Shown: positions 1 through 64,000 of the stretch, piece after piece
How the letters are laid out: each line of letters starts with the position of its first letter
How positions within the stretch are numbered: position 1 is the stretch's first letter
Assembly: GCA_028293545.1 (NCBI GenBank)
Contig: JAQGOP010000043.1
Coordinates: 189,651-253,650 of the forward strand
DNA from: Verrucomicrobiota bacterium
GTDB taxonomy: Bacteria; Verrucomicrobiota; Verrucomicrobiia; Opitutales; Opitutaceae
Length of the DNA: 64,000 nucleotides
Direction of reading: 5' to 3'
The notes under the pieces: model-generated
Databases searched by the model: none
The model's input: the letters and a program-made list of their open reading frames with translations, nothing else
What the model was told of the DNA's origin: nothing
Position numbers and translations under genes: made by a program

Positions 1-1679
1 ACGACCGAACGCGGCGTCGAGATGTTGATGTCGGTCAGCGTGGAGTCGACCTGCAGGTGCCCTTCGCGGAAACCGGTGAAACGGTAGGTGGCCCCGGGCG
101 GGGTGATCGCGCCGTTGAGGATCACCGAGGTGGACGAGCCGATGTAAACCGAATCTTGGAATCCCGTCAGGTCGACGGGGAGGCTGACCGTTCGCGGCGA
201 ATTAAAGGTGTCGAAGCCGATGACACCCACCGTCGCCGCCGTGTTGAACTGGCCGATGAATTGGGTCGCGTCCTGAACGATGTCGTCCGTCGACCCGATG
301 TACCCGCCGGAGCCTGCGATCAGCGGGCCGGTCGACAGCGAAGAAGCTCCTTCGAAGATCACCGCGCCGCCGCCGGACGCGGTCGTGTTACCGGTGTAAA
401 GGTTGGTGCTGAGGAGAATGAGCTGAAGGCCGTCGGTGACCAGCACGTGGCGTGGCGGGCCGTTGTCGTTCAGGGAATCGGACACGGACAGGACACCACG
501 GCCGCCAAAATTGTAGGTGTTGCCTTGCGGCGTGATGCTGCCGGCAAGGACGGCGCCGGTGGAGGTGCCAAGGCGGACGCTGGGATCGAAGCCCGTCAGG
601 TCGATGTTTTCGGAGAAAGTCGTCGGGTCGTCGGCCGCGAACGAATCGAATCCGATGATACCGGTGGTCGTCGCCAAGTTAAAGCGCCCGAGGAAATGGG
701 GCTGAATGTTGGTCGTGGCTTCCGTGCCGATATAGGCGTTGCCCGTCACGCTCATGAGGCCGGTCAGCGGCGCATCGTTGCCGAAGATGAGCACGCCGTC
801 GGAAACATTCGTGCCGCCGGTATAAGTCGCCAATCCGCGGAAAATGACGGTGCCGCCGCCGTCCAGGTTGTAGCTCGTAGAGGGGGAGGTTTCACCGACA
901 TCGCCTTCAATCGCGACCTGGGTCGTGGGATCGACGTGCAGCCCGACGCTGGAAACACCGGAGGCGGCGTTGGCGGCGCCGGCGAAGGTGAGCAGCGCGA
1001 AGGAGCCGACTTCGCTGCCGAAGCGGACGTTCGCGGAAAAAACGAGGCTGTTTTCCAGGCGCACCGTGCGATCGAGGTCGTAGCCGGTGATGATCAGCCG
1101 CCCGCCATTCATCGTGATCACGCCGGTGCCGAGCGATCCGTCGCCCGCGGTGCTGAGGTCCCCCGCCGCAAGGTCGATGGCGCCGGTGTAGGTGCTGGCG
1201 CCGTCGTCGGTGACGATGAAGAGCGAATTGGCGCCGCTCTTGACGATGTTGCCGGAACTGGCGAGCGCGCCGAACACGTACAGGTTCGCGCCGGCGACGG
1301 AAAACAGGTGGGTCCCGGCACTGAGGTTCAGCGTGCTGAAATTGAAAACAAAGAAACCGCCCGAACCCGCGGTGCTGGTGGCGTTGCCGTTGAGCGTGAA
1401 GACCTGGCCGAAGTCGCCGATGAAGTAACCGGCGTTTGGCGCGGTCATCGTCACATTGCTCGCCGCGAAATTATTCGGGAACGTCACGGAACTCCGGCTG
1501 GTGGCGCCAAACGTCAGGTCTTCGCCGCCGGTTCCCACCGGCGCCACGCCGCCCTGCCAGTTGGCCGGGTTGGTGAGATTGTTGTTGGCGCCGTTGCCGG
1601 TCCAGATGAACTGGGCTTTCGCGCAGGTCGCGCCGGCGAGGAGTGTGCCCGCCAGCCAGAGAAGCGACCTGATTTTCAC
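1..1679 (-). CDS. Autotransporter-associated beta-strand repeat protein, 3' end outside window
   Basis: Reading the minus strand from a GTG at 1679 gives 559 open codons that run off the left edge, so the C-terminus is missing. Residues 1-22 form a signal peptide (KIRSLLWLAGTLLAGATCAKA after the start). It is followed by the W-G-N...W-G motif that opens many autotransporter-associated repeat (PATR) proteins. The rest is Gly/Thr/Asn/Ser-rich beta-helix sequence. An internal repeat of about 145 residues can be seen: GFDSF with VRLGTSTG near residues 345-365 recurs as GFDTF with VYIGSSTS near 490-510. The family is known for secreted or surface beta-solenoids, often ending in an autotransporter barrel or PEP-CTERM tail, but neither can be tested here. 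Function is unknown. No clear ribosome binding site precedes the GTG; the signal peptide decides the start. Confidence 0.8.
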   Translation of the reverse strand, partial: MKIRSLLWLAGTLLAGATCAKAQFIWTGNGANNNLTNPANWQGGVAPVGTGGEDLTFGATSRSSVTFPNNFAASNVTMTAPNAGYFIGDFGQVFTLNGNATSTAGSGGFFVFNFSTLNLSAGTHLFSVAGANLYVFGALASSGNIVKSGANSLFIVTDDGASTYTGAIDLAAGDLSTAGDGSLGTGVITMNGGRLIITGYDLDRTVRLENSLVFSANVRFGSEVGSFALLTFAGAANAASGVSSVGLHVDPTTQVAIEGDVGETSPSTSYNLDGGGTVIFRGLATYTGGTNVSDGVLIFGNDAPLTGLMSVTGNAYIGTEATTNIQPHFLGRFNLATTTGIIGFDSFAADDPTTFSENIDLTGFDPSVRLGTSTGAVLAGSITPQGNTYNFGGRGVLSVSDSLNDNGPPRHVLVTDGLQLILLSTNLYTGNTTASGGGAVIFEGASSLSTGPLIAGSGGYIGSTDDIVQDATQFIGQFNTAATVGVIGFDTFNSPRTVSLPVDLTGFQDSVYIGSSTSVILNGAITPPGATYRFTGFREGHLQVDSTLTDINISTPRSV

Positions 1680-1740
1680 AGGGGAAAGCTCAGCGCGAGG
1701 GGCTGCCCGCGCAAGGTTCAATTCCGAGGTTACGCGGCAA

Positions 1741-2289
1741 TCAGCGCGTCGCGGTCGCTTCCTTGCGCTGGAGCGCGGCCACGTGCGGCTCGAGATGGCT
1801 GATGAAATCCTTCATCGTCGCGTCCAACCCGAAAAACCATTTCGCCATCGCGCGGAAAATTGGCGGGTTGATGAAACCATCCTCCGTCAACGTGAGCTTC
1901 GTTTGCCCGGCGCCTGCGTCGGCGAGCTCGTACGTCCAGCTCCCGCCGAACGGCAGGTCGTTCTTCGCAATGACCCGCACCAGCTTCTCGTTCAGGCGCG
2001 ATTCGGCGGTGACGAACGGGATTTCCTGCCCGTGACGATCGACGTTCCACGTGAGCTCGGTGCCGTCGGAAAGTTTTTCAATGCGGATGGATTTCACCGC
2101 CGGCCACCATTGCGGCATCGTGGAGTAATCCGTCAGGGCTGCCCAAACCGTGGGCCGGCTGGCTGGGAGCGTGACGGTGATTTCGGCGCGGTGTTCGCGG
2201 GGCATCCGTAAACCGACGACATAGAAGAAAAGCGCGGCGGACAGCACCAGCGCGACCAATCCGACCAGGATCGAAAGGGCGATTTTCAT
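1741..2289 (-). CDS. Membrane-anchored SRPBCC-family protein
   Basis: A 182-residue protein. I start it at the ATG at 2289 because this places a hydrophobic segment at residues 4-24 (IALSILVGLVALVLSAALFF); an upstream in-frame start adds only an Arg/Pro-rich leader. The remainder resembles the SRPBCC/polyketide cyclase fold: an N-terminal strand (EITVTLPASRPTVWAALTDY), the typical W-P-A-V-K-S motif after a helix, and a C-terminal amphipathic helix (AMAKWFFGLDATMKDFISHL). Proteins of this fold bind hydrophobic ligands in a cavity. The N-terminal anchor would place the domain outside the cytoplasm. Substrate and pathway are unknown. It lies 61 bp upstream of the repeat-protein start on the same strand and diverges from the TonB-C lipoprotein gene across a 95-bp gap. 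Confidence 0.75.
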   Translation of the reverse strand: MKIALSILVGLVALVLSAALFFYVVGLRMPREHRAEITVTLPASRPTVWAALTDYSTMPQWWPAVKSIRIEKLSDGTELTWNVDRHGQEIPFVTAESRLNEKLVRVIAKNDLPFGGSWTYELADAGAGQTKLTLTEDGFINPPIFRAMAKWFFGLDATMKDFISHLEPHVAALQRKEATATR

Positions 2290-2384
2290 GGGGTGGGGGC
2301 TGCGACGGACGCTGGTGGCCGCGCGCGGACCACGCAAGAACGCGATGACCTGTGCGCTTTGAATTTCAGCGGGTGCTGAAAGGA

Positions 2385-3050
2385 ATGGTTTCCCGCGCCA
2401 AACTCCGCCTCCAATCTCCGGCCTGCGTTCAGTGGGTTGTCCTCGCGCTCGCGCTGCTGGCGGGAGGAGCAGGGTGCCGGCACGTCACGCCCCTTGAAAC
2501 CGGCAGCGGAGGATTTGCCTTTGTGACGCCGCCGGAGCCGCCCGAGTCGAAGGCGAACGCCGTGGCGGACTCCGGCCGGACCACGGAATTCGTCCTCGCC
2601 GCGGAGCCGATCCTGCCGCTGGCCGCGCCGGTCTACCCGGCGGCGGCGCTCGCGATGCGCCCGGGACGGGTGGTGGTGGGCGTGCGGGTGAGGGTCGACA
2701 CGGAAGGCCGCGCGACGGTGGCCGGCCCGAGCCTGGCGGTATTCTCGAGCTACAATGCGCGCGGCCTGGGGTTTCGCGAGGCGGTGGATGACGCCGTTGG
2801 GCAATGGAAATTTGTCCCGGCGCGCATGCAGCGAACGGAAGGTGCGAAGGGCGCGGATGGCGGCGACCTCCTGATGATCAAGGCCGCGGGAACAACGGAA
2901 TGGGTCTTCGATGTGGCCTTCACGTTTACCGCTGCCGGCGACGTGCTCTCGGACGTGCCGGGAATGAGCGCGGCGCCCCCCGCGCAGCGGCTGCGGAATT
3001 TTTTTGTGCGGTTATTTCACCGGCGGGTGCTATCCCGTGAAACGCCATGA
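2385..3050 (+). CDS. Lipoprotein with TonB C-terminal-like domain
   Basis: A 221-residue protein starting at ATG 2385, chosen because it gives a signal sequence with a good lipobox (LLAGGAGC, Cys near residue 31). An in-frame GTG 33 bp upstream is also possible. After a Pro-rich linker, residues 80-200 resemble a TonB-C/energy-transducer fold: a Y-P-A-A-A segment, then a strand with V-V-V-G-V-R-V-R-V-D-T-E-G, a helix and W-K-F-V-P-A. The protein has no membrane helix to contact ExbB, so a classical TonB role is unlikely. Its TGA overlaps the ATG of the following sigma/TonB fusion gene (ATGA, 3047-3050), which implies translational coupling. I infer that both TonB-C modules sit in the periplasm and may act together or sense the same ligand. 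Confidence 0.7.
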   Translation: MVSRAKLRLQSPACVQWVVLALALLAGGAGCRHVTPLETGSGGFAFVTPPEPPESKANAVADSGRTTEFVLAAEPILPLAAPVYPAAALAMRPGRVVVGVRVRVDTEGRATVAGPSLAVFSSYNARGLGFREAVDDAVGQWKFVPARMQRTEGAKGADGGDLLMIKAAGTTEWVFDVAFTFTAAGDVLSDVPGMSAAPPAQRLRNFFVRLFHRRVLSRETP

Positions 3051-4393
3051 GTGAAGATTCCGAACTTCTCCGCCGCTATGCGCACGAGCGCTCGGAAGCG
3101 GCCTTCGCGGAACTCGTGCGCCGCCACGTGAACCTCGTTTATTCGGCGGCGCTGCGGCAGGCGAACGGCGACGCGCACCTCGCACAGGACGCCACGCAGA
3201 TCGTCTTCACCGACCTCGCGCGCAAGGCGGGTTCGCTCGCGGGTCGCGCGGTGCTCGCCGGGTGGCTGTTCACGAGCACCCGCTTCGCGGTGTCCAAGCT
3301 GGTGCGCGGCGAACGGCGTCGACAGGCCCGGGAACAGGAGGCTCAGCTCATGAACGAAACCCACGACGATCCGGCGGCGAAATTGGACTGGGCCCAGGTG
3401 CGCTCGGTCCTGGACGAAGCCCTGGCGGGACTGGCCGAAGCGGACCGCGAGGCGGTGTTGATGCGATTTTTTGAAGGCCGTGATTTCGCCGGGGTGGGCG
3501 CACGGCTCAAGCTTTCCGAAAACGCGGCGCGCATGCGCGTGGACCGCGCGCTCGACAAGCTCCATGCGCAACTCTCGCGCCGGGGAGTGACGTCGTCGAC
3601 GGCGGCGCTGGCCGCCGTGCTCGCGAACCAGGCCGTGGTCGCCGCGCCAGCCGGACTCGCTGCGAGCGTGACGGGCGCCGCCCTGGCAGGCGGGTCGACC
3701 GCGGGCGCGGCCACCGCGATCGCCGCTTTTATGACCATGAATAAAATGACAATGGGAATGGCCGGGACGCTCGTGCTCGCCGGTTCCACGGGTTACATGT
3801 TGCAGGCCCGGACGGCGACGAAGCTCCGCGCGGAATTGGAGTCGGTGCGGACCGCAACCGCGCAGGTCGAGACGCTCAGGTCGGAAAACCTCGAACTCGC
3901 GAAGACCGCCGCCGAGGTTGCGGCGATGCGGACGGACGACGCGACGTTGGCGCAGCTGAACGATGAGGCGGAGGCATTGAAAGTCCGGATGGAGCGCGCG
4001 GCGAGGCTGACCGCGGCCGGCGCCTCGGCGAACGCGAACCGGATGGTTTATGAGCCGCGCGGACTTGATCGCATGCCCACCGCGAAGACGCGGGTTGGGC
4101 CGCAGTGGCCGGCCGCGCTCCGGCAGTCGGTGACGGAAGGAGAGGTCGTCGTCGACTTCGTGGTCGATGCCAGCGGCGTCGTGCGCAACGCGTACGCGGC
4201 GCGGTCGACGATGCGCGACCTCGAATCCGCGGCCGTGGAAGCCGTGGCCCAATGGACTTTTGACCCGGGCCAGAAAGGCGGGCGGCTCGTCAACACGCAC
4301 ATGCAGGTCGCCCTCGTGCTCCGGCCGGCGCCGAACCAATCGGTCGTCGGCACGCCGACGCCTTACGTGCCCGAGAAAAAGCCTCTCAATTAA
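3047..4393 (+). CDS. ECF sigma factor fused to membrane segment, coiled coil and TonB-C domain
   Basis: A 448-residue multidomain protein. Residues 6-102 are sigma region 2 (AFAELVRRHVNLVYSAALRQ, then QDATQIVFTDLARK and GWLFTSTRF). Residues 112-182 are sigma region 4, with a helix-turn-helix (FAGVGARLKLSENAARMRVD). An Ala/Gly-rich hydrophobic stretch at about 185-255 contains at least one membrane segment (MGMAGTLVLAGSTGYML). Residues 258-330 form a coiled coil with L-R-S-E-N-L-E-L heptads. Residues 350-435 are TonB-C-like (GEVVVDFVVDASGVV, then AVAQWTFDPG). ECF factors with C-terminal membrane extensions are known in Planctomycetes and Verrucomicrobia. A TonB-C output fused to the sigma factor in one chain is unusual and suggests a sigma factor tethered to the inner membrane with a periplasmic sensor. 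It is translationally coupled to the upstream lipoprotein and followed after 6 bp by a coiled-coil protein. Confidence 0.85.
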   Translation: MSEDSELLRRYAHERSEAAFAELVRRHVNLVYSAALRQANGDAHLAQDATQIVFTDLARKAGSLAGRAVLAGWLFTSTRFAVSKLVRGERRRQAREQEAQLMNETHDDPAAKLDWAQVRSVLDEALAGLAEADREAVLMRFFEGRDFAGVGARLKLSENAARMRVDRALDKLHAQLSRRGVTSSTAALAAVLANQAVVAAPAGLAASVTGAALAGGSTAGAATAIAAFMTMNKMTMGMAGTLVLAGSTGYMLQARTATKLRAELESVRTATAQVETLRSENLELAKTAAEVAAMRTDDATLAQLNDEAEALKVRMERAARLTAAGASANANRMVYEPRGLDRMPTAKTRVGPQWPAALRQSVTEGEVVVDFVVDASGVVRNAYAARSTMRDLESAAVEAVAQWTFDPGQKGGRLVNTHMQVALVLRPAPNQSVVGTPTPYVPEKKPLN

Positions 4394-4399
4394 TCCGCC

Positions 4400-4696
4400 A
4401 TGCGCATCCGTTGGCAATCGGTCCTGATAGTTCTGCTCGTGACGGTGATGGCCGTGACGCTCGGCTTGCAGCGCCAGGCGAATCGGGAGTTGCAGGGCGA
4501 AATCGAGCTGCACCGCGGCCAGGAAAACGAGCTCGCGCGATTGCGCGCGGAGTGGACGCGGTTGACGCAAGGCCAGCTTCAGGTGGACGAGTTGAAAAAT
4601 CTCAGGACCGATCACGTCGCCGTGATGCGCCTGCGTGGAGAAGTCGACGCGATGCGCGCCCGCGTGCAGGAAGCGGAAAAGTCCGCCGCGAAATAG
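4400..4696 (+). CDS. Small inner-membrane coiled-coil protein
   Basis: A 98-residue protein with one N-terminal membrane helix (residues 7-23, SVLIVLLVTVMAVTLGL). A charged coiled coil fills the rest (ELARLRAEWTRL, LKNLRTDHVAVMRLRGEVD). The spacing of L-R and E residues resembles the coiled coil inside the preceding sigma/TonB fusion, so the two proteins could associate; that is inference. The gap to the sigma gene is 6 bp, so the three genes from 2385 form one transcription unit. No family is recognised. Its TAG stop lies 2 bp before a REP element, which may mark or shape the transcript end. Confidence 0.6.
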   Translation: MRIRWQSVLIVLLVTVMAVTLGLQRQANRELQGEIELHRGQENELARLRAEWTRLTQGQLQVDELKNLRTDHVAVMRLRGEVDAMRARVQEAEKSAAK

Positions 4697-4698
4697 GC

Positions 4699-4725
4699 GT
4701 AGCGCAGGCGGCCCGCCTGCTCCGA
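4699..4725 (+). repeat. REP-like element, copy 1
   Basis: One of at least nine copies of a short extragenic palindrome in this window. The core GCAGGCGGCCCGCCTGC (4704-4720) is a perfect 8+1+8 hairpin flanked by GTAGC on one side and TCCGA on the other. Other near-intact copies lie at 6558-6584, 17947-17973, 29141-29167, 44879-44907 and 45032-45059. Confidence 0.8.
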
Positions 4726-4734
4726 ATCCCGAAA

Positions 4735-4988
4735 CCGGATTTAGGCACCACGAAATACACGAAACACACGAAAAGAATACCAAACCAAGGCCCCAGAATT
4801 TTTAGCCGCAAAAAAGCGCAAATTTTTCCGGGGCTGCGAAGGAGATTTGGGAGCGCTTATAAGCGCGCGGAAATTTTGATTCGAAGCCCCGGAAACTTGC
4901 GCTTTTTTGCGGCCAAAAAAATTCTGGTGGTTTGGGGCCAAGGTATTTTTTTCGTGTGTTTCGTGTATTTCGTGGTGCCTAAATCCGG
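4735..4988. repeat. 254-bp imperfect palindrome next to a REP
   Basis: The two arms mirror each other over almost their whole length. CCGGATTTAGGCACCACGAA at 4735-4754 matches the reverse complement of the stretch ending at 4988. The tracts CACGAAACACACGAAAA, CCAGAATTTTT, GCCGCAAAAAAGCGCAA and CCGGGGCT also reappear inverted. The centre lies near 4860 (GCGCTTATAAGCGC). No open reading frame is convincing. It looks like a non-coding MITE-like or REPIN-like mobile palindrome, or a very long hairpin at the end of the upstream operon. The rest of the gap up to the sulfotransferase (4989-5202) shows nothing I can identify. Confidence 0.75.
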
Positions 4989-5202
4989 ATGCGCCTGGCG
5001 CGAATGGCCCTATGTCGCTGGGGTCCGCGGCTACTAAGTTTAGGGATAAATTCCCTTCGCCGGGAATCGGCCTTGCGGCGGTACGCGCGGTATTCACCGC
5101 CATCCGCTCTAAAAACGGGGCAGACGACAGAATCCCCTCCGCGCTTCCACGCGTCTCATCGCGGTCCAGATATTCCGCACCCTGCGGACCTCATGACGCT
5201 TG

Positions 5203-5919
5203 ATGATCAGCCACACGCACCGTTGCATTTTTGTCCATATTCCAAAAACCGCTGGCAACAGCGTGAATCGAATCTTCGGTGTCGGGTGGGAGGATCACAA
5301 GGACCTGGCGCGGTACGCGGAGGAGCTGCCGCCCGAGAAATTTGCGCGATACTTCAAGTTCGCGATCGTGCGCAATCCCTGGGACCGCCTTTTTTCGGAC
5401 TATAATTACCAGCGCAAGAAGAGCCGCGCGGGCAAGCTGTTCGTGCGAACCGACTCGGGCCGATTGAGGACGTTTTCCGAGTGGGTGCGAGTGGTGCTGG
5501 CCGACCCCTACCGCTACCAACCCGCGGCTTGGGCGGGCAATGTCAGCCCGCGCCTTCATCGGTGGAGCCCGCAGGTGGATTGGATCAGTATCGACGGGCA
5601 GAACCGGATGGATTTCGTCCTGCGCATCGAAAACCTGCAGGCGGACTTTGGCGCGGTGTGCCGCCAACTGGGCATGCCCGTGACGCGGTTGCCGCGCCGC
5701 AACCGCCGGCTGCATGGCCATTATTCCTGGTATTATGATGAGGAGACCCGCGATCTGGTAGGTTCGCACTATGCCCGCGACATCGCGGCCTTTGGCTATC
5801 GGTTCGAACGCAGCGCCCTGTGTGAAGGCTGGTGTCGAATGCGTTCGACCGCCTCGACGGTGATGAGCAGCCTGCGCACGTCCACCGCGCTCACTGCGGT
5901 GCGTTTCAAACAGCCATGA
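5203..5919 (+). CDS. Sulfotransferase family 2-like protein
   Basis: A 238-residue cytoplasmic or membrane-associated enzyme. The start is ATG 5203; a TTG directly upstream would add one residue. The PAPS 5'-phosphosulfate loop is near residues 9-19 (CIFVHIPKTAGNSV). The 3'-phosphate binding motif is near 53-66 (FAIVRNPWDRLFSDY). Both fit the carbohydrate/heparan-type sulfotransferase family (Sulfotransfer_2). Such enzymes move sulfate from PAPS to hydroxyl groups of glycans or lipids; the acceptor here is unknown. The next gene is an APS kinase overlapping by ATGA (5916-5919), which would make the PAPS donor, so the pair is a compact sulfation cassette. No ATP sulfurylase gene is in the window. 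Confidence 0.85.
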   Translation: MISHTHRCIFVHIPKTAGNSVNRIFGVGWEDHKDLARYAEELPPEKFARYFKFAIVRNPWDRLFSDYNYQRKKSRAGKLFVRTDSGRLRTFSEWVRVVLADPYRYQPAAWAGNVSPRLHRWSPQVDWISIDGQNRMDFVLRIENLQADFGAVCRQLGMPVTRLPRRNRRLHGHYSWYYDEETRDLVGSHYARDIAAFGYRFERSALCEGWCRMRSTASTVMSSLRTSTALTAVRFKQP

Positions 5920-6518
5920 GTCTCCCGTTTTCCGCATCGCCCCGCACCGGTCACGTCTTCTGGCTCTTCGGATTGTCGGGCGCGGGCAAGAGCACGCTGG
6001 CCGCGGCGCTCGACCGCACGCTGCGCGAGGAAGCGCGACGCGAAACCTTGCTGCTGGACGGGGACCGTCTGCGCGCCGGGTTGTCTCGCGGGCTCGGATT
6101 TGGGGATGAGGACCGTTCGGAAAATCTGCGGCGCGGGGCCGAGGTCGCCCGGCTTGGCGTGGAAAGCGGACTGCTGGTGATCGCGGCCTTCATCACCCCA
6201 CTGGAAGCACAGCGACGATTGGTGGAGTCGATTGTGGAGCGGAATTCCATTTCCATGATCTTCATCGATGCGCCCCTCGAACTGTGCCGGCGCCGGGACG
6301 TGAAGGGCCTTTATCGCGGCGCCGCCAACGGGGCCGTGCCGAGTATGACAGGCATCACCTCGGTCTTTGAAGACGCGCAGGGTGCGGACCTCCGGCTGAT
6401 GACGGGCGTGGAAACCCTCCCGGGTTCCGCCGCAAGGTTGGCGGCGTTTGCGCGGCAGCGACTGGAGCAGGCGAAGGGCGCGCAGATGACGGCGGGTGTG
6501 CGCGACGCGATGGCCTGA
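5916..6518 (+). CDS. cysC: Adenylylsulfate (APS) kinase
   Basis: A 200-residue protein when started at ATG 5916, which overlaps the stop of the sulfotransferase; longer in-frame starts lie inside that gene. It phosphorylates adenosine 5'-phosphosulfate at the 3' position using ATP to give PAPS. The P-loop is GLSGAGKST (residues 19-27). It is followed by LLLDGDRLRAGLSRGLGF, an N-L-R-R segment, and the family motif PLELCRRRDVKGLYRGA. The lid region GITSVFEDAQGADLRL fits APS kinases (G-I-x-x-x-[FY]-E-x-P/Q). The usual F-I-S-P-Y is F-I-T-P-L here, a mild variation. Pairing with a sulfotransferase points to use of PAPS for sulfation rather than sulfate reduction. Confidence 0.88.
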   Translation: MSLPFSASPRTGHVFWLFGLSGAGKSTLAAALDRTLREEARRETLLLDGDRLRAGLSRGLGFGDEDRSENLRRGAEVARLGVESGLLVIAAFITPLEAQRRLVESIVERNSISMIFIDAPLELCRRRDVKGLYRGAANGAVPSMTGITSVFEDAQGADLRLMTGVETLPGSAARLAAFARQRLEQAKGAQMTAGVRDAMA

Positions 6519-6557
6519 GTTGACTCGGTCGGCACGCTTTCGCGGCTACTTGATATT

Positions 6558-6584
6558 TCGGAGCAGGCGGGCCGCCTGCGCTAC
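6558..6584 (-). repeat. REP-like element overlapping a stop codon
   Basis: Same palindrome as at 4699, opposite orientation, core GCAGGCGGGCCGCCTGC. The conserved GTAG at its edge contains the TAG stop codon (6581-6583) of the adenylate cyclase gene. The element lies between convergent cysC and cyclase genes and could act as a hairpin that protects or ends transcripts. Confidence 0.8.
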
Positions 6585-8302
6585 TTTTCCACGGCGTGGA
6601 TTTCCACGGCGCCGGCTCGGCCCTTCACGGTGACGGAACCGAGCGGGCGGGTGTTCACCGGTGTGCCGCGGACCGCGGCCAGCGTGGCGGCGCTGGTGAT
6701 GATGTTGGTGTGGTATTCCGGCGTGCGCGTCAGCGACTGGAGGCGCGCAGCCACGTTCACGCCGTCCCCGATCACGGAATAATTCAGCCGGCGATGCGAA
6801 CCGATGTTGCCCGCGACGACGCGCGCGGTGTTCACCCCGACGCCGATCGCGAGGGGAGGACGGCCTTCGGCGGCGAACTCGGCATTCAGGTCCGCCAGCG
6901 CGCGCTCCATCGCGAGCGCGGCGGCGAGCGCGCGATCCGCCGCATCGTTTTGGGCAACGGGAGCGCCGAACAGCGCCATGATCGCGTCGCCGATGAACTT
7001 GTCGATCACGCCCCCATGGCGCTCGATTTCGCCGCTCATGCGGTCGAGGTAGCGGTTGAGCAACGCGAGCAAGGCGGGCGGCGGAAGCTTTTCGCTGAGC
7101 GTCGTGAAGCCGCGCAGGTCCGCGAAGAGGATCGTGACCTCGCGCTCTTCGCCGCCGAGGGTCGCGCCGTCGCGCATCAGCTGCGCGGCCACTTCCGGCG
7201 AAACATTCTTGTCGAGCAAGTCGCGCACCTGGTCGCGCTCGGCGAGGCCGATGCTCATGGCGTTGAACGACTCCGCGAGGTCCCCGAGCTCGTCCGCGCG
7301 GTCGAGGTCCAGGCGCGCAGTGTAGTCGCCGCTGGCGATCACGCGCGTGTGCGACGCGAGTTGCTGCACGGGTTCGCTGATGCTGCGCGCGAGCCCGAGG
7401 GCGATGAGCGTCGCGACGAGCAAGGCCGCGAGCGAAATGTAAAGCAGGCGCCGCTCGAGGGCGTGGGCCGCGGCGAGTTCGGCGGTGAGCGGGCGCTCGA
7501 GGACCACGGTCACCGGATCCTCGCCCAGCAGGTCCTGGAGCTTGAAGAGGGAAACATACCGGTCGTCGCCGAGCTGCACGATTTTCGTGTGCTCGACCGC
7601 GTTGGGCTGGGCGGCGACGAGGCTCGAGATCACCTTGAAATTCTCGTCGGACAGCGTCGTGGCGGACGCCTTCGCGCCCTGGACCGAAACGAAGCTCACT
7701 TCGATCCCCGTGGTATCCTTGATCTTCTGCGCGAACGCCCGGTCGATCGGAAAGGCGAGGCCAAACCAGCCGGAGATATTCGGATACGGCGCATAGAGCG
7801 GCACGACGACCAGCACGTGGAGCTTGCCGTTGAGGTAGGAAAACCCGCTGTCCTCGAGCTGGTCGGCCTTCGTGGCGCGCTCGATGAGATAGCGAAAGGG
7901 CCCGAGGTTCTCGTTCGCCATGTCGGAGTCGCTGTTCGCAAGCAGCGCGCCTTCGGTGTCGAAGAGGGCAATGACGGGGGCGCCCACGCGGCCGGTGAAA
8001 CTCTTGAGCGCGGAGCTCAGGGTCTTCGTGTCGGGCTTATCCTCGCCCAGCACGGTGCGGATTGCGTAGTCGCTCGTCATCACGCCGGCGCTTTTTGCGA
8101 GGGACGTGATCTGCTGGCGCACCGCGTCGTCGTAGATGCGTTCGCCGATCTTCAGGTTGGCTTCGCTGTGCGCGAGCGCGTTGGAAAGATTGGCGTGGGA
8201 AACGAGCACGTAGGTGACACCCAGCGTGACAAAGAGCAGGCTCAGCAGCATCGCGAGCAGCCGCGTGCTGAAGCGGCGAAATCGGAAAATGCGGACGGCC
8301 AC
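6581..8302 (-). CDS. Membrane-bound class III adenylate cyclase with extracytoplasmic sensor and HAMP
   Basis: A 573-residue protein starting with GTG at 8302. A membrane helix at 13-35 is followed by an extracytoplasmic domain of about 250 residues that looks cache-like (VGAPVIALFDTEGALLANS, PNISGWFGLAFPIDRAF). A second helix lies near 285-307, then a HAMP linker (ELGDLAESFNAMSIGL). The C-terminal catalytic domain spans about 385-560: VTILFADLRGFTTLSEKL carries the metal-binding Asp, DKFIGDAIMALFG carries the second Asp and the Lys typical of ATP selectivity, and YSVIGDGVNVAARLQSL completes the site. It should make cAMP in response to an extracytoplasmic signal. It is the last gene of an esterase-cupredoxin-cyclase set; the cupredoxin stops 12 bp upstream. 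Confidence 0.9.
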   Translation of the reverse strand: MAVRIFRFRRFSTRLLAMLLSLLFVTLGVTYVLVSHANLSNALAHSEANLKIGERIYDDAVRQQITSLAKSAGVMTSDYAIRTVLGEDKPDTKTLSSALKSFTGRVGAPVIALFDTEGALLANSDSDMANENLGPFRYLIERATKADQLEDSGFSYLNGKLHVLVVVPLYAPYPNISGWFGLAFPIDRAFAQKIKDTTGIEVSFVSVQGAKASATTLSDENFKVISSLVAAQPNAVEHTKIVQLGDDRYVSLFKLQDLLGEDPVTVVLERPLTAELAAAHALERRLLYISLAALLVATLIALGLARSISEPVQQLASHTRVIASGDYTARLDLDRADELGDLAESFNAMSIGLAERDQVRDLLDKNVSPEVAAQLMRDGATLGGEEREVTILFADLRGFTTLSEKLPPPALLALLNRYLDRMSGEIERHGGVIDKFIGDAIMALFGAPVAQNDAADRALAAALAMERALADLNAEFAAEGRPPLAIGVGVNTARVVAGNIGSHRRLNYSVIGDGVNVAARLQSLTRTPEYHTNIITSAATLAAVRGTPVNTRPLGSVTVKGRAGAVEIHAVEK

Positions 8303-8314
8303 GATGCGAGCGAC

Positions 8315-8980
8315 TTAGTTGTAGAGACCGGACTTCGCGTTGCTGCGGTGCAGGCGACGGTCGGCTTTGAGTGCGAGCGAGAAGGCGAGGGGCGCAGCTG
8401 CGGCGTCCGCGGTCACCGTGACTTCGCGCGACTGGGTTTTGGCCAGGCGCGGATGCCATACTTCCGCGCGGTAACGCCCGGGCGGGACCTCGGCGACGGT
8501 CGCGGTGCCGTCGGCGGCGGTGCGGCCAAACCACGGCGTGGCGAGCACCACGACGTACGCGGCCATCCAGTCGTGGATGTTGCAGCCGAGCGCGACGATG
8601 CCGGGCTGGTCGAAGAGCACCGGCGCCTTGGCTTCGCCGGCGTAGAGCGGGAGTTCGAATTTCTTCGGCTTCGACAGCGAATACACGTGGTGCTGCACCG
8701 TGTCGCGGTTGGGAAAACTCACGGAGGTGCCGACGACGAGCGCGGTGACGTAAGGCGAAAATTCCTCGCCACGCTGGACAATTTCCAGCGGCGCGGCCGG
8801 CGGGACGACCTTCGCCGGGACGTCGAGGGGGATGAGCGAAACGACCGCGTCGGCCACGGGTTGGTCCTTGCCATCGGCGAGCTTGAATGTGACGGACGCG
8901 GCCTTGGCGGCGGTGAGCTGAGCAAGAAACAGCGCGGCAACGCCGGCGAAACCAAGCGGATGGATCCTAAATTTGATCAG
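8315..8980 (-). CDS. Exported cupredoxin-like protein (methylamine-utilization type)
   Basis: The start is unsure. The open frame begins at GTG 9154 (overlapping the esterase stop by GTGA), but residues 28-58 of that version are encoded by two dispersed repeats. The signal peptide (FRIHPLGFAGVAALFLAQL, then TAAKA) begins only after them; I give the CTG at 8980 as the nearest plausible start, with no ATG/GTG/TTG available. The mature part has an Ig-like strand set and type-1 copper ligands: His in VQHHVYS, then Cys, His and Met in LGCNIHDWM. A carboxypeptidase-regulatory-like strand region follows (RTAADGTATVAEVPPGRY). This arrangement is typical of plastocyanin-like methylamine-utilization proteins. 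The role is probably periplasmic copper-dependent electron transfer or sensing. Pairing with the downstream sensory cyclase suggests a functional link (inference). Confidence 0.75.
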   Translation of the reverse strand: MIKFRIHPLGFAGVAALFLAQLTAAKAASVTFKLADGKDQPVADAVVSLIPLDVPAKVVPPAAPLEIVQRGEEFSPYVTALVVGTSVSFPNRDTVQHHVYSLSKPKKFELPLYAGEAKAPVLFDQPGIVALGCNIHDWMAAYVVVLATPWFGRTAADGTATVAEVPPGRYRAEVWHPRLAKTQSREVTVTADAAAAPLAFSLALKADRRLHRSNAKSGLYN

Positions 8981-9021
8981 AAGGTCACGGAGGCAACGAA
9001 GCGCCCTCCGCTCTCCGGAAA

Positions 9022-9048
9022 ATAGCGCAGGCGGCCCGCCGGCTCCGA
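9022..9048 (+). repeat. REP-like element, variant copy inside the 5' region of the cupredoxin gene
   Basis: ATAGCGCAGGCGGCCCGCCG followed by GCTCCGA. One base of the right arm differs from the consensus (CCGCCGGC instead of CCGCCTGC). It is bordered by a copy of the ATTCGTG-type repeat (9056-9100) and of the GAAGGCAACGAAG-type repeat (8971-9000), so three repeat families are stacked here. Confidence 0.7.
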
Positions 9049-9150
9049 AGATTGAACCGCGGGTTCGCGTCCATTCGGGTCCATTTGGTGGTTCTCCGAT
9101 CACGCCAGCTAACGATGATTTTTCGCGGCCCGGGAACCGTGAGGATGTCT

Positions 9151-9774
9151 TCACAGGAGCGGATGCAAGACCTGCCAGACCGTGTCTGCAACCTTCGCGG
9201 CGCCTTCAGCGGTGGGGTGGATGCCGTCGGGCTGGTTGAACTCGGCGTGTCCCCCAATGTTGGCGAGGAGGAATGGCACCAGCGGGAGATGGTTTTTCGC
9301 GGCCAAGTCAGGGTACATCGCGGCGAACGAACGCGCGTAATCCTGGCCCATGGTCGGGGGCATCTGCATGCCGGCGATGACGATCTGGGCGTGGGGATAT
9401 TTGGTGCGGACGCGATCGATGATGCCCTGGAGATTCGCGGCGGAAACCGCGGGTTCGATCCCGCGCAGGCCGTCGTTGCCGCCGAGCGCGAGGACAAACA
9501 CGTCGATCGGCTGGCGGAGGATCCAATCGACGCGGCGCAGGCCGCCGGCGGTGGTCTCGCCGCTGAGGCCCGCGTTGACGGTGCGCCAGGGAAGATGGGC
9601 GTCATCGATCTTTTTCTGGATCACCGCGGGATAGGCCTCGGTGGCCGGGTCCTCGAGGCCGAGGCCCGCGGTGAGGCTGTCGCCGAAAAAAATAATCGTG
9701 CGCGGCGCGGCGTCGGCGGCGCACGCGACGCCCACCGCAAAACCCGCGAGCAAACTGAGAATGAGGGCCTTCAT
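9151..9774 (-). CDS. tesA: Arylesterase / GDSL (SGNH) lysophospholipase-like, TesA type
   Basis: A 207-residue exported protein. A signal peptide covers residues 1-22 (MKALILSLLAGFAVGVACA). The SGNH hydrolase blocks are present: I, FFGDSLTAGLG with the nucleophile Ser; II, the Gly of NAGLSGETTAGG; III, LALGGNDGLRG with the oxyanion Asn; V, QPDGIHPTAEG with the catalytic Asp and His. The family hydrolyses small acyl esters and thioesters in the periplasm. It diverges from a YbbA-like ATPase and a YbbP-like permease, the same neighbourhood as the E. coli tesA-ybbA-ybbP locus, which supports the assignment. Downstream on its own strand are the cupredoxin and cyclase genes. Confidence 0.88.
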   Translation of the reverse strand: MKALILSLLAGFAVGVACAADAAPRTIIFFGDSLTAGLGLEDPATEAYPAVIQKKIDDAHLPWRTVNAGLSGETTAGGLRRVDWILRQPIDVFVLALGGNDGLRGIEPAVSAANLQGIIDRVRTKYPHAQIVIAGMQMPPTMGQDYARSFAAMYPDLAAKNHLPLVPFLLANIGGHAEFNQPDGIHPTAEGAAKVADTVWQVLHPLL

Positions 9775-9840
9775 GCTGGAAATCGACCGCTTGAACTAGC
9801 TTTCGTGCCGTTTCGCGTGTTGGGTGGCCAGACTCTTCTT

Positions 9841-10536
<696 letters not shown>

Positions 10537-10585
10537 CCGCGCATGCACCCGATGAGACACAAATTTACCACGGAAGGCTTTCGGA

Positions 10586-10625
10586 TCAGATTCGCGTCCA
10601 TGCGTGGCCATTCGTGGTTAAAAAA
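10586..10625 (+). repeat. Dispersed ATTCGTG-type repeat, intergenic
   Basis: GATTCGCGTCCATGCGTGGC followed by CATTCGTGGTTAA. The same pattern recurs at 13266-13292, about 9060-9098, about 32450-32480 and (inverted pair) 61213-61320. Each copy is two or three imperfect units with an ATTCGTG core. The copy here separates the ATPase and permease genes of one transporter. Confidence 0.7.
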
Positions 10626-10655
10626 GATGGGGGTTCGGTCATTCGCTGCAGCCCG

Positions 10656-13181
10656 ATGAATTTCATCCTGAAAATGGCCTGGCGGGATTCGCGGGCTTCA
10701 CGGCGGCGGCTGGTGTTGGTTTCGCTTTCGGTGGTGCTGGGGATCGCCGCGCTGGTGGGGATCGGGTCGCTGGCGGACAATCTCCAGCGCACGGTCGAGC
10801 AGCAGACGAAAGCATTGCTCGGATCCGACCTGAGCGTCTCGGCGCGCGCGCCCTTCCCGGAGGCCGCGGAGAAATATTTCGCGACGCTGGGCGGCGAGCA
10901 GGCGCGGGAAATCGGGCTGACTTCAATGGTGGGTTTTCCGACCCGCGAAAACCGCCGCAAGCTCGTGCAGGTGCGCGCGCTCGAGGGAAATTTTCCATTT
11001 TACGGCGAGCTGGTCACGGTGCCGTCGGGCGCGATGGCGCAGGTGCTCGCGGGCCATTCGGCGCTACTGGAGGAAACGCTGCTGGTGCAGTTCGGCCTGC
11101 AGGTGGGCGACGAGGTTTCACTGGGCCAGGCCACGTTCACCGTCGCCGGCGCGTTGAAAAAAATGCCCGGGGAATCGGCCGCGGTCGCGACGCTGTCGCC
11201 GCGCGTTTATATTTCCCGCGCAAGCCTGGAGGAAACCGGCCTGCTGAAGAGCCGGATTTTCACGACCTACCGCGTCTATTTCAAACTGCCGCCCACGCGC
11301 GACCCGGATGCGCTGGTGGTCACAATGAAGGAAAAGTTCCAGAAGCAGCGCTGGAAGTATGCGACCGTGGAAGAGCGCAAGCGCGACCTGGGGCAGGCGC
11401 TCAAGGACACTTACTCCTTCATCAGCTTGGTGGGATTCGTCGCGCTGTTCCTTGGCGCGGTCGGCGTGGCGAGCGCGATGCACGTCTATATCCGGCAGAA
11501 GCTCACGACCGTCGCGGTGCTGCGTTGCCTGGGGGCGTCGGCGCGGACGAGTTTCGCGGTGTACCTGATCCAGGGCGCCGGCGTGGGCCTGATCGGCGCG
11601 GTGTGCGGCGCGGCGCTGGGGATCAGCGTGCAGCTGATCCTGCCGATGGTGCTCAAGGACTTCCTGCCGTTCACGGTGGAGTTTTATGTTTCGTGGGCCG
11701 CGGTGGGCAAAGGTGCGATGGCGGGCCTGGTCATCTGCCTGCTCTTCACGTTGCTGCCGCTGTTGACGGTGAGGCGGGTGTCGCCCCTGCTCGCGATTCG
11801 ATCCGCCCAGGGCGAGTCGCAGGGCCGCGACCCGTGGCGGCTTGGATTGTTTTTCGTGATTGCGAGCGCGGTCCTCGGCTTCGCGATCTGGCAGACCGGG
11901 CATTGGCAGACCGGCCTGGGTTTTGCGCTGATGATGGCCTTCGGTTTTGGCACGCTCACGGGGATGGCCGCGCTGGTGTCGTGGGCGGCGAAGCGATTCG
12001 TGCCGAAAAAATCGCTGGCGTATGTCTGGCGGCAGGGCCTCGCCAACCTGCACCGGCCGAACAATCGCACCGTGCTGCTGCTGCTTTCACTGGGGCTTGG
12101 GACTTTCCTCATGCTCACCCTGGTGCTCACGCGTGATTCGCTCGTGGAAAAATTGTCCGGCCTCGGCGGTGGCTCGCGGCCGAACGTGATGTTTTTCGAT
12201 ATCCAGGACGACCAGGTCGCGCGCTTGAAGACGATCATCACCGGCACGGGCGCGACGGTGGTGGGCGAGGCCCCGATCGTGACGATGAAGCTGGCGAGCC
12301 TCAAAGGGCGGACAGCGGATGAGATCATGAAGGATGATAAATCCGGGGTGCCCGGATGGACGCTGCGCCGCGAGTATCGTTCGACCTATCGTGCGACGCT
12401 GACCGAAACCGAGAAAATCACGGAGGGCACGTTCATCGGTCATGTTGCTCCCGGGACGGAGGTGGTCCCGCTTTCGGTCGAGACGAGCCTGGCCAAGGAT
12501 CTTCAGCTCAAGCTGAACGATGTGCTCGTGTTCGACGTGCAGGGCGTGCCGGTCAAGGCGTATGTCGCGAGCCTGCGGGAGGTCGACTGGCAGCGCATGC
12601 AGGCAAACTTCTACCTGGTTTTCCCCGAGGGTGTGCTCGAGCCGGCGCCGAAGACGTTCGTCGCGGCGGCGCATGCGGCAACGCCGGCGGATTCGTCGCG
12701 GTTGCAGCAGGCGGTTTGGAAGGAATTTCCCAGCATCTCGGCGATCGACCTTTCGCTGGTCCTCCAAACGGTGATGGGGATTCTCGAGAAGGTTTCGTTT
12801 GTGATCTCGTTCATGGCCGCGTTCACGGTGCTCACTGGCATCATCGTGCTGGCGGGGGCGGTGCTGACGGGACGGTTCCAGCGGATTCGCGAGACCGTGC
12901 TGCTGCGAACGCTCGGGGCGACGCGGAAGCAGTTGCGGCAGATCCAACTCGTCGAGTACGCGGTGCTGGGTGTCCTGGCCGCGGTGACGGGCGGCGGCCT
13001 GGCGGTCGCGGCGAATGCGCTGCTAGCCCGGTTTGTTTTCAAGATGCCGTTCACGCTATCGCCGGGCGTGCTTGCAACGTCGATCGCGGCCTCGGTGGCG
13101 ATCACCATCCTGACGGGGCTCGCGGCCAATCGCGGGATCGTCGACCACCCGCCGCTGGAGGTCCTGCGGCAGGAGACGTAG
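10656..13181 (+). CDS. ybbP: FtsX-family ABC transporter permease, YbbP type
   Basis: An 841-residue polytopic membrane protein. ATG 10656 is used because it is followed at once by the family opening ([20 protein letters not shown]) and the first membrane helix. It has the duplicated FtsX layout of YbbP: helix 1, a large periplasmic domain (about residues 45-250), a first FtsX core ([19 protein letters not shown], then [10 protein letters not shown]), a central pair of helices, a second periplasmic domain and a second FtsX core ([20 protein letters not shown], then [10 protein letters not shown]). It works with the preceding ATPase, probably as a MacB-like mechanotransmitter or lipid/lipoprotein extractor. 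The substrate is unknown. It ends with LEVLRQET, the usual tail of the family. Confidence 0.88.
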
Positions 13182-13265
13182 GAGGTTGTTAGGTCCGTCG
13201 TCGCAGAGGGAGTAGAACAGGAAGTGAGGTGGCAGAGGCCATGGAGTGCTTGCCGACCAACTCGC

Positions 13266-13292
13266 ATTGATTCGTGTCCATTCGTGGTTAAC
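13266..13292 (+). repeat. Dispersed ATTCGTG-type repeat, intergenic
   Basis: CATTGATTCGTGTCCATTCG followed by TGGTTAA. Second clear copy of the repeat at 10586; it ends 12 bp before the FKBP start codon, so it may lie in the 5' leader. Confidence 0.7.
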
Positions 13293-13304
13293 GCTTTTTC
13301 GCTC

Positions 13305-13799
13305 ATGAAAAATTCCCTGCCCAATCCGCGCGTCGTCACCTTTCACTATACGCTCCGTGATTCGTCCGGCCGCGTGCTGGACACTTCCGAAGGAGGCGAG
13401 CCGATCACCTATCTGGAAGGCGGCGGGCAGATCATTGACGGGCTCGACCAGCGATTGCGCACGGCGCCGGGCGGCGCGAAACAGAAGGTGGAAGTGCCGG
13501 CGGCGGAAGCTTACGGCGAGCGCGATCCGAGCCAGGTGCAGAAGGTGAAGCGCAGCGTGCTGCCGGTCGACGGCGAGGTTAAGATTGGCGAGCAGTTCCA
13601 AGCCGGCTCGGATCGTTCCGCTCCGGTGGTCACGGTGGTGGCGGTCGACGGCGACATGGTGACGCTGGACGCAAATCATCCGATGGCGGGGGTGGATTTG
13701 AGTTTCGACGTGGAGATCGTGAGCGCGCGTGCGGCGACGCCGGAGGAATTGAAGCACGGGCATGCGCATCCGGGCGACGGAACCGGGCATTGCCAGTAG
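13305..13799 (+). CDS. FKBP-type peptidyl-prolyl cis-trans isomerase, SlyD-like
   Basis: A 164-residue protein starting at ATG 13305; the in-frame upstream stretch is dispersed-repeat DNA. The SlyD-type FKBP half-domains are clear: [20 protein letters not shown], then [19 protein letters not shown], and the closing strands ([19 protein letters not shown]). Between them lies the insert-in-flap chaperone domain (residues about 65-120, [18 protein letters not shown]). The C-terminus is His-rich ([13 protein letters not shown]), like the metal-binding tail of SlyD but shorter. It catalyses proline isomerisation and holds unfolded chains. It is followed by the polyphosphate glucokinase gene after 28 bp. 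Confidence 0.88.
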
Positions 13800-13827
13800 C
13801 CGCGCAAACCCCCACGCTGCAAAACCC

Positions 13828-14592
13828 ATGAAAATCCTCGGCATCGATATCGGAGGCTCGGCCCTGAAGGGCGCACCTGTTGACACGACGACTGGCCGCC
13901 TGTTGGCGGAACGATTCCGCGTTGAAACCCCGACGGTGGTCACACCCGCGGCGATGGCGAAGATCGTGGGTTTGATCGCGCGTCATTTCAACTGGCAGGG
14001 GCCGATCGGCATCGGTTTCCCGGGCGTAGTGCAGGACTCGCGGATTTTCACATCCGCCAACCTTCACCAACGTTTCATCGGCTGTGACGGGGGGAAATTA
14101 TTTGCCACGGCCACGGGCTGCAAAGTCACGCTCGGCAATGATGCGGCGGCGGCGGCGCTCGCCGAAATGCGCTTTGGTGCGGGCAAGGGTTTTCAGGGCA
14201 AGGCGCTGCTTCTCACGCTGGGCACGGGCATCGGCTCGTCGCTCTGCTATCGCGGCATCGTGGTGCCGACGGAACTCGGCCACCTCCCGATCAAGGGAAA
14301 ATCCGCGGAGCGCTTCGTGTCGTCGTCGGCCCGGAAGCGTCGCGAGCTTTCGTGGGAGGAGTGGGGGACTGAGCTCGGTGAATACGTGCAGACGCTCGAG
14401 CGGATCCTGTGGCCCGAGCTGATCATCATCGGCGGCGGCGTGAGCGCGAAGAGCCGGAAATTTTTCAAATTCGTGAAGCCGCATGCAAAAATGGTGCCGG
14501 CGAAATTCCTCAACGAGGCGGGAATCGTCGGCGCGGCGCTGTCGGTGGAACAGGATAAGAAGCTCCAAGCCCCGACATCCAAGCTCCCATGA
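13828..14592 (+). CDS. ppgK: Polyphosphate-dependent glucokinase (ROK family)
   Basis: A 254-residue enzyme starting at ATG 13828. It opens with the phosphate-1 motif [16 protein letters not shown]. It has the ROK helix IGIGFPGVV, a conserved N-D-A-A-A-A segment ([14 protein letters not shown]) and the phosphate-2 motif [12 protein letters not shown]. The PpgK-specific block [14 protein letters not shown], followed by [15 protein letters not shown], matches the polyphosphate glucokinase pattern and replaces the ROK zinc cluster. The C-terminus has [14 protein letters not shown] and [10 protein letters not shown]. The reaction is polyphosphate (or ATP) plus glucose to glucose 6-phosphate in the cytoplasm. 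It follows the FKBP gene closely. Confidence 0.9.
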
Positions 14593-14728
14593 AACTTCGA
14601 AGCCTGGCGGATCAGCAAAAGTCCGTTAGGCTTCGGTGAATCCGAAGCTGGAGTGTGCTGTCCCAACGCGCTGCGTTTCATGAGACCTTGGATGTTGGAG
14701 CTTGGAGCCTTCCCGGTAGTTTCGCCTC

Positions 14729-15730
14729 ATGAATCGCGAAATCCTCATCGTCGGCCAGGGGCTGGCCGGGACGATGCTCGGGGCGGAGTTTGAGCGCGCG
14801 GGGATTCCTTTTCGCATCGTCGACGCCGGTCATATGGGTGCGGCGTCGCGCGTGGCAGCGGGCATCGTCAACCCCGTCACCGGTCGCCGCCTGGTGAAGA
14901 GCTGGAAGATCGAAGAGCTCCTACCGCTCGCACGAAAAACGTATGGGGCGCTGGAATCGACGCTCGGCGGTGCACTTTGGCGCGACATGAGGGTTCGCCG
15001 GGTCTTCGCGGACGAACGCGAGCGGAGGGTTTTTACCGAGCGCAGTGCGAAGGGCGAACTCGGACCGTACGCCGGAATCGCGGACGACGAGGGTGGCTGG
15101 ATCGAGGGAGCGGGCCACGTCGACGTCGAAGCGCTCCTGGCCCATGCCCGGGCGCGTTGGTTGAAACTCGGCGTGCTCGAGGAGCGGCGGATCGAGTGGG
15201 CCGACGTGATTGGACGATGGGAATTGGTTATCGATTGCAGCGGACGGGCGGGAAACCAGTTCGGCTTTGTGCCTTGGGAATATTCGAAGGGAGAAATCCT
15301 CACGATCGCGGTCGAAGGACTGGAGCCCGACGTGGTTTTGAATTCCGGTCGCTGGATCCTGCCGCTGGCCGGCGGCCGCGGGAAGGTGGGCGCGACGCAT
15401 CAGGCGGGTTCGACCGACACGATCCCGACGGCATCCGCACGTGCGGCGCTCGAAGCCAGTGCGGCCGCCCTCCTGAAACGCTCTTATATAATAGAAGGGC
15501 AGGCGGCGGGCGTGAGAGTGAACCTTCCGGATCGACGCCCCGTGGTGGGCCGTCACCCCTCGATTTCCCGGCTGGGAATCATCAATGGCCTGGGGTCGAA
15601 GGGCGTGAGCCTCGCCCCGTGGCTCGCCCGGCAATGGGTGAATCACCTCACGGAAGGTGTTCCCTTCGATCCGGAGGCCGATGTAAGTCGCTTTCAGCTC
15701 TCCCGTTCATCGCAGGCTTCAACGCGATGA
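14729..15730 (+). CDS. FAD-dependent oxidoreductase (DAO family)
   Basis: A 333-residue protein. A Rossmann FAD motif starts at residue 4 (ILIVGQGLAGTMLGAEFERA) and is followed by an acidic ribose-binding turn (RIVDAG). AASRVAAGIVNPVTGRR matches the DAO family glycine-serine segment. A second nucleotide-binding region (VIDCSGRAGN) and the C-terminal FAD closure (GIINGLGSKGVSLAPWLA) are present. The family oxidises amines or amino acids. The residues after AAGIVNP resemble uncharacterised bacterial DAO proteins rather than MnmC or ThiO, so I do not name a substrate. The gap before it (14593-14728) holds a GGAGCTTGGAGC-type dispersed repeat. Confidence 0.8.
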   Translation: MNREILIVGQGLAGTMLGAEFERAGIPFRIVDAGHMGAASRVAAGIVNPVTGRRLVKSWKIEELLPLARKTYGALESTLGGALWRDMRVRRVFADERERRVFTERSAKGELGPYAGIADDEGGWIEGAGHVDVEALLAHARARWLKLGVLEERRIEWADVIGRWELVIDCSGRAGNQFGFVPWEYSKGEILTIAVEGLEPDVVLNSGRWILPLAGGRGKVGATHQAGSTDTIPTASARAALEASAAALLKRSYIIEGQAAGVRVNLPDRRPVVGRHPSISRLGIINGLGSKGVSLAPWLARQWVNHLTEGVPFDPEADVSRFQLSRSSQASTR

Positions 15731-15825
15731 ATCTGATATTCGTCGTATTCTACCGTTCGTTCGTCGCAAACATCAGCTTATCGCCTTGAGTACCCCTGAA
15801 TAGAGGCGAAGAACGCGTCCGACGC

Positions 15826-16896
15826 ATGCAACGCCGATGGCTCACGGTTATCACGCTAGTCGCCATCTGGGCGTTTGTGGGCTTCGTGCTGGCGATCGAG
15901 GCGTACCTGAATGTGCGCGTGATCCACATGCGCGCGGTGGATTTCATCACCGTGGGCCAGCCGCAGTTTGTGCGCGCCGCGATGTGGGCGTGCATGGCGC
16001 CGTTCATCCTGCAGCTGCGGGAGAAAATGCCGCTCAGCAGCGGGCACTGGGTGGGCGGGATCACCTTTCACTTTCTCTTCAGCTTCGTCGTGATGGCGGT
16101 GTTTTTCCTGGGCCGGCTTGTCGCCGAGGCCGTCTTCCTGTGTGAACCGCTTAGTGGATTCTGGGAGATGGCCGCCAATAATTTCTGGGGCCGGAACATC
16201 ATCGACATGGCGTTTTACTGGGGCGTCCTCGCGTTCGGGTTCAGTTCCGAGATCTACCGAAAGTATCGCAACGAGGAACTCCGCTCCGCCCAGCTCGAGG
16301 CGCGTTTGATTGAAACGGAACTGAAGGCGCTGCGGCAGCAGATGCACCCGCACTTCCTGTTCAACACGATGAACACGATCTCGGTCCTGGTCCGCGAGGG
16401 GAAGAACGACGAGGCGGTCACCCTGGTGGCGCGGCTCAGTACGCTCCTGCGCATGTCGCTCGACAACACGGGCGTGCAGGAAGTCACGCTCCGGCAGGAA
16501 ATGGATTTCCTCGAGAAATACCTGGAGATCCAAAAAGCGCGATTCTCGGACCGGCTCGAGGTCAATATCGCGATCAGCCCCGAGGCGATGAACGCGCGCA
16601 TTCCCAACCTCCTGCTGCAGCCGATCGTGGAGAACGCGATCCTGCACGGCATCGCGCCGCGCGCGGGCCCGGGGCATGTCGACATCCTCGGCCACGTCGA
16701 AAACGGCAACGTGCATCTTGAGGTGCGCGACGACGGCGCGGGGTTCGACGGCTCGATCCGCGCCAAGGAAGGCATCGGCCTCGCGAATACGCGCGAGCGA
16801 CTCGCAAAAATTTATGGCGTTCGTGGACAGCTCTCGCTCCGCAGCGAACCTGGCCGTGGCGTCTCCGTCCAAATCGTCCTGCCCCACCGCACATGA
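15826..16896 (+). CDS. LytS/AlgZ-type sensor histidine kinase
   Basis: A 356-residue membrane kinase. Four hydrophobic segments lie at about 8-28, 48-64, 74-100 and 118-140, forming a membrane sensor without a large outer domain. A coiled coil (RNEELRSAQLEARLIETELK) leads into the His_kinase motif ALRQQMHPHFLFNTMNTISV, where the first His of HPHF is the phosphorylation site. The ATPase part has LLLQPIVENAILHGI (N box) and VRDDGAGFDG plus GIGLANTRERL (G boxes). Its stop overlaps the start of the LytTR regulator (ATGA, 16893-16896), so the two are a cognate pair. The input signal is unknown. Confidence 0.9.
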   Translation: MQRRWLTVITLVAIWAFVGFVLAIEAYLNVRVIHMRAVDFITVGQPQFVRAAMWACMAPFILQLREKMPLSSGHWVGGITFHFLFSFVVMAVFFLGRLVAEAVFLCEPLSGFWEMAANNFWGRNIIDMAFYWGVLAFGFSSEIYRKYRNEELRSAQLEARLIETELKALRQQMHPHFLFNTMNTISVLVREGKNDEAVTLVARLSTLLRMSLDNTGVQEVTLRQEMDFLEKYLEIQKARFSDRLEVNIAISPEAMNARIPNLLLQPIVENAILHGIAPRAGPGHVDILGHVENGNVHLEVRDDGAGFDGSIRAKEGIGLANTRERLAKIYGVRGQLSLRSEPGRGVSVQIVLPHRT

Positions 16897-17720
16897 AAAC
16901 GTCCACCCTCGCTCCTGTCGCCCCCGCGTTTACCCGCATCCGGACTGTCATCGTCGATGACGAACCCGCCGCGCGCCGCGGCTTGCGCCTGCTCCTGGAG
17001 CGCGACCCCGCCGTCGAGATCGTCGGCGAAGCCTCCGGCGGCGCCGAAGCCGCGGAAATGATCGCGCGCGAAAAACCCGAGCTCGCGTTCCTCGACGTGC
17101 AAATGCCCGGCTGCGACGGATTCCAGGCACTCGCCAAGGTCGGAGTCGCCGCCGCGCCGGCGGTGATCTTCGTGACCGCCTACGATGAGCACGCGCTGCG
17201 GGCGTTCGAGGTCAACGCGGTCGACTACCTCCTGAAGCCATTCGACGACCTGCGCTTTGGCGCCGCGCTGCAGCGGGCCAAGGAGGAAGTGCGCCGTCGT
17301 CAGACCGACCACGTCAACAGCCGGCTGCATCAGTTGCTGGATTACCTCCAGGCTTCGCCCCCGCCGGTCGCGCCGGACGAGACCTCGCCGGATCGGATCC
17401 TGATCAAGTCGTCGGGAGAAATCTTTTTCCTCAAGGCCGAGGAGATCGACTGGATCGAGGCCGAAGGCGATTACATGAAATTCCACGTGGCGGGCCGGGC
17501 GCACCTGATGCGCGAGACGATGGCGCGCCTGGAGACGCGGCTGGACTCGAAGCGCTTTATCCGGATCCACCGGTCGACGATCGTGAACATCGATCGACTG
17601 AGGAAACTGAGCCCTTCGTTCGCCGGCGAGTACGCCGTGATCCTGCACGACGGCACGAAGCTCAAGCTGAGCCGGGGGTACCACGAGCGCATCGCGACGC
17701 TCTTGAAGCAGTCGCTGTAG
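16893..17720 (+). CDS. LytTR-family response regulator
   Basis: A 275-residue regulator. The receiver domain spans residues 18-135: RTVIVDDEPAARRGLRLLL holds the acidic pair, LAFLDVQMPG the phospho-acceptor Asp, VIFVTAYDEHAL the Thr, and YLLKPFDDLRF the Lys. After a linker the LytTR DNA-binding domain covers about 165-270 (KSSGEIFFLKAEEIDWIEAE, then RFIRIHRSTIVNIDRLRKL). Proteins of this type usually bind direct repeats upstream of exopolysaccharide, autolysis or motility genes. Target genes cannot be inferred here, but the GT-C/TPR membrane protein downstream is a candidate. Confidence 0.9.
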   Translation: MKTSTLAPVAPAFTRIRTVIVDDEPAARRGLRLLLERDPAVEIVGEASGGAEAAEMIAREKPELAFLDVQMPGCDGFQALAKVGVAAAPAVIFVTAYDEHALRAFEVNAVDYLLKPFDDLRFGAALQRAKEEVRRRQTDHVNSRLHQLLDYLQASPPPVAPDETSPDRILIKSSGEIFFLKAEEIDWIEAEGDYMKFHVAGRAHLMRETMARLETRLDSKRFIRIHRSTIVNIDRLRKLSPSFAGEYAVILHDGTKLKLSRGYHERIATLLKQSL

Positions 17721-17761
17721 CCGAAAGTGCGCCGGATGGCCCCCTCTGCCGTGCCCATCAG

Positions 17762-17928
17762 ATTTGAACAGAAGGCAACGAAGGGAACGAAGAGGTTCAG
17801 GTTCGCGTGACCGATCGTGCCATTGACGGCCGGGGCATCGGGAGTTCCCGGAACCTATCTCGTGAAGGGCCACGAGCGATTCCGCTGACTAGAACCGCTT
17901 CGTTACCTTCGTTGCCTTCTGTTCAAAT
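17762..17928. repeat. Inverted pair of GAAGGCAACGAAG-type repeats
   Basis: ATTTGAACAGAAGGCAACGA at 17762 continues to GAGGTTC (17798). It is the inverse of GAACCGCTTCGTTACCTTCG at 17892, which continues to TTCAAAT (17928). The arms are 37 bp with few mismatches and enclose 93 bp of unrelated DNA. A third, degraded copy sits at 19850-19880 and a fourth at 8971-9000. With the REP at 17947 it fills the gap before the GT-C gene. The rest of 17721-18024 holds nothing I recognise. Confidence 0.75.
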
Positions 17929-17946
17929 GGATTGGGGTTCGATCTT

Positions 17947-17973
17947 TCGGAGCAGGCGGGCCGCCTGCGCTAC
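17947..17973 (-). repeat. REP-like element
   Basis: Perfect core GCAGGCGGGCCGCCTGC between TCGGA and GCTAC, identical to the copy at 6558. It lies between the inverted repeat pair and the start of the GT-C gene; a longer in-frame start for that gene would translate the element and was rejected. Confidence 0.8.
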
Positions 17974-18024
17974 TTCTCCGTCGCGGTTCTCGCTAGAACT
18001 GTGCTGGATTCCGTTTTCCCGCTG

Positions 18025-19848
18025 ATGCCAAACCCCCGTACCGAATCATTTCCCGAGATGGATTCCGGATCGGCGGCGAAATGGATCGGGGCTGGGCTCC
18101 TGCTTTTGCTTGTCGGCCTGCTCTATTGGCCGGCGTTGGACGGCGATTTTCTGACCTGGGACGACAACACGAGCATTTATGAAAACGCGTACCTCGGGGG
18201 TTTGAATGGGTCGCGGATCGAGTGGGCGTTCACTGACACCACGCAGTCGTTGCGCTACATGCCCCTCTCGTGGCTGGCGTACAGTGCGATTTTCGAACTC
18301 GGCGGATTGAACCCCTGGTACTACCACGCGGCCAACGTCGCGGTGCACCTTGCGAACGCTGTGCTGCTCTATTTCGCGCTCCGTCGGATCCTGCGCTTCG
18401 TCCGCCCGGATGCCGAGGCCCGGTGGAGCGAGATCGGAGCTTGGTTTGCAGCCGCGATCTGGGCGGCGCATCCGCTGCGGGTGGAAGTCGTGGCCTGGGC
18501 CCTGCCGCTCACCTATGCGCTGACGTGGTGTGCGCTGCTGGTGACGCTCCATTTCTGCCTGGCGGCGCTCAGCAGCGGGCGACGGATTTGGAAAATTGCG
18601 ACGGTCGTGGCGTATACGATCGCGCTGCTGATTTATCCCATCGGGATTTCCGCTTGGCTCGCGTTCGCCGTGCTCGCGGCATGGCTCGCGCGAAAATCGA
18701 CGCCGGATGCGCCGGCGCGACAATGGAAATGGATTTTTGTGCTGGCTGTCCCGGCCATCGCGAGCGCGGGCCTGGCCGTGTGGATTCGCTGGCATGGGGC
18801 GGGTCATTGGAATCCGCCGCTGACGCTCGCCCAATTCGGCGTGGCCCAACGGGCCGCGCAGGCGGCGTACGCCTGGGCATATTATGTCGGATCGCCGTTT
18901 CGTGTTATCGGGGCGTCGCCGATTTATGGTTCGCTGCTGGAAGTGAATCCCATGGGCGCGAGATTCGTGTTTGCGGGCGTGGTGGTGGTGGCGGGAAGCG
19001 CGGTGGCCTGGACGATTCGGCGGCGGAGTGGGGGATTCGGCGCGTGGTGGCTCGCCACGCTGGCGCTTGCGCTACCGGCGTTGGGACTGACGGAACATCC
19101 GTTTTTCACCTCGGATCGCTACACCGGTTTGATCGGCATCGTTTTCGCGATCGGGATGATTGGTGCGTGGGCCGGGGTCGCGTCGGCGCGGATCCAACGG
19201 GTGATCGCGCTGGTGGCCTGCGCGGCGTTGGTGGGTTGCGCGCTGCTGGCTGAACGGCAGATCGGATTCTGGCGGAGCACCGAAACCTTATTTCGACACG
19301 TGGCGGAAACGGCGCAGCACCCGACCGTGCTGGCGGAGGCTCATTTTCGACTTGGCACGGTGGCGGAGGATGCCGGGTCGTACGACGTGGCGAAAAAGGA
19401 AGCCGTTACAGGCCTGGCGTTGGACCCCTCGCATCGAAATTTGAAGATGCTGTTGGAACGCGTGAGTCTACCGCCGCCGCCGATTCGCCGTGCGGCGAAT
19501 ACGCAACTCGAGCTCGCGCGCTTTGCTCTCCAGCTCGGCGATACCTGGACCGCTCAGGCGCATTTTCGGCGGGCCGTCGCGCTCGATCCCGGCGCGATCG
19601 AACCGCGGGTGAGACTGGCGTTGTTGCTTGTTGGGACCGGTGAACCACGCGAGGCCTTGGCGCATTTTTCCTGGGCGGAGCGCCGAAAGCACGACGGCAC
19701 AAACGCATTGTTCTACACCAGTCTCGAGGAGTCCGCCCGCCGCCGTGGCGATACGGCGCTTGCCGAAGCCGCCCGCCGCGCCCGCGAGCGGGAAAGTAGC
19801 GTCGTCGGCCGGCCTGCTCCGGGTTCCGTCCCGGTCCACCGGATTTGA
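18025..19848 (+). CDS. Polytopic GT-C-like glycosyltransferase with C-terminal TPRs
   Basis: A 607-residue protein. I use ATG 18025, because the upstream part of the frame is REP DNA; ATG 18058 is also possible. About ten membrane helices span residues 14-420. The first loop contains D-F-L-T-W-D-D-N, similar to the acidic motif of GT-C and O-mannosyltransferase-like (TMTC/PMT) proteins, followed by R-Y-M-P-L-S and HAANVAVHLANAVLLYFALR. The C-terminal 170 residues form tetratricopeptide repeats (AEAHFRLGTVAEDAGSYDVA, AQAHFRRAVALDPGAIEPRV, LALLLVGTGEPREALAHF). This architecture matches bacterial TPR-containing membrane proteins predicted to transfer sugars from lipid carriers to protein or lipid. 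Neither donor nor acceptor is known. Confidence 0.75.
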   Translation: MPNPRTESFPEMDSGSAAKWIGAGLLLLLVGLLYWPALDGDFLTWDDNTSIYENAYLGGLNGSRIEWAFTDTTQSLRYMPLSWLAYSAIFELGGLNPWYYHAANVAVHLANAVLLYFALRRILRFVRPDAEARWSEIGAWFAAAIWAAHPLRVEVVAWALPLTYALTWCALLVTLHFCLAALSSGRRIWKIATVVAYTIALLIYPIGISAWLAFAVLAAWLARKSTPDAPARQWKWIFVLAVPAIASAGLAVWIRWHGAGHWNPPLTLAQFGVAQRAAQAAYAWAYYVGSPFRVIGASPIYGSLLEVNPMGARFVFAGVVVVAGSAVAWTIRRRSGGFGAWWLATLALALPALGLTEHPFFTSDRYTGLIGIVFAIGMIGAWAGVASARIQRVIALVACAALVGCALLAERQIGFWRSTETLFRHVAETAQHPTVLAEAHFRLGTVAEDAGSYDVAKKEAVTGLALDPSHRNLKMLLERVSLPPPPIRRAANTQLELARFALQLGDTWTAQAHFRRAVALDPGAIEPRVRLALLLVGTGEPREALAHFSWAERRKHDGTNALFYTSLEESARRRGDTALAEAARRARERESSVVGRPAPGSVPVHRI

Positions 19849-20149
19849 ACTGAAGGCAACGCAGGTAAAGAAGCGGTTTTCTAGTTGGCGCCAGCGTCCG
19901 GGCTTTCTGCGGTTTTGGTCAGGCGAATTGGTTTCCCGCAGTTTCCTCACTCGTTCCGGATGGTTCCGTCCAGGAAATTTCCCGCGAGTGGGTATGACAC
20001 TTCCGGAATTGGGACGGAATTTCGGCGAATAGTGCGACCGTTCATCCCAGTTTTTTTCGTTGGACGTGAACGTCGATTGATTGGGCGCAAAGGTCGCACG
20101 GTTGATCGCATTTCTGCGACTCCGGAGTCTTGCCTGCAGTTATGCAGGC
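19849..20149. other. Intergenic gap with a degraded repeat copy
   Basis: Apart from a decayed GAACTGAAGGCAACG repeat at 19850-19880, I see no gene, terminator or clear promoter in this 301-bp stretch. A longer frame from TTG 20081 is an alternative N-terminus of the next gene but lacks a signal peptide. Confidence 0.5.
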
Positions 20150-20896
20150 GTGAAATTCTTCTTTCGCCTGGTGCTTTGGGCCTTCCTGCCGATGAGCGGG
20201 ATCAACGCGAGAACTCCCCTGGAGTGGGCGCATCAGGCGCAGGGGATGTTGGGACCGGGCGCCTGGTCGCGGATCGTGCGGATTGAAAACTCCGCGCCGA
20301 AAAGCTCGCACGCGCGAACGGTCGACGCGTTGGTGTTTGAAGAAGGCGGCCTCCTTTGGTTCTACACCTCGAACGAGGGCACACAGAGTTTATCGCTCTA
20401 TCGCGACCGGTTGACTGAGGAAAAGGCCGACTTGTCGCCCCTCCTGCGCGAGATCGATGCAGGGTTTACGACGTTTTCGTTCATGCCGGACGAAACCCAA
20501 GCGGGTCTGTTGAAACCGAAGCCGCTCCCAAACGGATGCTTCATCGAATGCGTCGCGGCGTTGCGCAATCGGGTGCTGCGCGGCGAACGGATCGAGCGAC
20601 CGCGTTTGCTGTCGTGTTACGCGCAGACGGATGAAGGGCTGCGCGGGCACACGGTGCTCACCTATGCGACGACGCAGGGATTTTACCTGCTCGATCCGAC
20701 GGTTTCGTCGCGGCCGCACGCAGTGCCCGGATCGCTCGCGTCATTTCCGGAGGCCTTGGCAAAGATCGCGCTGCCGGGTGCTGGCATCACAAAAGCGCGC
20801 TGGGTTCCGATGGCCAATCCCACGCCCGCATTCGTCGCAGAAAGCTCTTCTCGCTCCGTCTCAAAAGCCCACGCGGTGCCGCGCGTCATGCGGTAA
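20150..20896 (+). CDS. Exported protein of unknown family with possible Cys-His-Asp triad
   Basis: A 248-residue protein if started at GTG 20150, which gives a signal peptide (KFFFRLVLWAFLPMSGINA). A TTG 69 bp upstream gives a longer N-terminus without one. I recognise no family by name. The central part has a pattern seen in papain-like and transglutaminase-like enzymes: a Cys at the head of a helix (PNGCFIECVAALRNRVL, Cys130 or Cys134), a His in a strand (LRGHTVLTYAT, His167) and an Asp at the next turn (GFYLLDPTV, Asp182). A cysteine-enzyme fold is therefore possible but not shown. The gene ends 214 bp before a TonB-dependent receptor on the same strand. Confidence 0.6.
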   Translation: MKFFFRLVLWAFLPMSGINARTPLEWAHQAQGMLGPGAWSRIVRIENSAPKSSHARTVDALVFEEGGLLWFYTSNEGTQSLSLYRDRLTEEKADLSPLLREIDAGFTTFSFMPDETQAGLLKPKPLPNGCFIECVAALRNRVLRGERIERPRLLSCYAQTDEGLRGHTVLTYATTQGFYLLDPTVSSRPHAVPGSLASFPEALAKIALPGAGITKARWVPMANPTPAFVAESSSRSVSKAHAVPRVMR

Positions 20897-20912
20897 TTGT
20901 CGCATAACAATT
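20895..20912. promoter_or_regulatory. Inverted repeat, candidate operator upstream of the TonB receptor
   Basis: AATTGT, six bases, ACAATT: a perfect 6+6 AT-rich inverted repeat directly after the stop codon of the preceding gene, in otherwise GC-rich DNA. It has no T-run, so it is more like a protein-binding site than a terminator. No promoter boxes were convincing. Confidence 0.3.
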
Positions 20913-21110
20913 GTAGTTCGTCTCATCACGCGCGGCCTACCGCCGACGCGATGGGATTATTTTGGCCGTGCGCCGACGTCGATTGGGCGCGCGACGGTTG
21001 GTGGTGGTCGCAATCGCGTTGAGAGCGAAACAGCGCGGCAGATTGCTTCGGCAAAGAACCACGAGGCCGCTCCGCGGCTCGCGTGTTCTTAACACTACCA
21101 AACCAACACC

Positions 21111-23873
21111 ATGAAAGACACCACGCGGATTAGTCACGCGGGACTGCGGCGAAAATTGTTCGCGCTCGGCCTCGTTTTAGGGACGGGCACGGCCTTTGCC
21201 CAAATTGCGACCACGACTGAAACGACTCAGAAGAAAGATGAGGTCGAGAAACTCGGCGCTTATGAAGTAACCGGTTCGCGCATCAAGCGGATGGACGCTG
21301 AAACTCCGAGCCCGGTTATTCGGCTGACCCGACAGGACCTGGCCAACACGGGTTTCAGTTCGGTGGATGACGCCTTGCGCGCGCTGCCCATCAGCAACGG
21401 CGCGGCAATCGTCCCGGAAGGTTCGGGCAACGGTTTCGCGTCCGGCACGTCCACCATCAATCTTCGTGGCCTCGGCAACAACAACACGCTCGTCCTCATC
21501 AACGGACGCCGTGCGGTTCCGTCGGGCGCGGGCGCGTTCAACGGCTTCCAATCCGTGATCGACCTTCGCCAGATTCCGATTTCCGCGGTCGACGCGATTG
21601 AAGTCCTCAAGGACGGCGCGTCCGCGATTTATGGATCGGACGCCGTCGCGGGCGTGCTGAACATCAAGCTCCGCCGCGATTACACCGGGGTCGGCATTGA
21701 CCTCTCGTTCGGTAACACGTTTGGCACGGATTCGTTTGAGCGAAAAGCGTTCCTCATTGCTGGCGCCACGACGGGCCGGACGAACATCGTGGTCCAAGCC
21801 GATCTGTCGCATCGCAACGCGATCCGGGACACGGACCTTTCGTTCTCCCGGAACGCCGATTTGCGCGCCGACCCGACGTCGACTGCGCAGCTTGAGGCTG
21901 ATCCCACGGGAAATTTCGTGACGGGTTACGACGGGCGCAGCAGCAACTCGTTTCCGGCGCGGTTCTTCCTTCCCGGCACGTCGACCGTGCGCGGTTTCCT
22001 GAACCCGACGTCCGATCCGAATCCGGCCAACGCCGCCGCCGCGTCGCGCGCGACGGGGGTGGGCTACTATAACTTCCAACAGGACACCTACCAGCGCCCG
22101 GAGGATGATTCGCGGAGCCTGAGCATGTACCTTCACCACGACTTCACGGATACGCTCTATGGTTTCGCGGATTTGTATTTCCGCCGCGTGGAAGCGGTCA
22201 ATGGCGCCGCACCGGCGCCGTTCACGACGACGGACAAGGGTGACGGCACCAACAACCGTTTGGTTGTCCCGGCCGACAGCCCGTACAATCCATACGGCAC
22301 GCGTTACTTCGGCGCCGCCGGCCAATCGATCGAGTTGAGCACCTATCGTCTCGTCAACGCCGGCCCCCGGTTTCACGACACGACGTCGGATTATCCGCGG
22401 CTGCTCTTCGGGCTGGGGGGCAAGCTCCCGAAGGACTGGACTTGGGAAGCGGCTTATATGTTCGCCCAAGGCAGCTTCACCGACACGGCTCCGGGGACTT
22501 CCTTTGACAGCGCCGTGCAACTCGCGCTCAAGGGCGTCGTGATCGATGGCCAGCGCTTGTACGCCAATCCGTTCGGGCCCGAGGATCCTCGCGTCACGGA
22601 TTTCTACTCGGGCAATAATCCGACGAAGACGACGTTCACCGCAAATTTGTACGACGCCTCGATCAGCGGCGATTTGTTCGATGTTCCCGGTGGCACGGTC
22701 GGCATCGCGGTCGGCACGGAGTTCCGCAAGGAGTCGATTACTGACGTTCGCACGTTGGAAAACGAAAACGGCAACGTGGTCGGCGGCGGGGAAGGCTTCG
22801 GTTTTACGGGCAAGCGCAACGTGACGTCGGCCTACGTTGAATTGAAAGTTCCGATCCTGAAGGGACTCGAGCTCCAGCTTGCCGGGCGCTTCGAGGATTA
22901 CAGCGATTTCGGCACGACGACGAAGCCCAAGGTCGCGCTTGGTTATAAACCCGCTCCCTGGATCATGCTGCGAGGTTCCTACTCGCAATCGTTCAAGGCG
23001 CCGGACCTCGCATTCCTTTATAGCAGGGGCAGCGTGAGTTTCACGGGCAGCCAGGCGCTCGACCCGCGGCGTCCGGATCAACCGGCCACGCAGCTCAAGA
23101 CGCTTGGTCGTGGCAACCCCGGCCTGCAGCCGGAAACGACTGACACCTACTATGTCGGAACGGTGATCGAAATTCCCCAGGGACCGCTCAAGGGCCTGTC
23201 GTTCGACCTCGGTTATTTCCGCTTCGAGCAAAAGAACCTCATCACCCGCGATATCGCGCAGTTCACGCTTACGAACGAGCTTCGTCTCCCGGCGGGTCGC
23301 GTGGTGCGCAAGCCGCTGACTTCGGCGGAAGCCGCGGCAGGGTTCACGGTTGGCCTGCTCGATTACGTCGCGACGGATTGGTTTAACGCCAACTCGGGAC
23401 TGAACGACGGCTATGACTTGGGCGTCGCTTATACGTTCAAGTCCGCGTCGCTCGGGCAATTCCGCATCGGCGTCGAGGCGAGCTACGTTGCGAACTTCGA
23501 GCGCACGAACGTCGATTCCCTCGGCGCGCTCACGCTCATCGATCTCGACGGCAACGACCCGAACGCGCTGTGGCACGGCACCGGCACCATTTCCTGGCAG
23601 AAGGGGAGGTGGGCCAGCTCCGTCTTCGTGCATTGGAGCGGCGGTTTCGTCCCGGGACAGCTGGGCGTGCCCGAATTCCCAATGGCCGACGAATGGCGCG
23701 TGGACCCGCAAGTCAGTTACAACGGCCTCTTTGGCACGAAGGTGACGGTGGGCGTGCGCAACGTGTTCAACCGCGCGCCGCCGCAGTACCTTGACCTTGG
23801 CACCGGATATTACGGCGGTGTGAGCGTGGCTGAGCCGGCGTTCTGGTACGTCCGTTTGTCGCGCGAGTTCTAA
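21111..23873 (+). CDS. TonB-dependent outer-membrane receptor
   Basis: A 920-residue protein with a signal peptide (residues 1-30; KLFALGLVLGTGTAFAQ). A short linker leads to a plug domain (about 45-170) that opens with EVTGSRIKRMDAETPSP. It continues with DDALRALP, STINLRGLGNNNTLVLINGR and AIEVLKDGASAIYGSDAVAG, all typical of the plug. The C-terminal 22-strand barrel region ends in Phe (WYVRLSREF), as expected for BAM insertion. GSRI-type receptors take up oligosaccharides, peptides or siderophores; the ligand here is unknown. It is transcribed alone, with a strong terminator 25 bp downstream. No ExbB/ExbD genes are in the window. Confidence 0.93.
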   Translation: MKDTTRISHAGLRRKLFALGLVLGTGTAFAQIATTTETTQKKDEVEKLGAYEVTGSRIKRMDAETPSPVIRLTRQDLANTGFSSVDDALRALPISNGAAIVPEGSGNGFASGTSTINLRGLGNNNTLVLINGRRAVPSGAGAFNGFQSVIDLRQIPISAVDAIEVLKDGASAIYGSDAVAGVLNIKLRRDYTGVGIDLSFGNTFGTDSFERKAFLIAGATTGRTNIVVQADLSHRNAIRDTDLSFSRNADLRADPTSTAQLEADPTGNFVTGYDGRSSNSFPARFFLPGTSTVRGFLNPTSDPNPANAAAASRATGVGYYNFQQDTYQRPEDDSRSLSMYLHHDFTDTLYGFADLYFRRVEAVNGAAPAPFTTTDKGDGTNNRLVVPADSPYNPYGTRYFGAAGQSIELSTYRLVNAGPRFHDTTSDYPRLLFGLGGKLPKDWTWEAAYMFAQGSFTDTAPGTSFDSAVQLALKGVVIDGQRLYANPFGPEDPRVTDFYSGNNPTKTTFTANLYDASISGDLFDVPGGTVGIAVGTEFRKESITDVRTLENENGNVVGGGEGFGFTGKRNVTSAYVELKVPILKGLELQLAGRFEDYSDFGTTTKPKVALGYKPAPWIMLRGSYSQSFKAPDLAFLYSRGSVSFTGSQALDPRRPDQPATQLKTLGRGNPGLQPETTDTYYVGTVIEIPQGPLKGLSFDLGYFRFEQKNLITRDIAQFTLTNELRLPAGRVVRKPLTSAEAAAGFTVGLLDYVATDWFNANSGLNDGYDLGVAYTFKSASLGQFRIGVEASYVANFERTNVDSLGALTLIDLDGNDPNALWHGTGTISWQKGRWASSVFVHWSGGFVPGQLGVPEFPMADEWRVDPQVSYNGLFGTKVTVGVRNVFNRAPPQYLDLGTGYYGGVSVAEPAFWYVRLSREF

Positions 23874-23897
23874 GCGAGCCTCGACGGTAATTTAACC

Positions 23898-23929
23898 GCG
23901 CGCCCCGGATTTCCGGGGCGCGCTTTTTT
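23898..23929 (+). terminator. Rho-independent terminator of the TonB receptor gene
   Basis: A perfect 11-bp stem (GCGCGCCCCGG, loop ATTT, CCGGGGCGCGC) followed at once by six T. Confidence 0.93.
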
Positions 23930-24164
23930 GCGTTTGGAAAGTTGCCCCGTTCATCCCACGCGCGCGCCGCTCATCAAAAAATCATGTAACTTTCCGGGGC
24001 ATGCGGGTGTTGTCGACCCATGTCAGCGCTTGTCCACGCCACGCCGGTTCCAGGCGATAAACCCAGTCGTTTCACCGCCAAACCAGCGCGAGTCGTCGCA
24101 ATCGCATTTCCTTTTTCATCGCCGATCACTTTTTCAGCTCTCGTTCGTAGTTATCAGTTGTGTT

Positions 24165-24203
24165 GTGTGGAGGGGTCGTTGTGGGCCCCTCCACACGTGT
24201 TTT
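24165..24203 (+). promoter_or_regulatory. Leader hairpin upstream of the efflux operon
   Basis: GTGTGGAGGGG (24165-24175) pairs perfectly with CCCCTCCACAC (24186-24196) over a 10-nt loop, followed by GTGTTTTC. It sits 83 bp before the efflux adaptor start and 241 bp after the previous terminator, so it belongs to this operon's leader or ends a short upstream RNA. Attenuation is possible. In the rest of 23930-24279 I see no gene and no riboswitch I recognise. Confidence 0.5.
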
Positions 24204-24279
24204 CGGACGAGGCGCAATCGCTTGCCAAGGCGGCGTAGATTTTGAACCCTCGTTTCTTTAACTGCTCACACTGACTACC

Positions 24280-25656
24280 ATGAACCAGGCTCCTGCTTCC
24301 AAACCTGTCCCCGCGCCGGTCACCAAAAAAAAATCCAAGACCAAGTGGGTGATCATCGCGATCGTGGTGCTGGTTGTCGTCTTGGGTACGTTTGCTGCGA
24401 TCAAGAACAAAGGCAATGAACCGGGCCTGCCCGTAACGACGGAAAAGGCAGTGATTAAGACGATTACGCAACTTGTGACGGCAACCGGGAAGGTGCAGCC
24501 CGAGATCGAGGTCAAGATTTCGCCCGAGGTGGCCGGTGAAATCATCGAGCTTCCGTTCAAGGAAGGCGCCACCGTCAAAAAGGGTGAACTCCTGGTTAAG
24601 ATCAAACCCGACACCTACCAGGCCCAAGTCGAACAGCAGGACGCCAACCTCGTCGCCGCCAAAGCCAGCGCAGTGCAGGCGAAGTCGCAGCTCGCGAAGT
24701 CACAGGACGACTTCAAGCGCGCCGAAGACCTTTTCAACAAGAAGCTGCTCTCTGATTCGGATTACACCGCATCCAAGAGCATCGCTGAAGTCGCCCAAGC
24801 CAATTACGACAACGCGCTGGCGCAGATCCGCCGCACCGAAGGCGCGCTGACCCAAGCCCACGATTTGCTGAACAAGACCACGATTTACGCGCCGATGGAC
24901 GGTTCGATCAGCGCGCTCGGCAGCGAAGTCGGTGAGCGCGTCGTCGGCACGGGTTCGTTCGCCGGCACCGAAATCATGCGCGTTGCCGACCTCTCCAACA
25001 TGGAGATGCGCGTGAAGGTGAACGAGAACGACATCGTCAACGTGAAGATCGGCGACCACTCGACGATCACGATCGACGCTTTCCCGGGCCGTAAATTCTC
25101 CGGCTCGGTTTACGAGATTTCCAGTTCCGCGATCACCACCGGCGCAACGGCCGCTGGCTCCAACCAAACGCTGTCGACCGATGAAGTGGCTAATTTCCTG
25201 GTCAAGATTCGCGTCGCCGACCGCGACGTCACGCTTCGTCCCGGCATGAGCGGCGTCGCGGATATCGAAACCCAGACTGCCAAGGACGTCGTCGCGATTC
25301 CGGTCCAGAGCGTGACCGTCCGCATGGGCGGCAAGACCACCCAGGAAATGCAGGAGCAGAAGGCCAAGGAAGCGAAGGAGAAATCCGGCAACGAGCTCGA
25401 TGTCGCGGGCGAGCGCGAAGAAGCGCGCCGCAACAAGGACAAGCTCGAGCGCGTGGTTTTCATCAAAAAGGGCGGCACGGTGGAACAGCGGAAGGTCGAG
25501 ACCGGCATCGCTGACAACACCTCCATCGAAATCAAAAGCGGCGTGAAGGCCGGCGAGGAAGTGATTTCCGGCACTTACGCGGCGATCAGCCGCAAATTGA
25601 AGGACGGCAGCAAAGTCCAACTCGAGCGTCCGAAGAAGGACGAGGAGAAGAAGTAA
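24280..25656 (+). CDS. Periplasmic adaptor of a MacAB-like efflux system (HlyD/MacA family)
   Basis: A 458-residue protein. A basic N-terminus precedes a membrane anchor (residues 24-42, WVIIAIVVLVVVLGTFAAI). A lipoyl half-motif (VKISPEVAGEIIELPFKEGA, then TVKKGELLVKI) precedes an alpha-helical hairpin (about 108-190, rich in Ala/Gln/Lys). The second lipoyl half follows (TTIYAPMDGSISAL) and beta-barrel and membrane-proximal domains (VKVNENDIVNVKIGD, LRPGMSGVADIETQ) complete it. A Lys/Glu-rich insertion (about 350-390, EQKAKEAKEKSGNE) is longer than in MacA. It should bridge the inner-membrane ABC complex to an outer-membrane channel; no TolC homologue is in the window. The ATPase gene follows after 30 bp. 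Confidence 0.9.
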   Translation: MNQAPASKPVPAPVTKKKSKTKWVIIAIVVLVVVLGTFAAIKNKGNEPGLPVTTEKAVIKTITQLVTATGKVQPEIEVKISPEVAGEIIELPFKEGATVKKGELLVKIKPDTYQAQVEQQDANLVAAKASAVQAKSQLAKSQDDFKRAEDLFNKKLLSDSDYTASKSIAEVAQANYDNALAQIRRTEGALTQAHDLLNKTTIYAPMDGSISALGSEVGERVVGTGSFAGTEIMRVADLSNMEMRVKVNENDIVNVKIGDHSTITIDAFPGRKFSGSVYEISSSAITTGATAAGSNQTLSTDEVANFLVKIRVADRDVTLRPGMSGVADIETQTAKDVVAIPVQSVTVRMGGKTTQEMQEQKAKEAKEKSGNELDVAGEREEARRNKDKLERVVFIKKGGTVEQRKVETGIADNTSIEIKSGVKAGEEVISGTYAAISRKLKDGSKVQLERPKKDEEKK

Positions 25657-25686
25657 CTTTCCGGGCCCTGCGCCAGGTTTTGCACC

Positions 25687-26424
25687 ATGTCTTCCACCAT
25701 CGCACCGGCCACCGCTGGCCGCGTCACCCGGCCCGCGGGCCCGCTTGTGATCGATATCGCGGATGTCTCGAAGCTTTACAAGATGGGCACGGAGATCATC
25801 CACGCGCTTCGCGGCGTCACCGTGGAAATCCGCCGCAACGAATACCTGGCCATCATGGGTCCGTCCGGCTCCGGCAAGTCGACGCTGATGAACATGCTCG
25901 GGTGCCTCGATACGCCGACGGCGGGGCGTTATGAGTTCAACGGCAAGAATGTCGCGCACATGGCGGACGACGAACTCGCGGACATCCGCAACCGCGAAAT
26001 CGGTTTCGTCTTCCAGACTTTCAACCTTTTGCCGCGCTCCACGGCGCTGGCCAACGTCGAGCTTCCGCTCATTTATGCCGGCTTGCCGGCTTCCGCGCGG
26101 CGCGAGCGGGCCGAGCAGTCGCTGACCTCGGTCGGACTCGGCGAGCGCATGTCGCACAAGCCGAACGAGCTTTCCGGCGGGCAACGCCAGCGCGTCGCCA
26201 TCGCCCGCGCCTTGGTCAACAATCCCTCGATCATCCTCGCCGACGAACCCACCGGGAATCTCGATTCCAAGACTGGCGTGGAAATCATGGCGCTTTTCGA
26301 GCAGCTCTATGAGCAGGGAAACACGATCATCGTCGTCACCCATGAGGAAGACATCGCCCGCCACGCGCGTCGCATCGTCCGTCTCCGCGACGGCCTGATC
26401 GAGAGCGACGGACCCGCGTTGTGA
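25687..26424 (+). CDS. ABC transporter ATP-binding protein, MacB type
   Basis: A 245-residue ATPase. Walker A is GPSGSGKST (58-66), the Q-loop lies in [20 protein letters not shown], the signature is [16 protein letters not shown], Walker B is [12 protein letters not shown], and the switch His lies in VVTHEED. The sequence closely follows the LolD/MacB ATPase group. In E. coli MacB the ATPase and permease are one chain; here the ATPase is separate and followed by two permease genes, as is common outside Proteobacteria. It forms an operon with the upstream adaptor. Confidence 0.92.
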
Positions 26425-26587
26425 ATCTACGATTTACGAAGGTCGAAGTCCGATTGCCGAACCGATGTGTCCCCGAGCGAAAACATTTGAACATGGCTCC
26501 TCGCCAAGACGACGGCCGATCCCGGCTCGCATTCGCGCGGCCCTCTTCCGGAAAATCATTTCTCGTCTCTCGTAAATCGTAAATCGC
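26425..26587. repeat. Inverted CGATTTACGA-type repeats between ATPase and permease genes
   Basis: ATCTACGATTTACGAAGG at 26425 is mirrored by CTCGTAAATCGTAAATCGC ending at 26587, just before the permease start codon. Both arms contain the ATTTACGA unit. The 163-bp gap inside an otherwise tight operon looks like an inserted repeat element. Confidence 0.55.
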
Positions 26588-27838
26588 ATGGCTCGCCTGA
26601 TCTACGAACTGACCGAGTCCTTCCGCATCGCGTTCGCGCAGATCCGCGCGAACAAGCTGAGGTCGGCGCTTACTGCGCTCGGTGTGATCATTGGAATCGT
26701 GGCGGTGACTTTGATGGGCACTGCGATCCGCGGGATCGACACCGGCTTCCAGAATTCCCTGAACATGCTCGGCGACGACATCCTGTACGTGGGGAAATGG
26801 CCGTGGGGCAATGTCGAGGACTGGTGGAATTATGTCGGCCGCCCGCCGATCAAACCCGAGGACGCGGAGAAACTGAACGTCGTCTTTGCCGACACCCCGA
26901 ACTCATTGCTCGACCTCGCGGTGCCGATGGTCGGCCGCGGCACGACCGCGAAATATGGCGACCACAAGATCAGCGGGGTCATGACCTTTGGGACCTCGGC
27001 CGACTACGGTCGGATCCTGAACGCGGATTTCAAGGAAGGCCGTTTGTTCAACGATACCGAAGCGGTCGCCGGCCGGCCCGTTTGCGTGATCGGCTTCGAC
27101 ATCGCGGAGGCCCTTTTCCCCGGGCGCTCGGCGATCGGGGAGGAGATTTTCCTCAATGGACACCCGAACTGGGTGATCGGCGTGCTCGCGAAACAGGGGT
27201 CATTCCTGGGCCTGTTCAATTTCGACAACCAGGCGATCATGCCGATCGAATCGTTTCGAAAGGCGTTCGGCACGCGCCGCGGGTCGGAAATCCGCGTGAA
27301 GGTTCGCGACAAGACGCGGCTCGTCGAAGCGAAGGAGGAACTGGTCGGCGCGATGCGCCGCGCGCGCGCGCAGCTGCCAGGTGAGCGCGACAATTTCTCG
27401 ATCAACGACCAGGGCGCCATCAAGGCTCAGCTCGACCCCATCAAACAGGGCATCGCGATGGCGGGACTTTTCATCACGGGCCTCTCCCTCTTCGTCGGCG
27501 CGATCGGGATCATGAACATCACGTTTGTCAGCGTGAAAGAGCGCACGAAGGAAATCGGGACGCGCAAGGCACTTGGCGCCCGGCGCCGGACGATCCTGCT
27601 CCAGTTCCTGATCGAAGCCGTCTCAATCTGCCTCATCGGCGGCCTGGTGGGACTTTCGTTGACCTATTTCCTGGTCCTCGCCGTCGGCGCGATCTTTCCC
27701 GCGTTCCCGATCGAGTTCTCGATCAGCCTCGTGTTCGTCAGCGTGATCGTCTCGGTCGTCGTGGGCGTGGCCAGCGGATTCGCCCCGGCGTGGGGCGCGT
27801 CCCGCCTGGATCCGGTCGTGGCGCTGCGGTACGAATAG
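26588..27838 (+). CDS. MacB-like ABC transporter permease 1 (FtsX family)
   Basis: A 416-residue protein with the four-helix MacB/FtsX plan. Helix 1 lies near residues 22-45 (LRSALTALGVIIGIVAVTLM), followed by a periplasmic MacB_PCD domain (about 50-285). Three C-terminal helices begin at AGLFITGLSLFVGAIGIMNI; then come the FtsX signature VKERTKEIGTRKALGARRRT and the end VVALRYE. It is followed after 6 bp by a second, paralogous permease, suggesting a heterodimer driven by the upstream ATPase. Exported substrates of this family include macrolides, peptides, siderophores and lipoproteins; nothing here identifies which. Confidence 0.92.
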   Translation: MARLIYELTESFRIAFAQIRANKLRSALTALGVIIGIVAVTLMGTAIRGIDTGFQNSLNMLGDDILYVGKWPWGNVEDWWNYVGRPPIKPEDAEKLNVVFADTPNSLLDLAVPMVGRGTTAKYGDHKISGVMTFGTSADYGRILNADFKEGRLFNDTEAVAGRPVCVIGFDIAEALFPGRSAIGEEIFLNGHPNWVIGVLAKQGSFLGLFNFDNQAIMPIESFRKAFGTRRGSEIRVKVRDKTRLVEAKEELVGAMRRARAQLPGERDNFSINDQGAIKAQLDPIKQGIAMAGLFITGLSLFVGAIGIMNITFVSVKERTKEIGTRKALGARRRTILLQFLIEAVSICLIGGLVGLSLTYFLVLAVGAIFPAFPIEFSISLVFVSVIVSVVVGVASGFAPAWGASRLDPVVALRYE

Positions 27839-27844
27839 TTTCCC

Positions 27845-29086
<1,242 letters not shown>

Positions 29087-29140
29087 GCGGCGCCCGCGGG
29101 TGCAACGCGTTGAGCGGCCTGCCCGCTACCCGCTACTTTC

Positions 29141-29167
29141 CGAAAGCAGGCGGGCCGCCTGCGCTAC
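29141..29167 (-). repeat. REP-like element between convergent genes
   Basis: Core GCAGGCGGGCCGCCTGC, flanked on the left by CGAAA and a GCTACCCGCTAC tract (29123-29135) and on the right by GCTAC. It lies 3 bp beyond the stop of the adenylate kinase-like gene and 54 bp beyond the end of the efflux operon, so it may serve both as a 3' hairpin. Confidence 0.8.
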
Positions 29168-29170
29168 TTT

Positions 29171-30397
29171 TCATCCGCGGCGGATTTCCGATCCCTGGAA
29201 ACGAACCTGGATCCGAAAGACTTTCTTCATCCGGCAAATGATCTGGCCGGTGGCGAGGTCGATCTTTTCCGGCACCTCGATGCGATGGAGGTCGACGACG
29301 GCGTGGAATCCGCGCTCGGAAAACACGTCGATCAACATCGCGAGCGCCGTCGGGTCGTCGAGCACCGCCTCTTCCGTGTTGATCAGCGCCGCCCCGGAAA
29401 TCGCATGGCGCCGCACGATCGGCATTACTTTCTTCGCCACGAAGCTCACCACCTTCGCGAACAACTCGGGCTGGCCGAATTCATAGCTGTCGAGGCGCTT
29501 CACCAATTCCTGCCGCGCGTGGATGATGATCTCGTTGGCGACCGGCAGGCAGCGCAGGCGATCCACCGTGCGCGGGTCGAGCTCGAGCGTGCTCTGGTAC
29601 TCGAGTTCCTTGAGGATGTTCTGCTCGACCTCCTCCAACGACCCTTGCGCGTTGATGAAGTGGTAGTGGAAAATTTCCTTCAGCGACTGCAGCGCGTCCC
29701 AGGTCTGCTCCTTGAAAACGCGGTAGCGGCGCTGGGCGAGAGTCTCGTCGTGGTCGGTCGGGCGGTCCTCCCAGATCGCGCCCACGCCGGTGCGGCGAAC
29801 TTCCTCGTTGTGCACGCGGGTTTCGCGCCCGCGCTTGAGCTGGCGCGCGATCGATTCCCGTTCGTCGACGAACAACACCATGATGTGGATCGTGGGCTGG
29901 CGAAACTGGATGCCGAGGGGACTGTTGAAAAACTCCCGGCGCAACGCGTGCATCTTGTCGACCAGCAGTTTCAAGCATTCGACCTGGACGTTCGTGCGGG
30001 GAAACCCATCGAGGATGACGCCGTCGCGGTAGGCCGGCTTCATCAGCTCGCGCAGGAGCAGGCCGACGACTTCGCGGTCCCCGACCATGTTGCCCGCGTC
30101 CTTGAGCCGCCGCGCGTCGGGCGTATCGAGGAGGGCGCTGATCACGATCGGCGGGCAGGTGAGTCCGCGGGTCTTCGTGATGAAGGCCGTGTTCGTGCCC
30201 TTGCCCGCGCCGGGGGCGCCGCCGAGAAGGATGATTTCCTTCGGGAAGCGGAGGTTCTCCCGGCCGAAGTCCGCCTCCATGTCCTGCCAGACCGATTCAA
30301 AGATCAGCTGGGCATCCTTGATTTCGAGATCGCTCAGTTTTACCGGCGCGGGGGCGACGGGGACCGGCTTCGGAGGAGTCACGGTGGGGGTGCTCAT
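29171..30397 (-). CDS. Adenylate kinase-like nucleoside monophosphate kinase with long C-terminal extension
   Basis: A 408-residue protein, almost twice the size of a standard adenylate kinase. A Pro-rich N-terminus is followed by the P-loop IILLGGAPGAGKGTNTAF (near residue 55). NMP-binding residues follow, then DGVILDGFPRTNVQVECLKL with the family DGFPR motif and VLFVDERESIARQLKRGRET. A lid-like segment with D-R-P-T-D-H-D-E-T follows. From about residue 220 the chain continues with a region I do not recognise (rich in charged helices, ending FRIQVRFQGSEIRRG). Nucleotide phosphotransfer (AMP plus ATP) is likely; the extension may give another specificity or a regulatory role. The gene stands alone, convergent with the efflux operon. 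Confidence 0.85.
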   Translation of the reverse strand: MSTPTVTPPKPVPVAPAPVKLSDLEIKDAQLIFESVWQDMEADFGRENLRFPKEIILLGGAPGAGKGTNTAFITKTRGLTCPPIVISALLDTPDARRLKDAGNMVGDREVVGLLLRELMKPAYRDGVILDGFPRTNVQVECLKLLVDKMHALRREFFNSPLGIQFRQPTIHIMVLFVDERESIARQLKRGRETRVHNEEVRRTGVGAIWEDRPTDHDETLAQRRYRVFKEQTWDALQSLKEIFHYHFINAQGSLEEVEQNILKELEYQSTLELDPRTVDRLRCLPVANEIIIHARQELVKRLDSYEFGQPELFAKVVSFVAKKVMPIVRRHAISGAALINTEEAVLDDPTALAMLIDVFSERGFHAVVDLHRIEVPEKIDLATGQIICRMKKVFRIQVRFQGSEIRRG

Positions 30398-30749
30398 GCG
30401 GGTGGGATTTCGCGGGAAAAATTAAATTCGGGAAGAGGCGGGGCGGATTGCGGGGTAAGGTAGGTTTTGATCGGAGGATTTCGAGCTTCGAGTTTGGGGC
30501 CGGCTTGCGGCCAATCTGACGCCTTGGGCTTCCTTGGAAAATTTGATTCGAAGGCTTGAATCCGCGTTGCCCGTAAATTCCGAGGAAAGCGCGGGCGAAC
30601 GCCGACCAAAAAATCCTTCGTGCAGCCTGCGGCGGGCCGGATTTTTTTCCCGTTTTTTGCACGACTTGTTCGGGAGAGAATTTGTCCGTGGATGCGATGA
30701 TTGAAGCAAATCACTGAACCTCAACGAAGAGGATTCCCCGCGGGATGAC
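30398..30749. other. Intergenic gap without a recognisable gene
   Basis: The sequence between the kinase-like gene and the small ORF shows short A/T tracts (TTTTTTTCCCG, TTTTTTGCACG near 30645-30665) but no hairpin-plus-T terminator and no convincing frame. The divergent arrangement suggests that promoters for both sides lie here. Confidence 0.4.
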
Positions 30750-30764
30750 TGGCACAATTATCGC
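30750..30764 (+). promoter_or_regulatory. Candidate sigma54 (-24/-12) promoter
   Basis: TGGCACAATTATCGC fits the RpoN consensus TGGCAC-N5-TTGC with one mismatch (TC for TT) and correct GG-N10-GC spacing. The predicted start would be close to 30776, directly at the ATG of the small protein that precedes the sigma54-type regulator gene. This is a single eye-found match and may be chance. Confidence 0.35.
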
Positions 30765-30776
30765 GGCAATGCAGAC

Positions 30777-30932
30777 ATGACTCCCCTCGTCATTTTATTC
30801 TGCAGCCTTTGTGGGCTCCTCTGCCTCCTCATCAGTTCGGATCGGCGCGTCACCGAGGGTTCTTCGTCGGAAGACGCGGAAATTTCCCCGGAAAAAAATC
30901 ATGCCGGCGCGCAACCCGGGCGGAACTCATGA
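30777..30932 (+). CDS. Small membrane protein (51 residues), unknown
   Basis: ATG 30777 to TGA 30932. The first 20 residues are strongly hydrophobic and Cys-rich (MTPLVILFCSLCGLLCLLIS); the rest is polar (SSSEDAEISPEKN). It would be a single-pass membrane peptide or a signal-anchored one. No family is recognised. A possible sigma54 promoter directly precedes it, and it lies 146 bp upstream of an NtrC-type regulator on the same strand. It is too short for codon-use arguments, so it may not be real. Confidence 0.4.
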   Translation: MTPLVILFCSLCGLLCLLISSDRRVTEGSSSEDAEISPEKNHAGAQPGRNS

Positions 30933-31078
30933 CCACCCGGTTGGTCGATTCTCATGACATCTCTCGCGAGCCTAGCTCGTGGGAGATTAGTTGAAGCTGG
31001 ACCTGGCGGGGCTGCTGTAATGGCGGCCCCGCCTTGGCTTTTCTTCGAGTCAGTCACTTCCGCTTCCAGGATTTCCCC

Positions 31079-32413
31079 ATGCACGTCCTTATCGTCGACG
31101 ACGAACCAGCGATCAGAAAAACCACCCGCATCGCCATTGAAGGCGCCGGCCATGTCGGGGGCGAGGCGCCCAATGCGGCTCGGGCGCTGAAAATGCTCGA
31201 AGAGGAGGCATTCGACGCCGTGTTCCTGGATCTCAAGCTGGGCTTGGACGACGGCTTGGATGTCCTGGAGAAGATGATCAAGTTCCAGCCGTCGCTGGTC
31301 GTGGTGATGTTCACGGCTTACGCGAATATCGTGACCGCGGTGGAGGCCATGCGGCGCGGAGCCTTCGATTTCATCCCGAAACCGTTTACACCTGATCAGA
31401 TCCGGGCCGTCCTCGCCAAGATCGAGAAAAACCTCGTCCTCGAAACGCGCGTGCGGTCCCTCGAGAGCGAACTCGCGCGCGAGTCGCCGCCGGCGGACCT
31501 CGACTCCACCGAGCCCGCGACCAGGCGCGCGCTGGAGATCGCATTCAAAGCGGCGCAGACCGCGGCCAACATCCTGATCCTCGGGCCAAGCGGCACCGGC
31601 AAGAGCGTGCTGGCCCGGGAAATTCACCATCGGAGCGCACAGCACGACGCGGCGTTCGTCACGGTCAGCTGTCCCAGTTTGTCCCGGGAACTGCTCGAGT
31701 CCGAACTCTTTGGCCACGTCAAAGGCTCGTTCACCGGGGCGGTCGCGGATTCACAGGGCAAGGTGGCCTCCGCGGAAGGCGGCACCCTTTTCCTCGATGA
31801 GATCGGCGAGCTCCCGATGGAAATCCAGCCCAAGCTCCTCCGCCTGCTCCAGGAGCGGGAGTACGAGCGCGTGGGCGAGGCGAAGACGAGGAAGGCCAAC
31901 GTGCGCGTGATCGCGGCGACCAATCGCAACCTTGCCGAAGAAGTGAAGGCAGGCCGTTTCCGTGAGGACCTTTTCTATCGGCTCAACGTCATCACGGTCG
32001 AATTGCCGGGACTGCGCGAGCGTCCCGCCGACCTCGAGCGGATGGCGGAAAGCTACCGGAAATTTTTCGCCCTGCGCCTGGGCAAGAAAATCCGCGGGTT
32101 TTCACCGACCGTGCTCGCGGCCTTCTCGCGGTACCGCTGGCCCGGCAATCTCCGCGAACTCCGCAATGTGATCGAACGTGCGATGATCCTCGCGGCGGGC
32201 GAAGTCATCGAACTGAGCGACCTGCCCGAGGAATTTGGCGCGCGGCCCGACGTGAACGTGGTGGTCGGCGCGCGGGTAACCTTGGAAATGCTCGAGTCCG
32301 AGCACCTGCGCCGGATCCTCGCGCTTTGCCGCAATCTCGACGAAGCCGCGCGGACGCTGGGCATCGATCCGGCGACGCTTTATCGGAAGCGCCAGAAACT
32401 CGGCCTGATCTGA
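31079..32413 (+). CDS. NtrC-family sigma54-dependent response regulator, AlgB-like
   Basis: A 444-residue protein, started at ATG 31079 so that it opens directly with the receiver ([20 protein letters not shown]). The phospho-acceptor Asp lies in AVFLDLKLG, the Thr in [11 protein letters not shown], the Lys in FIPKPFTP. The AAA+ domain (about 145-375) has Walker [18 protein letters not shown], the loop [15 protein letters not shown], Walker [14 protein letters not shown] and the arginine finger region. The loop reads GSFTGA instead of GAFTGA, a conservative change in the sigma54-contact motif. The C-terminal Fis-type HTH is [20 protein letters not shown]. The next gene is a KinB-like kinase, matching the AlgB/KinB arrangement. 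Nearby sigma54-like sites suggest local targets. Confidence 0.9.
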
Positions 32414-32496
32414 CGGGCATGGAAGCGGCGGAGTCGATTTCCGCGGGATGGTTTCGCGTCGATTCGGGTGCAATCGTGGTAAAGCTTACCTGAACC

Positions 32497-34293
32497 ATGC
32501 TTCGCACGCGCCTCACCGTCGGCCTGCTGCCGCTGCTGCTGCTCTTTCTCGTGGTCTGCGTGTACGCGGTGCGCACCAGCCAGGAACTTGGTGACTCGGT
32601 CGAGGCGATCTTTGCGCGGAACTTCCGTTCGATCGAAGTCGTGCAGGAGATGCGCGACGCCGCGGCGCAGATGAACGCCGCGCTTGGCGACGCTCGGCAG
32701 AATGGGAGTCTCGCCGTGGCGCGGCGGAAATTCGACGAGCACGGCGCCCGGTTCAAGCGGGCGTTGAACGACGAGCTCATTGCGCAGCCGGCGCCGGAGA
32801 AAGCGGAGATGCTCAACACCCTCGATGCGCAGCTACGGGCGTTTGACGCCGCCGGGAGCGAGGCCTTGCGCCTGGGTTCGCTCGGGGGATTGGAACTGCT
32901 CAAGCGGACCGGCACCTCGTTCTTCGCGGTCAATCGCACGCTCGACGTACTCCTGGAGTGGGATCACCGCGAAATTTTCGGCGCCGAGGCGCGCATGAAG
33001 GCGCGGATCGACGATTCCCTGCGCCTGCTTCTCGCGGCGATGCTCCTGGCGGTGCTGCTTTTTTTCTACCTGGCGTGGCGGATGGCAAATTCGTTCCTCA
33101 AGCCGATCCAGGCGCTGACGGTTTCGGCGACGGCGCTGGGGGCGGGGGACCTCGAACGCGAGGTGCCGGTGACTTCGCGCGACGAGCTCGGCCAGCTCGC
33201 GCAGGCGTTCAACGCGATGGCGGTCCACCTGCGTTCCTACCGCGACGCGACGGTGGCGAAGGTCCTGCGCACGCAGCGCACGATGGAAGCCACGCTGACC
33301 TCGACGCCGGAACCGGTTTTTGTCGTGGCCCGGGACGGAACGCATGAGGTGCGCAACCCGGCCGCGGAGCAGCTGGCGATGGCGCCCGAGTTTGTGCACG
33401 GGTTTCCGCCGAGCCTCGCGGAGCCGTTGGCCCATGTGCTCGAGACGGGGGCCCATTACCTGCCGACGGACTATGCCCGCGTGGTGACATTCCGCATTGC
33501 GCGGCAGGATCGTCACTACCTGCCGAGAATCCTGGCGATCGGCGACAAGCTGACGGAGTTCAAAGGCGCGGCGGTGATCCTGCAGGACGTGACCAAGTTC
33601 CGGCTGCTGGACGACGCAAAGACAAATTTGGTCGGCACGGTGAGCCACGAGCTTAAATCCCCGCTCACGAGCCTGCGCATGGCGGTGTATTTGTTGGTCG
33701 AGCAGAAAATCCCCGGGCTGACGCCGACCCAGCAGGATCTCCTGGAAACCGCGCGGGACGATGCGGACCGACTGTTGCGGATCCTGGACAACCTGCTCGA
33801 TCTGGCCCGCCTCGAGGCCGGCGCGTCGAGCCTCGATCGGACAAGCGTGAAAATTGCCACGCTGTTGGGTGAGGTTGCGACGGAGGCGCGCGGCTTCATC
33901 GGGCCCGCCGGGCAGACGCTTGACCTGGAAATCGAAGCGGACCTTGAAGATGAAAGCGTGAGCGTGGACGGCGCACGGATCCGCCATGTCTTCGTCAATC
34001 TCCTGACGAATGCTTCGAAGTATTCGCCGCCCGGCGGAAAAATTATCCTGGGAGCTTCGGTCGCCCCGCTGGGATTTATTCGTTTCACCGTTTCGGATCA
34101 CGGTCAGGGAATTTCCGCGGAGGTGCTGCCGCACATCTTCGACCGCTTTTATCGGGCGCCCGGGCAGACGAAGACGGGGGCGGGGTTGGGATTGGCGATC
34201 GCGAGGGAAATCGTCGTTGCTCACGGTGGCAGCATCGGCGGCACCAGCGATCCGCAGCGCGGGACGACGTTTTATTTCCTGCTGCCGCGTTGA
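32497..34293 (+). CDS. Membrane histidine kinase with HAMP and PAS domains, KinB-like
   Basis: A 598-residue kinase. Helix 1 (residues 6-26) and helix 2 (about 172-195, LLLAAMLLAVLLFFYLAW) enclose a helical periplasmic domain of about 145 residues. HAMP spans 196-250 (SFLKPIQALTVSATALGAGD) and a PAS domain follows at about 265-370 (STPEPVFVVARDGTHEVRNP). The HisKA site is GTVSHELKSPLTSLRMAVYL. The ATPase boxes are VFVNLLTNASKYSPPGGKI (N), VSDHGQGIS (G1), FDRFYRAPGQTKTGAGLGLA (F/G2). It follows the AlgB-like regulator by 83 bp and is its likely partner. The signal is unknown; KinB proteins act in envelope and alginate control in Pseudomonas, which may not hold here. Confidence 0.9.
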   Translation: MLRTRLTVGLLPLLLLFLVVCVYAVRTSQELGDSVEAIFARNFRSIEVVQEMRDAAAQMNAALGDARQNGSLAVARRKFDEHGARFKRALNDELIAQPAPEKAEMLNTLDAQLRAFDAAGSEALRLGSLGGLELLKRTGTSFFAVNRTLDVLLEWDHREIFGAEARMKARIDDSLRLLLAAMLLAVLLFFYLAWRMANSFLKPIQALTVSATALGAGDLEREVPVTSRDELGQLAQAFNAMAVHLRSYRDATVAKVLRTQRTMEATLTSTPEPVFVVARDGTHEVRNPAAEQLAMAPEFVHGFPPSLAEPLAHVLETGAHYLPTDYARVVTFRIARQDRHYLPRILAIGDKLTEFKGAAVILQDVTKFRLLDDAKTNLVGTVSHELKSPLTSLRMAVYLLVEQKIPGLTPTQQDLLETARDDADRLLRILDNLLDLARLEAGASSLDRTSVKIATLLGEVATEARGFIGPAGQTLDLEIEADLEDESVSVDGARIRHVFVNLLTNASKYSPPGGKIILGASVAPLGFIRFTVSDHGQGISAEVLPHIFDRFYRAPGQTKTGAGLGLAIAREIVVAHGGSIGGTSDPQRGTTFYFLLPR

Positions 34294-34545
34294 GCCTGAG
34301 CGGTGGACGAGCAATCGGAGGAGTGACGGAGCGAAATTTTTACCGCGAGATTCGGGGGAAAAATTCCGGGCGGCCCTCGAAATCCGCCGTCCAAGAAACG
34401 GGAGCAGAGTGCAATGCGCATTGCCCGTTCCCCAGAAAGAGGTCGTGCAGCTTGCAAGAAAGAGCGGCGCCAAATCGTCTCCCGCGATCAGTTGGAGTTT
34501 TTCTAGCCCTTTGTTGGGAGTGACTTAAGCGATAGTGCGTCGGCG
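34294..34545. other. Intergenic gap without a recognisable gene
   Basis: Between the kinase and the yqjD-like gene I see no coding frame and no terminator. GGGAAAAATTCCGGG near 34355 and GTGCAATGCGCATTGC near 34410 are short palindromes of unclear meaning. The downstream end carries the promoter candidate at 34546. Confidence 0.4.
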
Positions 34546-34561
34546 TGGCACGTCTCATGGT
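34546..34561 (+). promoter_or_regulatory. Weak candidate sigma54 promoter of the yqjDEK-like genes
   Basis: TGGCACGTCTCATGGT keeps the -24 box TGGCACG perfectly, but the -12 box reads ATGG instead of TTGC. It lies 100 bp upstream of the DUF883 gene and downstream of a sigma54 activator gene. Listed because of context; the -12 mismatch is serious. Confidence 0.25.
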
Positions 34562-34660
34562 AACAACGGGAGCATGAGCATGAATGAATTCACGCTCTGC
34601 GGCGCAGCGAGGCGCTCCCACTTCTGTCCTGAAACCTCAACCCACTAACCGTTACACATC

Positions 34661-34975
34661 ATGAAACATGCTGATAAACACGAATCTCCCGAAGATATTG
34701 CCGAGCACATCAAGAGCCTGATGGCTGAAGCCGAGGCGATGCTTGCCGGTCCGGCGGGATCCCACACCAGCGACAAGCTCGCTGACATCAAGGCCCGCTT
34801 ATCGTCTGCGCAGGAGCGCGTGACCGAACTTTACGGCGTGGCGAAGAAGAAAGTTGTCGCGGGTGCCAAGTTCACTGACGACACGATCCGTTCCCATCCT
34901 TACGAGTCGCTCGCGATTGCGCTGGGTGTTGGTGTGCTGATTGGCGCGCTGATTCGTCGCAGCAACAATCACTGA
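34661..34975 (+). CDS. yqjD: DUF883 (YqjD/ElaB-like) membrane-anchored protein
   Basis: A 104-residue protein: a charged helical N-terminus (EDIAEHIKSLMAEAEAMLA, LADIKARLSSAQERV), a linker ending in IRSHPYESLAIALGVGVLIG, and a short C-terminal membrane anchor with basic end (ALIRRSNNH). The H-P-x-E/Q-S/A motif before the anchor is the hallmark of the DUF883 family. In E. coli the tail-anchored YqjD and ElaB bind ribosomes at the membrane in stationary phase; by homology the same role is possible. It is followed by YqjE- and YqjK-like genes, the same order as in E. coli. Confidence 0.85.
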   Translation: MKHADKHESPEDIAEHIKSLMAEAEAMLAGPAGSHTSDKLADIKARLSSAQERVTELYGVAKKKVVAGAKFTDDTIRSHPYESLAIALGVGVLIGALIRRSNNH

Positions 34976-34992
34976 GCCGGCGCCTGGCCGAC

Positions 34993-35382
34993 ATGGATTC
35001 GACTCCTCCCGCTTCGACTGGCCTGCTGCACGCCTTGCGCAGCTTTGGCGACGGCATCCTTGGTTCGATCGAGGATCGCCTGTCGCTGCTCGCGGTGGAG
35101 CTGCAGGAGGAAAAATTCCGCCTGATCCAGATCTTCATCTGGATTAGCGCCGCGGTCTTTACCGGCATGCTTGCGATCACGTTCGCGAGCCTGGCGATTG
35201 TTTACCTGTTCTGGGACACAGCGCGGTTGGCGGTGCTGGTGGGATTTACTGTGATCTATTTCGGAGCGCTCGCCGCGATCGTGATTTCTTTCCGCCGCTA
35301 TATTGCCCGCCAGCCCAAGCCGTTCGCGGCCACGTTGACGGAACTCAAGGAGGATCGCGAATGTATCCGGCAGGAGAGCTAG
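34993..35382 (+). CDS. yqjE: Phage-holin-like membrane protein, YqjE family
   Basis: A 129-residue protein. An amphipathic N-terminal helix (LRSFGDGILGSIEDRLSLLA, then VELQEEKFRLIQ) leads to two membrane helices (about 48-75 IWISAAVFTGMLAITFASLA, and 82-103 LVGFTVIYFGALAAIVISF), followed by a charged tail. This is the layout of the Phage_holin_3_6/YqjE family, which despite the name is mostly chromosomal and found beside DUF883 genes. Function is unknown; envelope stress or stationary phase is suspected. The gap to yqjD is 17 bp and the end overlaps the next gene by 22 bp. Confidence 0.85.
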   Translation: MDSTPPASTGLLHALRSFGDGILGSIEDRLSLLAVELQEEKFRLIQIFIWISAAVFTGMLAITFASLAIVYLFWDTARLAVLVGFTVIYFGALAAIVISFRRYIARQPKPFAATLTELKEDRECIRQES

Positions 35383-35663
35383 ACGAACTCGCGCTGCGCA
35401 AGCGGCTTTTGCGCAGCAGCATCGCCCGCAATCGTTGGGAGATGCGGGAGGCGGCGGTCGAGCTGGTTCGTCCGCTCGAGTGGGTTGACCGCGTGATAGC
35501 AAAATGGCGCCAGATTTCGCCCTTCATGAAAATCGCGGCGGTGCCACTGGGCTTCATGCTCAAGAAATCCATTTTCCCGCGCATCGGGATTTTCTCGTCG
35601 CTAATCAAATTTGCCCCGATGGCGTTTTCCATGTTTCGCTCCTTTCGCGCCCACAAGGCCTGA
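35361..35663 (+). CDS. YqjK-like small basic membrane-associated protein
   Basis: A 100-residue basic protein beginning inside the yqjE-like gene (22-bp overlap). It has an Arg-rich helix (ALRKRLLRSSIARNRWEMRE) and a weakly hydrophobic C-terminal half (ISPFMKIAAVPLGFMLKKSI). Sequence similarity to E. coli YqjK is faint; the call rests mainly on its position as third gene after yqjD- and yqjE-like genes. The overlap suggests translational coupling. Function is unknown. Confidence 0.65.
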   Translation: MYPAGELDELALRKRLLRSSIARNRWEMREAAVELVRPLEWVDRVIAKWRQISPFMKIAAVPLGFMLKKSIFPRIGIFSSLIKFAPMAFSMFRSFRAHKA

Positions 35664-35724
35664 CGGGCGTTTCGCTTGATCACTCTGTGTTAGTATCCGC
35701 TTCTAAACCCCAACCCTCGATCCC

Positions 35725-35952
35725 ATGAAAAAGCTCATTGGCCTTATCCTCCTCATCGCCGGCGTCTATCTTTGCTATGTTGGCAACCAGCACCGCCATT
35801 CCGTCGCCGGCGGCATCGACAGCGCGACGACCACGGTCGCGAACAAAGTAAGCGGTGACCCGCACGTCACGGATGCCACGTGGTATTTTGTCGGTGGCGG
35901 CGTGCTCATTCTGATCGGGGCTGTGAGCCTGCTCGGCGGCCGCAAGAAATAA
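35725..35952 (+). CDS. DUF3185-family small membrane protein
   Basis: A 75-residue protein with two membrane helices (residues 3-20, KLIGLILLIAGVYLCYVG, and 52-69, WYFVGGGVLILIGAVSLL) joined by a polar loop (HRHSVAGGIDSA). It ends in a basic tail (GGRKK). The layout and the G-I-D-S-A loop fit the DUF3185 family of small inner-membrane proteins with no known role. It follows the yqjDEK-like set by 61 bp and is closed by a good terminator, so it may be part of the same stress-related unit. Confidence 0.8.
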   Translation: MKKLIGLILLIAGVYLCYVGNQHRHSVAGGIDSATTTVANKVSGDPHVTDATWYFVGGGVLILIGAVSLLGGRKK

Positions 35953-35998
35953 GCAAGGCCAGCCGCGCAGGTGGTCCAGCTGCTCCGACAGCTTTTTG

Positions 35999-36028
35999 GC
36001 CCGAGGGAAATTCTCCCTCGGGCTTTTT
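35999..36028 (+). terminator. Rho-independent terminator after the DUF3185 gene
   Basis: GCCCGAGGGA (35999-36008) pairs with TCCCTCGGGC (36014-36023) over a five-base loop and is followed by five T. A second T-run precedes the stem. Confidence 0.9.
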
Positions 36029-36173
36029 GTGAATCGGTTTTCCGATCGGGGGACAGGTTAATTCGTCTGCCGGCGCGAAGGATCCGGCATATTCGCCAGC
36101 CATAGAATTTGGCGCTGCCACTGATCTGGCGGAGGCTGAATCAGCAGGACCATCGCTCCACCGTTGATCCGAT

Positions 36174-36183
36174 GTCGCCTGCG

Positions 36184-36187
<4 letters not shown>
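36174..36187 (-). repeat. Half REP element supplying a stop codon
   Basis: GTCGCCTGCGCTAC keeps only the right half of the REP consensus. As at 6581 and 52479, its GTAG on the minus strand contains the TAG stop (36184-36186) of the adjacent gene. Confidence 0.5.
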
Positions 36188-38748
<2,561 letters not shown>

Positions 38749-38857
38749 GACGCAGCGGTGAAACGCCAGGCTCCATGCGTCCCGTCGGCATGGATTTTTC
38801 CGGCTTGGAATTTCATTGGAGCTTGGAGGGTGGTGAAGCTTGGAACTTTCCAGCCGT

Positions 38858-40132
38858 TCATGCGATCGCTTCCGCGTGCGCCGGCGCGGGCAGGTCTTTT
38901 TTCGCCGGCGTGGAAACGTGGGGAGCCGCCGCTCTCAGCTCATACGCGCAGAGTACAGTAAGGATGAAAAATCCCACCGAGACATAACCGAGCACCGGAT
39001 ATCCGACCAGGTGCCCCTGCGCATCGCTTGTGACGAACATCCCTGCGATCACGTTCGCGCAGCCGCTCGCGGCCTGCTGCAGCGCGGCGTTCACGCTCAT
39101 GAATCCGCCGCGATAGCGGGCCTCGACGGCGTTCGTCACCATCGTCATCGCCGGTGCGAAACGCCCCGACATCGTCATCATGAACGCCGCCATGACGGTC
39201 GCGGCGACCGCGACCGACGACGGTCCGAGGCGCACAAGAAACAACACGACGACCGCGCCTCCCGCCGACAGCCACGCGAGCAGGTGGAGGCGATCCATAT
39301 GGTCGCTGAGCCAGCCAACGATCGGCATGCTGATCATCGTCGCCAACCCGCCCACGGCATACGTCAGCGGCAGCTGGAATTTTTCGTCGAGGCCGACATT
39401 GGCGACGAAAGACGGCGCGATGAAGGGAATCAGAACCCCGCCGGCCATCACCAGCACCGCGCCGACCGCGAAGGCGCGGAGATGAAGTCCGTGGGAAACG
39501 ATTTCGCGCATCTGCCGGCGGGGATCATGGCCGTGCACCGCGGTGGCGAGGTGGGGCAGGGCAATCATCGCAAGGATGGCGTTGGCGCCCGCGCACGCCG
39601 CCAGCAGGAAAAATGGCGCGTGCCAGCCATACTTGCTCGCGAGCACGAGCCCCACTGGCACGCCGAGCACCGAAGCGACCGGAAATGCGGACATCACAAA
39701 ACTCATGGCGCGCCCGCGACGTGCCGGCGGCACGATGTCGCCGATCATGGCGTTGACGAGTGAACCCGCGAGACCGCCAAAAGCCCCGGCGGCGAGGCGC
39801 GCCGCCATCAACCAGTGATGGGTCGGCGCGAGCCCACAGGCCAACGTCGCCAAACCGAAGCCCATATAGAGGACGATGAGCGCCCGCTTGCGGTCAAATC
39901 GGTCCATGAAAAATCCGCCAATGAACCCGCTGATGGCGGCGGCCAGACCGTAGCATGCCACCAAGTGCGTGAACTGCGACGGCGTGATCTGGAAAACCCG
40001 CATCAGCTGTGCGCCGAGCGGCATCATGATCATGAAGTCCAGGATGTGCGTGAACTGCACCGCGCCGAGCGTCAGGAGGGTAGCGCGCTCGCGCGCTGGG
40101 GTCAGGGCATGGTGGTGGCCGGCGGTGGACAT
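38858..40132 (-). CDS. MFS transporter (DHA1-like exporter)
   Basis: A 424-residue polytopic protein with 12 predicted helices. The MFS motif between helices 2 and 3 is present (GGFFMDRFDRKRALIVLYMG), and the repeat motif in the second half is GWLSDHMDRLHLLAWLS. GAFGGLAGSLVNAMIGDIVP lies in helices 4-5 with the R-G-R-A motif after it. This resembles drug/metabolite exporters and arabinose-type effluxers; the substrate cannot be told. The His-rich N-terminus (STAGHHHALTPARE) is unusual but short. It follows the LysR gene on the same strand after 87 bp, so the regulator may control it. Confidence 0.88.
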   Translation of the reverse strand: MSTAGHHHALTPARERATLLTLGAVQFTHILDFMIMMPLGAQLMRVFQITPSQFTHLVACYGLAAAISGFIGGFFMDRFDRKRALIVLYMGFGLATLACGLAPTHHWLMAARLAAGAFGGLAGSLVNAMIGDIVPPARRGRAMSFVMSAFPVASVLGVPVGLVLASKYGWHAPFFLLAACAGANAILAMIALPHLATAVHGHDPRRQMREIVSHGLHLRAFAVGAVLVMAGGVLIPFIAPSFVANVGLDEKFQLPLTYAVGGLATMISMPIVGWLSDHMDRLHLLAWLSAGGAVVVLFLVRLGPSSVAVAATVMAAFMMTMSGRFAPAMTMVTNAVEARYRGGFMSVNAALQQAASGCANVIAGMFVTSDAQGHLVGYPVLGYVSVGFFILTVLCAYELRAAAPHVSTPAKKDLPAPAHAEAIA

Positions 40133-40219
40133 GAAAGCGGGGAAGGTTGTGTTATTTCGGCAGACCGCAACTTCGATGACCCGCTTGCGGCGGGAAATTC
40201 GAAGGCGAAATGCCCGTCT

Positions 40220-41107
40220 TCAGCCCTGCGCTTTCGCATGCTCCCGCAGGAGTGTCAGGAACTGCTCGGCGCCGCGGCTTTGGTAGCGCTGCAAGTGGCG
40301 GATGACGGCAATCTCGCGCGTGGGAGCGCTGCCCGACAGTCGCAGGTAGTTCAGGGTATCCCGATCCTCTGGCCGACGCGCCACTTGGGGCAGGATGGAA
40401 ATGCCGGCGCCCATGGCCACCAACAGCTTCAGGGTGGCAACCTGGGCGCACCGATACCCGACCTTCGGCGCGAAATTGTGATCGCCGCAGAAACTCCTGA
40501 TTTGCGCGGCGAGCGTGCTGGAATCACCCAGCGTCACAAACGTTTCCTCCGCCAAGTCATTAGCTGTGATCTCCGAGCGCCCGGCCAGTGGATGATTCTT
40601 CCCCACGACCAGCAGCAAGGGCTCCGTGAGTAGAGGCTCGATCGAAATCCGGTGGTCCTTCACCGGCAGCGTCACCACCGCGAGGTCCAGATCGCCTTCG
40701 ACCACCGCACGGGTTAGGTCAGCGCGGAAGTCTTCGCGCATATGGACGAGCAAGTTGGGATAGGTTTCCCGGCAGCGTTCAATCAGTGGGACAACGAGAT
40801 ACGGCGCGATCGTCGGCACGGCGCCGACCGTGATTCGGCGGTCAAGCGCAGGATGGTCCTGAAGTTCCTTCGCCGCATTTTCGACTTCGAAGAGAATCCG
40901 GCGCGCCCGCTCCAGGAAGGTTGTGCCCGCTTCCGTGAGCACCGCTTTGCGGCCAAGCCGATGGAACAGCTTATGGCCGATTTCGCGCTCAAGATTCATA
41001 ATCTGCTGACTCAATGACGGTTGAGTAATATGGCTGCGCTCCGAGGCACGGGTGAAATTCCCGGTTTCGGCGACGGCGACAAAATAGCGGAGTTGATGTA
41101 GTTCCAT
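40220..41107 (-). CDS. LysR-family transcriptional regulator, OxyR-like
   Basis: A 295-residue regulator. The start is ATG 41107; an in-frame TTG four codons earlier was rejected. The N-terminal winged HTH is typical (MELHQLRYFVAVAETGNFTR, ASERSHITQPSLSQQIMNLE, then LEREIGHKLFHR). The effector domain begins at about residue 90 (RRITVGAVPTIAPYLVVPLI). It has a Cys in IRSFCGDHNFAPKVGYRC and a second one 13 residues later; OxyR also has two Cys in this region, but spacing differs, so redox sensing is only a possibility. It is upstream of the MFS gene on the same strand and divergent from a small membrane protein gene. Confidence 0.88.
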   Translation of the reverse strand: MELHQLRYFVAVAETGNFTRASERSHITQPSLSQQIMNLEREIGHKLFHRLGRKAVLTEAGTTFLERARRILFEVENAAKELQDHPALDRRITVGAVPTIAPYLVVPLIERCRETYPNLLVHMREDFRADLTRAVVEGDLDLAVVTLPVKDHRISIEPLLTEPLLLVVGKNHPLAGRSEITANDLAEETFVTLGDSSTLAAQIRSFCGDHNFAPKVGYRCAQVATLKLLVAMGAGISILPQVARRPEDRDTLNYLRLSGSAPTREIAVIRHLQRYQSRGAEQFLTLLREHAKAQG

Positions 41108-41131
41108 AGGCTGAGCCAATGGAAGCGATAG

Positions 41132-41151
41132 ATAGTGATTATTTCAACTAT
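41132..41151. promoter_or_regulatory. Inverted repeat, candidate LysR operator
   Basis: ATAGT, ten bases, ACTAT between the LysR gene (start 41107) and the divergent small gene (41219). AT-rich dyads of this type close to a LysR start are commonly autoregulatory sites. No other dyad was seen in the gap. Confidence 0.45.
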
Positions 41152-41218
41152 TGAAGATGTTGCCGTATTATCCTGCACGTCGGTTCGACCAAGGGCCGAC
41201 ATAAAAACCAGAAACACC

Positions 41219-41404
41219 ATGAAGAACGAAATCACCCTCCTAGCGGTCTCCCTCGGCCTTACCGGCTCCGCTGCATATTTGCTTTCCCGTGCTAACCCCG
41301 CGTTGACCGCGGACTCCCTGATCGGATTCGGCGTCGTTGCGGCTGTCATCGCCCTCGTGGCGATGGAATACCGCATCACCTGGAGAAAACTGATCGGGCG
41401 GTAA
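41219..41404 (+). CDS. Small two-helix membrane protein (61 residues), unknown
   Basis: ATG 41219 opens MKNEITLLAVSLGLTGSAAY, which with the second helix (ADSLIGFGVVAAVIALVAME) gives two membrane segments and a basic end (RITWRKLIGR). A longer in-frame start would read through the LysR operator region and was rejected. No family is recognised. It is divergent from the LysR gene, separated by a candidate operator, and closed by its own terminator, so expression under LysR control is plausible. Confidence 0.7.
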   Translation: MKNEITLLAVSLGLTGSAAYLLSRANPALTADSLIGFGVVAAVIALVAMEYRITWRKLIGR

Positions 41405-41432
41405 GCTCGGCAAAGGCGGTTACGAATCGAGG

Positions 41433-41459
41433 CCCGGAGCAATCCGGGTCTTTTTTTTT
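41433..41459 (+). terminator. Rho-independent terminator
   Basis: CCCGGA, loop GCAA, TCCGGG, then T-C and nine T. It closes the 61-residue membrane protein gene. Confidence 0.88.
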
Positions 41460-41622
41460 GCTCCGATGGCGGGGTCGACCCGGTCGTTGACCGCGACGGA
41501 CGCGAATCCCTAACCTCCAATCTTGGTTGTTTGAGGCTCGGCTTTGCCCGCTTCGATTCCGGTTACGTCTGATCGAATTCCGGATTCGCGTCCTTTCGCG
41601 CTTAAACCTGCCTGACGATTGC

Positions 41623-41650
41623 GGGGAAACTTTTTTGTCACAGGGTAGAC
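41623..41650 (+). promoter_or_regulatory. Candidate ECF-type promoter of the sigma-factor operon
   Basis: GGGGAAACTTTTTTGTCACA followed by GGGTAGAC. The GGAAAC -35-like box and a T-tract followed by GTAGAC resemble autoregulated ECF promoters in several phyla. The position (15 bp before the start codon) would give a very short leader. Context-based and tentative. Confidence 0.3.
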
Positions 41651-41664
41651 AAATCCCCGCCGCG

Positions 41665-42216
41665 ATGACGCTTTTCAGGAAAGCCCCCACCACCGACCGC
41701 ATGGAGGACGTTCCTGACGATGATTCTTGGAGAAACTGGTTTGACCGACACGGACCCAAACTACTGCTGTGCGCCCGGCAGTGGACGAGGTCGCTCGCGG
41801 ACGCCGAAGACGTGGTCCAGGAAGCGTTCATCCGCTTCTGGCGTCACCAGCGAAAACTCGGCGGCGAGCCGCAGGCTCTCCTCATCACTTCGCTTCGTCG
41901 TGCCGCCATCGACCTCGCGCGCAGCAACGCCCGGCGCGGAGCCCGCGAAGAACTCGCTGACGGTGGCTTGGAAAACACCGGGCCTGTTTTTGAAACTCCG
42001 TTTGAAGGCGACGATCGCCGCCAGGCCATCGAGGACGCATTGCGCCACCTTCCTGCTGAACAGCGCGAAGTCCTCACGCTCAAGATTTGGGGCGAACTCA
42101 CTTTTGAACAAATTGCGGCGCAGCTTGGGATTTCCCCGAACACTGCGGCCTCGCGCTATCGCTACGCACTCGGTGCGCTGCGCCACGTCCTGACCGCGGC
42201 CGATTGCCATGGATAA
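41665..42216 (+). CDS. ECF RNA polymerase sigma factor
   Basis: A 183-residue sigma factor if begun at ATG 41665; a longer start at 41527 would translate intergenic DNA and the candidate promoter. Region 2 covers about 20-85 (WFDRHGPKLLLCARQWTRSL, DAEDVVQEAFIRFWRHQ). Region 4 covers about 125-180 (LRHLPAEQREVLTLKIWGEL, then TFEQIAAQLGISPNTAASRY with the HTH). No C-terminal extension, unlike the factor at 3047. Its end overlaps the next gene by 8 bp; that gene encodes a one-helix membrane protein with a cytoplasmic N-terminus, a likely anti-sigma partner. A PDZ protein gene completes the unit. Confidence 0.9.
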   Translation: MTLFRKAPTTDRMEDVPDDDSWRNWFDRHGPKLLLCARQWTRSLADAEDVVQEAFIRFWRHQRKLGGEPQALLITSLRRAAIDLARSNARRGAREELADGGLENTGPVFETPFEGDDRRQAIEDALRHLPAEQREVLTLKIWGELTFEQIAAQLGISPNTAASRYRYALGALRHVLTAADCHG

Positions 42217-42643
42217 CGATCTCCAGGAACTCGAGGCCGAGCTCAAGCGCCTGCGTCCGATCGCGCCGTCGACCTTTACCGTCGAGCGAATCGAACGCGC
42301 GCTCGCGTCGCGTCGTCGAAGTTTCCTGGCCTGGGCCGCGCTCCCGCTGGCGGCGGCTTTGGTCGGGCTGATTGCGTTCCGGGAAAAACCGGGGGCGGCC
42401 CGGGCCGTCCCGGGACCGCTGGCCCCGAAGTCCGTTGCGACTTACAAGCCGGTTTCGGCGGACAACGTTTTATACGACCGCACGGACGAAGGCTTGGTGA
42501 CGCTCGCGGACGGCTCGACGGCGCGCCGTTATCGGAGCTCGTATGTCGACACGATCACCTGGCGCGATCCGCGCACCCAGGCGTCGCTGCGTTGGAGCGT
42601 GCCCCGTACCGAGGAACGCGTCGTGCCTGTTCGTTTCCAGTAA
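42209..42643 (+). CDS. Single-pass membrane protein, putative anti-sigma factor
   Basis: A 144-residue protein: a charged N-terminal helix (residues 1-35, MDNDLQELEAELKRLRP, IERALASRRRS), one membrane helix (38-55, FLAWAALPLAAALVGLIAF) and a periplasmic tail with beta-strand character (YDRTDEGLVTLADGSTARRY). It does not have a recognisable zinc-finger (ZAS) motif. The anti-sigma role is inferred from the 8-bp overlap with the sigma gene and the topology. It could also be a small envelope protein controlled by that sigma factor. Confidence 0.65.
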   Translation: MDNDLQELEAELKRLRPIAPSTFTVERIERALASRRRSFLAWAALPLAAALVGLIAFREKPGAARAVPGPLAPKSVATYKPVSADNVLYDRTDEGLVTLADGSTARRYRSSYVDTITWRDPRTQASLRWSVPRTEERVVPVRFQ

Positions 42644-42688
42644 TTTCCAGGACACAGCCACCTCAGGATCAAAACTGACAAAACCATC

Positions 42689-43702
42689 ATGACCATGAAA
42701 TCGATCGCTCGTTACCTAATCCCCGCCGCCGGCCTCGCCGTCGCGCTGCCCGTGATGCGCGCGGACGACCCGGCGCCCAACAAGAAAGAAATGCGCGTCC
42801 TTGTCGCACACGGCGACGACGAAGCGCCCGACCATCCGCACCGTCGGGTCATTCGCATTGGCGCCCAGCAGGAATTGGAATCCGGCACGTTCCTCGGCGT
42901 GGAAACCCGCCCCGCGGATTCCGCGCTTTCCGCGCAGCTCAACCTGGCCGCCGGCACGGGCCTGATTGTGCGCGATGTCGTACCCGACAGCCCGGCCTCC
43001 ACGGCACTCAAGAAGAACGACGTGCTCGTCAAAATGGATGATCAGCTCCTGATCGAGCAGCGCCAGTTGTCGGTGCTGATTCGCTCCCACAAGGAAGGCG
43101 ATGAAATCACGCTCACCTATATCCGCGGCGGAAAGGAAGCCACGGCCAAGGTGAAGCTCGTGAAGCATGACTTCCCCCGGATGGCGATGATGGAGGGCGG
43201 CCTTGGAAACATGAAATTCCAACACCTGTTCAACGACGACGATACGGGTCCGGGCATGGACCGTGAGGACATGGACCGGGTCCTGGCGCTCATCGATAAG
43301 GCGCCGGGCTACCAGCACCGTAGCTTTCACGTCGACCGCGAAGGCGCGCCCGGCATGCGCAGCACCACGGTGAGCGTGGACAACAGCAATATGGTTTTCA
43401 GCGACGAGAAGGGTTCGCTGGATCTGACGATCAAGGACGGGAAGAAAACCCTCGTCGCGAAGAACGCGAAGGGCGAGCAGCTGTATTCAGGCCCGGTGAC
43501 GACGCCCGACGAGCGCAAGGCGTTGCCGCCGGAAGTCCGGGAGCGCCTCGATAAACTCGAGGGGATGCAGGACTTCAGCTTCCAGACCGACGAAGCCTTC
43601 GAAGGTGGCAAGGCGCACATTGTGAAACCCGGCAAAACGAAAATCACGGCGCCGAGAGATCTTCCGGCACCGGAGGCCCGCCCGCACACGCCCTCCTTCT
43701 GA
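42689..43702 (+). CDS. Exported PDZ-domain protein
   Basis: A 337-residue protein; ATG 42689 or 42695. The signal peptide ends near residue 25 (YLIPAAGLAVALPVMRA). A PDZ domain spans about 65-160: FLGVETRPADSALSAQLNL, the carboxylate-binding loop region GTGLIVRDVVPDSPASTAL, KKNDVLVKMDDQLL, and the closing EGDEITLTYIRGGKEATAKV. The second half (about 200-337) has no clear catalytic motif and no trypsin-like Ser protease signature. A regulatory or adaptor role in the periplasm is likely. Its position after the sigma/anti-sigma pair suggests part of an envelope stress response, perhaps sensing misfolded C-termini (inference). Confidence 0.8.
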   Translation: MTMKSIARYLIPAAGLAVALPVMRADDPAPNKKEMRVLVAHGDDEAPDHPHRRVIRIGAQQELESGTFLGVETRPADSALSAQLNLAAGTGLIVRDVVPDSPASTALKKNDVLVKMDDQLLIEQRQLSVLIRSHKEGDEITLTYIRGGKEATAKVKLVKHDFPRMAMMEGGLGNMKFQHLFNDDDTGPGMDREDMDRVLALIDKAPGYQHRSFHVDREGAPGMRSTTVSVDNSNMVFSDEKGSLDLTIKDGKKTLVAKNAKGEQLYSGPVTTPDERKALPPEVRERLDKLEGMQDFSFQTDEAFEGGKAHIVKPGKTKITAPRDLPAPEARPHTPSF

Positions 43703-43770
43703 TCCGCGAACAACGCGGTCGGCGCGCCCGCGTTTGCGCTCCACCCGCGGATATATTCGCCCAATAAAAA

Positions 43771-43795
43771 AGCCGGGTCTTGCGACCCGGCTTTC
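43771..43795. terminator. Bidirectional terminator between convergent genes
   Basis: AGCCGGGTC, loop TTGC, GACCCGGCT, with A-runs on the left (43766-43771) and T-runs on the right. It can end both the PDZ gene (plus) and the DUF4199 gene (minus). Confidence 0.88.
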
Positions 43796-43816
43796 TACGA
43801 TCAAATCAAACGAGGC

Positions 43817-44353
43817 TCAGACGCTGACGACCGTTTCGTCGGCCGGCTTGCGCTTCAGGAAGGCAGCAACGACGAGCGAGATCAGGGTGCCCCAGAACAT
43901 GCCGCTGAGGAAATTGACAATCGTGAGTGCGACCGGGCTCATGAACATGCGCGTCATTTTTTCCGCCTGTTCCAAGCGGGCGCCACTGGCGCCGCTGGCC
44001 TCGATCTTGTCGAGCTGGGTCTGCACCAGGAGGTCGATGAAGCCGGGATTGATGACGTGAAAGTACAGGTATCCCGTCACGACTCCGAACAGGGCGGCAA
44101 AGAGCGTGATCATCACGCCTGCGCCGAGGGCGCGACCATAGCCGAACGGTTCCGTCACGGGCACTTCGGCGCGGCGGGCTTTCACGCCTAGGGATGTGAT
44201 CGTAATGCCGAGGATGAGCAGGCCGCAGGCACTCATCCACTGTGACGAGGCAATCTTGGCGGGATCGCTGTGAAAGCCCGCGAAATAAAACACGAGGGTC
44301 AGGAGCAGGCCGCCAAGCGCCATGAAGAAGCCGTAGGTAACGTAAGTTTTCAT
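43817..44353 (-). CDS. DUF4199-family membrane protein
   Basis: A 178-residue protein starting at ATG 44353. Four membrane helices are visible: about 5-25 (VTYGFFMALGGLLLTLVFYF), 38-56, 75-98 (ALGAGVMITLFAALFGVVTG) and 145-167 (VALTIVNFLSGMFWGTLISL). This matches the DUF4199 family, common in Bacteroidota and Verrucomicrobiota, with no known function. An upstream 141-bp frame extension was rejected because it encodes Arg-rich sequence from the intergenic gap. It is followed by the bidirectional terminator. Confidence 0.8.
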   Translation of the reverse strand: MKTYVTYGFFMALGGLLLTLVFYFAGFHSDPAKIASSQWMSACGLLILGITITSLGVKARRAEVPVTEPFGYGRALGAGVMITLFAALFGVVTGYLYFHVINPGFIDLLVQTQLDKIEASGASGARLEQAEKMTRMFMSPVALTIVNFLSGMFWGTLISLVVAAFLKRKPADETVVSV

Positions 44354-44460
44354 TGCGCGCCCACCATGCCCGGTGCCGCGGGGAAAACAATCCTGCCGTG
44401 AAGGATGGCGGCGACGCGGGATAAACGGCGCGACCTTGCGACCCTCCCGAAGACAAAACC

Positions 44461-44482
44461 GGCGGGATCCGGGGATCCCGCC
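44461..44482 (-). terminator. Terminator-like hairpin for the 44746 gene
   Basis: GGCGGGATCC and GGATCCCGCC form a perfect 10-bp stem with a 2-base spacer. On the minus strand it is followed by GGTTTTGTC, a short T-run. It lies between the small membrane protein gene and the DUF4199 gene. Confidence 0.6.
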
Positions 44483-44509
44483 GATTCCATACACACTACT
44501 TGACCAAAC

Positions 44510-44746
44510 TTAAGCGGCCAACCGGGTGAGCGAACGCGCGGGCGCGGAAGGGAAGCGGACCATCGCGGCGGCGCGCGGCTGCCAGTAAGGGCGGCGCGGG
44601 GCGTAGTCGCGCACGACTCCCATCAGGAATAGCACGGAGGCCGTGGCGCCGAAGACGGCGAGCGACTGGGCGTTGGCGGAAAAATCGAGGAAGGAAACGC
44701 CGAGGCCGAGGAGGGCGGTGGCGGAGAGAAGGGAGATGAGTTTCAT
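44510..44746 (-). CDS. Small exported or membrane protein (78 residues), unknown
   Basis: ATG 44746. Two hydrophobic segments (residues 2-22, KLISLLSATALLGLGVSFL, and 29-45, AVFGATASVLFLMGVV) are followed by a Pro/Arg-rich tail (DYAPRRPYWQPRAAAMVRFP). The first segment may be a signal peptide ending at A-N-A. I recognise no family. A terminator-like hairpin follows it, so it is probably a single-gene unit. Confidence 0.6.
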   Translation of the reverse strand: MKLISLLSATALLGLGVSFLDFSANAQSLAVFGATASVLFLMGVVRDYAPRRPYWQPRAAAMVRFPSAPARSLTRLAA

Positions 44747-44878
44747 GGCGGGAAGAGTTTTCGATCGTGGAAGTAATGGTTACCCCCGTAGAACTCAGCA
44801 GCGCCGGAATAGTTGCAGGAAAAGTTTCGTCGTTGGAGGAGCGGCGAATCGCCGGGATAGGCGGATCGGAAGCGTAGC

Positions 44879-45059
44879 GTAGCGCAGGCGGCCCGCCTGC
44901 TCTGGGAAGTAGCGAGTAGCGGGTAGTGAGTAGCGAGCATACCCCCATACGGATCCGGACGGGGAGTCGTGCAACGTTACCGTAGGTGCTTGGGCATGCT
45001 CGCTACTCGCTACCCGCTACTCACTACTCGGGCAGAAGCAGGCGGGCCGCCTGCGCTAC
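44879..45059. repeat. REPIN-like composite palindrome (two REPs with nested mirrored repeats)
   Basis: A REP at 44879-44907 and an inverted REP at 45032-45059 flank the tract GTAGCGAGTAGCGGGTAGTG (44909) and its inverse CACTACTCGCTACCCGC-like sequence (44996-45030). The outer edges are GTAGC, the centre (44942-44995) is unique. The structure is that of a REPIN (paired REP) or small MITE of about 180 bp. It fills most of the 44747-45060 gap; I see nothing else there. Confidence 0.8.
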
Positions 45060-45060
45060 G

Positions 45061-46299
45061 TCAGCGCGTGAACGCGCGGATCAAGCGGTCGTCGCCGTCG
45101 TTCGGCGCGGCTTTCAAGCGCGCGGCGGCGCACAACAAATTATAGACATGGATGTTCTCCACGGGGTCCATCACGGCGCCGGTTTTGAACGCGGGGCCCT
45201 CCACCATCAGGATGCCATGCATCGATTGATATGCGGGATCGAAGCCATGGTCACCGTGGTTGAATTTGTTCCGAATGGGTTCGAAGTGCTTCGAGGTATC
45301 GATTTCCCAGCCCTCATCGGGAATGATCCAGACCGGTGGAATTCGCGGATTGTCGGTGAGGTGAAAACGCGCCGGCAGGTCCCGCGCGAGCATGACTTGG
45401 CAATGGGGCAGGGCGGAGAGCGCCTGCACGATCGACTCCGGCGAACCATCGAGCGGGCGAAGGCCGGCCTGCGGCCCATAGAACTCGAGCTGCACGGAAC
45501 TGAGATCGAGGTACTCGTCGAGCAGGAGCACGCGCTCGGCGCTGATCGGCGTCATGCCGTGATCGGAAACGACCACGAGGTTGACGAGGAGGTTTTCCTG
45601 CTTGAGCCGCTCGCGGATCGCACCGACGCGTGAATCCAACAACTTGACCGCGGCCGCGAGCTGCGGGGAGTCGGGCCCGAATTTGTGCCCGACCGAATTC
45701 GTTTCCTCGAGGTAGAAGGCGACCACCGCCGGGCGCTGCGCCTCGGGCAGCCGCAGCCAGCCGAGGAGTTCGTCGAACCGTTTTTCGAACGGGATGCTGT
45801 AATCGTATTGATGCCAGAATGTCGGCCGGACTCCCTTGATCGCGGCTTCTGACCCGGCCCAGAACGATGTCATCGCGGGGCGTCCTTGTTTGATCGCGGT
45901 CACCCAGATCGGTTCGCCGCCCCACCATGAGCTCTCGTGCACGGAGGCGGCGCGCGCGTAATGAAAGAAAGTATTCGTCGGGGGATCGAACATCTCGTTG
46001 TTGATGATCCCGTGGTGGGCCGGATACAGCCCAGTCACGATCGTGTAGTGATTCGGAAACGTGTTCGATGGATAGACCGGGATGAGTTCACGCGCATAGC
46101 TGCCGGTGCGCATGATGGCGTGGAGATTGGGCGTCTCGTTGGGATATTTCTGGCAGTAGTCCCAGCGAAAACCATCGAGCGAAATCAACAGGACCGGTGG
46201 CGGCGTCGCGGAATCGGATGTCGTCGCACAACTCGGAAGCAGGCCGACGAGCAGCGCGCAGACGCTGACGACGCCCAGCAGGCGGAGGATTTTTTTCAT
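45061..46299 (-). CDS. Lipoprotein phosphodiesterase/pyrophosphatase of the alkaline phosphatase superfamily (NPP type)
   Basis: A 412-residue protein starting at ATG 46299. A lipobox (LVGLLPSC, Cys24) marks it as a lipoprotein. The nucleotide pyrophosphatase/phosphodiesterase signature is complete: metal Asp in LLISLDGFRWDY, nucleophile Thr in PVYPSNTFPNHYTIVTGLYP, second metal cluster in VVSDHGMTPIS, and NHGDHGFDPAYQSMHGILM at the C-terminal end. These enzymes hydrolyse phosphodiesters of nucleotides or lipids outside the cytoplasm using two zinc ions. It is the third gene of a tatA-smr unit, linked to smr by a 1-bp TGATG overlap. A longer upstream frame merely overlaps smr. Confidence 0.88.
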   Translation of the reverse strand: MKKILRLLGVVSVCALLVGLLPSCATTSDSATPPPVLLISLDGFRWDYCQKYPNETPNLHAIMRTGSYARELIPVYPSNTFPNHYTIVTGLYPAHHGIINNEMFDPPTNTFFHYARAASVHESSWWGGEPIWVTAIKQGRPAMTSFWAGSEAAIKGVRPTFWHQYDYSIPFEKRFDELLGWLRLPEAQRPAVVAFYLEETNSVGHKFGPDSPQLAAAVKLLDSRVGAIRERLKQENLLVNLVVVSDHGMTPISAERVLLLDEYLDLSSVQLEFYGPQAGLRPLDGSPESIVQALSALPHCQVMLARDLPARFHLTDNPRIPPVWIIPDEGWEIDTSKHFEPIRNKFNHGDHGFDPAYQSMHGILMVEGPAFKTGAVMDPVENIHVYNLLCAAARLKAAPNDGDDRLIRAFTR

Positions 46300-46583
46300 C
46301 AGCGCAAATTGACCAGCGTGGCGCCCCAGGAGCCGGTGCGTTCGTCGCCCAGGCGATAGGTGCGCACGAGCGGGGATTTTTTCAGGATGTCGTGCACTCT
46401 GAGTCGAAGCCGGCCGGTTCCTTTCCCATGGACGATGCGCACCTCCCGCAGGTGCCGCGCGTGGCATTCGCTGAGGTACAGGGGAATGAGCTCGTCGACG
46501 TCGCGCGGGTTGAACGTGTGCAGGTCGAGTTCTCCCGTGATCGGGAGCGGGACAGCGGCATCGATCGGCGAGGGCGCGCTCAC
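46299..46583 (-). CDS. Smr-domain protein
   Basis: A 94-residue stand-alone Smr domain. [20 protein letters not shown] carries the L-D-L-H motif and [16 protein letters not shown] the G-K-G-T-G motif, both conserved in Smr endonuclease domains of MutS2 and SmrA/SmrB. Such domains cut RNA or DNA in ribosome rescue or recombination control. No MutS-like part is present. It overlaps tatA by ATGA (46580-46583) and the phosphodiesterase start by 1 bp, so the three are co-translated. Confidence 0.85.
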
Positions 46584-46885
46584 GGCGTCGGCGAAGTGCC
46601 GGGCGGCGCGGGCGGCTCGAGGCGCTTGGGCGGAGGCACCGTCGGCTGCGTAGCCGGAGGACTGGGTTTCACGGGATTGTCCGGGACTTCGTCGAGCGCA
46701 CGCTTGAATTCCTGCTCAACATCGCCGGCGGCCTTCTTGAATTCCCGCACGGCCTTGCCCAGGCCCTTGGCCAGCTGCGGCATCTTGTCGCCGCCGAAGA
46801 GGAGAAGGACCACGGCCAGCACCAAGACCAGTTCGCCCCCGCCAAAGCTGGGCAGGAGGGCAAAGAGTGAAGGCAGCGGCGACAT
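46580..46885 (-). CDS. tatA: Sec-independent translocase protein TatA/TatE
   Basis: A 101-residue protein if started at ATG 46885; the open frame extends further upstream without a sensible N-terminus. After the start the membrane helix is reached ([14 protein letters not shown], residues about 20-33), then the hinge G-G-D-K-M-P and the amphipathic helix [21 protein letters not shown] Pro-rich tail follows ([20 protein letters not shown]). This order is diagnostic for TatA. An N-terminal extension before the helix ([18 protein letters not shown]) is somewhat longer than usual. No tatB or tatC gene is in the window. Confidence 0.88.
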
Positions 46886-46985
46886 GGGAAAAACCTGACC
46901 GAACTTCGTGCGGAATGTAACGGAAAATTTCTGGATTTGACGCCCCGCCGGGCTCCGGCCGGTCCGCTCCGCCTTCAACGGGTTC

Positions 46986-47840
46986 TCAATTCGAGGTCAC
47001 CGACCGCGCGGGTCGGGAGCCGGCGCTACGTTGGCGCCAGGCACGGGGGCTGGTCCCGCTGTGGCGTTTGAACCGCAGCGTAAAATAAAAGGGATTCTCG
47101 AAGCCGACGGCACGGGCGATCGCGGTCACGGGTTCCTGGGTGAACTCGAGCAGCTGGCGCGCGCGATTGAGGCGTTGGAGTTCGAGGTAACGCTGCGGCG
47201 TTTCGCCCGTCTGCGCGCGAAAGAGATGAGCGAAGCGTGAAGGCGAGAGGCCGCAGTGCGCGGCGATGCGCGAAACGCTGAGCGGCTCCGCGAAGCGTTC
47301 GCAGATAAAATCGAGCGAGCGACGGATGCGGCTGTCGAGCCCCGCGGTTTCGCGCCGCGGATTGGCCAGGTCGCACCACAGCAGGATTTCCTCCAGTGCG
47401 TTGAGCGCGAGCGCCTCGCGCTGCCGGCTGGGCCCGGCGTTGAGCCGGATGACTTCCCGAAACCGGTGCGTCACCTGCGCCGCGCATTCGTGGCCGCGCA
47501 ATGCGAGATGGTGAATGCCCGGCGCAACCTCAGGCCACTCGAGCAGCGGCAGCCAGCCAGGGCGGGGGATGAAGTGCGCCCACAGCGGCTCCCAATGACG
47601 CTGCCCGCGCGCCGTGCCATAGTCGTGCAGCGTCCCGGGCCGGACCAGCACCATGTCCCCGGGCCGCGCGATGAACTCTCCGCCCGCATGCCCGTAGCGG
47701 CCTTGGCCACTGACGGTGTAAACCAGGAGCCAGTCGCGCGTGCCGTGCTCGCGGAAGGTTTTATAACGCGGACCCTTGTTGAAATGGCCCGTGACCAGGG
47801 CGCCGGGCGGCGGGGCGGGGGTATTGGCGCGGGCAGGCAT
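46986..47840 (-). CDS. AraC-family transcriptional regulator
   Basis: A 284-residue regulator. The N-terminal AraC-type sensing domain (about 15-150) includes [20 protein letters not shown] and [18 protein letters not shown]. The C-terminal double HTH (about 180-275) has [40 protein letters not shown] and the signature [20 protein letters not shown]. It is divergent from a phytanoyl-CoA dioxygenase-like gene across an 80-bp gap that contains a repeated 9-mer, so it probably controls that gene and itself. Confidence 0.9.
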
Positions 47841-47852
47841 CGAATCGGGCAG

Positions 47853-47917
47853 TAGGATATTATAGGTATTTGACGGACGGGTTTATTGGCGGAAAAGGCG
47901 TTCGATGCTAGGATATT
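47853..47917. promoter_or_regulatory. Repeated 9-mer in the AraC/dioxygenase intergenic gap
   Basis: TAGGATATT occurs at 47853-47861 and again at 47909-47917 (56 bp apart), one copy near each start codon. Direct repeats of this kind are typical AraC half-sites. Tentative. Confidence 0.35.
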
Positions 47918-47920
47918 TCC

Positions 47921-48751
47921 ATGGTTGCTGATCTTAATCCCACCCCCGGCCAGGACATCGCGACCCACGCGGAATTTTTCGCCCGGGAAGGCTACGTGAA
48001 TGTGCCCGGCATGTTTAATCCCGGGGAAGTGGAGGAAATCCGGGAGCTTTTCACGAGGATGCACGACGAAGGAGTCCCGGGGCACTATGAGCCGCGCAAG
48101 GTCCACGATGGCGTGGCAAACCCCGACGACCCTCTTTTCCAGTATCCGCGCGTGATGATGCCGCACCGGTTCAACGACCGGGCGAAGCACTACATGACGC
48201 TGCCGCGCGTGGCGGACCATCTGCGGGTGTTTTTCGGCGAGGAGCCGGTGGCGACACAGAGCATGTTTTATTTCAAGCCGCCGGGCGCGCGGGGGCAGGC
48301 GCTGCACCAGGATCAATTTTACCTGCTCGTCGAACCGGGTTCCTGCATTGCGGCATGGACCGCGATCGACGACACCGATGTCGAGAATGGCGCGATCATG
48401 GTGGTGCCGAAGACGAGCAAGGCGGAGATCTACTGCCCGACGGTCGCCGATGCGAACGTGAGTTATACGTCCCACTTCGTGCCCGTGCCGAAGGGGCTGA
48501 AACCTCAACTTGTCCCGATGAAGGCCGGCGACACTTTGTTCTTCAACGGCAGCCTGATCCACGGCTCCGGGCCGAATCGCTCGAAGACGCGATTCCGCCG
48601 CGCGTTCATCAGCCACTACGCGGCGGGCAACCTGCAGAAGATTTCCGGCGGTTATCGGCCGCTGACCCGGATGGACGGCACGGAGTACGACGTCGAGGCG
48701 CAGACTTCAGGCGGTCCGTGTGGCAAAGGTTGGACGGGTTCGCTGCACTGA
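47921..48751 (+). CDS. Phytanoyl-CoA dioxygenase (PhyH) family protein
   Basis: A 276-residue iron/2-oxoglutarate oxygenase candidate. It opens with the PhyH start (EFFAREGYVNVPGMFNPGEV). The metal motif H-x-D is in ALHQDQFYLLVEPG and the distal His in FFNGSLIHGSGPNRSKTRFR, which also supplies the Arg for 2-oxoglutarate. WTAIDDTDVENGAIMVVPKT is the usual strand between them. Family members hydroxylate many small molecules and lipids; the substrate is unknown. Divergent AraC gene upstream; a Rieske-type protein gene lies convergently downstream. Confidence 0.88.
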   Translation: MVADLNPTPGQDIATHAEFFAREGYVNVPGMFNPGEVEEIRELFTRMHDEGVPGHYEPRKVHDGVANPDDPLFQYPRVMMPHRFNDRAKHYMTLPRVADHLRVFFGEEPVATQSMFYFKPPGARGQALHQDQFYLLVEPGSCIAAWTAIDDTDVENGAIMVVPKTSKAEIYCPTVADANVSYTSHFVPVPKGLKPQLVPMKAGDTLFFNGSLIHGSGPNRSKTRFRRAFISHYAAGNLQKISGGYRPLTRMDGTEYDVEAQTSGGPCGKGWTGSLH

Positions 48752-48873
48752 TTCCCGCTTCGTCGTTACCGGAGTTGGGCCCGGCGGAGCCGAGGATGGA
48801 GCGTGTTGTCCCCCGCGAGCGGCGCTCGGCGATGCGAACCGCGATCCCCGGGCGAGGGAATCCGGGGTTCGTG

Positions 48874-49179
48874 TTAGACTTCGACTTCGACCTGGTCGCC
48901 GTTGACGTGGACGGGGTAAGTCGTCTGGCAATCCTCGGCCTGGCCGGACATGCGGCCGGTGGTCACGTCGAAATCCCAGCCGTGCCACGGACAGCTCACG
49001 ATGCAGCCCTTGATGTAGCCATCGGAAAGCGGTGCGCCAGCGTGCGGGCAGGTGTTGTTCATCGCGTACAGTTTTCCGTCGACGTTGAAGACCGCGACGC
49101 TGTTGCCGGCGACGTTGAAGCCGAGGGCGGTGCCGGGCGGAATTGCGGCGAGAGAGGTGACAGGATAACGTTGGGCCAT
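48874..49179 (-). CDS. Rieske [2Fe-2S] ferredoxin-like protein
   Basis: A 101-residue protein when begun at ATG 49179; an upstream extension is spurious sequence overlapping the aldose epimerase gene. Two ligand motifs are complete: NTCPHAGAPLSD (Cys, His) and IVSCPWHGWDFD (Cys, His). The strand GKLYAMNNTCPH and the closing YPVHVNGDQVEVEV are as in NirD/BphF-type small Rieske proteins. It transfers electrons to an oxygenase or reductase. The partner is not adjacent on its own strand; the convergent PhyH-like gene does not normally need a Rieske donor, so the link is open. Confidence 0.9.
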   Translation of the reverse strand: MAQRYPVTSLAAIPPGTALGFNVAGNSVAVFNVDGKLYAMNNTCPHAGAPLSDGYIKGCIVSCPWHGWDFDVTTGRMSGQAEDCQTTYPVHVNGDQVEVEV

Positions 49180-49196
49180 GGAGGAAGGGATGCGGA

Positions 49197-50120
49197 TTAT
49201 CTGACTTCGATGCTGACGATAAAGGTTTCGGATTTTCCCGGCGGCACGAAATGCAGCCCAAGCTTGTGCTCGGCCGCATTCGGGGGGCCCATCCAGGGTT
49301 CCACACAATAATAAGGCGCATCGCCGCTCCCCGACCACGTGACGATCGCGGCGCCGGGCGGCGGCACAAGCGCACTGCCGAGGCGAACGGTGACATTTTC
49401 GGCGCGGCCTTTTTCGCCGAACACGATTTCATTCGAGCTGAGGGCGGTGTGAATCGCGTCGATCAGCAAGGGATTCGCGAGGCTTTCCTCCGTCTGTAAA
49501 ACCGGGCCGGATATCAACTGGCCGGTTTTGAAATCCTGGTTGTATCGCTTCGTGGCCCGGATCCGGATGCGGTAGTCGCCGCGCGTAGCTCCGGCGCGCC
49601 AAGGCACGCCGAAATAAAAATGGTGGCCCGCGCTCCACGACAGCGGTTCGGCACCGAGATTCTTGAGCGTCAACTCGCAAACCAGGCTGGACGGGGTGAA
49701 GCGATAGGTGACGGTGAATTCGTAGTCGAAGGGATAGCAGGCTCGGGCCTCGGTGCCCGGGTCAAACAAGGCCGTGAAGCCCGTGTCGTCCGCGCGCGTG
49801 ACCTTGAAATCGCCTTGGCGCGCGAGCCCGTGCATGGGCATCACCCGGCGGACGTCGTGGGTATCGCGCCAGAAATGGATGTCGCCCCGATCATAGGAGC
49901 GGGCATTGAAGGGGAAGAGAATGGGATTGCCGCCGCGCGCCTTGAAAAAGTCGTCGAGGTTCTTCGACTCGGGCCAGTAGATGACCTCGCGCGTGGCGCC
50001 GTCGGCGCCGGCGACGGTCCAGCTCATGAGCCGTGCGCCTTTCTCCGGCCAGGCCAGAAACGTGGACGAGCCAACGCGCCATTGGGTGAGCGTCTGGCCG
50101 AGGTGGGAGATTTTCTCCAT
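49197..50120 (-). CDS. Aldose 1-epimerase-family protein
   Basis: A 307-residue protein started at ATG 50120; the longer open frame reading from 50792 is antisense to the NfeD gene. The galactose mutarotase fold shows as strands with WPEKGARLMSWTVAGADGAT, the substrate loop NPILFPFNARSYDRGDIHFW, a His after MPMHGLARQGDFKV (the proton donor region), LSWSAGHHFYFGVPWRAG with the second conserved His, and WMGPPNAAEHKLGLHFVPPG. It probably acts on the anomeric carbon of a free sugar or sugar phosphate, or only binds it. It lies 17 bp beyond the Rieske gene start on the same strand. Confidence 0.8.
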   Translation of the reverse strand: MEKISHLGQTLTQWRVGSSTFLAWPEKGARLMSWTVAGADGATREVIYWPESKNLDDFFKARGGNPILFPFNARSYDRGDIHFWRDTHDVRRVMPMHGLARQGDFKVTRADDTGFTALFDPGTEARACYPFDYEFTVTYRFTPSSLVCELTLKNLGAEPLSWSAGHHFYFGVPWRAGATRGDYRIRIRATKRYNQDFKTGQLISGPVLQTEESLANPLLIDAIHTALSSNEIVFGEKGRAENVTVRLGSALVPPPGAAIVTWSGSGDAPYYCVEPWMGPPNAAEHKLGLHFVPPGKSETFIVSIEVR

Positions 50121-50183
50121 GGGCAGCGAGTAAGGAGGCGCGCGGAGCGCGGGCAATTTCTTTTGCGCGGAACAATCAGGGAC

Positions 50184-50206
50184 AGCGCAGGCGGCCGCCT
50201 GCGGTC
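50184..50206 (+). repeat. REP-like element, short variant
   Basis: The core GCAGGCGGCCGCCTGC (50188-50203) is a perfect 16-bp palindrome lacking the central base of the other copies. It lies between the epimerase start and the nfeD start, in a divergent region. Confidence 0.7.
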
Positions 50207-50303
50207 CTACTGGAAACGCGGCGGTCCATTCCACGGGGTTCGCGCTTGTGACTGCGGGGGGACGGTGTGAGCTTCGCCGCGTTCCTTCCCCTCCAACTCT
50301 CCC

Positions 50304-50774
50304 ATGACCACGATCCTGCTCCTGTTTGTGCTCGGTATCGTCCTGCTCGTGCTCGACCTCTTTCTTCCCACCTTCATCTTGAGCGTGATCGGGGCGATGG
50401 TGATGCTGGCTGGCACCGCCCGGGCGTTCACGCTCTACGGGACCGTCGGCGGGTTGCTGACGTTTTTGATCGGCGTGCTCCTGGTCGCGATCGCCTTGTA
50501 CGTCGAGTACGTGCTGTTGCCGAAGACGCGCTTTGGGAAAAAGTTTTTCCTCCACGCCGAGGTCCATGGCACCACCCAGGCCCCCGCGTCCGAAACGGCG
50601 GCGCTCACGGGACGCGTGGCCACGGCGCTCACGCCGCTGATGCCCACGGGCCAGATCGAAATCGATGGGCGGCGTTATGAAGGCCTTTCCCTCGATGGGC
50701 ACGTGGACAAAGGCGAACGCCTGACCGTCACCGGCTCCCAGAATTTTTCGCTCACCGTCACCAAACTTCCATGA
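50304..50774 (+). CDS. NfeD-like membrane protein
   Basis: A 156-residue protein. Two or three membrane helices occupy residues 2-70 ([20 protein letters not shown], then [20 protein letters not shown]). A soluble C-terminal OB-fold domain follows (about 95-156, [38 protein letters not shown]), as in short NfeD proteins. NfeD partners flotillins in membrane microdomain organisation. The end overlaps the floA-like gene by ATGA (50771-50774), which supports that partnership. Confidence 0.88.
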
Positions 50775-51772
50775 ACACCAGCAATCTCGCATTCATCATC
50801 ATCGGGGTATTCGTCCTCATCCTCGTCGCGATCATCTTCTCATTTTTCAGCGTGTGGCTGCGGGCCCTGCTCGCCGGCGCGCCGGTGAGCATGTTCAACC
50901 TCGTGGCCATGCGCCTGCGGCAGGTGCCATACGGCGTGATGGTCGACGCGCGCATTCGTGCCACCAAGGCCGGGATCAAGCTTTCGATCGACGAGATCGA
51001 AGCCCAATACCTCGCGGGCGGTAACGTGATCGCATGCGTGCACGCCCTCATCGCCGCGCAGAAGGCAGGCATTGCGCTCGACTGGCAGCGGGCCTGCGCG
51101 ATCGACCTCGCGACCAAAGGCTCCGGCAAATCCGTCGAGGAAGCCGTGCGCACCTCCGTCGACCCGAAGGTGATCGACTGCCCGAATCCCGCGAGCGGCC
51201 GCACCACCATCGACGGCGTCGCGAAAGACGGCATCCAGGTAAAAGTCAAAGCGCGCGTGACCGTGCGCACGCACTTGGATCGCTTCGTGGGCGGCGCCAA
51301 GGAAGAAACGATCATCGCCCGTGTCGGCGAAGGCATTGTTTCGACGATCGGCTCCTCCGAGAGTTACAAGACCGTGCTCGAGTCGCCGGACACGATTTCC
51401 AAGACCGTGCTGAAACGCGGCCTCGATGTCGGTTCGGCGTTTGAAATCCTTTCGATCGACATCGCCGACGTCGATGTCGGCGAAAACATCGGTGCCAAGC
51501 TGCAGGAAGCCCAGGCGGAGGCGAACAAGAGCATCGCGCAGGCGCAGGCGGAAATTCGCCGCGCGGCCGCGGTTGCGGTGGAGCAGGAGATGAAGGCGCG
51601 CGTGCAGGAGATGCAGGCGAAGGTGGTTGAGGCGCAGGCGCAGGTGCCGCTCGCGATGGCCGAGGCATTTCGCTCGGGCCGGCTCGGCGTGATGGATTAT
51701 TACCGCATGGAAAACGTGCAGGCCGACACGGCGATGCGCGCGAGCATTGCCCAGCCCGAAGGCAAAAAATAA
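50771..51772 (+). CDS. floA: Flotillin-like protein FloA
   Basis: A 333-residue protein. An N-terminal membrane helix ([20 protein letters not shown]) leads to the family opening [20 protein letters not shown]. The SPFH-like region follows (about 40-230) with GYNV-like turns ([20 protein letters not shown]). The coiled-coil helix [20 protein letters not shown] and a Met/Ala-rich C-terminus ([20 protein letters not shown]) complete it. The match to the UPF0365/FloA family is full length. It forms lipid microdomains and assists membrane protein assembly. Gene order nfeD-floA-unknown is common. Confidence 0.93.
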
Positions 51773-51778
51773 GGCGCC

Positions 51779-52339
51779 ATGTTCGTCGCCGGGATATTCG
51801 GTTTCCTGCCGATCCTGATCGTCATCTTCGTGGTGATCTCGGTCATCCGCACCGCCGCGAAAGTCGCGAAGGCGGCGGGTAACCAGGCGAAAACGCCGCG
51901 CAGGTCGGCTGACTTTGACCCGATGGAAGCCGAGCGCACCCGGCGCATCCAGGAAGAGATCCGCCGCAAGATCGCGGCGCGGCGCGGGGGATCCGTGTTG
52001 GACGAGTCCGTGGAAGCCCCGCAGCCACCGGAGTCGGAATGGCAGCGTCCGCCGGTGATGGAGAGTGAAGCCGTTCCGCCGCCGCTGGCGTGGTCAGACG
52101 GCGCGGTTTTGGAGCGGCAGAACCAGCTCGCCCGACAGATGAGGGAATTGGAGGAGGCGAGAAGTCAGCAACAACGCCGCGCGGCGGCCGTCGCCTCGGT
52201 GGCGCGGGCCGATCGCGAGCAGGCGGCGGCGGTGGGAGTAATGCGCGGCGATTTGCTCGCGGATCTGCGCAGTGCGCCGACGGCGCGGCGCGCGATCCTG
52301 TTGAGGGAAATCCTGGACAAGCCGGTTGCGCTGCGCTGA
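51779..52339 (+). CDS. Membrane-anchored coiled-coil protein of the floA operon
   Basis: A 186-residue protein: one N-terminal membrane helix (residues 6-24, IFGFLPILIVIFVVISVIR) followed by charged sequence, a Pro-rich linker (ESVEAPQPPESEWQRPPVME) and coiled-coil stretches (ERQNQLARQMRELEEARSQQ, then RRAAAVASVARADREQAAA). It starts 6 bp after floA, so it belongs to the same unit. I recognise no family; a similarly placed short protein often follows floA. It may be a scaffold partner of the flotillin (inference). Confidence 0.7.
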   Translation: MFVAGIFGFLPILIVIFVVISVIRTAAKVAKAAGNQAKTPRRSADFDPMEAERTRRIQEEIRRKIAARRGGSVLDESVEAPQPPESEWQRPPVMESEAVPPPLAWSDGAVLERQNQLARQMRELEEARSQQQRRAAAVASVARADREQAAAVGVMRGDLLADLRSAPTARRAILLREILDKPVALR

Positions 52340-52457
52340 AGCGTCGCACCGGGTTTAGACCGGCTCAGTAGCGCTGGGCAGCGACTATTGACGAAGCCGC
52401 ACGTTGATCGTCGGAACCGATCAGCCCGTCGGAGGCCGGCGCGCTGTTTTTCAGAGG

Positions 52458-52481
52458 CAGGTCGGAGACCTGCGCCCGCTA
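52458..52481 (-). repeat. REP-like variant supplying the stop codon of the RodZ-like gene
   Basis: GCAGGTC, GGA, GACCTGC is a hairpin with a different core, but the edge CGCTAC is that of the main REP family. Its GTAG on the minus strand again carries the TAG stop (52479-52481) of the adjacent gene. Confidence 0.55.
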
Positions 52482-53297
52482 CTGCATCTGGGCGCGGCCG
52501 GAACCGGTGAAACGCGTGGGGTAGCGATTGCCTTTGTACTCGATGGTGAGGTTCGCGCCTTCGCTGGCTGAAATATAAATCGGGCCCGGCCACGAGACGG
52601 ATTTCGTCTGGTTCCGCGCGAGGGTGCCTTGGTAGAGGATGTCGCCTTCGCTGCCGTCCGGGTTTTTCTGCGTTACCGTCACGCGCACGGCGTCGAGCGC
52701 GACGAGCGTGATCGTGCGTTCCGTCGTCGGCACCGCGGGCGACGAATTCGCCGGCGCAACCGGCGACGTGACCGGGCGATTCGCGGGCGCGGGATTGCTG
52801 CCGCGAAACAACGACGAGATGCCCCAAACAATGAGGACGATCACGACAATCGCGGCGGCCCATTTGCCGAATTTGAAGAGCGTGGCCGGATCGATGGCCG
52901 GGCCGGTGGCGGGACGCGTGCCGCGAGTTACCGGGCTGGGCCGGCGTGCGGGCGGCGGGGTCGGCGGTTCCTCGGCCGCGGAGTCGCCGCGTTCCTCGGC
53001 GGACGCGATTGAAACATCCATGCGGCCGTAAACTTCGCGGCTGGGCTGGCGCGGGCGAGCCTCGCCGCGGCCGAGCGATGCGTAGTCGTTCAGCAATTTT
53101 TCCGCCGGGAGCTTGAGGTACGTTGCGTAGCCGCGCAGGAATCCGCGCACGTAGATCTCGGTGAGATTGATGTCGAAACGGTTGTTCTCGAACTGCTGCA
53201 GATAGTCGCCGCGAATCTTGGTGGCTTCAGCAGCCTCGCGGATCGAGATGCCTTTTTTCTTCCGCGCCTCCTCGAGGCGCTCACCGATTGATTGCAT
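52479..53297 (-). CDS. RodZ-like protein: HTH, membrane helix and periplasmic domain
   Basis: A 272-residue protein. The N-terminal HTH_25 domain spans residues 3-70 (IGERLEEARKKKGISIREAA, RGDYLQQFENNRFDINLTEI, then YVRGFLRGYATYLKLPAEKL). A Pro/Arg-rich linker follows, a membrane helix lies at about 146-163 (WAAAIVVIVLIVWGISSLF) and a periplasmic beta domain (about 195-272, ITLVALDAVRVTVTQKN) resembles DUF4115 of RodZ. RodZ links MreB to the cell-wall elongation machinery. It lies 113 bp downstream of ftsK on the same strand; the gap holds a GGCTGAAGGCTGGAGC-type repeat. Confidence 0.85.
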   Translation of the reverse strand: MQSIGERLEEARKKKGISIREAAEATKIRGDYLQQFENNRFDINLTEIYVRGFLRGYATYLKLPAEKLLNDYASLGRGEARPRQPSREVYGRMDVSIASAEERGDSAAEEPPTPPPARRPSPVTRGTRPATGPAIDPATLFKFGKWAAAIVVIVLIVWGISSLFRGSNPAPANRPVTSPVAPANSSPAVPTTERTITLVALDAVRVTVTQKNPDGSEGDILYQGTLARNQTKSVSWPGPIYISASEGANLTIEYKGNRYPTRFTGSGRAQMQ

Positions 53298-53410
53298 AGG
53301 GTGTGAGTAAGGGAGATGGGGGAGAAATGAAAGGCTGAAGGCTGGAGCGGCAGGCTGATGGCTGAATAGCTTGGAGCTTGGTGCCTAAGCTGGAGCTGGC
53401 TGCGGCCGGC
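53298..53410. repeat. GGAGCTTGGAGC-type dispersed repeat
   Basis: Tandem-like units GGCTGAAGGCTGGAGC, GGCTGATGGCTGAATAGCTT and GGAGCTTGGTGCCTAAGCTGG fill the gap between ftsK and the RodZ-like gene. Similar units occur at 14565-14715 and 38765-38855. Confidence 0.55.
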
Positions 53411-55888
53411 TCACAACGCATCCAGGTCCATGAGAATCTCGCGCGGACTCGAGCCGTTTTCCGGGCCGACCACGCCTTTCTGCTCCATCAAATCCATGAT
53501 GCGCGCGGCCCGGTTGTAGCCGATGCGCAGGCGCCGCTGGAGCATCGAGGTGCTGGCGCGTTTCGTGGATTTCAGGACGTCCAGCGCCTGTACGTACAAT
53601 TCCTCGTCGTCGCCCATTTCGCCATCGTCGCCGGATTCGGCACCGTCTTCCTCGTCGTCCTCGCGTGCGGCGCGGTCGATCTGCTGCTGCACGGCCTGCG
53701 CGTACTGCGGGGGACCGTTTTTCTTGAGGAATTCAACCAGCGCCGTGACTTCATCGTCGGCGACGAACGCACCCTGCGCGCGCACGAGGCGGGACGTGCC
53801 GGGAGGGGAGAACAACATGTCGCCGCGGCCGATCAGCGTGTCGGCGCCCTTGGTGTCGAGGATGGTGCGGGAGTCGACCTGCGATGCGACCTGGAACGCG
53901 ATGCGGGAAGGAAGGTTGGCCTTGATGACGCCGGTGATGACGTTCACCGACGGGCGCTGCGTGGCGATGATCAGGTGGATGCCGGCGGCGCGCGCAAGTT
54001 GGGCGAGGCGCGCGATGCTCGTTTCGATCTCGGCCGGCGCGATCATCATGAGGTCCGCCAGCTCGTCGATGATGGCGACGATGTAAGGCAGGCGGTCGGG
54101 GATCTCGATTTCGTCGGCGACGGCCGGATCGACGCCGGTGAGCGCCGCCTGTGCTTCGGTGGCGGCCTTGGCGTCGTCCGCTTTCTTGCGGGAGTTGAAG
54201 CCGATGATATTGCGAACGTTGACCTTCGCGAAGACCTGGTAGCGCTGCTCCATTTCGCTCAGCAGCCATTTGAGCGCGCCGGGAACCTTCTTCGGCTCCG
54301 TGACGACCGGGATCAGCATGTGCGGCAGCGAATTGAAGATCTTCAACTCGACGACCTTGGGATCCACCATGATCAGGCGGACATTTTTCGGCGATGCGCT
54401 GAACAGGATCGAGGCGACGATGGAATTGATGCAGACCGATTTGCCGGAGCCGGTCGCGCCCGCGATCAACAAGTGGGGCATCTTCGTCAGGTCGGAGATG
54501 AGCGGTTTGCCGGAAACATCCTTGCCCAGCGCGATGGGGAGTTCGGCCTTGGCGTTGCTCCAGTCCTCGCTCTCGAGGATTTCGCGCAGCCCGACGGGCG
54601 TCGGGTTCTGGTTGGGCACTTCCACGCCGACGGCGGCCTTGCCCGGGATCGGAGCGAGAATGCGCACGGACTGCGCGCGCATGCCGAGCGCGATGTTCTT
54701 GTCGAGACCCGCGATCTTTTCGACCCGCACGCCGGCGGCCGGCACGACTTCGTAACGCGTGATGACGGGGCCGACGTGGATCTCGCCGAGTGAAACCTCG
54801 ACGCCGAACTCGCTGAGGATGCGCAGGAGATTCTCTGCGTTCTGGCGGTGTTCTTCCTCGCTGTTCGAAGCCGAGGGCTTGACCTGTTCCTTGAGCAGCG
54901 AGAGGGGAGGGAAAATGTAGTCCTTCTCGTCGCCGTGCATCGGCAGGGTGGCGGACTTGGCCTTCTTGGTTTCCTCGGGCTTGACGATGTTGAGCTCAAG
55001 CTTCCTCGCGGGGACGGCCGTCTTCGCCTCCGCCGCGGGTTCGGTCGCCTTGGCGGCCTTCGTCGAAGTCGTTTCGGATTTCGTCGATTTGGTGACCATC
55101 GCGGGGGCCAATTCGACCGGCGTCAATTTGGCCAATTCCTCGGGTCCTTTCGGGACAAACACCTTTTTACCGGAAGGGCCGATTTGGGAAGGGGTGGACG
55201 TTACCGCAGGGACGGCGACGGGAGCTTTGACGCGGGCGGCGAGTTCCTTGTCCTTTCGCCCCTGCTCCTGCGAGGCCGCGCGGCGGGCGCGGCGTTCGGC
55301 CCACCAGGCTTGGAAAACGGCGAGGTACTTTTCGAGCTCGAGGCCGATGTCCTTCGTAAAAATGAACATCAGCGCGAATACGTAAGCCGTGCTGAGGATC
55401 AGTCCCGAACCGATCAAGCCGATCGCGTTTTCCAGCAGGCCGTGATAAATCCGATGGCCGGAGAGACCGCCGGGGCCGTTGGGGAAATAATCGTTGCTCC
55501 ACTTCGCGTCCGTTGCCATCGCGGCGATGCTCGCGAGGGCGATCATGGCCACGATCATCGCGATCATGCGCGTGATCACCAAGTGGCGAGCGTTGCGCAT
55601 CGCGACATACAGCATCCAGAAAAGGAAAACCGGGAGCAGCCAAGTGCTTACGCCGACCGAGAAGTAAAGTACCCAGACCGTGTCGGCGCCGACCCAACCC
55701 ATGAGATTCGTGGCGGTGGCGGCGGCGGTGGAGCGAAGCGTGGCCTGCGCGGGGTCATAATCGACCAAGGCGACCGTCAAAAAGCTGCCCAGAAGGAAGC
55801 TAATTACCGCCGCCAGCCAATTGGGACGATAACGTTGGGCTTTAAACGACGGTCCGTCGTTTGGGTTTGAAGTCTCCGACTTGGGCAT
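53411..55888 (-). CDS. ftsK: DNA translocase FtsK
   Basis: An 825-residue protein. Four or five membrane helices lie in residues 25-185 (PNWLAAVISFLLGSFLTVAL, DTVWVLYFSVGVSTWLLPVF, and others), followed by an Ala/Lys/Pro-rich linker. The motor domain starts at about 300: LSEFGVEVSLGEIHVGPVIT (alpha), then Walker A PHLLIAGATGSGKSVCINSI, Walker B YIVAIIDELADLMMIAPAEI, and RPSVNVITGVIKANLPSRIA. The gamma domain that reads KOPS sequences is at the end (STSMLQRRLRIGYNRAARIM, then MEQKGVVGPENGS). It pumps DNA through the closing septum and activates XerCD. The linker is shorter than in E. coli. It precedes the RodZ-like gene on the same strand. Confidence 0.95.
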   Translation of the reverse strand: MPKSETSNPNDGPSFKAQRYRPNWLAAVISFLLGSFLTVALVDYDPAQATLRSTAAATATNLMGWVGADTVWVLYFSVGVSTWLLPVFLFWMLYVAMRNARHLVITRMIAMIVAMIALASIAAMATDAKWSNDYFPNGPGGLSGHRIYHGLLENAIGLIGSGLILSTAYVFALMFIFTKDIGLELEKYLAVFQAWWAERRARRAASQEQGRKDKELAARVKAPVAVPAVTSTPSQIGPSGKKVFVPKGPEELAKLTPVELAPAMVTKSTKSETTSTKAAKATEPAAEAKTAVPARKLELNIVKPEETKKAKSATLPMHGDEKDYIFPPLSLLKEQVKPSASNSEEEHRQNAENLLRILSEFGVEVSLGEIHVGPVITRYEVVPAAGVRVEKIAGLDKNIALGMRAQSVRILAPIPGKAAVGVEVPNQNPTPVGLREILESEDWSNAKAELPIALGKDVSGKPLISDLTKMPHLLIAGATGSGKSVCINSIVASILFSASPKNVRLIMVDPKVVELKIFNSLPHMLIPVVTEPKKVPGALKWLLSEMEQRYQVFAKVNVRNIIGFNSRKKADDAKAATEAQAALTGVDPAVADEIEIPDRLPYIVAIIDELADLMMIAPAEIETSIARLAQLARAAGIHLIIATQRPSVNVITGVIKANLPSRIAFQVASQVDSRTILDTKGADTLIGRGDMLFSPPGTSRLVRAQGAFVADDEVTALVEFLKKNGPPQYAQAVQQQIDRAAREDDEEDGAESGDDGEMGDDEELYVQALDVLKSTKRASTSMLQRRLRIGYNRAARIMDLMEQKGVVGPENGSSPREILMDLDAL

Positions 55889-55992
55889 TTGTGTGAACCA
55901 ACCGAAACAGCGCGGATTCCATGCTAACCCCTTAGGCGGTCAAATGTAAACTCCCTCGACGGGGGTTTTTGCGAAATCTAATCTTCAATTTC

Positions 55993-56970
55993 ATGCGAGA
56001 CCTTCTGCGTTTTGAACCGTTGTATCAGGAGCGCGTTTGGGGTGGCCGCGCCCTTGAGTCGGCACTCGGGCGAAATCTGCCCAAGGACCGACCGATCGGG
56101 GAGAGCTGGGAAATCGTCGATCGTCCCGAGGCGCAGTCTGTCGTTCGGGTCGGGCATCTGGCCGGCCAAACCTTGCACAACGTCGTGACCAAACACGCCG
56201 CCGACGTGATGGGCCCGAAATGGTCGGCGGACCGGCCGTTCCCGATCCTGGTGAAATGGCTCGATTGCCGCGAGCGCCTCAGCCTGCAGGTGCATCCGCC
56301 GGCCAATGTGGCGCCCGAACTCAAGGGTGAACCCAAGACCGAGAACTGGTACATCGCGCACACGGCATTGGATGCGCACCTGCTCGTCGGTTTGAAACGG
56401 GGCGTGACGCGCGAGCAGTTCGAGCGCGCGATCACCGATGGCACGCTGGAAAAATGCATCCATCATTTCCGCGTCGCAGCGGGGGATTCGATCCTGGTGC
56501 ACAGCGGGCAAGTCCACGCGATCGATGCGGGCAACCTGATCCTGGAGATCCAGCAGAATTCCGACACGACCTACCGCGTTTACGACTGGGGACGGATGGG
56601 GCTGGACGGCCAGCCGCGCCAGCTGCACATCGCCGAGTCGCTGCGCTCGATCCAGTGGAACGATTTCGAGCCGGCCCCGGTGCGCGCCGCGCCGACCTCG
56701 GGGGTGATCGCGGATTGCGCGGAATTCTGCATCCGCCGCGTCGTGCTTGGCGGCGGCGAACGATTTTCCGTCAGCGCGGGCGAGCAGCCGCGGCTCCTCA
56801 GCATCGTCAGCGGCACGGTGCGTTGTGGCGCGGATGGCAGCACCGGATCGCGCGCGCCCTTTGGGCAGGCGCTGGCCCGCGGGGAAAACGTGCTGCTGCC
56901 TTATGCCGGGGCGTTTACTTTTACGGCGGAGAGCACCGCGATCATGCTCGTGACCGAGAACTTCGCCTAG
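55993..56970 (+). CDS. manA: Class I mannose-6-phosphate isomerase
   Basis: A 325-residue enzyme begun at ATG 55993; a TTG eight codons upstream was rejected. Typical strands are LLRFEPLYQERVWGGRAL and IGESWEIVDRPEAQSVV. Zinc ligands lie in RLSLQVHPPANVAPEL and KTENWYIAHT, and in DSILVHSGQVHAID. The C-terminal part has a short cupin closing (LLSIVSGTVRCGADGS). It interconverts mannose 6-phosphate and fructose 6-phosphate in the cytoplasm; the short form is common outside Enterobacteria. Adjacent genes do not form a sugar operon. Confidence 0.88.
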   Translation: MRDLLRFEPLYQERVWGGRALESALGRNLPKDRPIGESWEIVDRPEAQSVVRVGHLAGQTLHNVVTKHAADVMGPKWSADRPFPILVKWLDCRERLSLQVHPPANVAPELKGEPKTENWYIAHTALDAHLLVGLKRGVTREQFERAITDGTLEKCIHHFRVAAGDSILVHSGQVHAIDAGNLILEIQQNSDTTYRVYDWGRMGLDGQPRQLHIAESLRSIQWNDFEPAPVRAAPTSGVIADCAEFCIRRVVLGGGERFSVSAGEQPRLLSIVSGTVRCGADGSTGSRAPFGQALARGENVLLPYAGAFTFTAESTAIMLVTENFA

Positions 56971-57007
56971 GTTTTCGCGCGAGCGCGAAATCCTATTTTT
57001 CTGGGTT

Positions 57008-57931
57008 ATGAGTCCCGAGCATGTGAAGCGGATGGGTTCTATTCCTGGGGTCGAGGCGCAGCCTGGCTGCGCCCGGTTCGGTGACGCGGGTTTTGTTTTC
57101 CGTAGCTGCGGGGTTGGCGGGGATTTTGGGCGCAGCGAGATAGCGCCGCTGCATTGGGGCGTGCGCGGAGGGGCGGGAGTTAAGTTTTTGGTCTTTCTCG
57201 CCGTGGTGTTCGCGATGTTCGCGCTGGCGTGGATGCTGTTCCTGCCGGTGGTGGCGACGGCGCAATTGCGCCAGCGCACCGGGTTCGATGCGCAGGTGCA
57301 GAGCCTGGCGGTGAACCCCTTCAGCGGGACCGTTGAAATCCGCGGGCTGGTGGTGACCAATCCACCGACCTTCCCGGTGCACGATTTCCTCGAGGTGCGT
57401 CGATTTTCCGCGAATGCCGAACTCTTTTCGCTTTTTTCCGATCGACCGATCTTCGCGACAATGGAGGTGGAGGTGGCCCGGGTGACCTTGGTGAGACGCG
57501 ACGCGGTGCAGACCAATGCTGCATCGTTCGAGCAAAACCTGGCGATCGCCGGCGACCCGGCGGCTCCGAGTTCGAAACCGAAGGCGCTGAATTTCCTGAT
57601 TCGTCGTTTGAATGTGCGGATCGACGAACTGGTGATCTCCGATCATTCGGCGAAAGTCCCGGTGGTGCACACGTACAAGCTCGCGCTGAACCAATCCTAT
57701 ACGGATGTGACGGGGGTGAGGCAGCTGCTGGCCCCGTCGACACTGCAAAGCCTCCTGCCCGTGGCGTCGGCACTCAAAGGCCTGCTGCCGGGAGCGCTCG
57801 GCGACGCGTTCACCGACGTCGTGAAGGAAGCGACCAAATCGGGGGCGGCGTTGATCCGCGACACCAGTCACAAGGCGGGTGAAAAGATCAAGGGATACTT
57901 CGACGCGCTTGAAGAAAGTAAAAAGCCGTAA
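57008..57931 (+). CDS. AsmA/DUF748-like membrane-anchored protein
   Basis: The open frame from ATG 57008 has 307 residues. Residues 1-51 look like non-coding repeat DNA translated by chance, and a GTG at 57161 gives a 256-residue version that starts directly before the membrane helix (VKFLVFLAVVFAMFALAWML). I keep the longer bounds but favour the shorter start. After the helix comes a DUF748/AsmA-type beta sequence (VQSLAVNPFSGTVEIRGLVV), a long strand set (RRLNVRIDELVISDHSAKVP) and a C-terminal helical tail. Proteins of this kind bridge lipid transport or outer membrane assembly in the periplasm. It is followed after 17 bp by grpE. Confidence 0.7.
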   Translation: MSPEHVKRMGSIPGVEAQPGCARFGDAGFVFRSCGVGGDFGRSEIAPLHWGVRGGAGVKFLVFLAVVFAMFALAWMLFLPVVATAQLRQRTGFDAQVQSLAVNPFSGTVEIRGLVVTNPPTFPVHDFLEVRRFSANAELFSLFSDRPIFATMEVEVARVTLVRRDAVQTNAASFEQNLAIAGDPAAPSSKPKALNFLIRRLNVRIDELVISDHSAKVPVVHTYKLALNQSYTDVTGVRQLLAPSTLQSLLPVASALKGLLPGALGDAFTDVVKEATKSGAALIRDTSHKAGEKIKGYFDALEESKKP

Positions 57932-57948
57932 TTAACTGTCCGCTTCCT

Positions 57949-58530
57949 ATGGCTGGCCCTGACTCTTCCGAAACTCCGAACACTCCTTCCAACGACGGTC
58001 CCGACGCGACGAAAGGCGCGACCGCGCCTGTGCCCGAAGCAGCGTCCACCCCGGTGGATGCGCTGGCGGCAGCGAAGAAGGAAGCGACCGAGAACTACGA
58101 TCGTTACCTGCGGTCCGTGGCCGATCTCGAGAATTTCCGCCGGCGCACCGTCCGCGAGAAGGACGAGCTTCGCCAGTACGCCACGTCGCGCGTGTTGGAG
58201 GAATTGCTCCCGGTGATGGACAACCTCGCGCTCGGACTCGCCGCGGCGAAACAGCCCGGTGCGGACCTGAAGGTGCTGGCGGGCGGCGTCGACATGGTGC
58301 TCACGCAGTTGAAGACCGCGCTTTCCAATCACGGCCTGAAGGAGATCAATCCGTTGGGCCAGTCCTTCGATGCGAACCTGCACGAATCGATTTCGGCGCA
58401 GCCGAGCGCTGACGTGCCCGAGGGCAAGGTGCTGACGGTGGTGCGTACCGGGTATTCGCTCAATGGGCGCCTGCTGCGTCCGGCGTCGGTGGTAGTTTCC
58501 GCTGGAGCCGACCAGAAGGGGAGCGGGTAA
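57949..58530 (+). CDS. grpE: Nucleotide exchange factor GrpE
   Basis: A 193-residue protein. An acidic/Ala-rich disordered N-terminus (about 1-40) precedes the long dimer helix ([20 protein letters not shown], then [20 protein letters not shown]). The four-helix bundle and C-terminal beta domain follow ([20 protein letters not shown], then VMTVVR-like [20 protein letters not shown]). The [11 protein letters not shown] motif is the family signature. It releases ADP from DnaK. It is directly followed by dnaJ (11 bp); dnaK is not in the window. Confidence 0.95.
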
Positions 58531-58541
58531 TCCGAACAACC

Positions 58542-59693
58542 ATGGCGAAGGAAGATTATTACGAACTCCTTGGGGTGGCAAAGGGTGCGACCGAGGAAGA
58601 ACTCAAGAAGGCCTACCGCAAGAAGGCCGTGCAGTATCATCCGGACAAGAATCCCGGCAACAAGGAGGCCGAGGAGATGTTCAAGAAAGTCTCGCACGCC
58701 TACGAGGTGCTGAAGGACCCGGAGAAACGCACCGCCTACGATCGTTATGGCGCCGCGGCATTTGAAGGCGGGGGGGCCGGTGTGCCGCGTCCCGGTGGCG
58801 GCGGTTTCCACGATCCGTTCGATATTTTTCGCGAGGTCTTTGGCCAGCAGCAGGCGGCCGGCGGCGGCGGCGGAATCTTCGAGGAAATGTTCGGGGGCGG
58901 GGGTGGTGGCCGCGAGGCGGGCCGCGACGGCTCCGACCTGCGCTACGACCTTGAAATCACCTTGGAGGAAGCCGCGAAGGGCGCGGAAAAGGAAATCACG
59001 TTCCGCAAGCACGCGACGTGCGAACGCTGCGAAGGTTCCGGCGCCGAGCCGGGTTCGAAGCGGGTGACGTGCCCGACGTGCCGCGGCTCCGGGCAGATCC
59101 GGCGCTCCGGCGGGATCATTACCTTCACGCAGCCCTGCCCGACTTGTGGGGGCGTGGGCACCAAGGTTGAAAAACCGTGCACTGTTTGCCGCGGCGAGGG
59201 TCGCGTGCTCAAGACCACGAAGCTCAACGTGCGCATCCCCCCGGGAGTGGACACGGGCTCGCGCCTGCGTTCGACGGGCAATGGTGAAGCCGGCCTCGCG
59301 GGCGGTCATCCGGGCGACCTCTATATCGTGCTGTCGGTAAAGGAGCACGAGTTGTTCGAGCGCCAGGAAGACAACCTTTTCTGCGAGATCCCAATCAAGT
59401 TCACGCTCGCCACGCTCGGCGGCACGATCGAGGTGCCGACCTTGTTCGGCAAAGCATCGCTGAAGATCCCGCCGGGCACGCAGAGCGGCACGACATTTCG
59501 CCTGCGCGACAAAGGCATGCCGTCATTGCGCGGCGGACGGCAGGGCGACCAGCTCGTGCGCGTTCAAGTTGAAGTGCCGCAGTCGCTCACCGCGGAGCAG
59601 AAAAAGCTGCTGGAGGATTTCGCGCGGGTAAGCGGCGACGCGAACGAGCCGACGTCGAAGAAGTTTTTCGAGAAGGCGAAAAAGTTTTTTTAA
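58542..59693 (+). CDS. dnaJ: Chaperone DnaJ
   Basis: A 383-residue co-chaperone. The J domain covers 1-72 ([20 protein letters not shown], with H-P-D in YHPDKNPG). A Gly/Phe-rich region follows (about 75-130). Four zinc motifs of the CxxCxGxG type lie at about 162-225 ([32 protein letters not shown]). The substrate-binding domains are in the C-terminal half ([40 protein letters not shown]). It stimulates DnaK ATPase and delivers substrates. It follows grpE in an operon; a repeat region rather than a clear terminator follows. Confidence 0.96.
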
Positions 59694-59763
59694 GCAGCGC
59701 CAGTGGCCCGCCTGCTCCGGCATCGCCTCGGTCGTGAATCGAGGCTTTAGCGGGCGTCGATAT

Positions 59764-59870
59764 TTTCGAAACTTTCTTTGGGCCGCCCCTTCAGGGCTCC
59801 GGATTTCTCGAATCAAACCCAGGGCGCTGCCCTGGGCTCTGGCTGGAGTGTCCCGTTGGGGCGTCGATCA
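59764..59870. repeat. Palindrome-rich repeat element after dnaJ
   Basis: GGGCCGCCCCTTCAGGGCTC, then CCCAGGGCGCTGCCCTGGG (59819-59837, an 8-bp stem with GCT loop) and CCCGTTGGGGC form three hairpins in about 105 bp. Sequences of this build are common dispersed elements in Verrucomicrobia and Planctomycetes genomes. A degraded REP lies at 59696-59719. The remaining gap to 60082 contains AAAAAAACCC-TCGC-GGGTGTTTT (59997-60019), a weak hairpin that may serve as terminator between convergent genes. Confidence 0.6.
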
Positions 59871-60082
59871 CCGGCCGGAACAAACACGACCGAACCGGCG
59901 CTTGTAGGTACAGAACGGCGAGACGCGGACGTGACAGACCGTCTTTGATATCGCCAAGGCATGCCCGAGGAATACGCGGATAGAAACTTCGCGGTTAAAA
60001 AAACCCTCGCGGGTGTTTTAACCCAGTCTATGGCGCTTGCGGCTACGGGGAGAAGCGGGCGATGAATTGTGACGGCTTGAGC

Positions 60083-61210
60083 TCAGCGTTTGGCGAGCTT
60101 CACATCCATCCACACCGCAAGGGTGAGAACGGCGCCGCGGGCGATGAATTTCAATTCGGGCGACACGGCGAGGAGCGTCATGCCGTTGAGCAGGCTCGCC
60201 ATGATCAGCGCGCCGAAGATCACGCCGAGCACCGAGCCGCGCCCGCCGCGGAGGCTGGTGCCGCCGATCACGCAGGCGGCGATCGCGTCGAGCTCCATCG
60301 AGTCGCCCACCGTCGTAGTGGAAGCGCCGGAGTAGGCGGTCTGGAGCAACCCCGTGATCGCAACGATTCCGCCGAGCAGCACATACGCGCCAATCACCAC
60401 GCGCTGCACCGGCACGCCTGAAATGAAAGCCGCTTCCTCGTTGCCACCGATGGCGTAGAGATGCCGGCCGAAGGGCGTGTGGCGCGTGATCATTTGGATG
60501 AGGAGTGCCACGACTCCCAGGATCAACACCGGCAGTGGGATTCCGCGAAACTGATTCACGGCGAGGACAAACAGGAGCAGCGCCTGCCCCGTAAGGAAGA
60601 GTTTGAGAAAAGTGAGCTCGGCATCGTCGGTTTCGAATCCCATCGAAAAGCGGCGGCGGCGCGCACGGAGCGTTACGATCACCAGCCCAACCAGCACGAG
60701 TGCGATGACGGTATAGCTCGCGAACGGCGGAAGGTAGTACGTCGTGAGCAGCGAAAACATATTCGGGCGCCCACCGGGCGCGACGGGCACGGTGTGCGTG
60801 TTGATCACGAGCCAGAAGACGCCTTTGAAAACCAGCAGTCCACCGAGCGTGATGATGAACGCGGGAATCCGCTGGCGGACAATCAAAGCTCCCTGGCCGA
60901 GCCAGAGCAGGAGCGCCACGGCGACGGCGGGAATAAACGCGAGCGGCGCCGGCCAGCCGTGATTGAAGACGAGGACCGCGGCGATGCCGCCAACGAGCCC
61001 CACGCCGCTGCCGACCGAGAGATCGATGTGGCCCGGCAGGATCACGAGCAGCATGCCAAGGGCGAGAGTGGCCGTGATTGCGAGTTCGACCGAGAGCGCG
61101 GAAAGATTGCGCGCGGAAAGGTACTGGGGCGACGCCACGGCGAAGAATGCCCAGACTGCAACGAGGCTAAGAAACAAGGAAAAGTCGCGGGGCGAAAGGC
61201 GGGTTTTCAT
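60083..61210 (-). CDS. xylH: Sugar ABC transporter permease, XylH type
   Basis: A 375-residue permease of the ribose/xylose (BPD_transp_2) family with about ten helices. Typical segments are NLSALSVELAITATLALGML, LVILPGHIDLSVGSGVGLVG, IPAFIITLGGLLVFKGVFWL and AIGGNEEAAFISGVPVQRVV, and ACVIGGTSLRGGRGSVLGVI. The middle contains an extra charged cytoplasmic loop (RARRRRFSMGFETDDAELTF) as in XylH, which is longer than RbsC. With the ATPase and binding protein genes upstream it forms an importer for xylose or a similar monosaccharide. Confidence 0.85.
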   Translation of the reverse strand: MKTRLSPRDFSLFLSLVAVWAFFAVASPQYLSARNLSALSVELAITATLALGMLLVILPGHIDLSVGSGVGLVGGIAAVLVFNHGWPAPLAFIPAVAVALLLWLGQGALIVRQRIPAFIITLGGLLVFKGVFWLVINTHTVPVAPGGRPNMFSLLTTYYLPPFASYTVIALVLVGLVIVTLRARRRRFSMGFETDDAELTFLKLFLTGQALLLFVLAVNQFRGIPLPVLILGVVALLIQMITRHTPFGRHLYAIGGNEEAAFISGVPVQRVVIGAYVLLGGIVAITGLLQTAYSGASTTTVGDSMELDAIAACVIGGTSLRGGRGSVLGVIFGALIMASLLNGMTLLAVSPELKFIARGAVLTLAVWMDVKLAKR

Positions 61211-61212
61211 CG

Positions 61213-61320
61213 GAGTTTTCTAGCCACGAACGGACGCGAATAGGCACGAATCGGCCGAGCCACTCCCCAAGTCGGCATCTCCTGCGATTTGTTCTGATTC
61301 GCGTTCATTCATGGTAAAAT
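61213..61320. repeat. Inverted pair of ATTCGTG-type repeats between xylG and xylH
   Basis: AGCCACGAACGGACGCGAAT at 61213 and GATTCGCGTTCATTCATGGT at 61296 are inverted copies of the repeat family seen at 10586 and 13266. They separate the ATPase and permease genes of the operon by 120 bp. Confidence 0.65.
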
Positions 61321-61330
61321 GCGCAGTAGC

Positions 61331-62833
61331 CTACATCGCCGCGGCGAGGAGTTTTTCTGGAGTCGCTTCGGCGCGCGTGAATTCCCCACCGACGCGGCCT
61401 TCGTGGAGCATGAGGATGCGGTCGCTCATTCCCATGAGCTCGGGCAGCTCGCTCGAGACGAGGACAACGGCTTTTCCTTCGGCGGTAAGGCGATTCATCA
61501 GTTCGTAGACTTCCAGCTTCGCGCCGACGTCGATGCCGCGGGTGGGTTCGTCGAGGAAGATCACAGTCGGGCCGGTCATGAGCGCTTTGCCGATCACGAC
61601 CTTCTGTTGATTGCCGCCAGAGAGAGTGCCAACGACGGTTTCGAGCGAGCTGGCTTTCACCCGCAGCGACGAAAAAAAATTCTGGTTCGTGCGGACTTCG
61701 GTTTCCTCGTCCACCAAGACACCGCGACACAGGTGCGTGATCGACGAAAGCGAGAGGTTGAAGCCGATGTCGCGGTCGAGGACCAGGCCGTAACGTTTTC
61801 GATCCTCGCTCACGAGCGCGAGGCCGTGGCGCAACGCGGTGACGGGATCGTTCCCGCTGAGCGCATGGCCGGAGATTTCAACGGCCCCGCTGATCCGCGC
61901 GCCCCAGGCCCCGAAAATGTGCATGAGCAATTCCGTGCGGCCGGCGCCCATCAGCCCGCCGATGCCGAGAATTTCGCCCGCACGCACTTCGAAACTGATG
62001 TCGTGCAAGCGCGTCGGCGCGTGCGCCGATGGCGCGACGTTTAACCGGTCAGCGCGCAACACCACTGCGCCGGGCGGCGAGACGGTACGCGGGAAGAGCT
62101 CCGATATTTCGCGGCCGACCATGTCGCGGATCACGCGAGCCTTGGATGTCGCGGCGCGATCGTGCGTGGAAATCGTGGCGCCATCGCGCAGCACCGTGAT
62201 GCGATCGGCCAGCGCAAAAACTTCATCCAATTTGTGCGAGATATAAATCGAAGCGATGCCCTGTGCGCGCAATCCGCGGAGAAGGTCGAGCAGCGTGGCG
62301 ACTTCACGCTCGGCGAGCGCGGCGGTGGGTTCGTCGAGGATCAGGATGCGTGTCTGTTTGCTAAGCGCCTTTGCGATCTCGACGAGTTGCTGCTGGCCGA
62401 TGCCGAGTTGGGCCACCGGGGTTTCAGGGGAAACTTCGAGGCCGACGCGCGTAAGGAAAAGACGCGCATCGGTGTAGAGTTTTTCCCAGTCGATGAGGAG
62501 TCCCCGCCGAGGTTCACAGCCGAGGAAAATATTTTCGGCGATGGACAAGCCGGGCACGAGCGCCAGTTCCTGGTAAATTACCGCGATGCCCTCGCGCTGG
62601 GCGTCGGCGACCGAGCGGAAATGGGCGACGCGATCGGCGAGGCGCAGTTCGCCTTCGTAGGAGCCGTGCGGATGCAGGCCGGAGAGCAGTTTGATGAGGG
62701 TGGATTTCCCGGCGCCGTTTTCGCCGCACAGCGCGTGGATTTCCCCTGGTCGCAGGTCGAAACTCACCTCGCGCAAGGCGGTGACGCCGGGAAAGCGCTT
62801 GGTGATCGCGCAAGCTTCGAGGAGGGAAGGCAT
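61331..62833 (-). CDS. xylG: Sugar ABC transporter ATP-binding protein, XylG type
   Basis: A 500-residue tandem ATPase begun at ATG 62833; the open frame extends to 62950 with a low-complexity leader I reject. ABC domain 1 has Walker A HALCGENGAGKSTLIKLLSG, the signature LGIGQQQLVEIAKALS, and Walker B LILDEPTAAL. Domain 2 is degenerate at its Walker A (GIGGLMGAGRTELLMHIFG) but keeps LSGGNQQKVVIGKAL and VIFLDEPTRGIDVGAK, as usual in XylG/RbsA/MglA proteins. It energises sugar uptake together with XylF and XylH. Confidence 0.9.
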   Translation of the reverse strand: MPSLLEACAITKRFPGVTALREVSFDLRPGEIHALCGENGAGKSTLIKLLSGLHPHGSYEGELRLADRVAHFRSVADAQREGIAVIYQELALVPGLSIAENIFLGCEPRRGLLIDWEKLYTDARLFLTRVGLEVSPETPVAQLGIGQQQLVEIAKALSKQTRILILDEPTAALAEREVATLLDLLRGLRAQGIASIYISHKLDEVFALADRITVLRDGATISTHDRAATSKARVIRDMVGREISELFPRTVSPPGAVVLRADRLNVAPSAHAPTRLHDISFEVRAGEILGIGGLMGAGRTELLMHIFGAWGARISGAVEISGHALSGNDPVTALRHGLALVSEDRKRYGLVLDRDIGFNLSLSSITHLCRGVLVDEETEVRTNQNFFSSLRVKASSLETVVGTLSGGNQQKVVIGKALMTGPTVIFLDEPTRGIDVGAKLEVYELMNRLTAEGKAVVLVSSELPELMGMSDRILMLHEGRVGGEFTRAEATPEKLLAAAM

Positions 62834-62962
62834 GGGAGCTGGCACGGCGCTAAGCGGGGTGGACCATGTCGCCTGGGATGCGTTGCTTGGCTGCGGCGCC
62901 GTTTTGGGGTGGTTGGCGTCGCTCTGCGCGTCGGGAACAACGCGCTCCACCGAGGTGCGTCG

Positions 62963-64000
62963 TCACTGCTTATAGATCGACTCGCGGGTGTGGAAGCCGT
63001 CGGCGATGACCGTGCTTTCCATCGTGTCCTTGTCGACGACGTGCACCGGCAGGAAGATCGCGGGGACGTTGATCTTGCCGTTGTTGAGTTCCTCCTTCGC
63101 GACGACGACCTCGCGACGTGCGAGTTTGACCGCGAGTTCGGCGGCGGCGTTGGCGAGGTTCTTGATGGGTTTGTAGATCGTCATGCTCTGCGTGCCTTCG
63201 ACGATGCGCTGGCAGGAGGAGAGGTCGGCGTCCTGGCCGGTGACGAGGACTTTGCCGGCGAGGCCTTCCTCAAGCAGGACCTGGATGGCGCCGGCGGAAA
63301 GGATGTCGGCGGAACAAAGGACGGCATCGATGTCGCGCCCGGATTTCGTGATCGCGGCGTTGAGGACTTTCTTTGCGTTTTCGGGGCGCCAGCCGTCGCA
63401 CCAATCCTCGTGGACGATCTCGATGTCGCCGCGCGCGATCGCGGGATTCAGCACATTGTCCTGGCCCTGCTTGAAGAGAAACGCGTTGTTGTCGGTCTTC
63501 GAGCCGAGGAGGCGGACGATCTTTGCTTTCCGGCCCTTGAGCTTGTCGACGAGGTAACCGGCCTGGAGTTCGCCGACGCGGACGTTGTCGAAGGTGAGGT
63601 AGAGATCGAGGTCGCTGTTGAGGATCAGGCGATCGTAGGCGAGGACGGGGATTTTCGCCTCATGGGCGAGGTTGACGGCCTTGGCCATCGCGGCGCCATC
63701 GTGCGGGATGATGACGAGTGCGCTGATTTTATTGCTGATGAGCGCTTCGCAGTCGCGGATCTGGCGGGTGTCGTTGCCGTTGGCGGAAACGACGAGGACT
63801 TCGGCGCCAAGTTCCTTCGCGCGGGCCACGAACAGGTCGCGGTCGTGCTGCCAGCGCTCGACTTCGAGCGTGTCCATGGAGAGCCCGATAATGGGGCGTC
63901 CGCTCGCTTGGCTGGCGCCACTGCCGGCGCCGCGTCGGAGCGTGAAACCGATCAGGAGGGAGAGCACCAGTGACAGTGCAACGAGGGCGATGCGGGGTTT
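62963..64000 (-). CDS. xylF: Sugar ABC transporter substrate-binding protein, XylF type, 5' end outside window
   Basis: The open frame runs from the right edge (345 residues visible); the last bases of the window encode a signal peptide core (ALVALSLVLSLLIGFTL), so only a few residues are missing. The periplasmic binding protein type 1 fold shows as IIGLSMDTLEVERWQHDRDL, LVVSANGNDTRQIRDCEALI, KISALVIIPHDGAAMAKAVN and IPVLAYDRLILNSDLDLYLT, and VLVTGQDADLSSCQRIVEGT. These blocks closely follow XylF. It delivers the sugar to the XylGH complex; downstream genes xylG and xylH confirm the role. Xylose specificity is inferred from family resemblance. Confidence 0.88.
   Translation of the reverse strand, partial: KPRIALVALSLVLSLLIGFTLRRGAGSGASQASGRPIIGLSMDTLEVERWQHDRDLFVARAKELGAEVLVVSANGNDTRQIRDCEALISNKISALVIIPHDGAAMAKAVNLAHEAKIPVLAYDRLILNSDLDLYLTFDNVRVGELQAGYLVDKLKGRKAKIVRLLGSKTDNNAFLFKQGQDNVLNPAIARGDIEIVHEDWCDGWRPENAKKVLNAAITKSGRDIDAVLCSADILSAGAIQVLLEEGLAGKVLVTGQDADLSSCQRIVEGTQSMTIYKPIKNLANAAAELAVKLARREVVVAKEELNNGKINVPAIFLPVHVVDKDTMESTVIADGFHTRESIYKQ

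Follow-up and report, generated by a model that had tools for sequence, protein, structure and literature searches.

Whether a sigma factor can carry its own envelope sensor within a single polypeptide chain is the question raised by three adjacent genes on the forward strand of the 64-kb stretch of DNA analysed here, hereafter the window. The central gene, SIG (3047-4393), had been predicted to encode sigma regions 2 and 4, a hydrophobic segment, a coiled coil and a TonB-C domain in one protein, flanked by a TonB-C lipoprotein gene upstream, UP (2385-3050), and a gene for a membrane coiled coil downstream, DN (4400-4696).

The SIG product, a protein of 448 residues predicted to be membrane-tethered, is an ECF sigma factor, as indicated by sigma region 2 (3113-3322, residues 23-92; Sigma70_r2, 30.4 bits against a cut-off of 24) and sigma region 4 (3410-3562, residues 122-172; Sigma70_r4 at residues 125-172, 35.1 bits against 24.1), both of which exceed the Pfam cut-offs at the expected coordinates. 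It also carries a genuine TonB_C domain in its C-terminal part, as anticipated (4100-4309, residues 352-421; 42.2 bits against 24.6), and the NCBIfam models sigma70-ECF and tonB_Cterm matched at 63.8 and 42.6 bits, respectively. In the AlphaFold model, confident sigma helices (residues 4-178) and a TonB_C fold (345-425) are separated by a single long helix (238-330), which bears out the coiled coil expected within the fusion and includes the helical coiled stalk at 3815-4036 (residues 257-330). Structure comparison against the PDB matched the model to solved ECF sigma factors and to TonB. Residues 200-241, in the linker region, are modelled with low confidence, and at a pTM of 0.34 neither the domain arrangement nor autoinhibition is readable from the model. 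Pfam found no FecR or anti-sigma domain in SIG, with no FecR at E values up to 1, and no zinc-finger match, which agrees with the proposal that the usual anti-sigma/FecR relay is absent.

The fusion is not confined to this locus. A total of 157 fusion ORFs, reduced to 124 unique sigma fusions, was collected, nearly all from Verrucomicrobiota and mostly from Opitutaceae, and the family is present in 78 of 200 family genomes. TonB_C tails occur in 26 of the 124, which rules out an assembly or frame artefact as the origin of the sigma-TonB_C fusion. According to Pfam, the tails are varied, including TonB_C, ExbD, SLBB, SecD (SecDF_P1), NTF2-like and other domains; 120 of the 124 were scanned (three were left out for a short tail or X, together with L135), and FecR is absent among the 25 of 39 tail families listed. 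No plasmid sequence matched the sigma half in a tblastn search at E values up to 1e-5. Following the sigma regions is a family-specific hydrophobic linker (3581-3742, residues 179-232), whose motif RRGVTST..ALA..A...AAPAGLAA.VTGAAL is kept across the family in a profile of 123 fusions.

The predicted transmembrane segment (3746-3802, residues 234-252), placed between the sigma regions and the coil in the original prediction, is favourably scored in the family, with a median of -0.85 on a home-made residue score, and marginal in SIG itself, whose +1.43 is the weakest value of the 121 members scored, so that the claim of a membrane span in SIG rests on the family. By the Kyte-Doolittle scale, the SIG linker is more hydrophobic than this segment (1.71 versus 1.11), which would suit an arrangement that keeps TonB_C in the cytoplasm as an allosteric domain, with linker and segment either folded into a hairpin or both staying out of the membrane. 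Such an arrangement is improbable, as the transmembrane segment is the better candidate in 99% of the 121 fusions by the residue score, the homologous companion proteins begin with a stronger transmembrane segment (net charge +1.6 before and +0.8 after), and SLBB, SecDF_P1, ExbD and TonB_C tails are extracytoplasmic elsewhere. Most of the fusion tails recognised by Pfam are of kinds known from outside the cytoplasm. The charges around the sigma-fusion segment (K/R 1.5 before and 2.0 after; net +1.4 before and 0.0 after) do not settle the topology, and the TonB_C domain of SIG appears to lie in the periplasm.

The downstream protein DN (98 residues) has an N-terminal transmembrane segment followed by a stalk and carries no sigma domain. 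Its predicted resemblance to the coil of the fusion holds up well: the profile score against the SIG stalk is 92.6, whereas reversing the coil gave 32.6 and 40 rounds of column shuffling never exceeded 28. These controls rule out chance coiled-coil likeness, and the profile comparison identifies real homology to the transmembrane-stalk part of SIG. Among the 25 of 26 TonB_C fusions with enough flanking DNA, 23 are followed by a coil companion with one transmembrane segment, 16 recognised by sequence match and 7 by position and transmembrane segment.

The upstream gene UP encodes a predicted lipoprotein (lipobox ...LAGGAGC) and overlaps the SIG start by 4 nt (ATGA), as had been noted. Its putative TonB_C domain is degenerate, the UP copy alone falling under the Pfam cut-off at 12.8 bits. 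The assignment is accepted because a profile of five UP family members matches the SIG TonB_C at 97.5% probability and one relative (L073) exceeds the cut-off at 25.5 bits; the five were selected by eye because the lipoprotein profile, on iteration, had spread to TonB_C proteins in general. A lipoprotein of this type adjoins the TonB_C fusion in 5 of 26 loci, and lies upstream on the same strand in 3, in a count picked by eye that includes some loci with just 1.5 kb of flank. Of the three-gene order that had been expected to co-occur, the sigma-companion pair is retained, whereas the order including the lipoprotein is not general.

A conserved two-block promoter before almost every fusion gene is newly described here: the first block was found upstream of 121 of 124 fusions and both blocks in 113. 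Of these 113, 104 have a gap of 6 or 7 nt, and in 91 the element stops 8-15 nt short of the start codon. The predicted SIG promoter (3002-3034, forward strand), with the -35 block TTTTGTGCGGTTAT at 3002-3015 and the -10 block GGCGGGTGCTATC at 3022-3034, has the highest PWM score of any site in the window (34.9). The second-ranked site (20.7; next 15.8) is the predicted UP promoter (2348-2380, forward strand; -35 block 2348-2361, -10 block 2368-2380), which is of the same specificity class, has 2 mismatches to the SIG promoter core and lies 37 nt before the ATG at 2385.

Covariation links bases of the -35 block to the recognition helix of sigma4 and bases of the -10 block to sigma2. At -35 position 7, the residue pair 159 and 163 (N and M in SIG) is accompanied by G when NM (53 of 54), by T when DM (29 of 29) and by C when DK or EK (18 of 18), a minor NK class having C three times and G once; at -10 position 20, residue 84 (K in SIG) is accompanied by G when K or R (43 of 44), by T when N (12 of 17) and by C otherwise (51 of 51). 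Across the 112 of 124 sites used, covariation reached z = 30, 28 and 25 at the DNA-reading residues, compared with maxima of 5.7 in the linker, 5.2 in the transmembrane segment and coil and 6.2 in the remaining residues; control residues show some coupling (mean best z of about 3), indicating that shared ancestry adds background. On the best tree, the two promoter positions changed at least 25 and at least 27 times, and independent-pair tests on well-supported branches could draw on only 4-5 pairs each; almost all of these pointed the expected way, with a median p of 0.06-0.25. The rule predicted 27 of 29 and 28 of 30 cases in held-out loci, a set of 60 from which 22 were removed for more than 95% identity to a training or other held-out protein and 8 for lack of a clear promoter call, several of the latter, among them L243, L248 and L252, having a site that can be recognised on inspection; the rule did not cover position 7 in L234, and L246 was scored as correct with a site that looks shifted. 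Reading of the promoter by another sigma factor is rejected, as covariation with the DNA-reading residues of SIG would then not be expected. Covariation and held-out prediction together suggest that SIG reads its -35/-10 promoter through sigma4 and sigma2; the tethered protein is thus very probably a working, autoregulatory sigma.

This evidence also bears on the notion that SIG is a TonB-type energy transducer working with ExbB/ExbD, its sigma domain being incidental. The N-terminal transmembrane segment of TonB contains the ExbB-coupling Ser/His and is followed by a proline-rich arm. Although SIG shares the TonB_C fold, with solved TonB relatives, and two relatives carry ExbD-like tails, its transmembrane segment lacks the TonB-type histidine, a stalk replaces the proline-rich arm, its N-terminus is a sigma domain, the tails of the family are interchangeable and the promoter covariation points to a working sigma, which together make the notion highly improbable.

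The range of targets was approached by searching for further sites. In its own genome, SIG-type promoters precede SIG (0 mismatches) and UP (2 mismatches), a third match falls within an open reading frame that, judged by eye, encodes a dehydratase-like protein, and the gap-7 pattern has no match. In genome G033, a SIG-type site precedes the UP gene, and in G014 one precedes an unlinked gene for an exported TonB_C protein (67.2 bits). The frame of this gene stays open across the site and offers one other start 76 nt before the site, so that only the signal peptide supports the start at 1563. Raw pattern counts were no higher than those of a reversed-pattern control (by our own tallies, 3 versus 4 in the own genome, and 45 versus 56 and 38 versus 36 in two further searches), and the target claims therefore rest on position and gene identity. 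The pattern behind the 38 sites was shaped on the same three non-fusion targets that it returned; 29 of these sites were read, 4 were known fusion or UP promoters and 5 were left unread.

Another possibility is that of self-propagating cassettes, in which promoter, sigma and transmembrane module are duplicated onto many tails and mainly express themselves, with little outside regulon. This would fit the 25 linker matches in G033, the occurrence of promoter sites almost exclusively before fusion genes within the collected loci, the own operon as the only target in the SIG genome (G000) and the TonB_C tail, for which the best tree, weak in many of its branches, requires at least 12 changes. The conservation of companions, the repeated co-change of base and residue, and the presence of suitable sites ahead of UP genes and of a remote TonB_C gene argue against it, and it is regarded as unlikely.

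One-piece membrane sigma factors are already known, and SIG is not the first of its kind. IutY of Pseudomonas putida (ECF243) is a one-piece sigma/anti-sigma protein cut by Prc and RseP; like SIG, it combines a cytosolic ECF sigma, a membrane segment and a periplasmic domain in one chain. Its periplasmic part is a cell-surface-signalling anti-sigma domain, whereas SIG has TonB_C on a coiled stalk, no FecR match and, unlike IutY, a sigma-less stalk twin. The sensor domain of another envelope regulator, RsgI of Clostridium thermocellum, resembles the regulated products. RsgI also controls a sigma from the envelope; it is, however, an anti-sigma factor separate from its sigma. Cell-surface signalling likewise places an ECF sigma under envelope control with a TonB-related domain involved, but distributes TonB-dependent receptor, FecR and FecI over three proteins, whereas SIG bears TonB_C on the sigma itself. 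Classical FecR signalling is rejected, as Pfam found no TonB-dependent receptor or FecR in the three genes or the seven larger neighbouring ORFs. ECF48, ECF52 and ECF53 (e.g. SCO4117), described from Actinobacteria in a review (PMC8999054), resemble SIG in a C-terminal extension with a transmembrane helix and an extracytoplasmic part; no counterpart of their zinc-finger anti-sigma-like part before the helix was found in SIG, which has a different conserved linker. Among titles and opening lines of abstracts, in a search outside the ECF classification, Planctomycetes and ECF-specificity papers, no account of Verrucomicrobia or TonB_C sigma fusions was found, and a prior ECF group number may exist.

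On this basis, we consider it fairly probable that SIG is a one-component membrane ECF sigma factor, switched from the periplasm and driving the UP-SIG-DN operon. The cytoplasmic sigma2/sigma4 half would read the private promoter, while the transmembrane segment and stalk would hold the protein in the inner membrane with TonB_C in the periplasm, where SIG may perform the sensing step. A change of state in the periplasmic part would then let the sigma half activate the operon from the promoters before UP and SIG, raising the amounts of sensor, of the sigma-less stalk twin and of free TonB_C lipoprotein. The twin, DN, would most likely pair with SIG via the homologous stalk, setting the off state or tuning the response, and UP (in a relative, the unlinked exported TonB_C protein) would be the output, which may compete for the same partner in the periplasm and so complete a feedback loop.

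For the switch itself, proteolytic release, as in IutY, would be the first choice, because the sigma transmembrane segment is weaker than that of the companion in 20 of 23 pairs; it is also comparatively rich in Gly/Ser/Thr. Alternatively, the tethered sigma could recruit RNA polymerase to the membrane uncut. ToxR and CadC are membrane-tethered one-component activators that act in this way. The best target TM-score among near-full-length sigma chains, obtained for an RNAP-bound form (6jbq, 0.65), the lack of a Pfam anti-sigma domain in SIG and the stalk twin, suggestive of dimer-based control, speak for activity in place, which is nevertheless doubtful: anti-sigma-bound sigma structures rank equally high by E-value, the weak transmembrane segment suits cleavage better, and the studied precedent, IutY, is cut.

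SIG may thus couple the cell exterior to gene expression in one piece. This route, for which no anti-sigma domain was found, could be a major regulatory style of Opitutaceae, given the size of the family (78 of 200 genomes). A broader reading, put forward tentatively and with somewhat less than even confidence, is that the family consists of self-contained, mutually insulated membrane sigmas, each reading only its own promoter through the residue-to-base code, with a sigma-less stalk copy as partner and a swappable extracytoplasmic tail that matches, at least in the TonB_C branch, a domain of the exported protein switched on. On that reading, a single chain would combine envelope sensing, signal transfer and promoter choice, with no anti-sigma factor, kinase or receptor. 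The NTF2-like domain of companions is also the tail of 11 of the 124 sigma fusions at E<1e-5. The code would make the targets of family members predictable from sequence, and the family would supply a large natural set of distinct sigma/promoter pairs that bear differing outside domains.

The ORF at 3047-4393 reads as an ECF sigma factor that continues through a hydrophobic linker, a predicted transmembrane segment (TM) and a helical stalk into a C-terminal TonB_C domain. In the AlphaFold model, built on 38 sequences, the sigma helices are confident, the linker (residues 200-241) is of low confidence, residues 238-330 form one helix, and the TonB_C fold is also modelled. Sequence and fold searches matched the first half of the protein to solved ECF sigma factors and the last part to TonB, bearing out the original prediction that both are joined in one chain. 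The TonB-C lipoprotein claimed upstream, with its start at 2385 (2385-3050), indeed has a lipobox, but its TonB_C domain is degenerate. The 98-residue downstream product (4400-4696) consists of a TM and a coil, and none of its Pfam matches reaches the cut-off. Among seven larger neighbouring ORFs, family matching found neither a TonB-dependent receptor nor FecR; the matches include a polyketide-cyclase/SRPBCC-type protein (1741-2337, minus strand), a sulfotransferase (5200-5919, plus), an adenylylsulfate (APS) kinase (5832-6518, plus), a dCache-HAMP adenylate/guanylate cyclase (6581-8302, minus) and, below cut-off, CarboxypepD_reg. The seven also take in large autotransporter-type (PATR) and PEP-CTERM proteins, located upstream of the window's left part (locus L018, 3735-7721 and 537-3620, minus strand).

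Three further fusions in the same genome share the front of this protein and carry different tails, and 124 unique fusions were gathered from relatives (57 genomes) and from named genomes (best 80 loci, whose source titles are Verrucomicrobiota nearly throughout, two being merely "bacterium"). The tails of the 120 scanned with Pfam include TonB_C (26), carboxypeptidase-regulatory/Ig-like (6), SLBB, ExbD and NfeD (2 each), and SecDF_P1, NHL, Sel1 and Poly_export (1 each), which are among the 25 families listed of 39, in a sample skewed toward TonB_C because the query carried it. Several tails without a family, in loci L015 and L066, carry by eye LTxxQ-like helical repeats that resemble CpxP/Spy-type periplasmic proteins. 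With a profile of the linker, such fusions were detected in 78 of the 200 genomes from the window's taxonomic family, representing 36 of 49 genera, and a phylum-wide sample of 288 genomes contained 19 with them, distributed over three families; plasmids gave no match to the sigma half (tblastn, E up to 1e-5). One genome, G033, has 25 linker matches, and its contigs C102 and C55 (L050-L052, L066) bear several tandem fusion genes with differing tails and promoter classes.

Reading of the DNA ahead of the fusion start codons revealed a common element, modelled as a block TTTTGTgCGGTTTt, a gap of 6-7 nt and a block GGCGGnTGcTAta. The first block precedes 121 of the 124 fusions and both blocks precede 113, with the element ending 8-15 nt ahead of the start codon in 91 of these. 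Within 1.12 Mb of collected loci, which are enriched for fusions, 171 sites score above 17, compared with 4 for the reversed pattern; an automatic rule assigns 142 of the sites to a fusion start, and 25 distinct others, read by eye, belong to 19 fusion genes, one upstream lipoprotein gene and, in five cases, to neither. Separately, a site in L155 (G000:C61:46928), possibly a relic, closely resembles the promoter of an ExbD-tailed fusion without a fusion gene behind it.

It is textbook knowledge that sigma4 reads the -35 element and sigma2 the -10 element. Covariation computed on 112 protein/promoter pairs recovered this pairing, thereby fixing the promoter orientation: the strongest couplings join one -35 base to residues 159 and 163 of the sigma4 recognition helix, and -10 bases to sigma2 residues, first 84 and then 56, 77, 60 and 80. 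The top three couplings reach z of 30, 28 and 25, whereas no value exceeds 5.7 in the linker, 5.2 in the TM/coil or 6.2 among the other residues; a mean best z of about 3 in the control regions represents the background of shared ancestry. Residue-to-base counts are near-deterministic within the main classes, and a quick tree from which the covarying columns were left out requires a minimum of 25 and 27 changes at the two base positions. Strictly independent pairs numbered 4-5 per test, nearly always in the expected direction, none being significant alone. When the rules were applied to 30 unseen loci, whose nearest training proteins are 50-82% identical, the -35 base was predicted correctly in 27 of 29 and the -10 base in 28 of 30, compared with 11/30 and 15/30 from the commonest base. 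Covariation and held-out prediction thus provide strong sequence-based evidence for a working fused sigma factor, with each member recognising its own promoter. Studies on how ECF specificity is rewired exist, among them, by its title, a 2020 paper cited in PMC8103513.

Of the 26 TonB_C fusions, 25 have sufficient downstream DNA, and in 23 the next gene encodes a one-TM coil protein (exceptions L031 and L064). Sixteen of the 23 companions match the 98-residue protein (phmmer E up to 1e-3), the remaining seven being taken by position, TM and reading; a crude rule admitting a few doubtful cases finds a similar neighbour beside 21 of 95 other fusions with DNA. Profile comparison of the 23 companions with the 23 sigma stalks scored 92.6 (98.8%), compared with a mean of 20.5 and maximum of 28 for shuffled coils (n=40) and 32.6 for a reversed coil, upholding the coil likeness originally proposed; the companion is therefore a twin of the stalk that lacks the sigma part. 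At the end of long companions sits a confidently modelled domain (pLDDT 92.3) resembling NTF2-like proteins (best Foldseek E 1e-4), whose profile matches the tails of 11 of the 124 sigma fusions (E<1e-5), a Rosetta-stone pattern supporting the view that fusion and companion work together.

The predicted hydrophobic membrane segment is favoured by the family, in which the TM scores as a better membrane segment than the linker in 99% of 121 members, but the copy in the window is the weakest of all. As to topology, most tails with a Pfam name are of a kind that elsewhere occurs outside the cytoplasm. In 20 of 23 pairs the TM of the sigma factor is weaker than that of its companion; sigma TMs also hold more Gly/Ser/Thr-type residues (mean 6.0 vs 3.7), which would fit cleavage as in IutY, the precedent described in PMC8999054 and PMC5411451; the tethered sigma factor could also be active in place, without cleavage. 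Membrane sigma factors made in one piece are already known as a kind from IutY and ECF48/52/53 (PMC8999054); searches of paper listings that lack key classification papers showed no description of TonB_C fusions, this linker, the stalk twin or this promoter code.

As to targets, the pattern specific to the window's sigma factor, allowing up to 3 mismatches, occurs in its own genome ahead of the sigma gene (0 mismatches), ahead of the upstream lipoprotein gene (2) and within a dehydratase-like frame (3), with 4 matches for the reversed control. In G033, such a site precedes the corresponding lipoprotein gene, itself preceding that genome's counterpart of the window's sigma gene. In G014, a site first encountered with the general pattern lies ahead of an exported 134-residue TonB_C protein (67.2 bits), 1.26 Mb away from the fusion; because the frame is open through the site, the start of this exported-protein gene rests on the signal peptide. 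Across 200 genomes, 38 sites compare with 36 in the reversed control, and of the 33 identified, 17 are promoters of fusions (one a fragment), three are the sites before the two lipoprotein genes and the G014 gene, one has no DNA behind it and 12 have no fitting gene. Seven of these 12, each followed closely by an ORF, sit within a longer open frame that offers starts further upstream. The evidence that the TonB_C sigma factor drives free TonB_C proteins is therefore suggestive.

Several minor features were also observed. An orphan promoter site (L066:7174; G033:C55:22176) lies about 250 nt upstream of a fusion gene's promoter, and G031 carries three copies of one promoter-like 29-mer (C38, C46 and C68), probably belonging to a repeated element. 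Directly past the companion gene in the window, a nested inverted repeat (4730-4993), with 94% complementarity between its 52-nt arms and a further pair of 27-nt arms inside, resembles a small mobile or repeat element, and an ordinary ECF-like sigma match is located at about 41797-42192 (G000:C61:231447).
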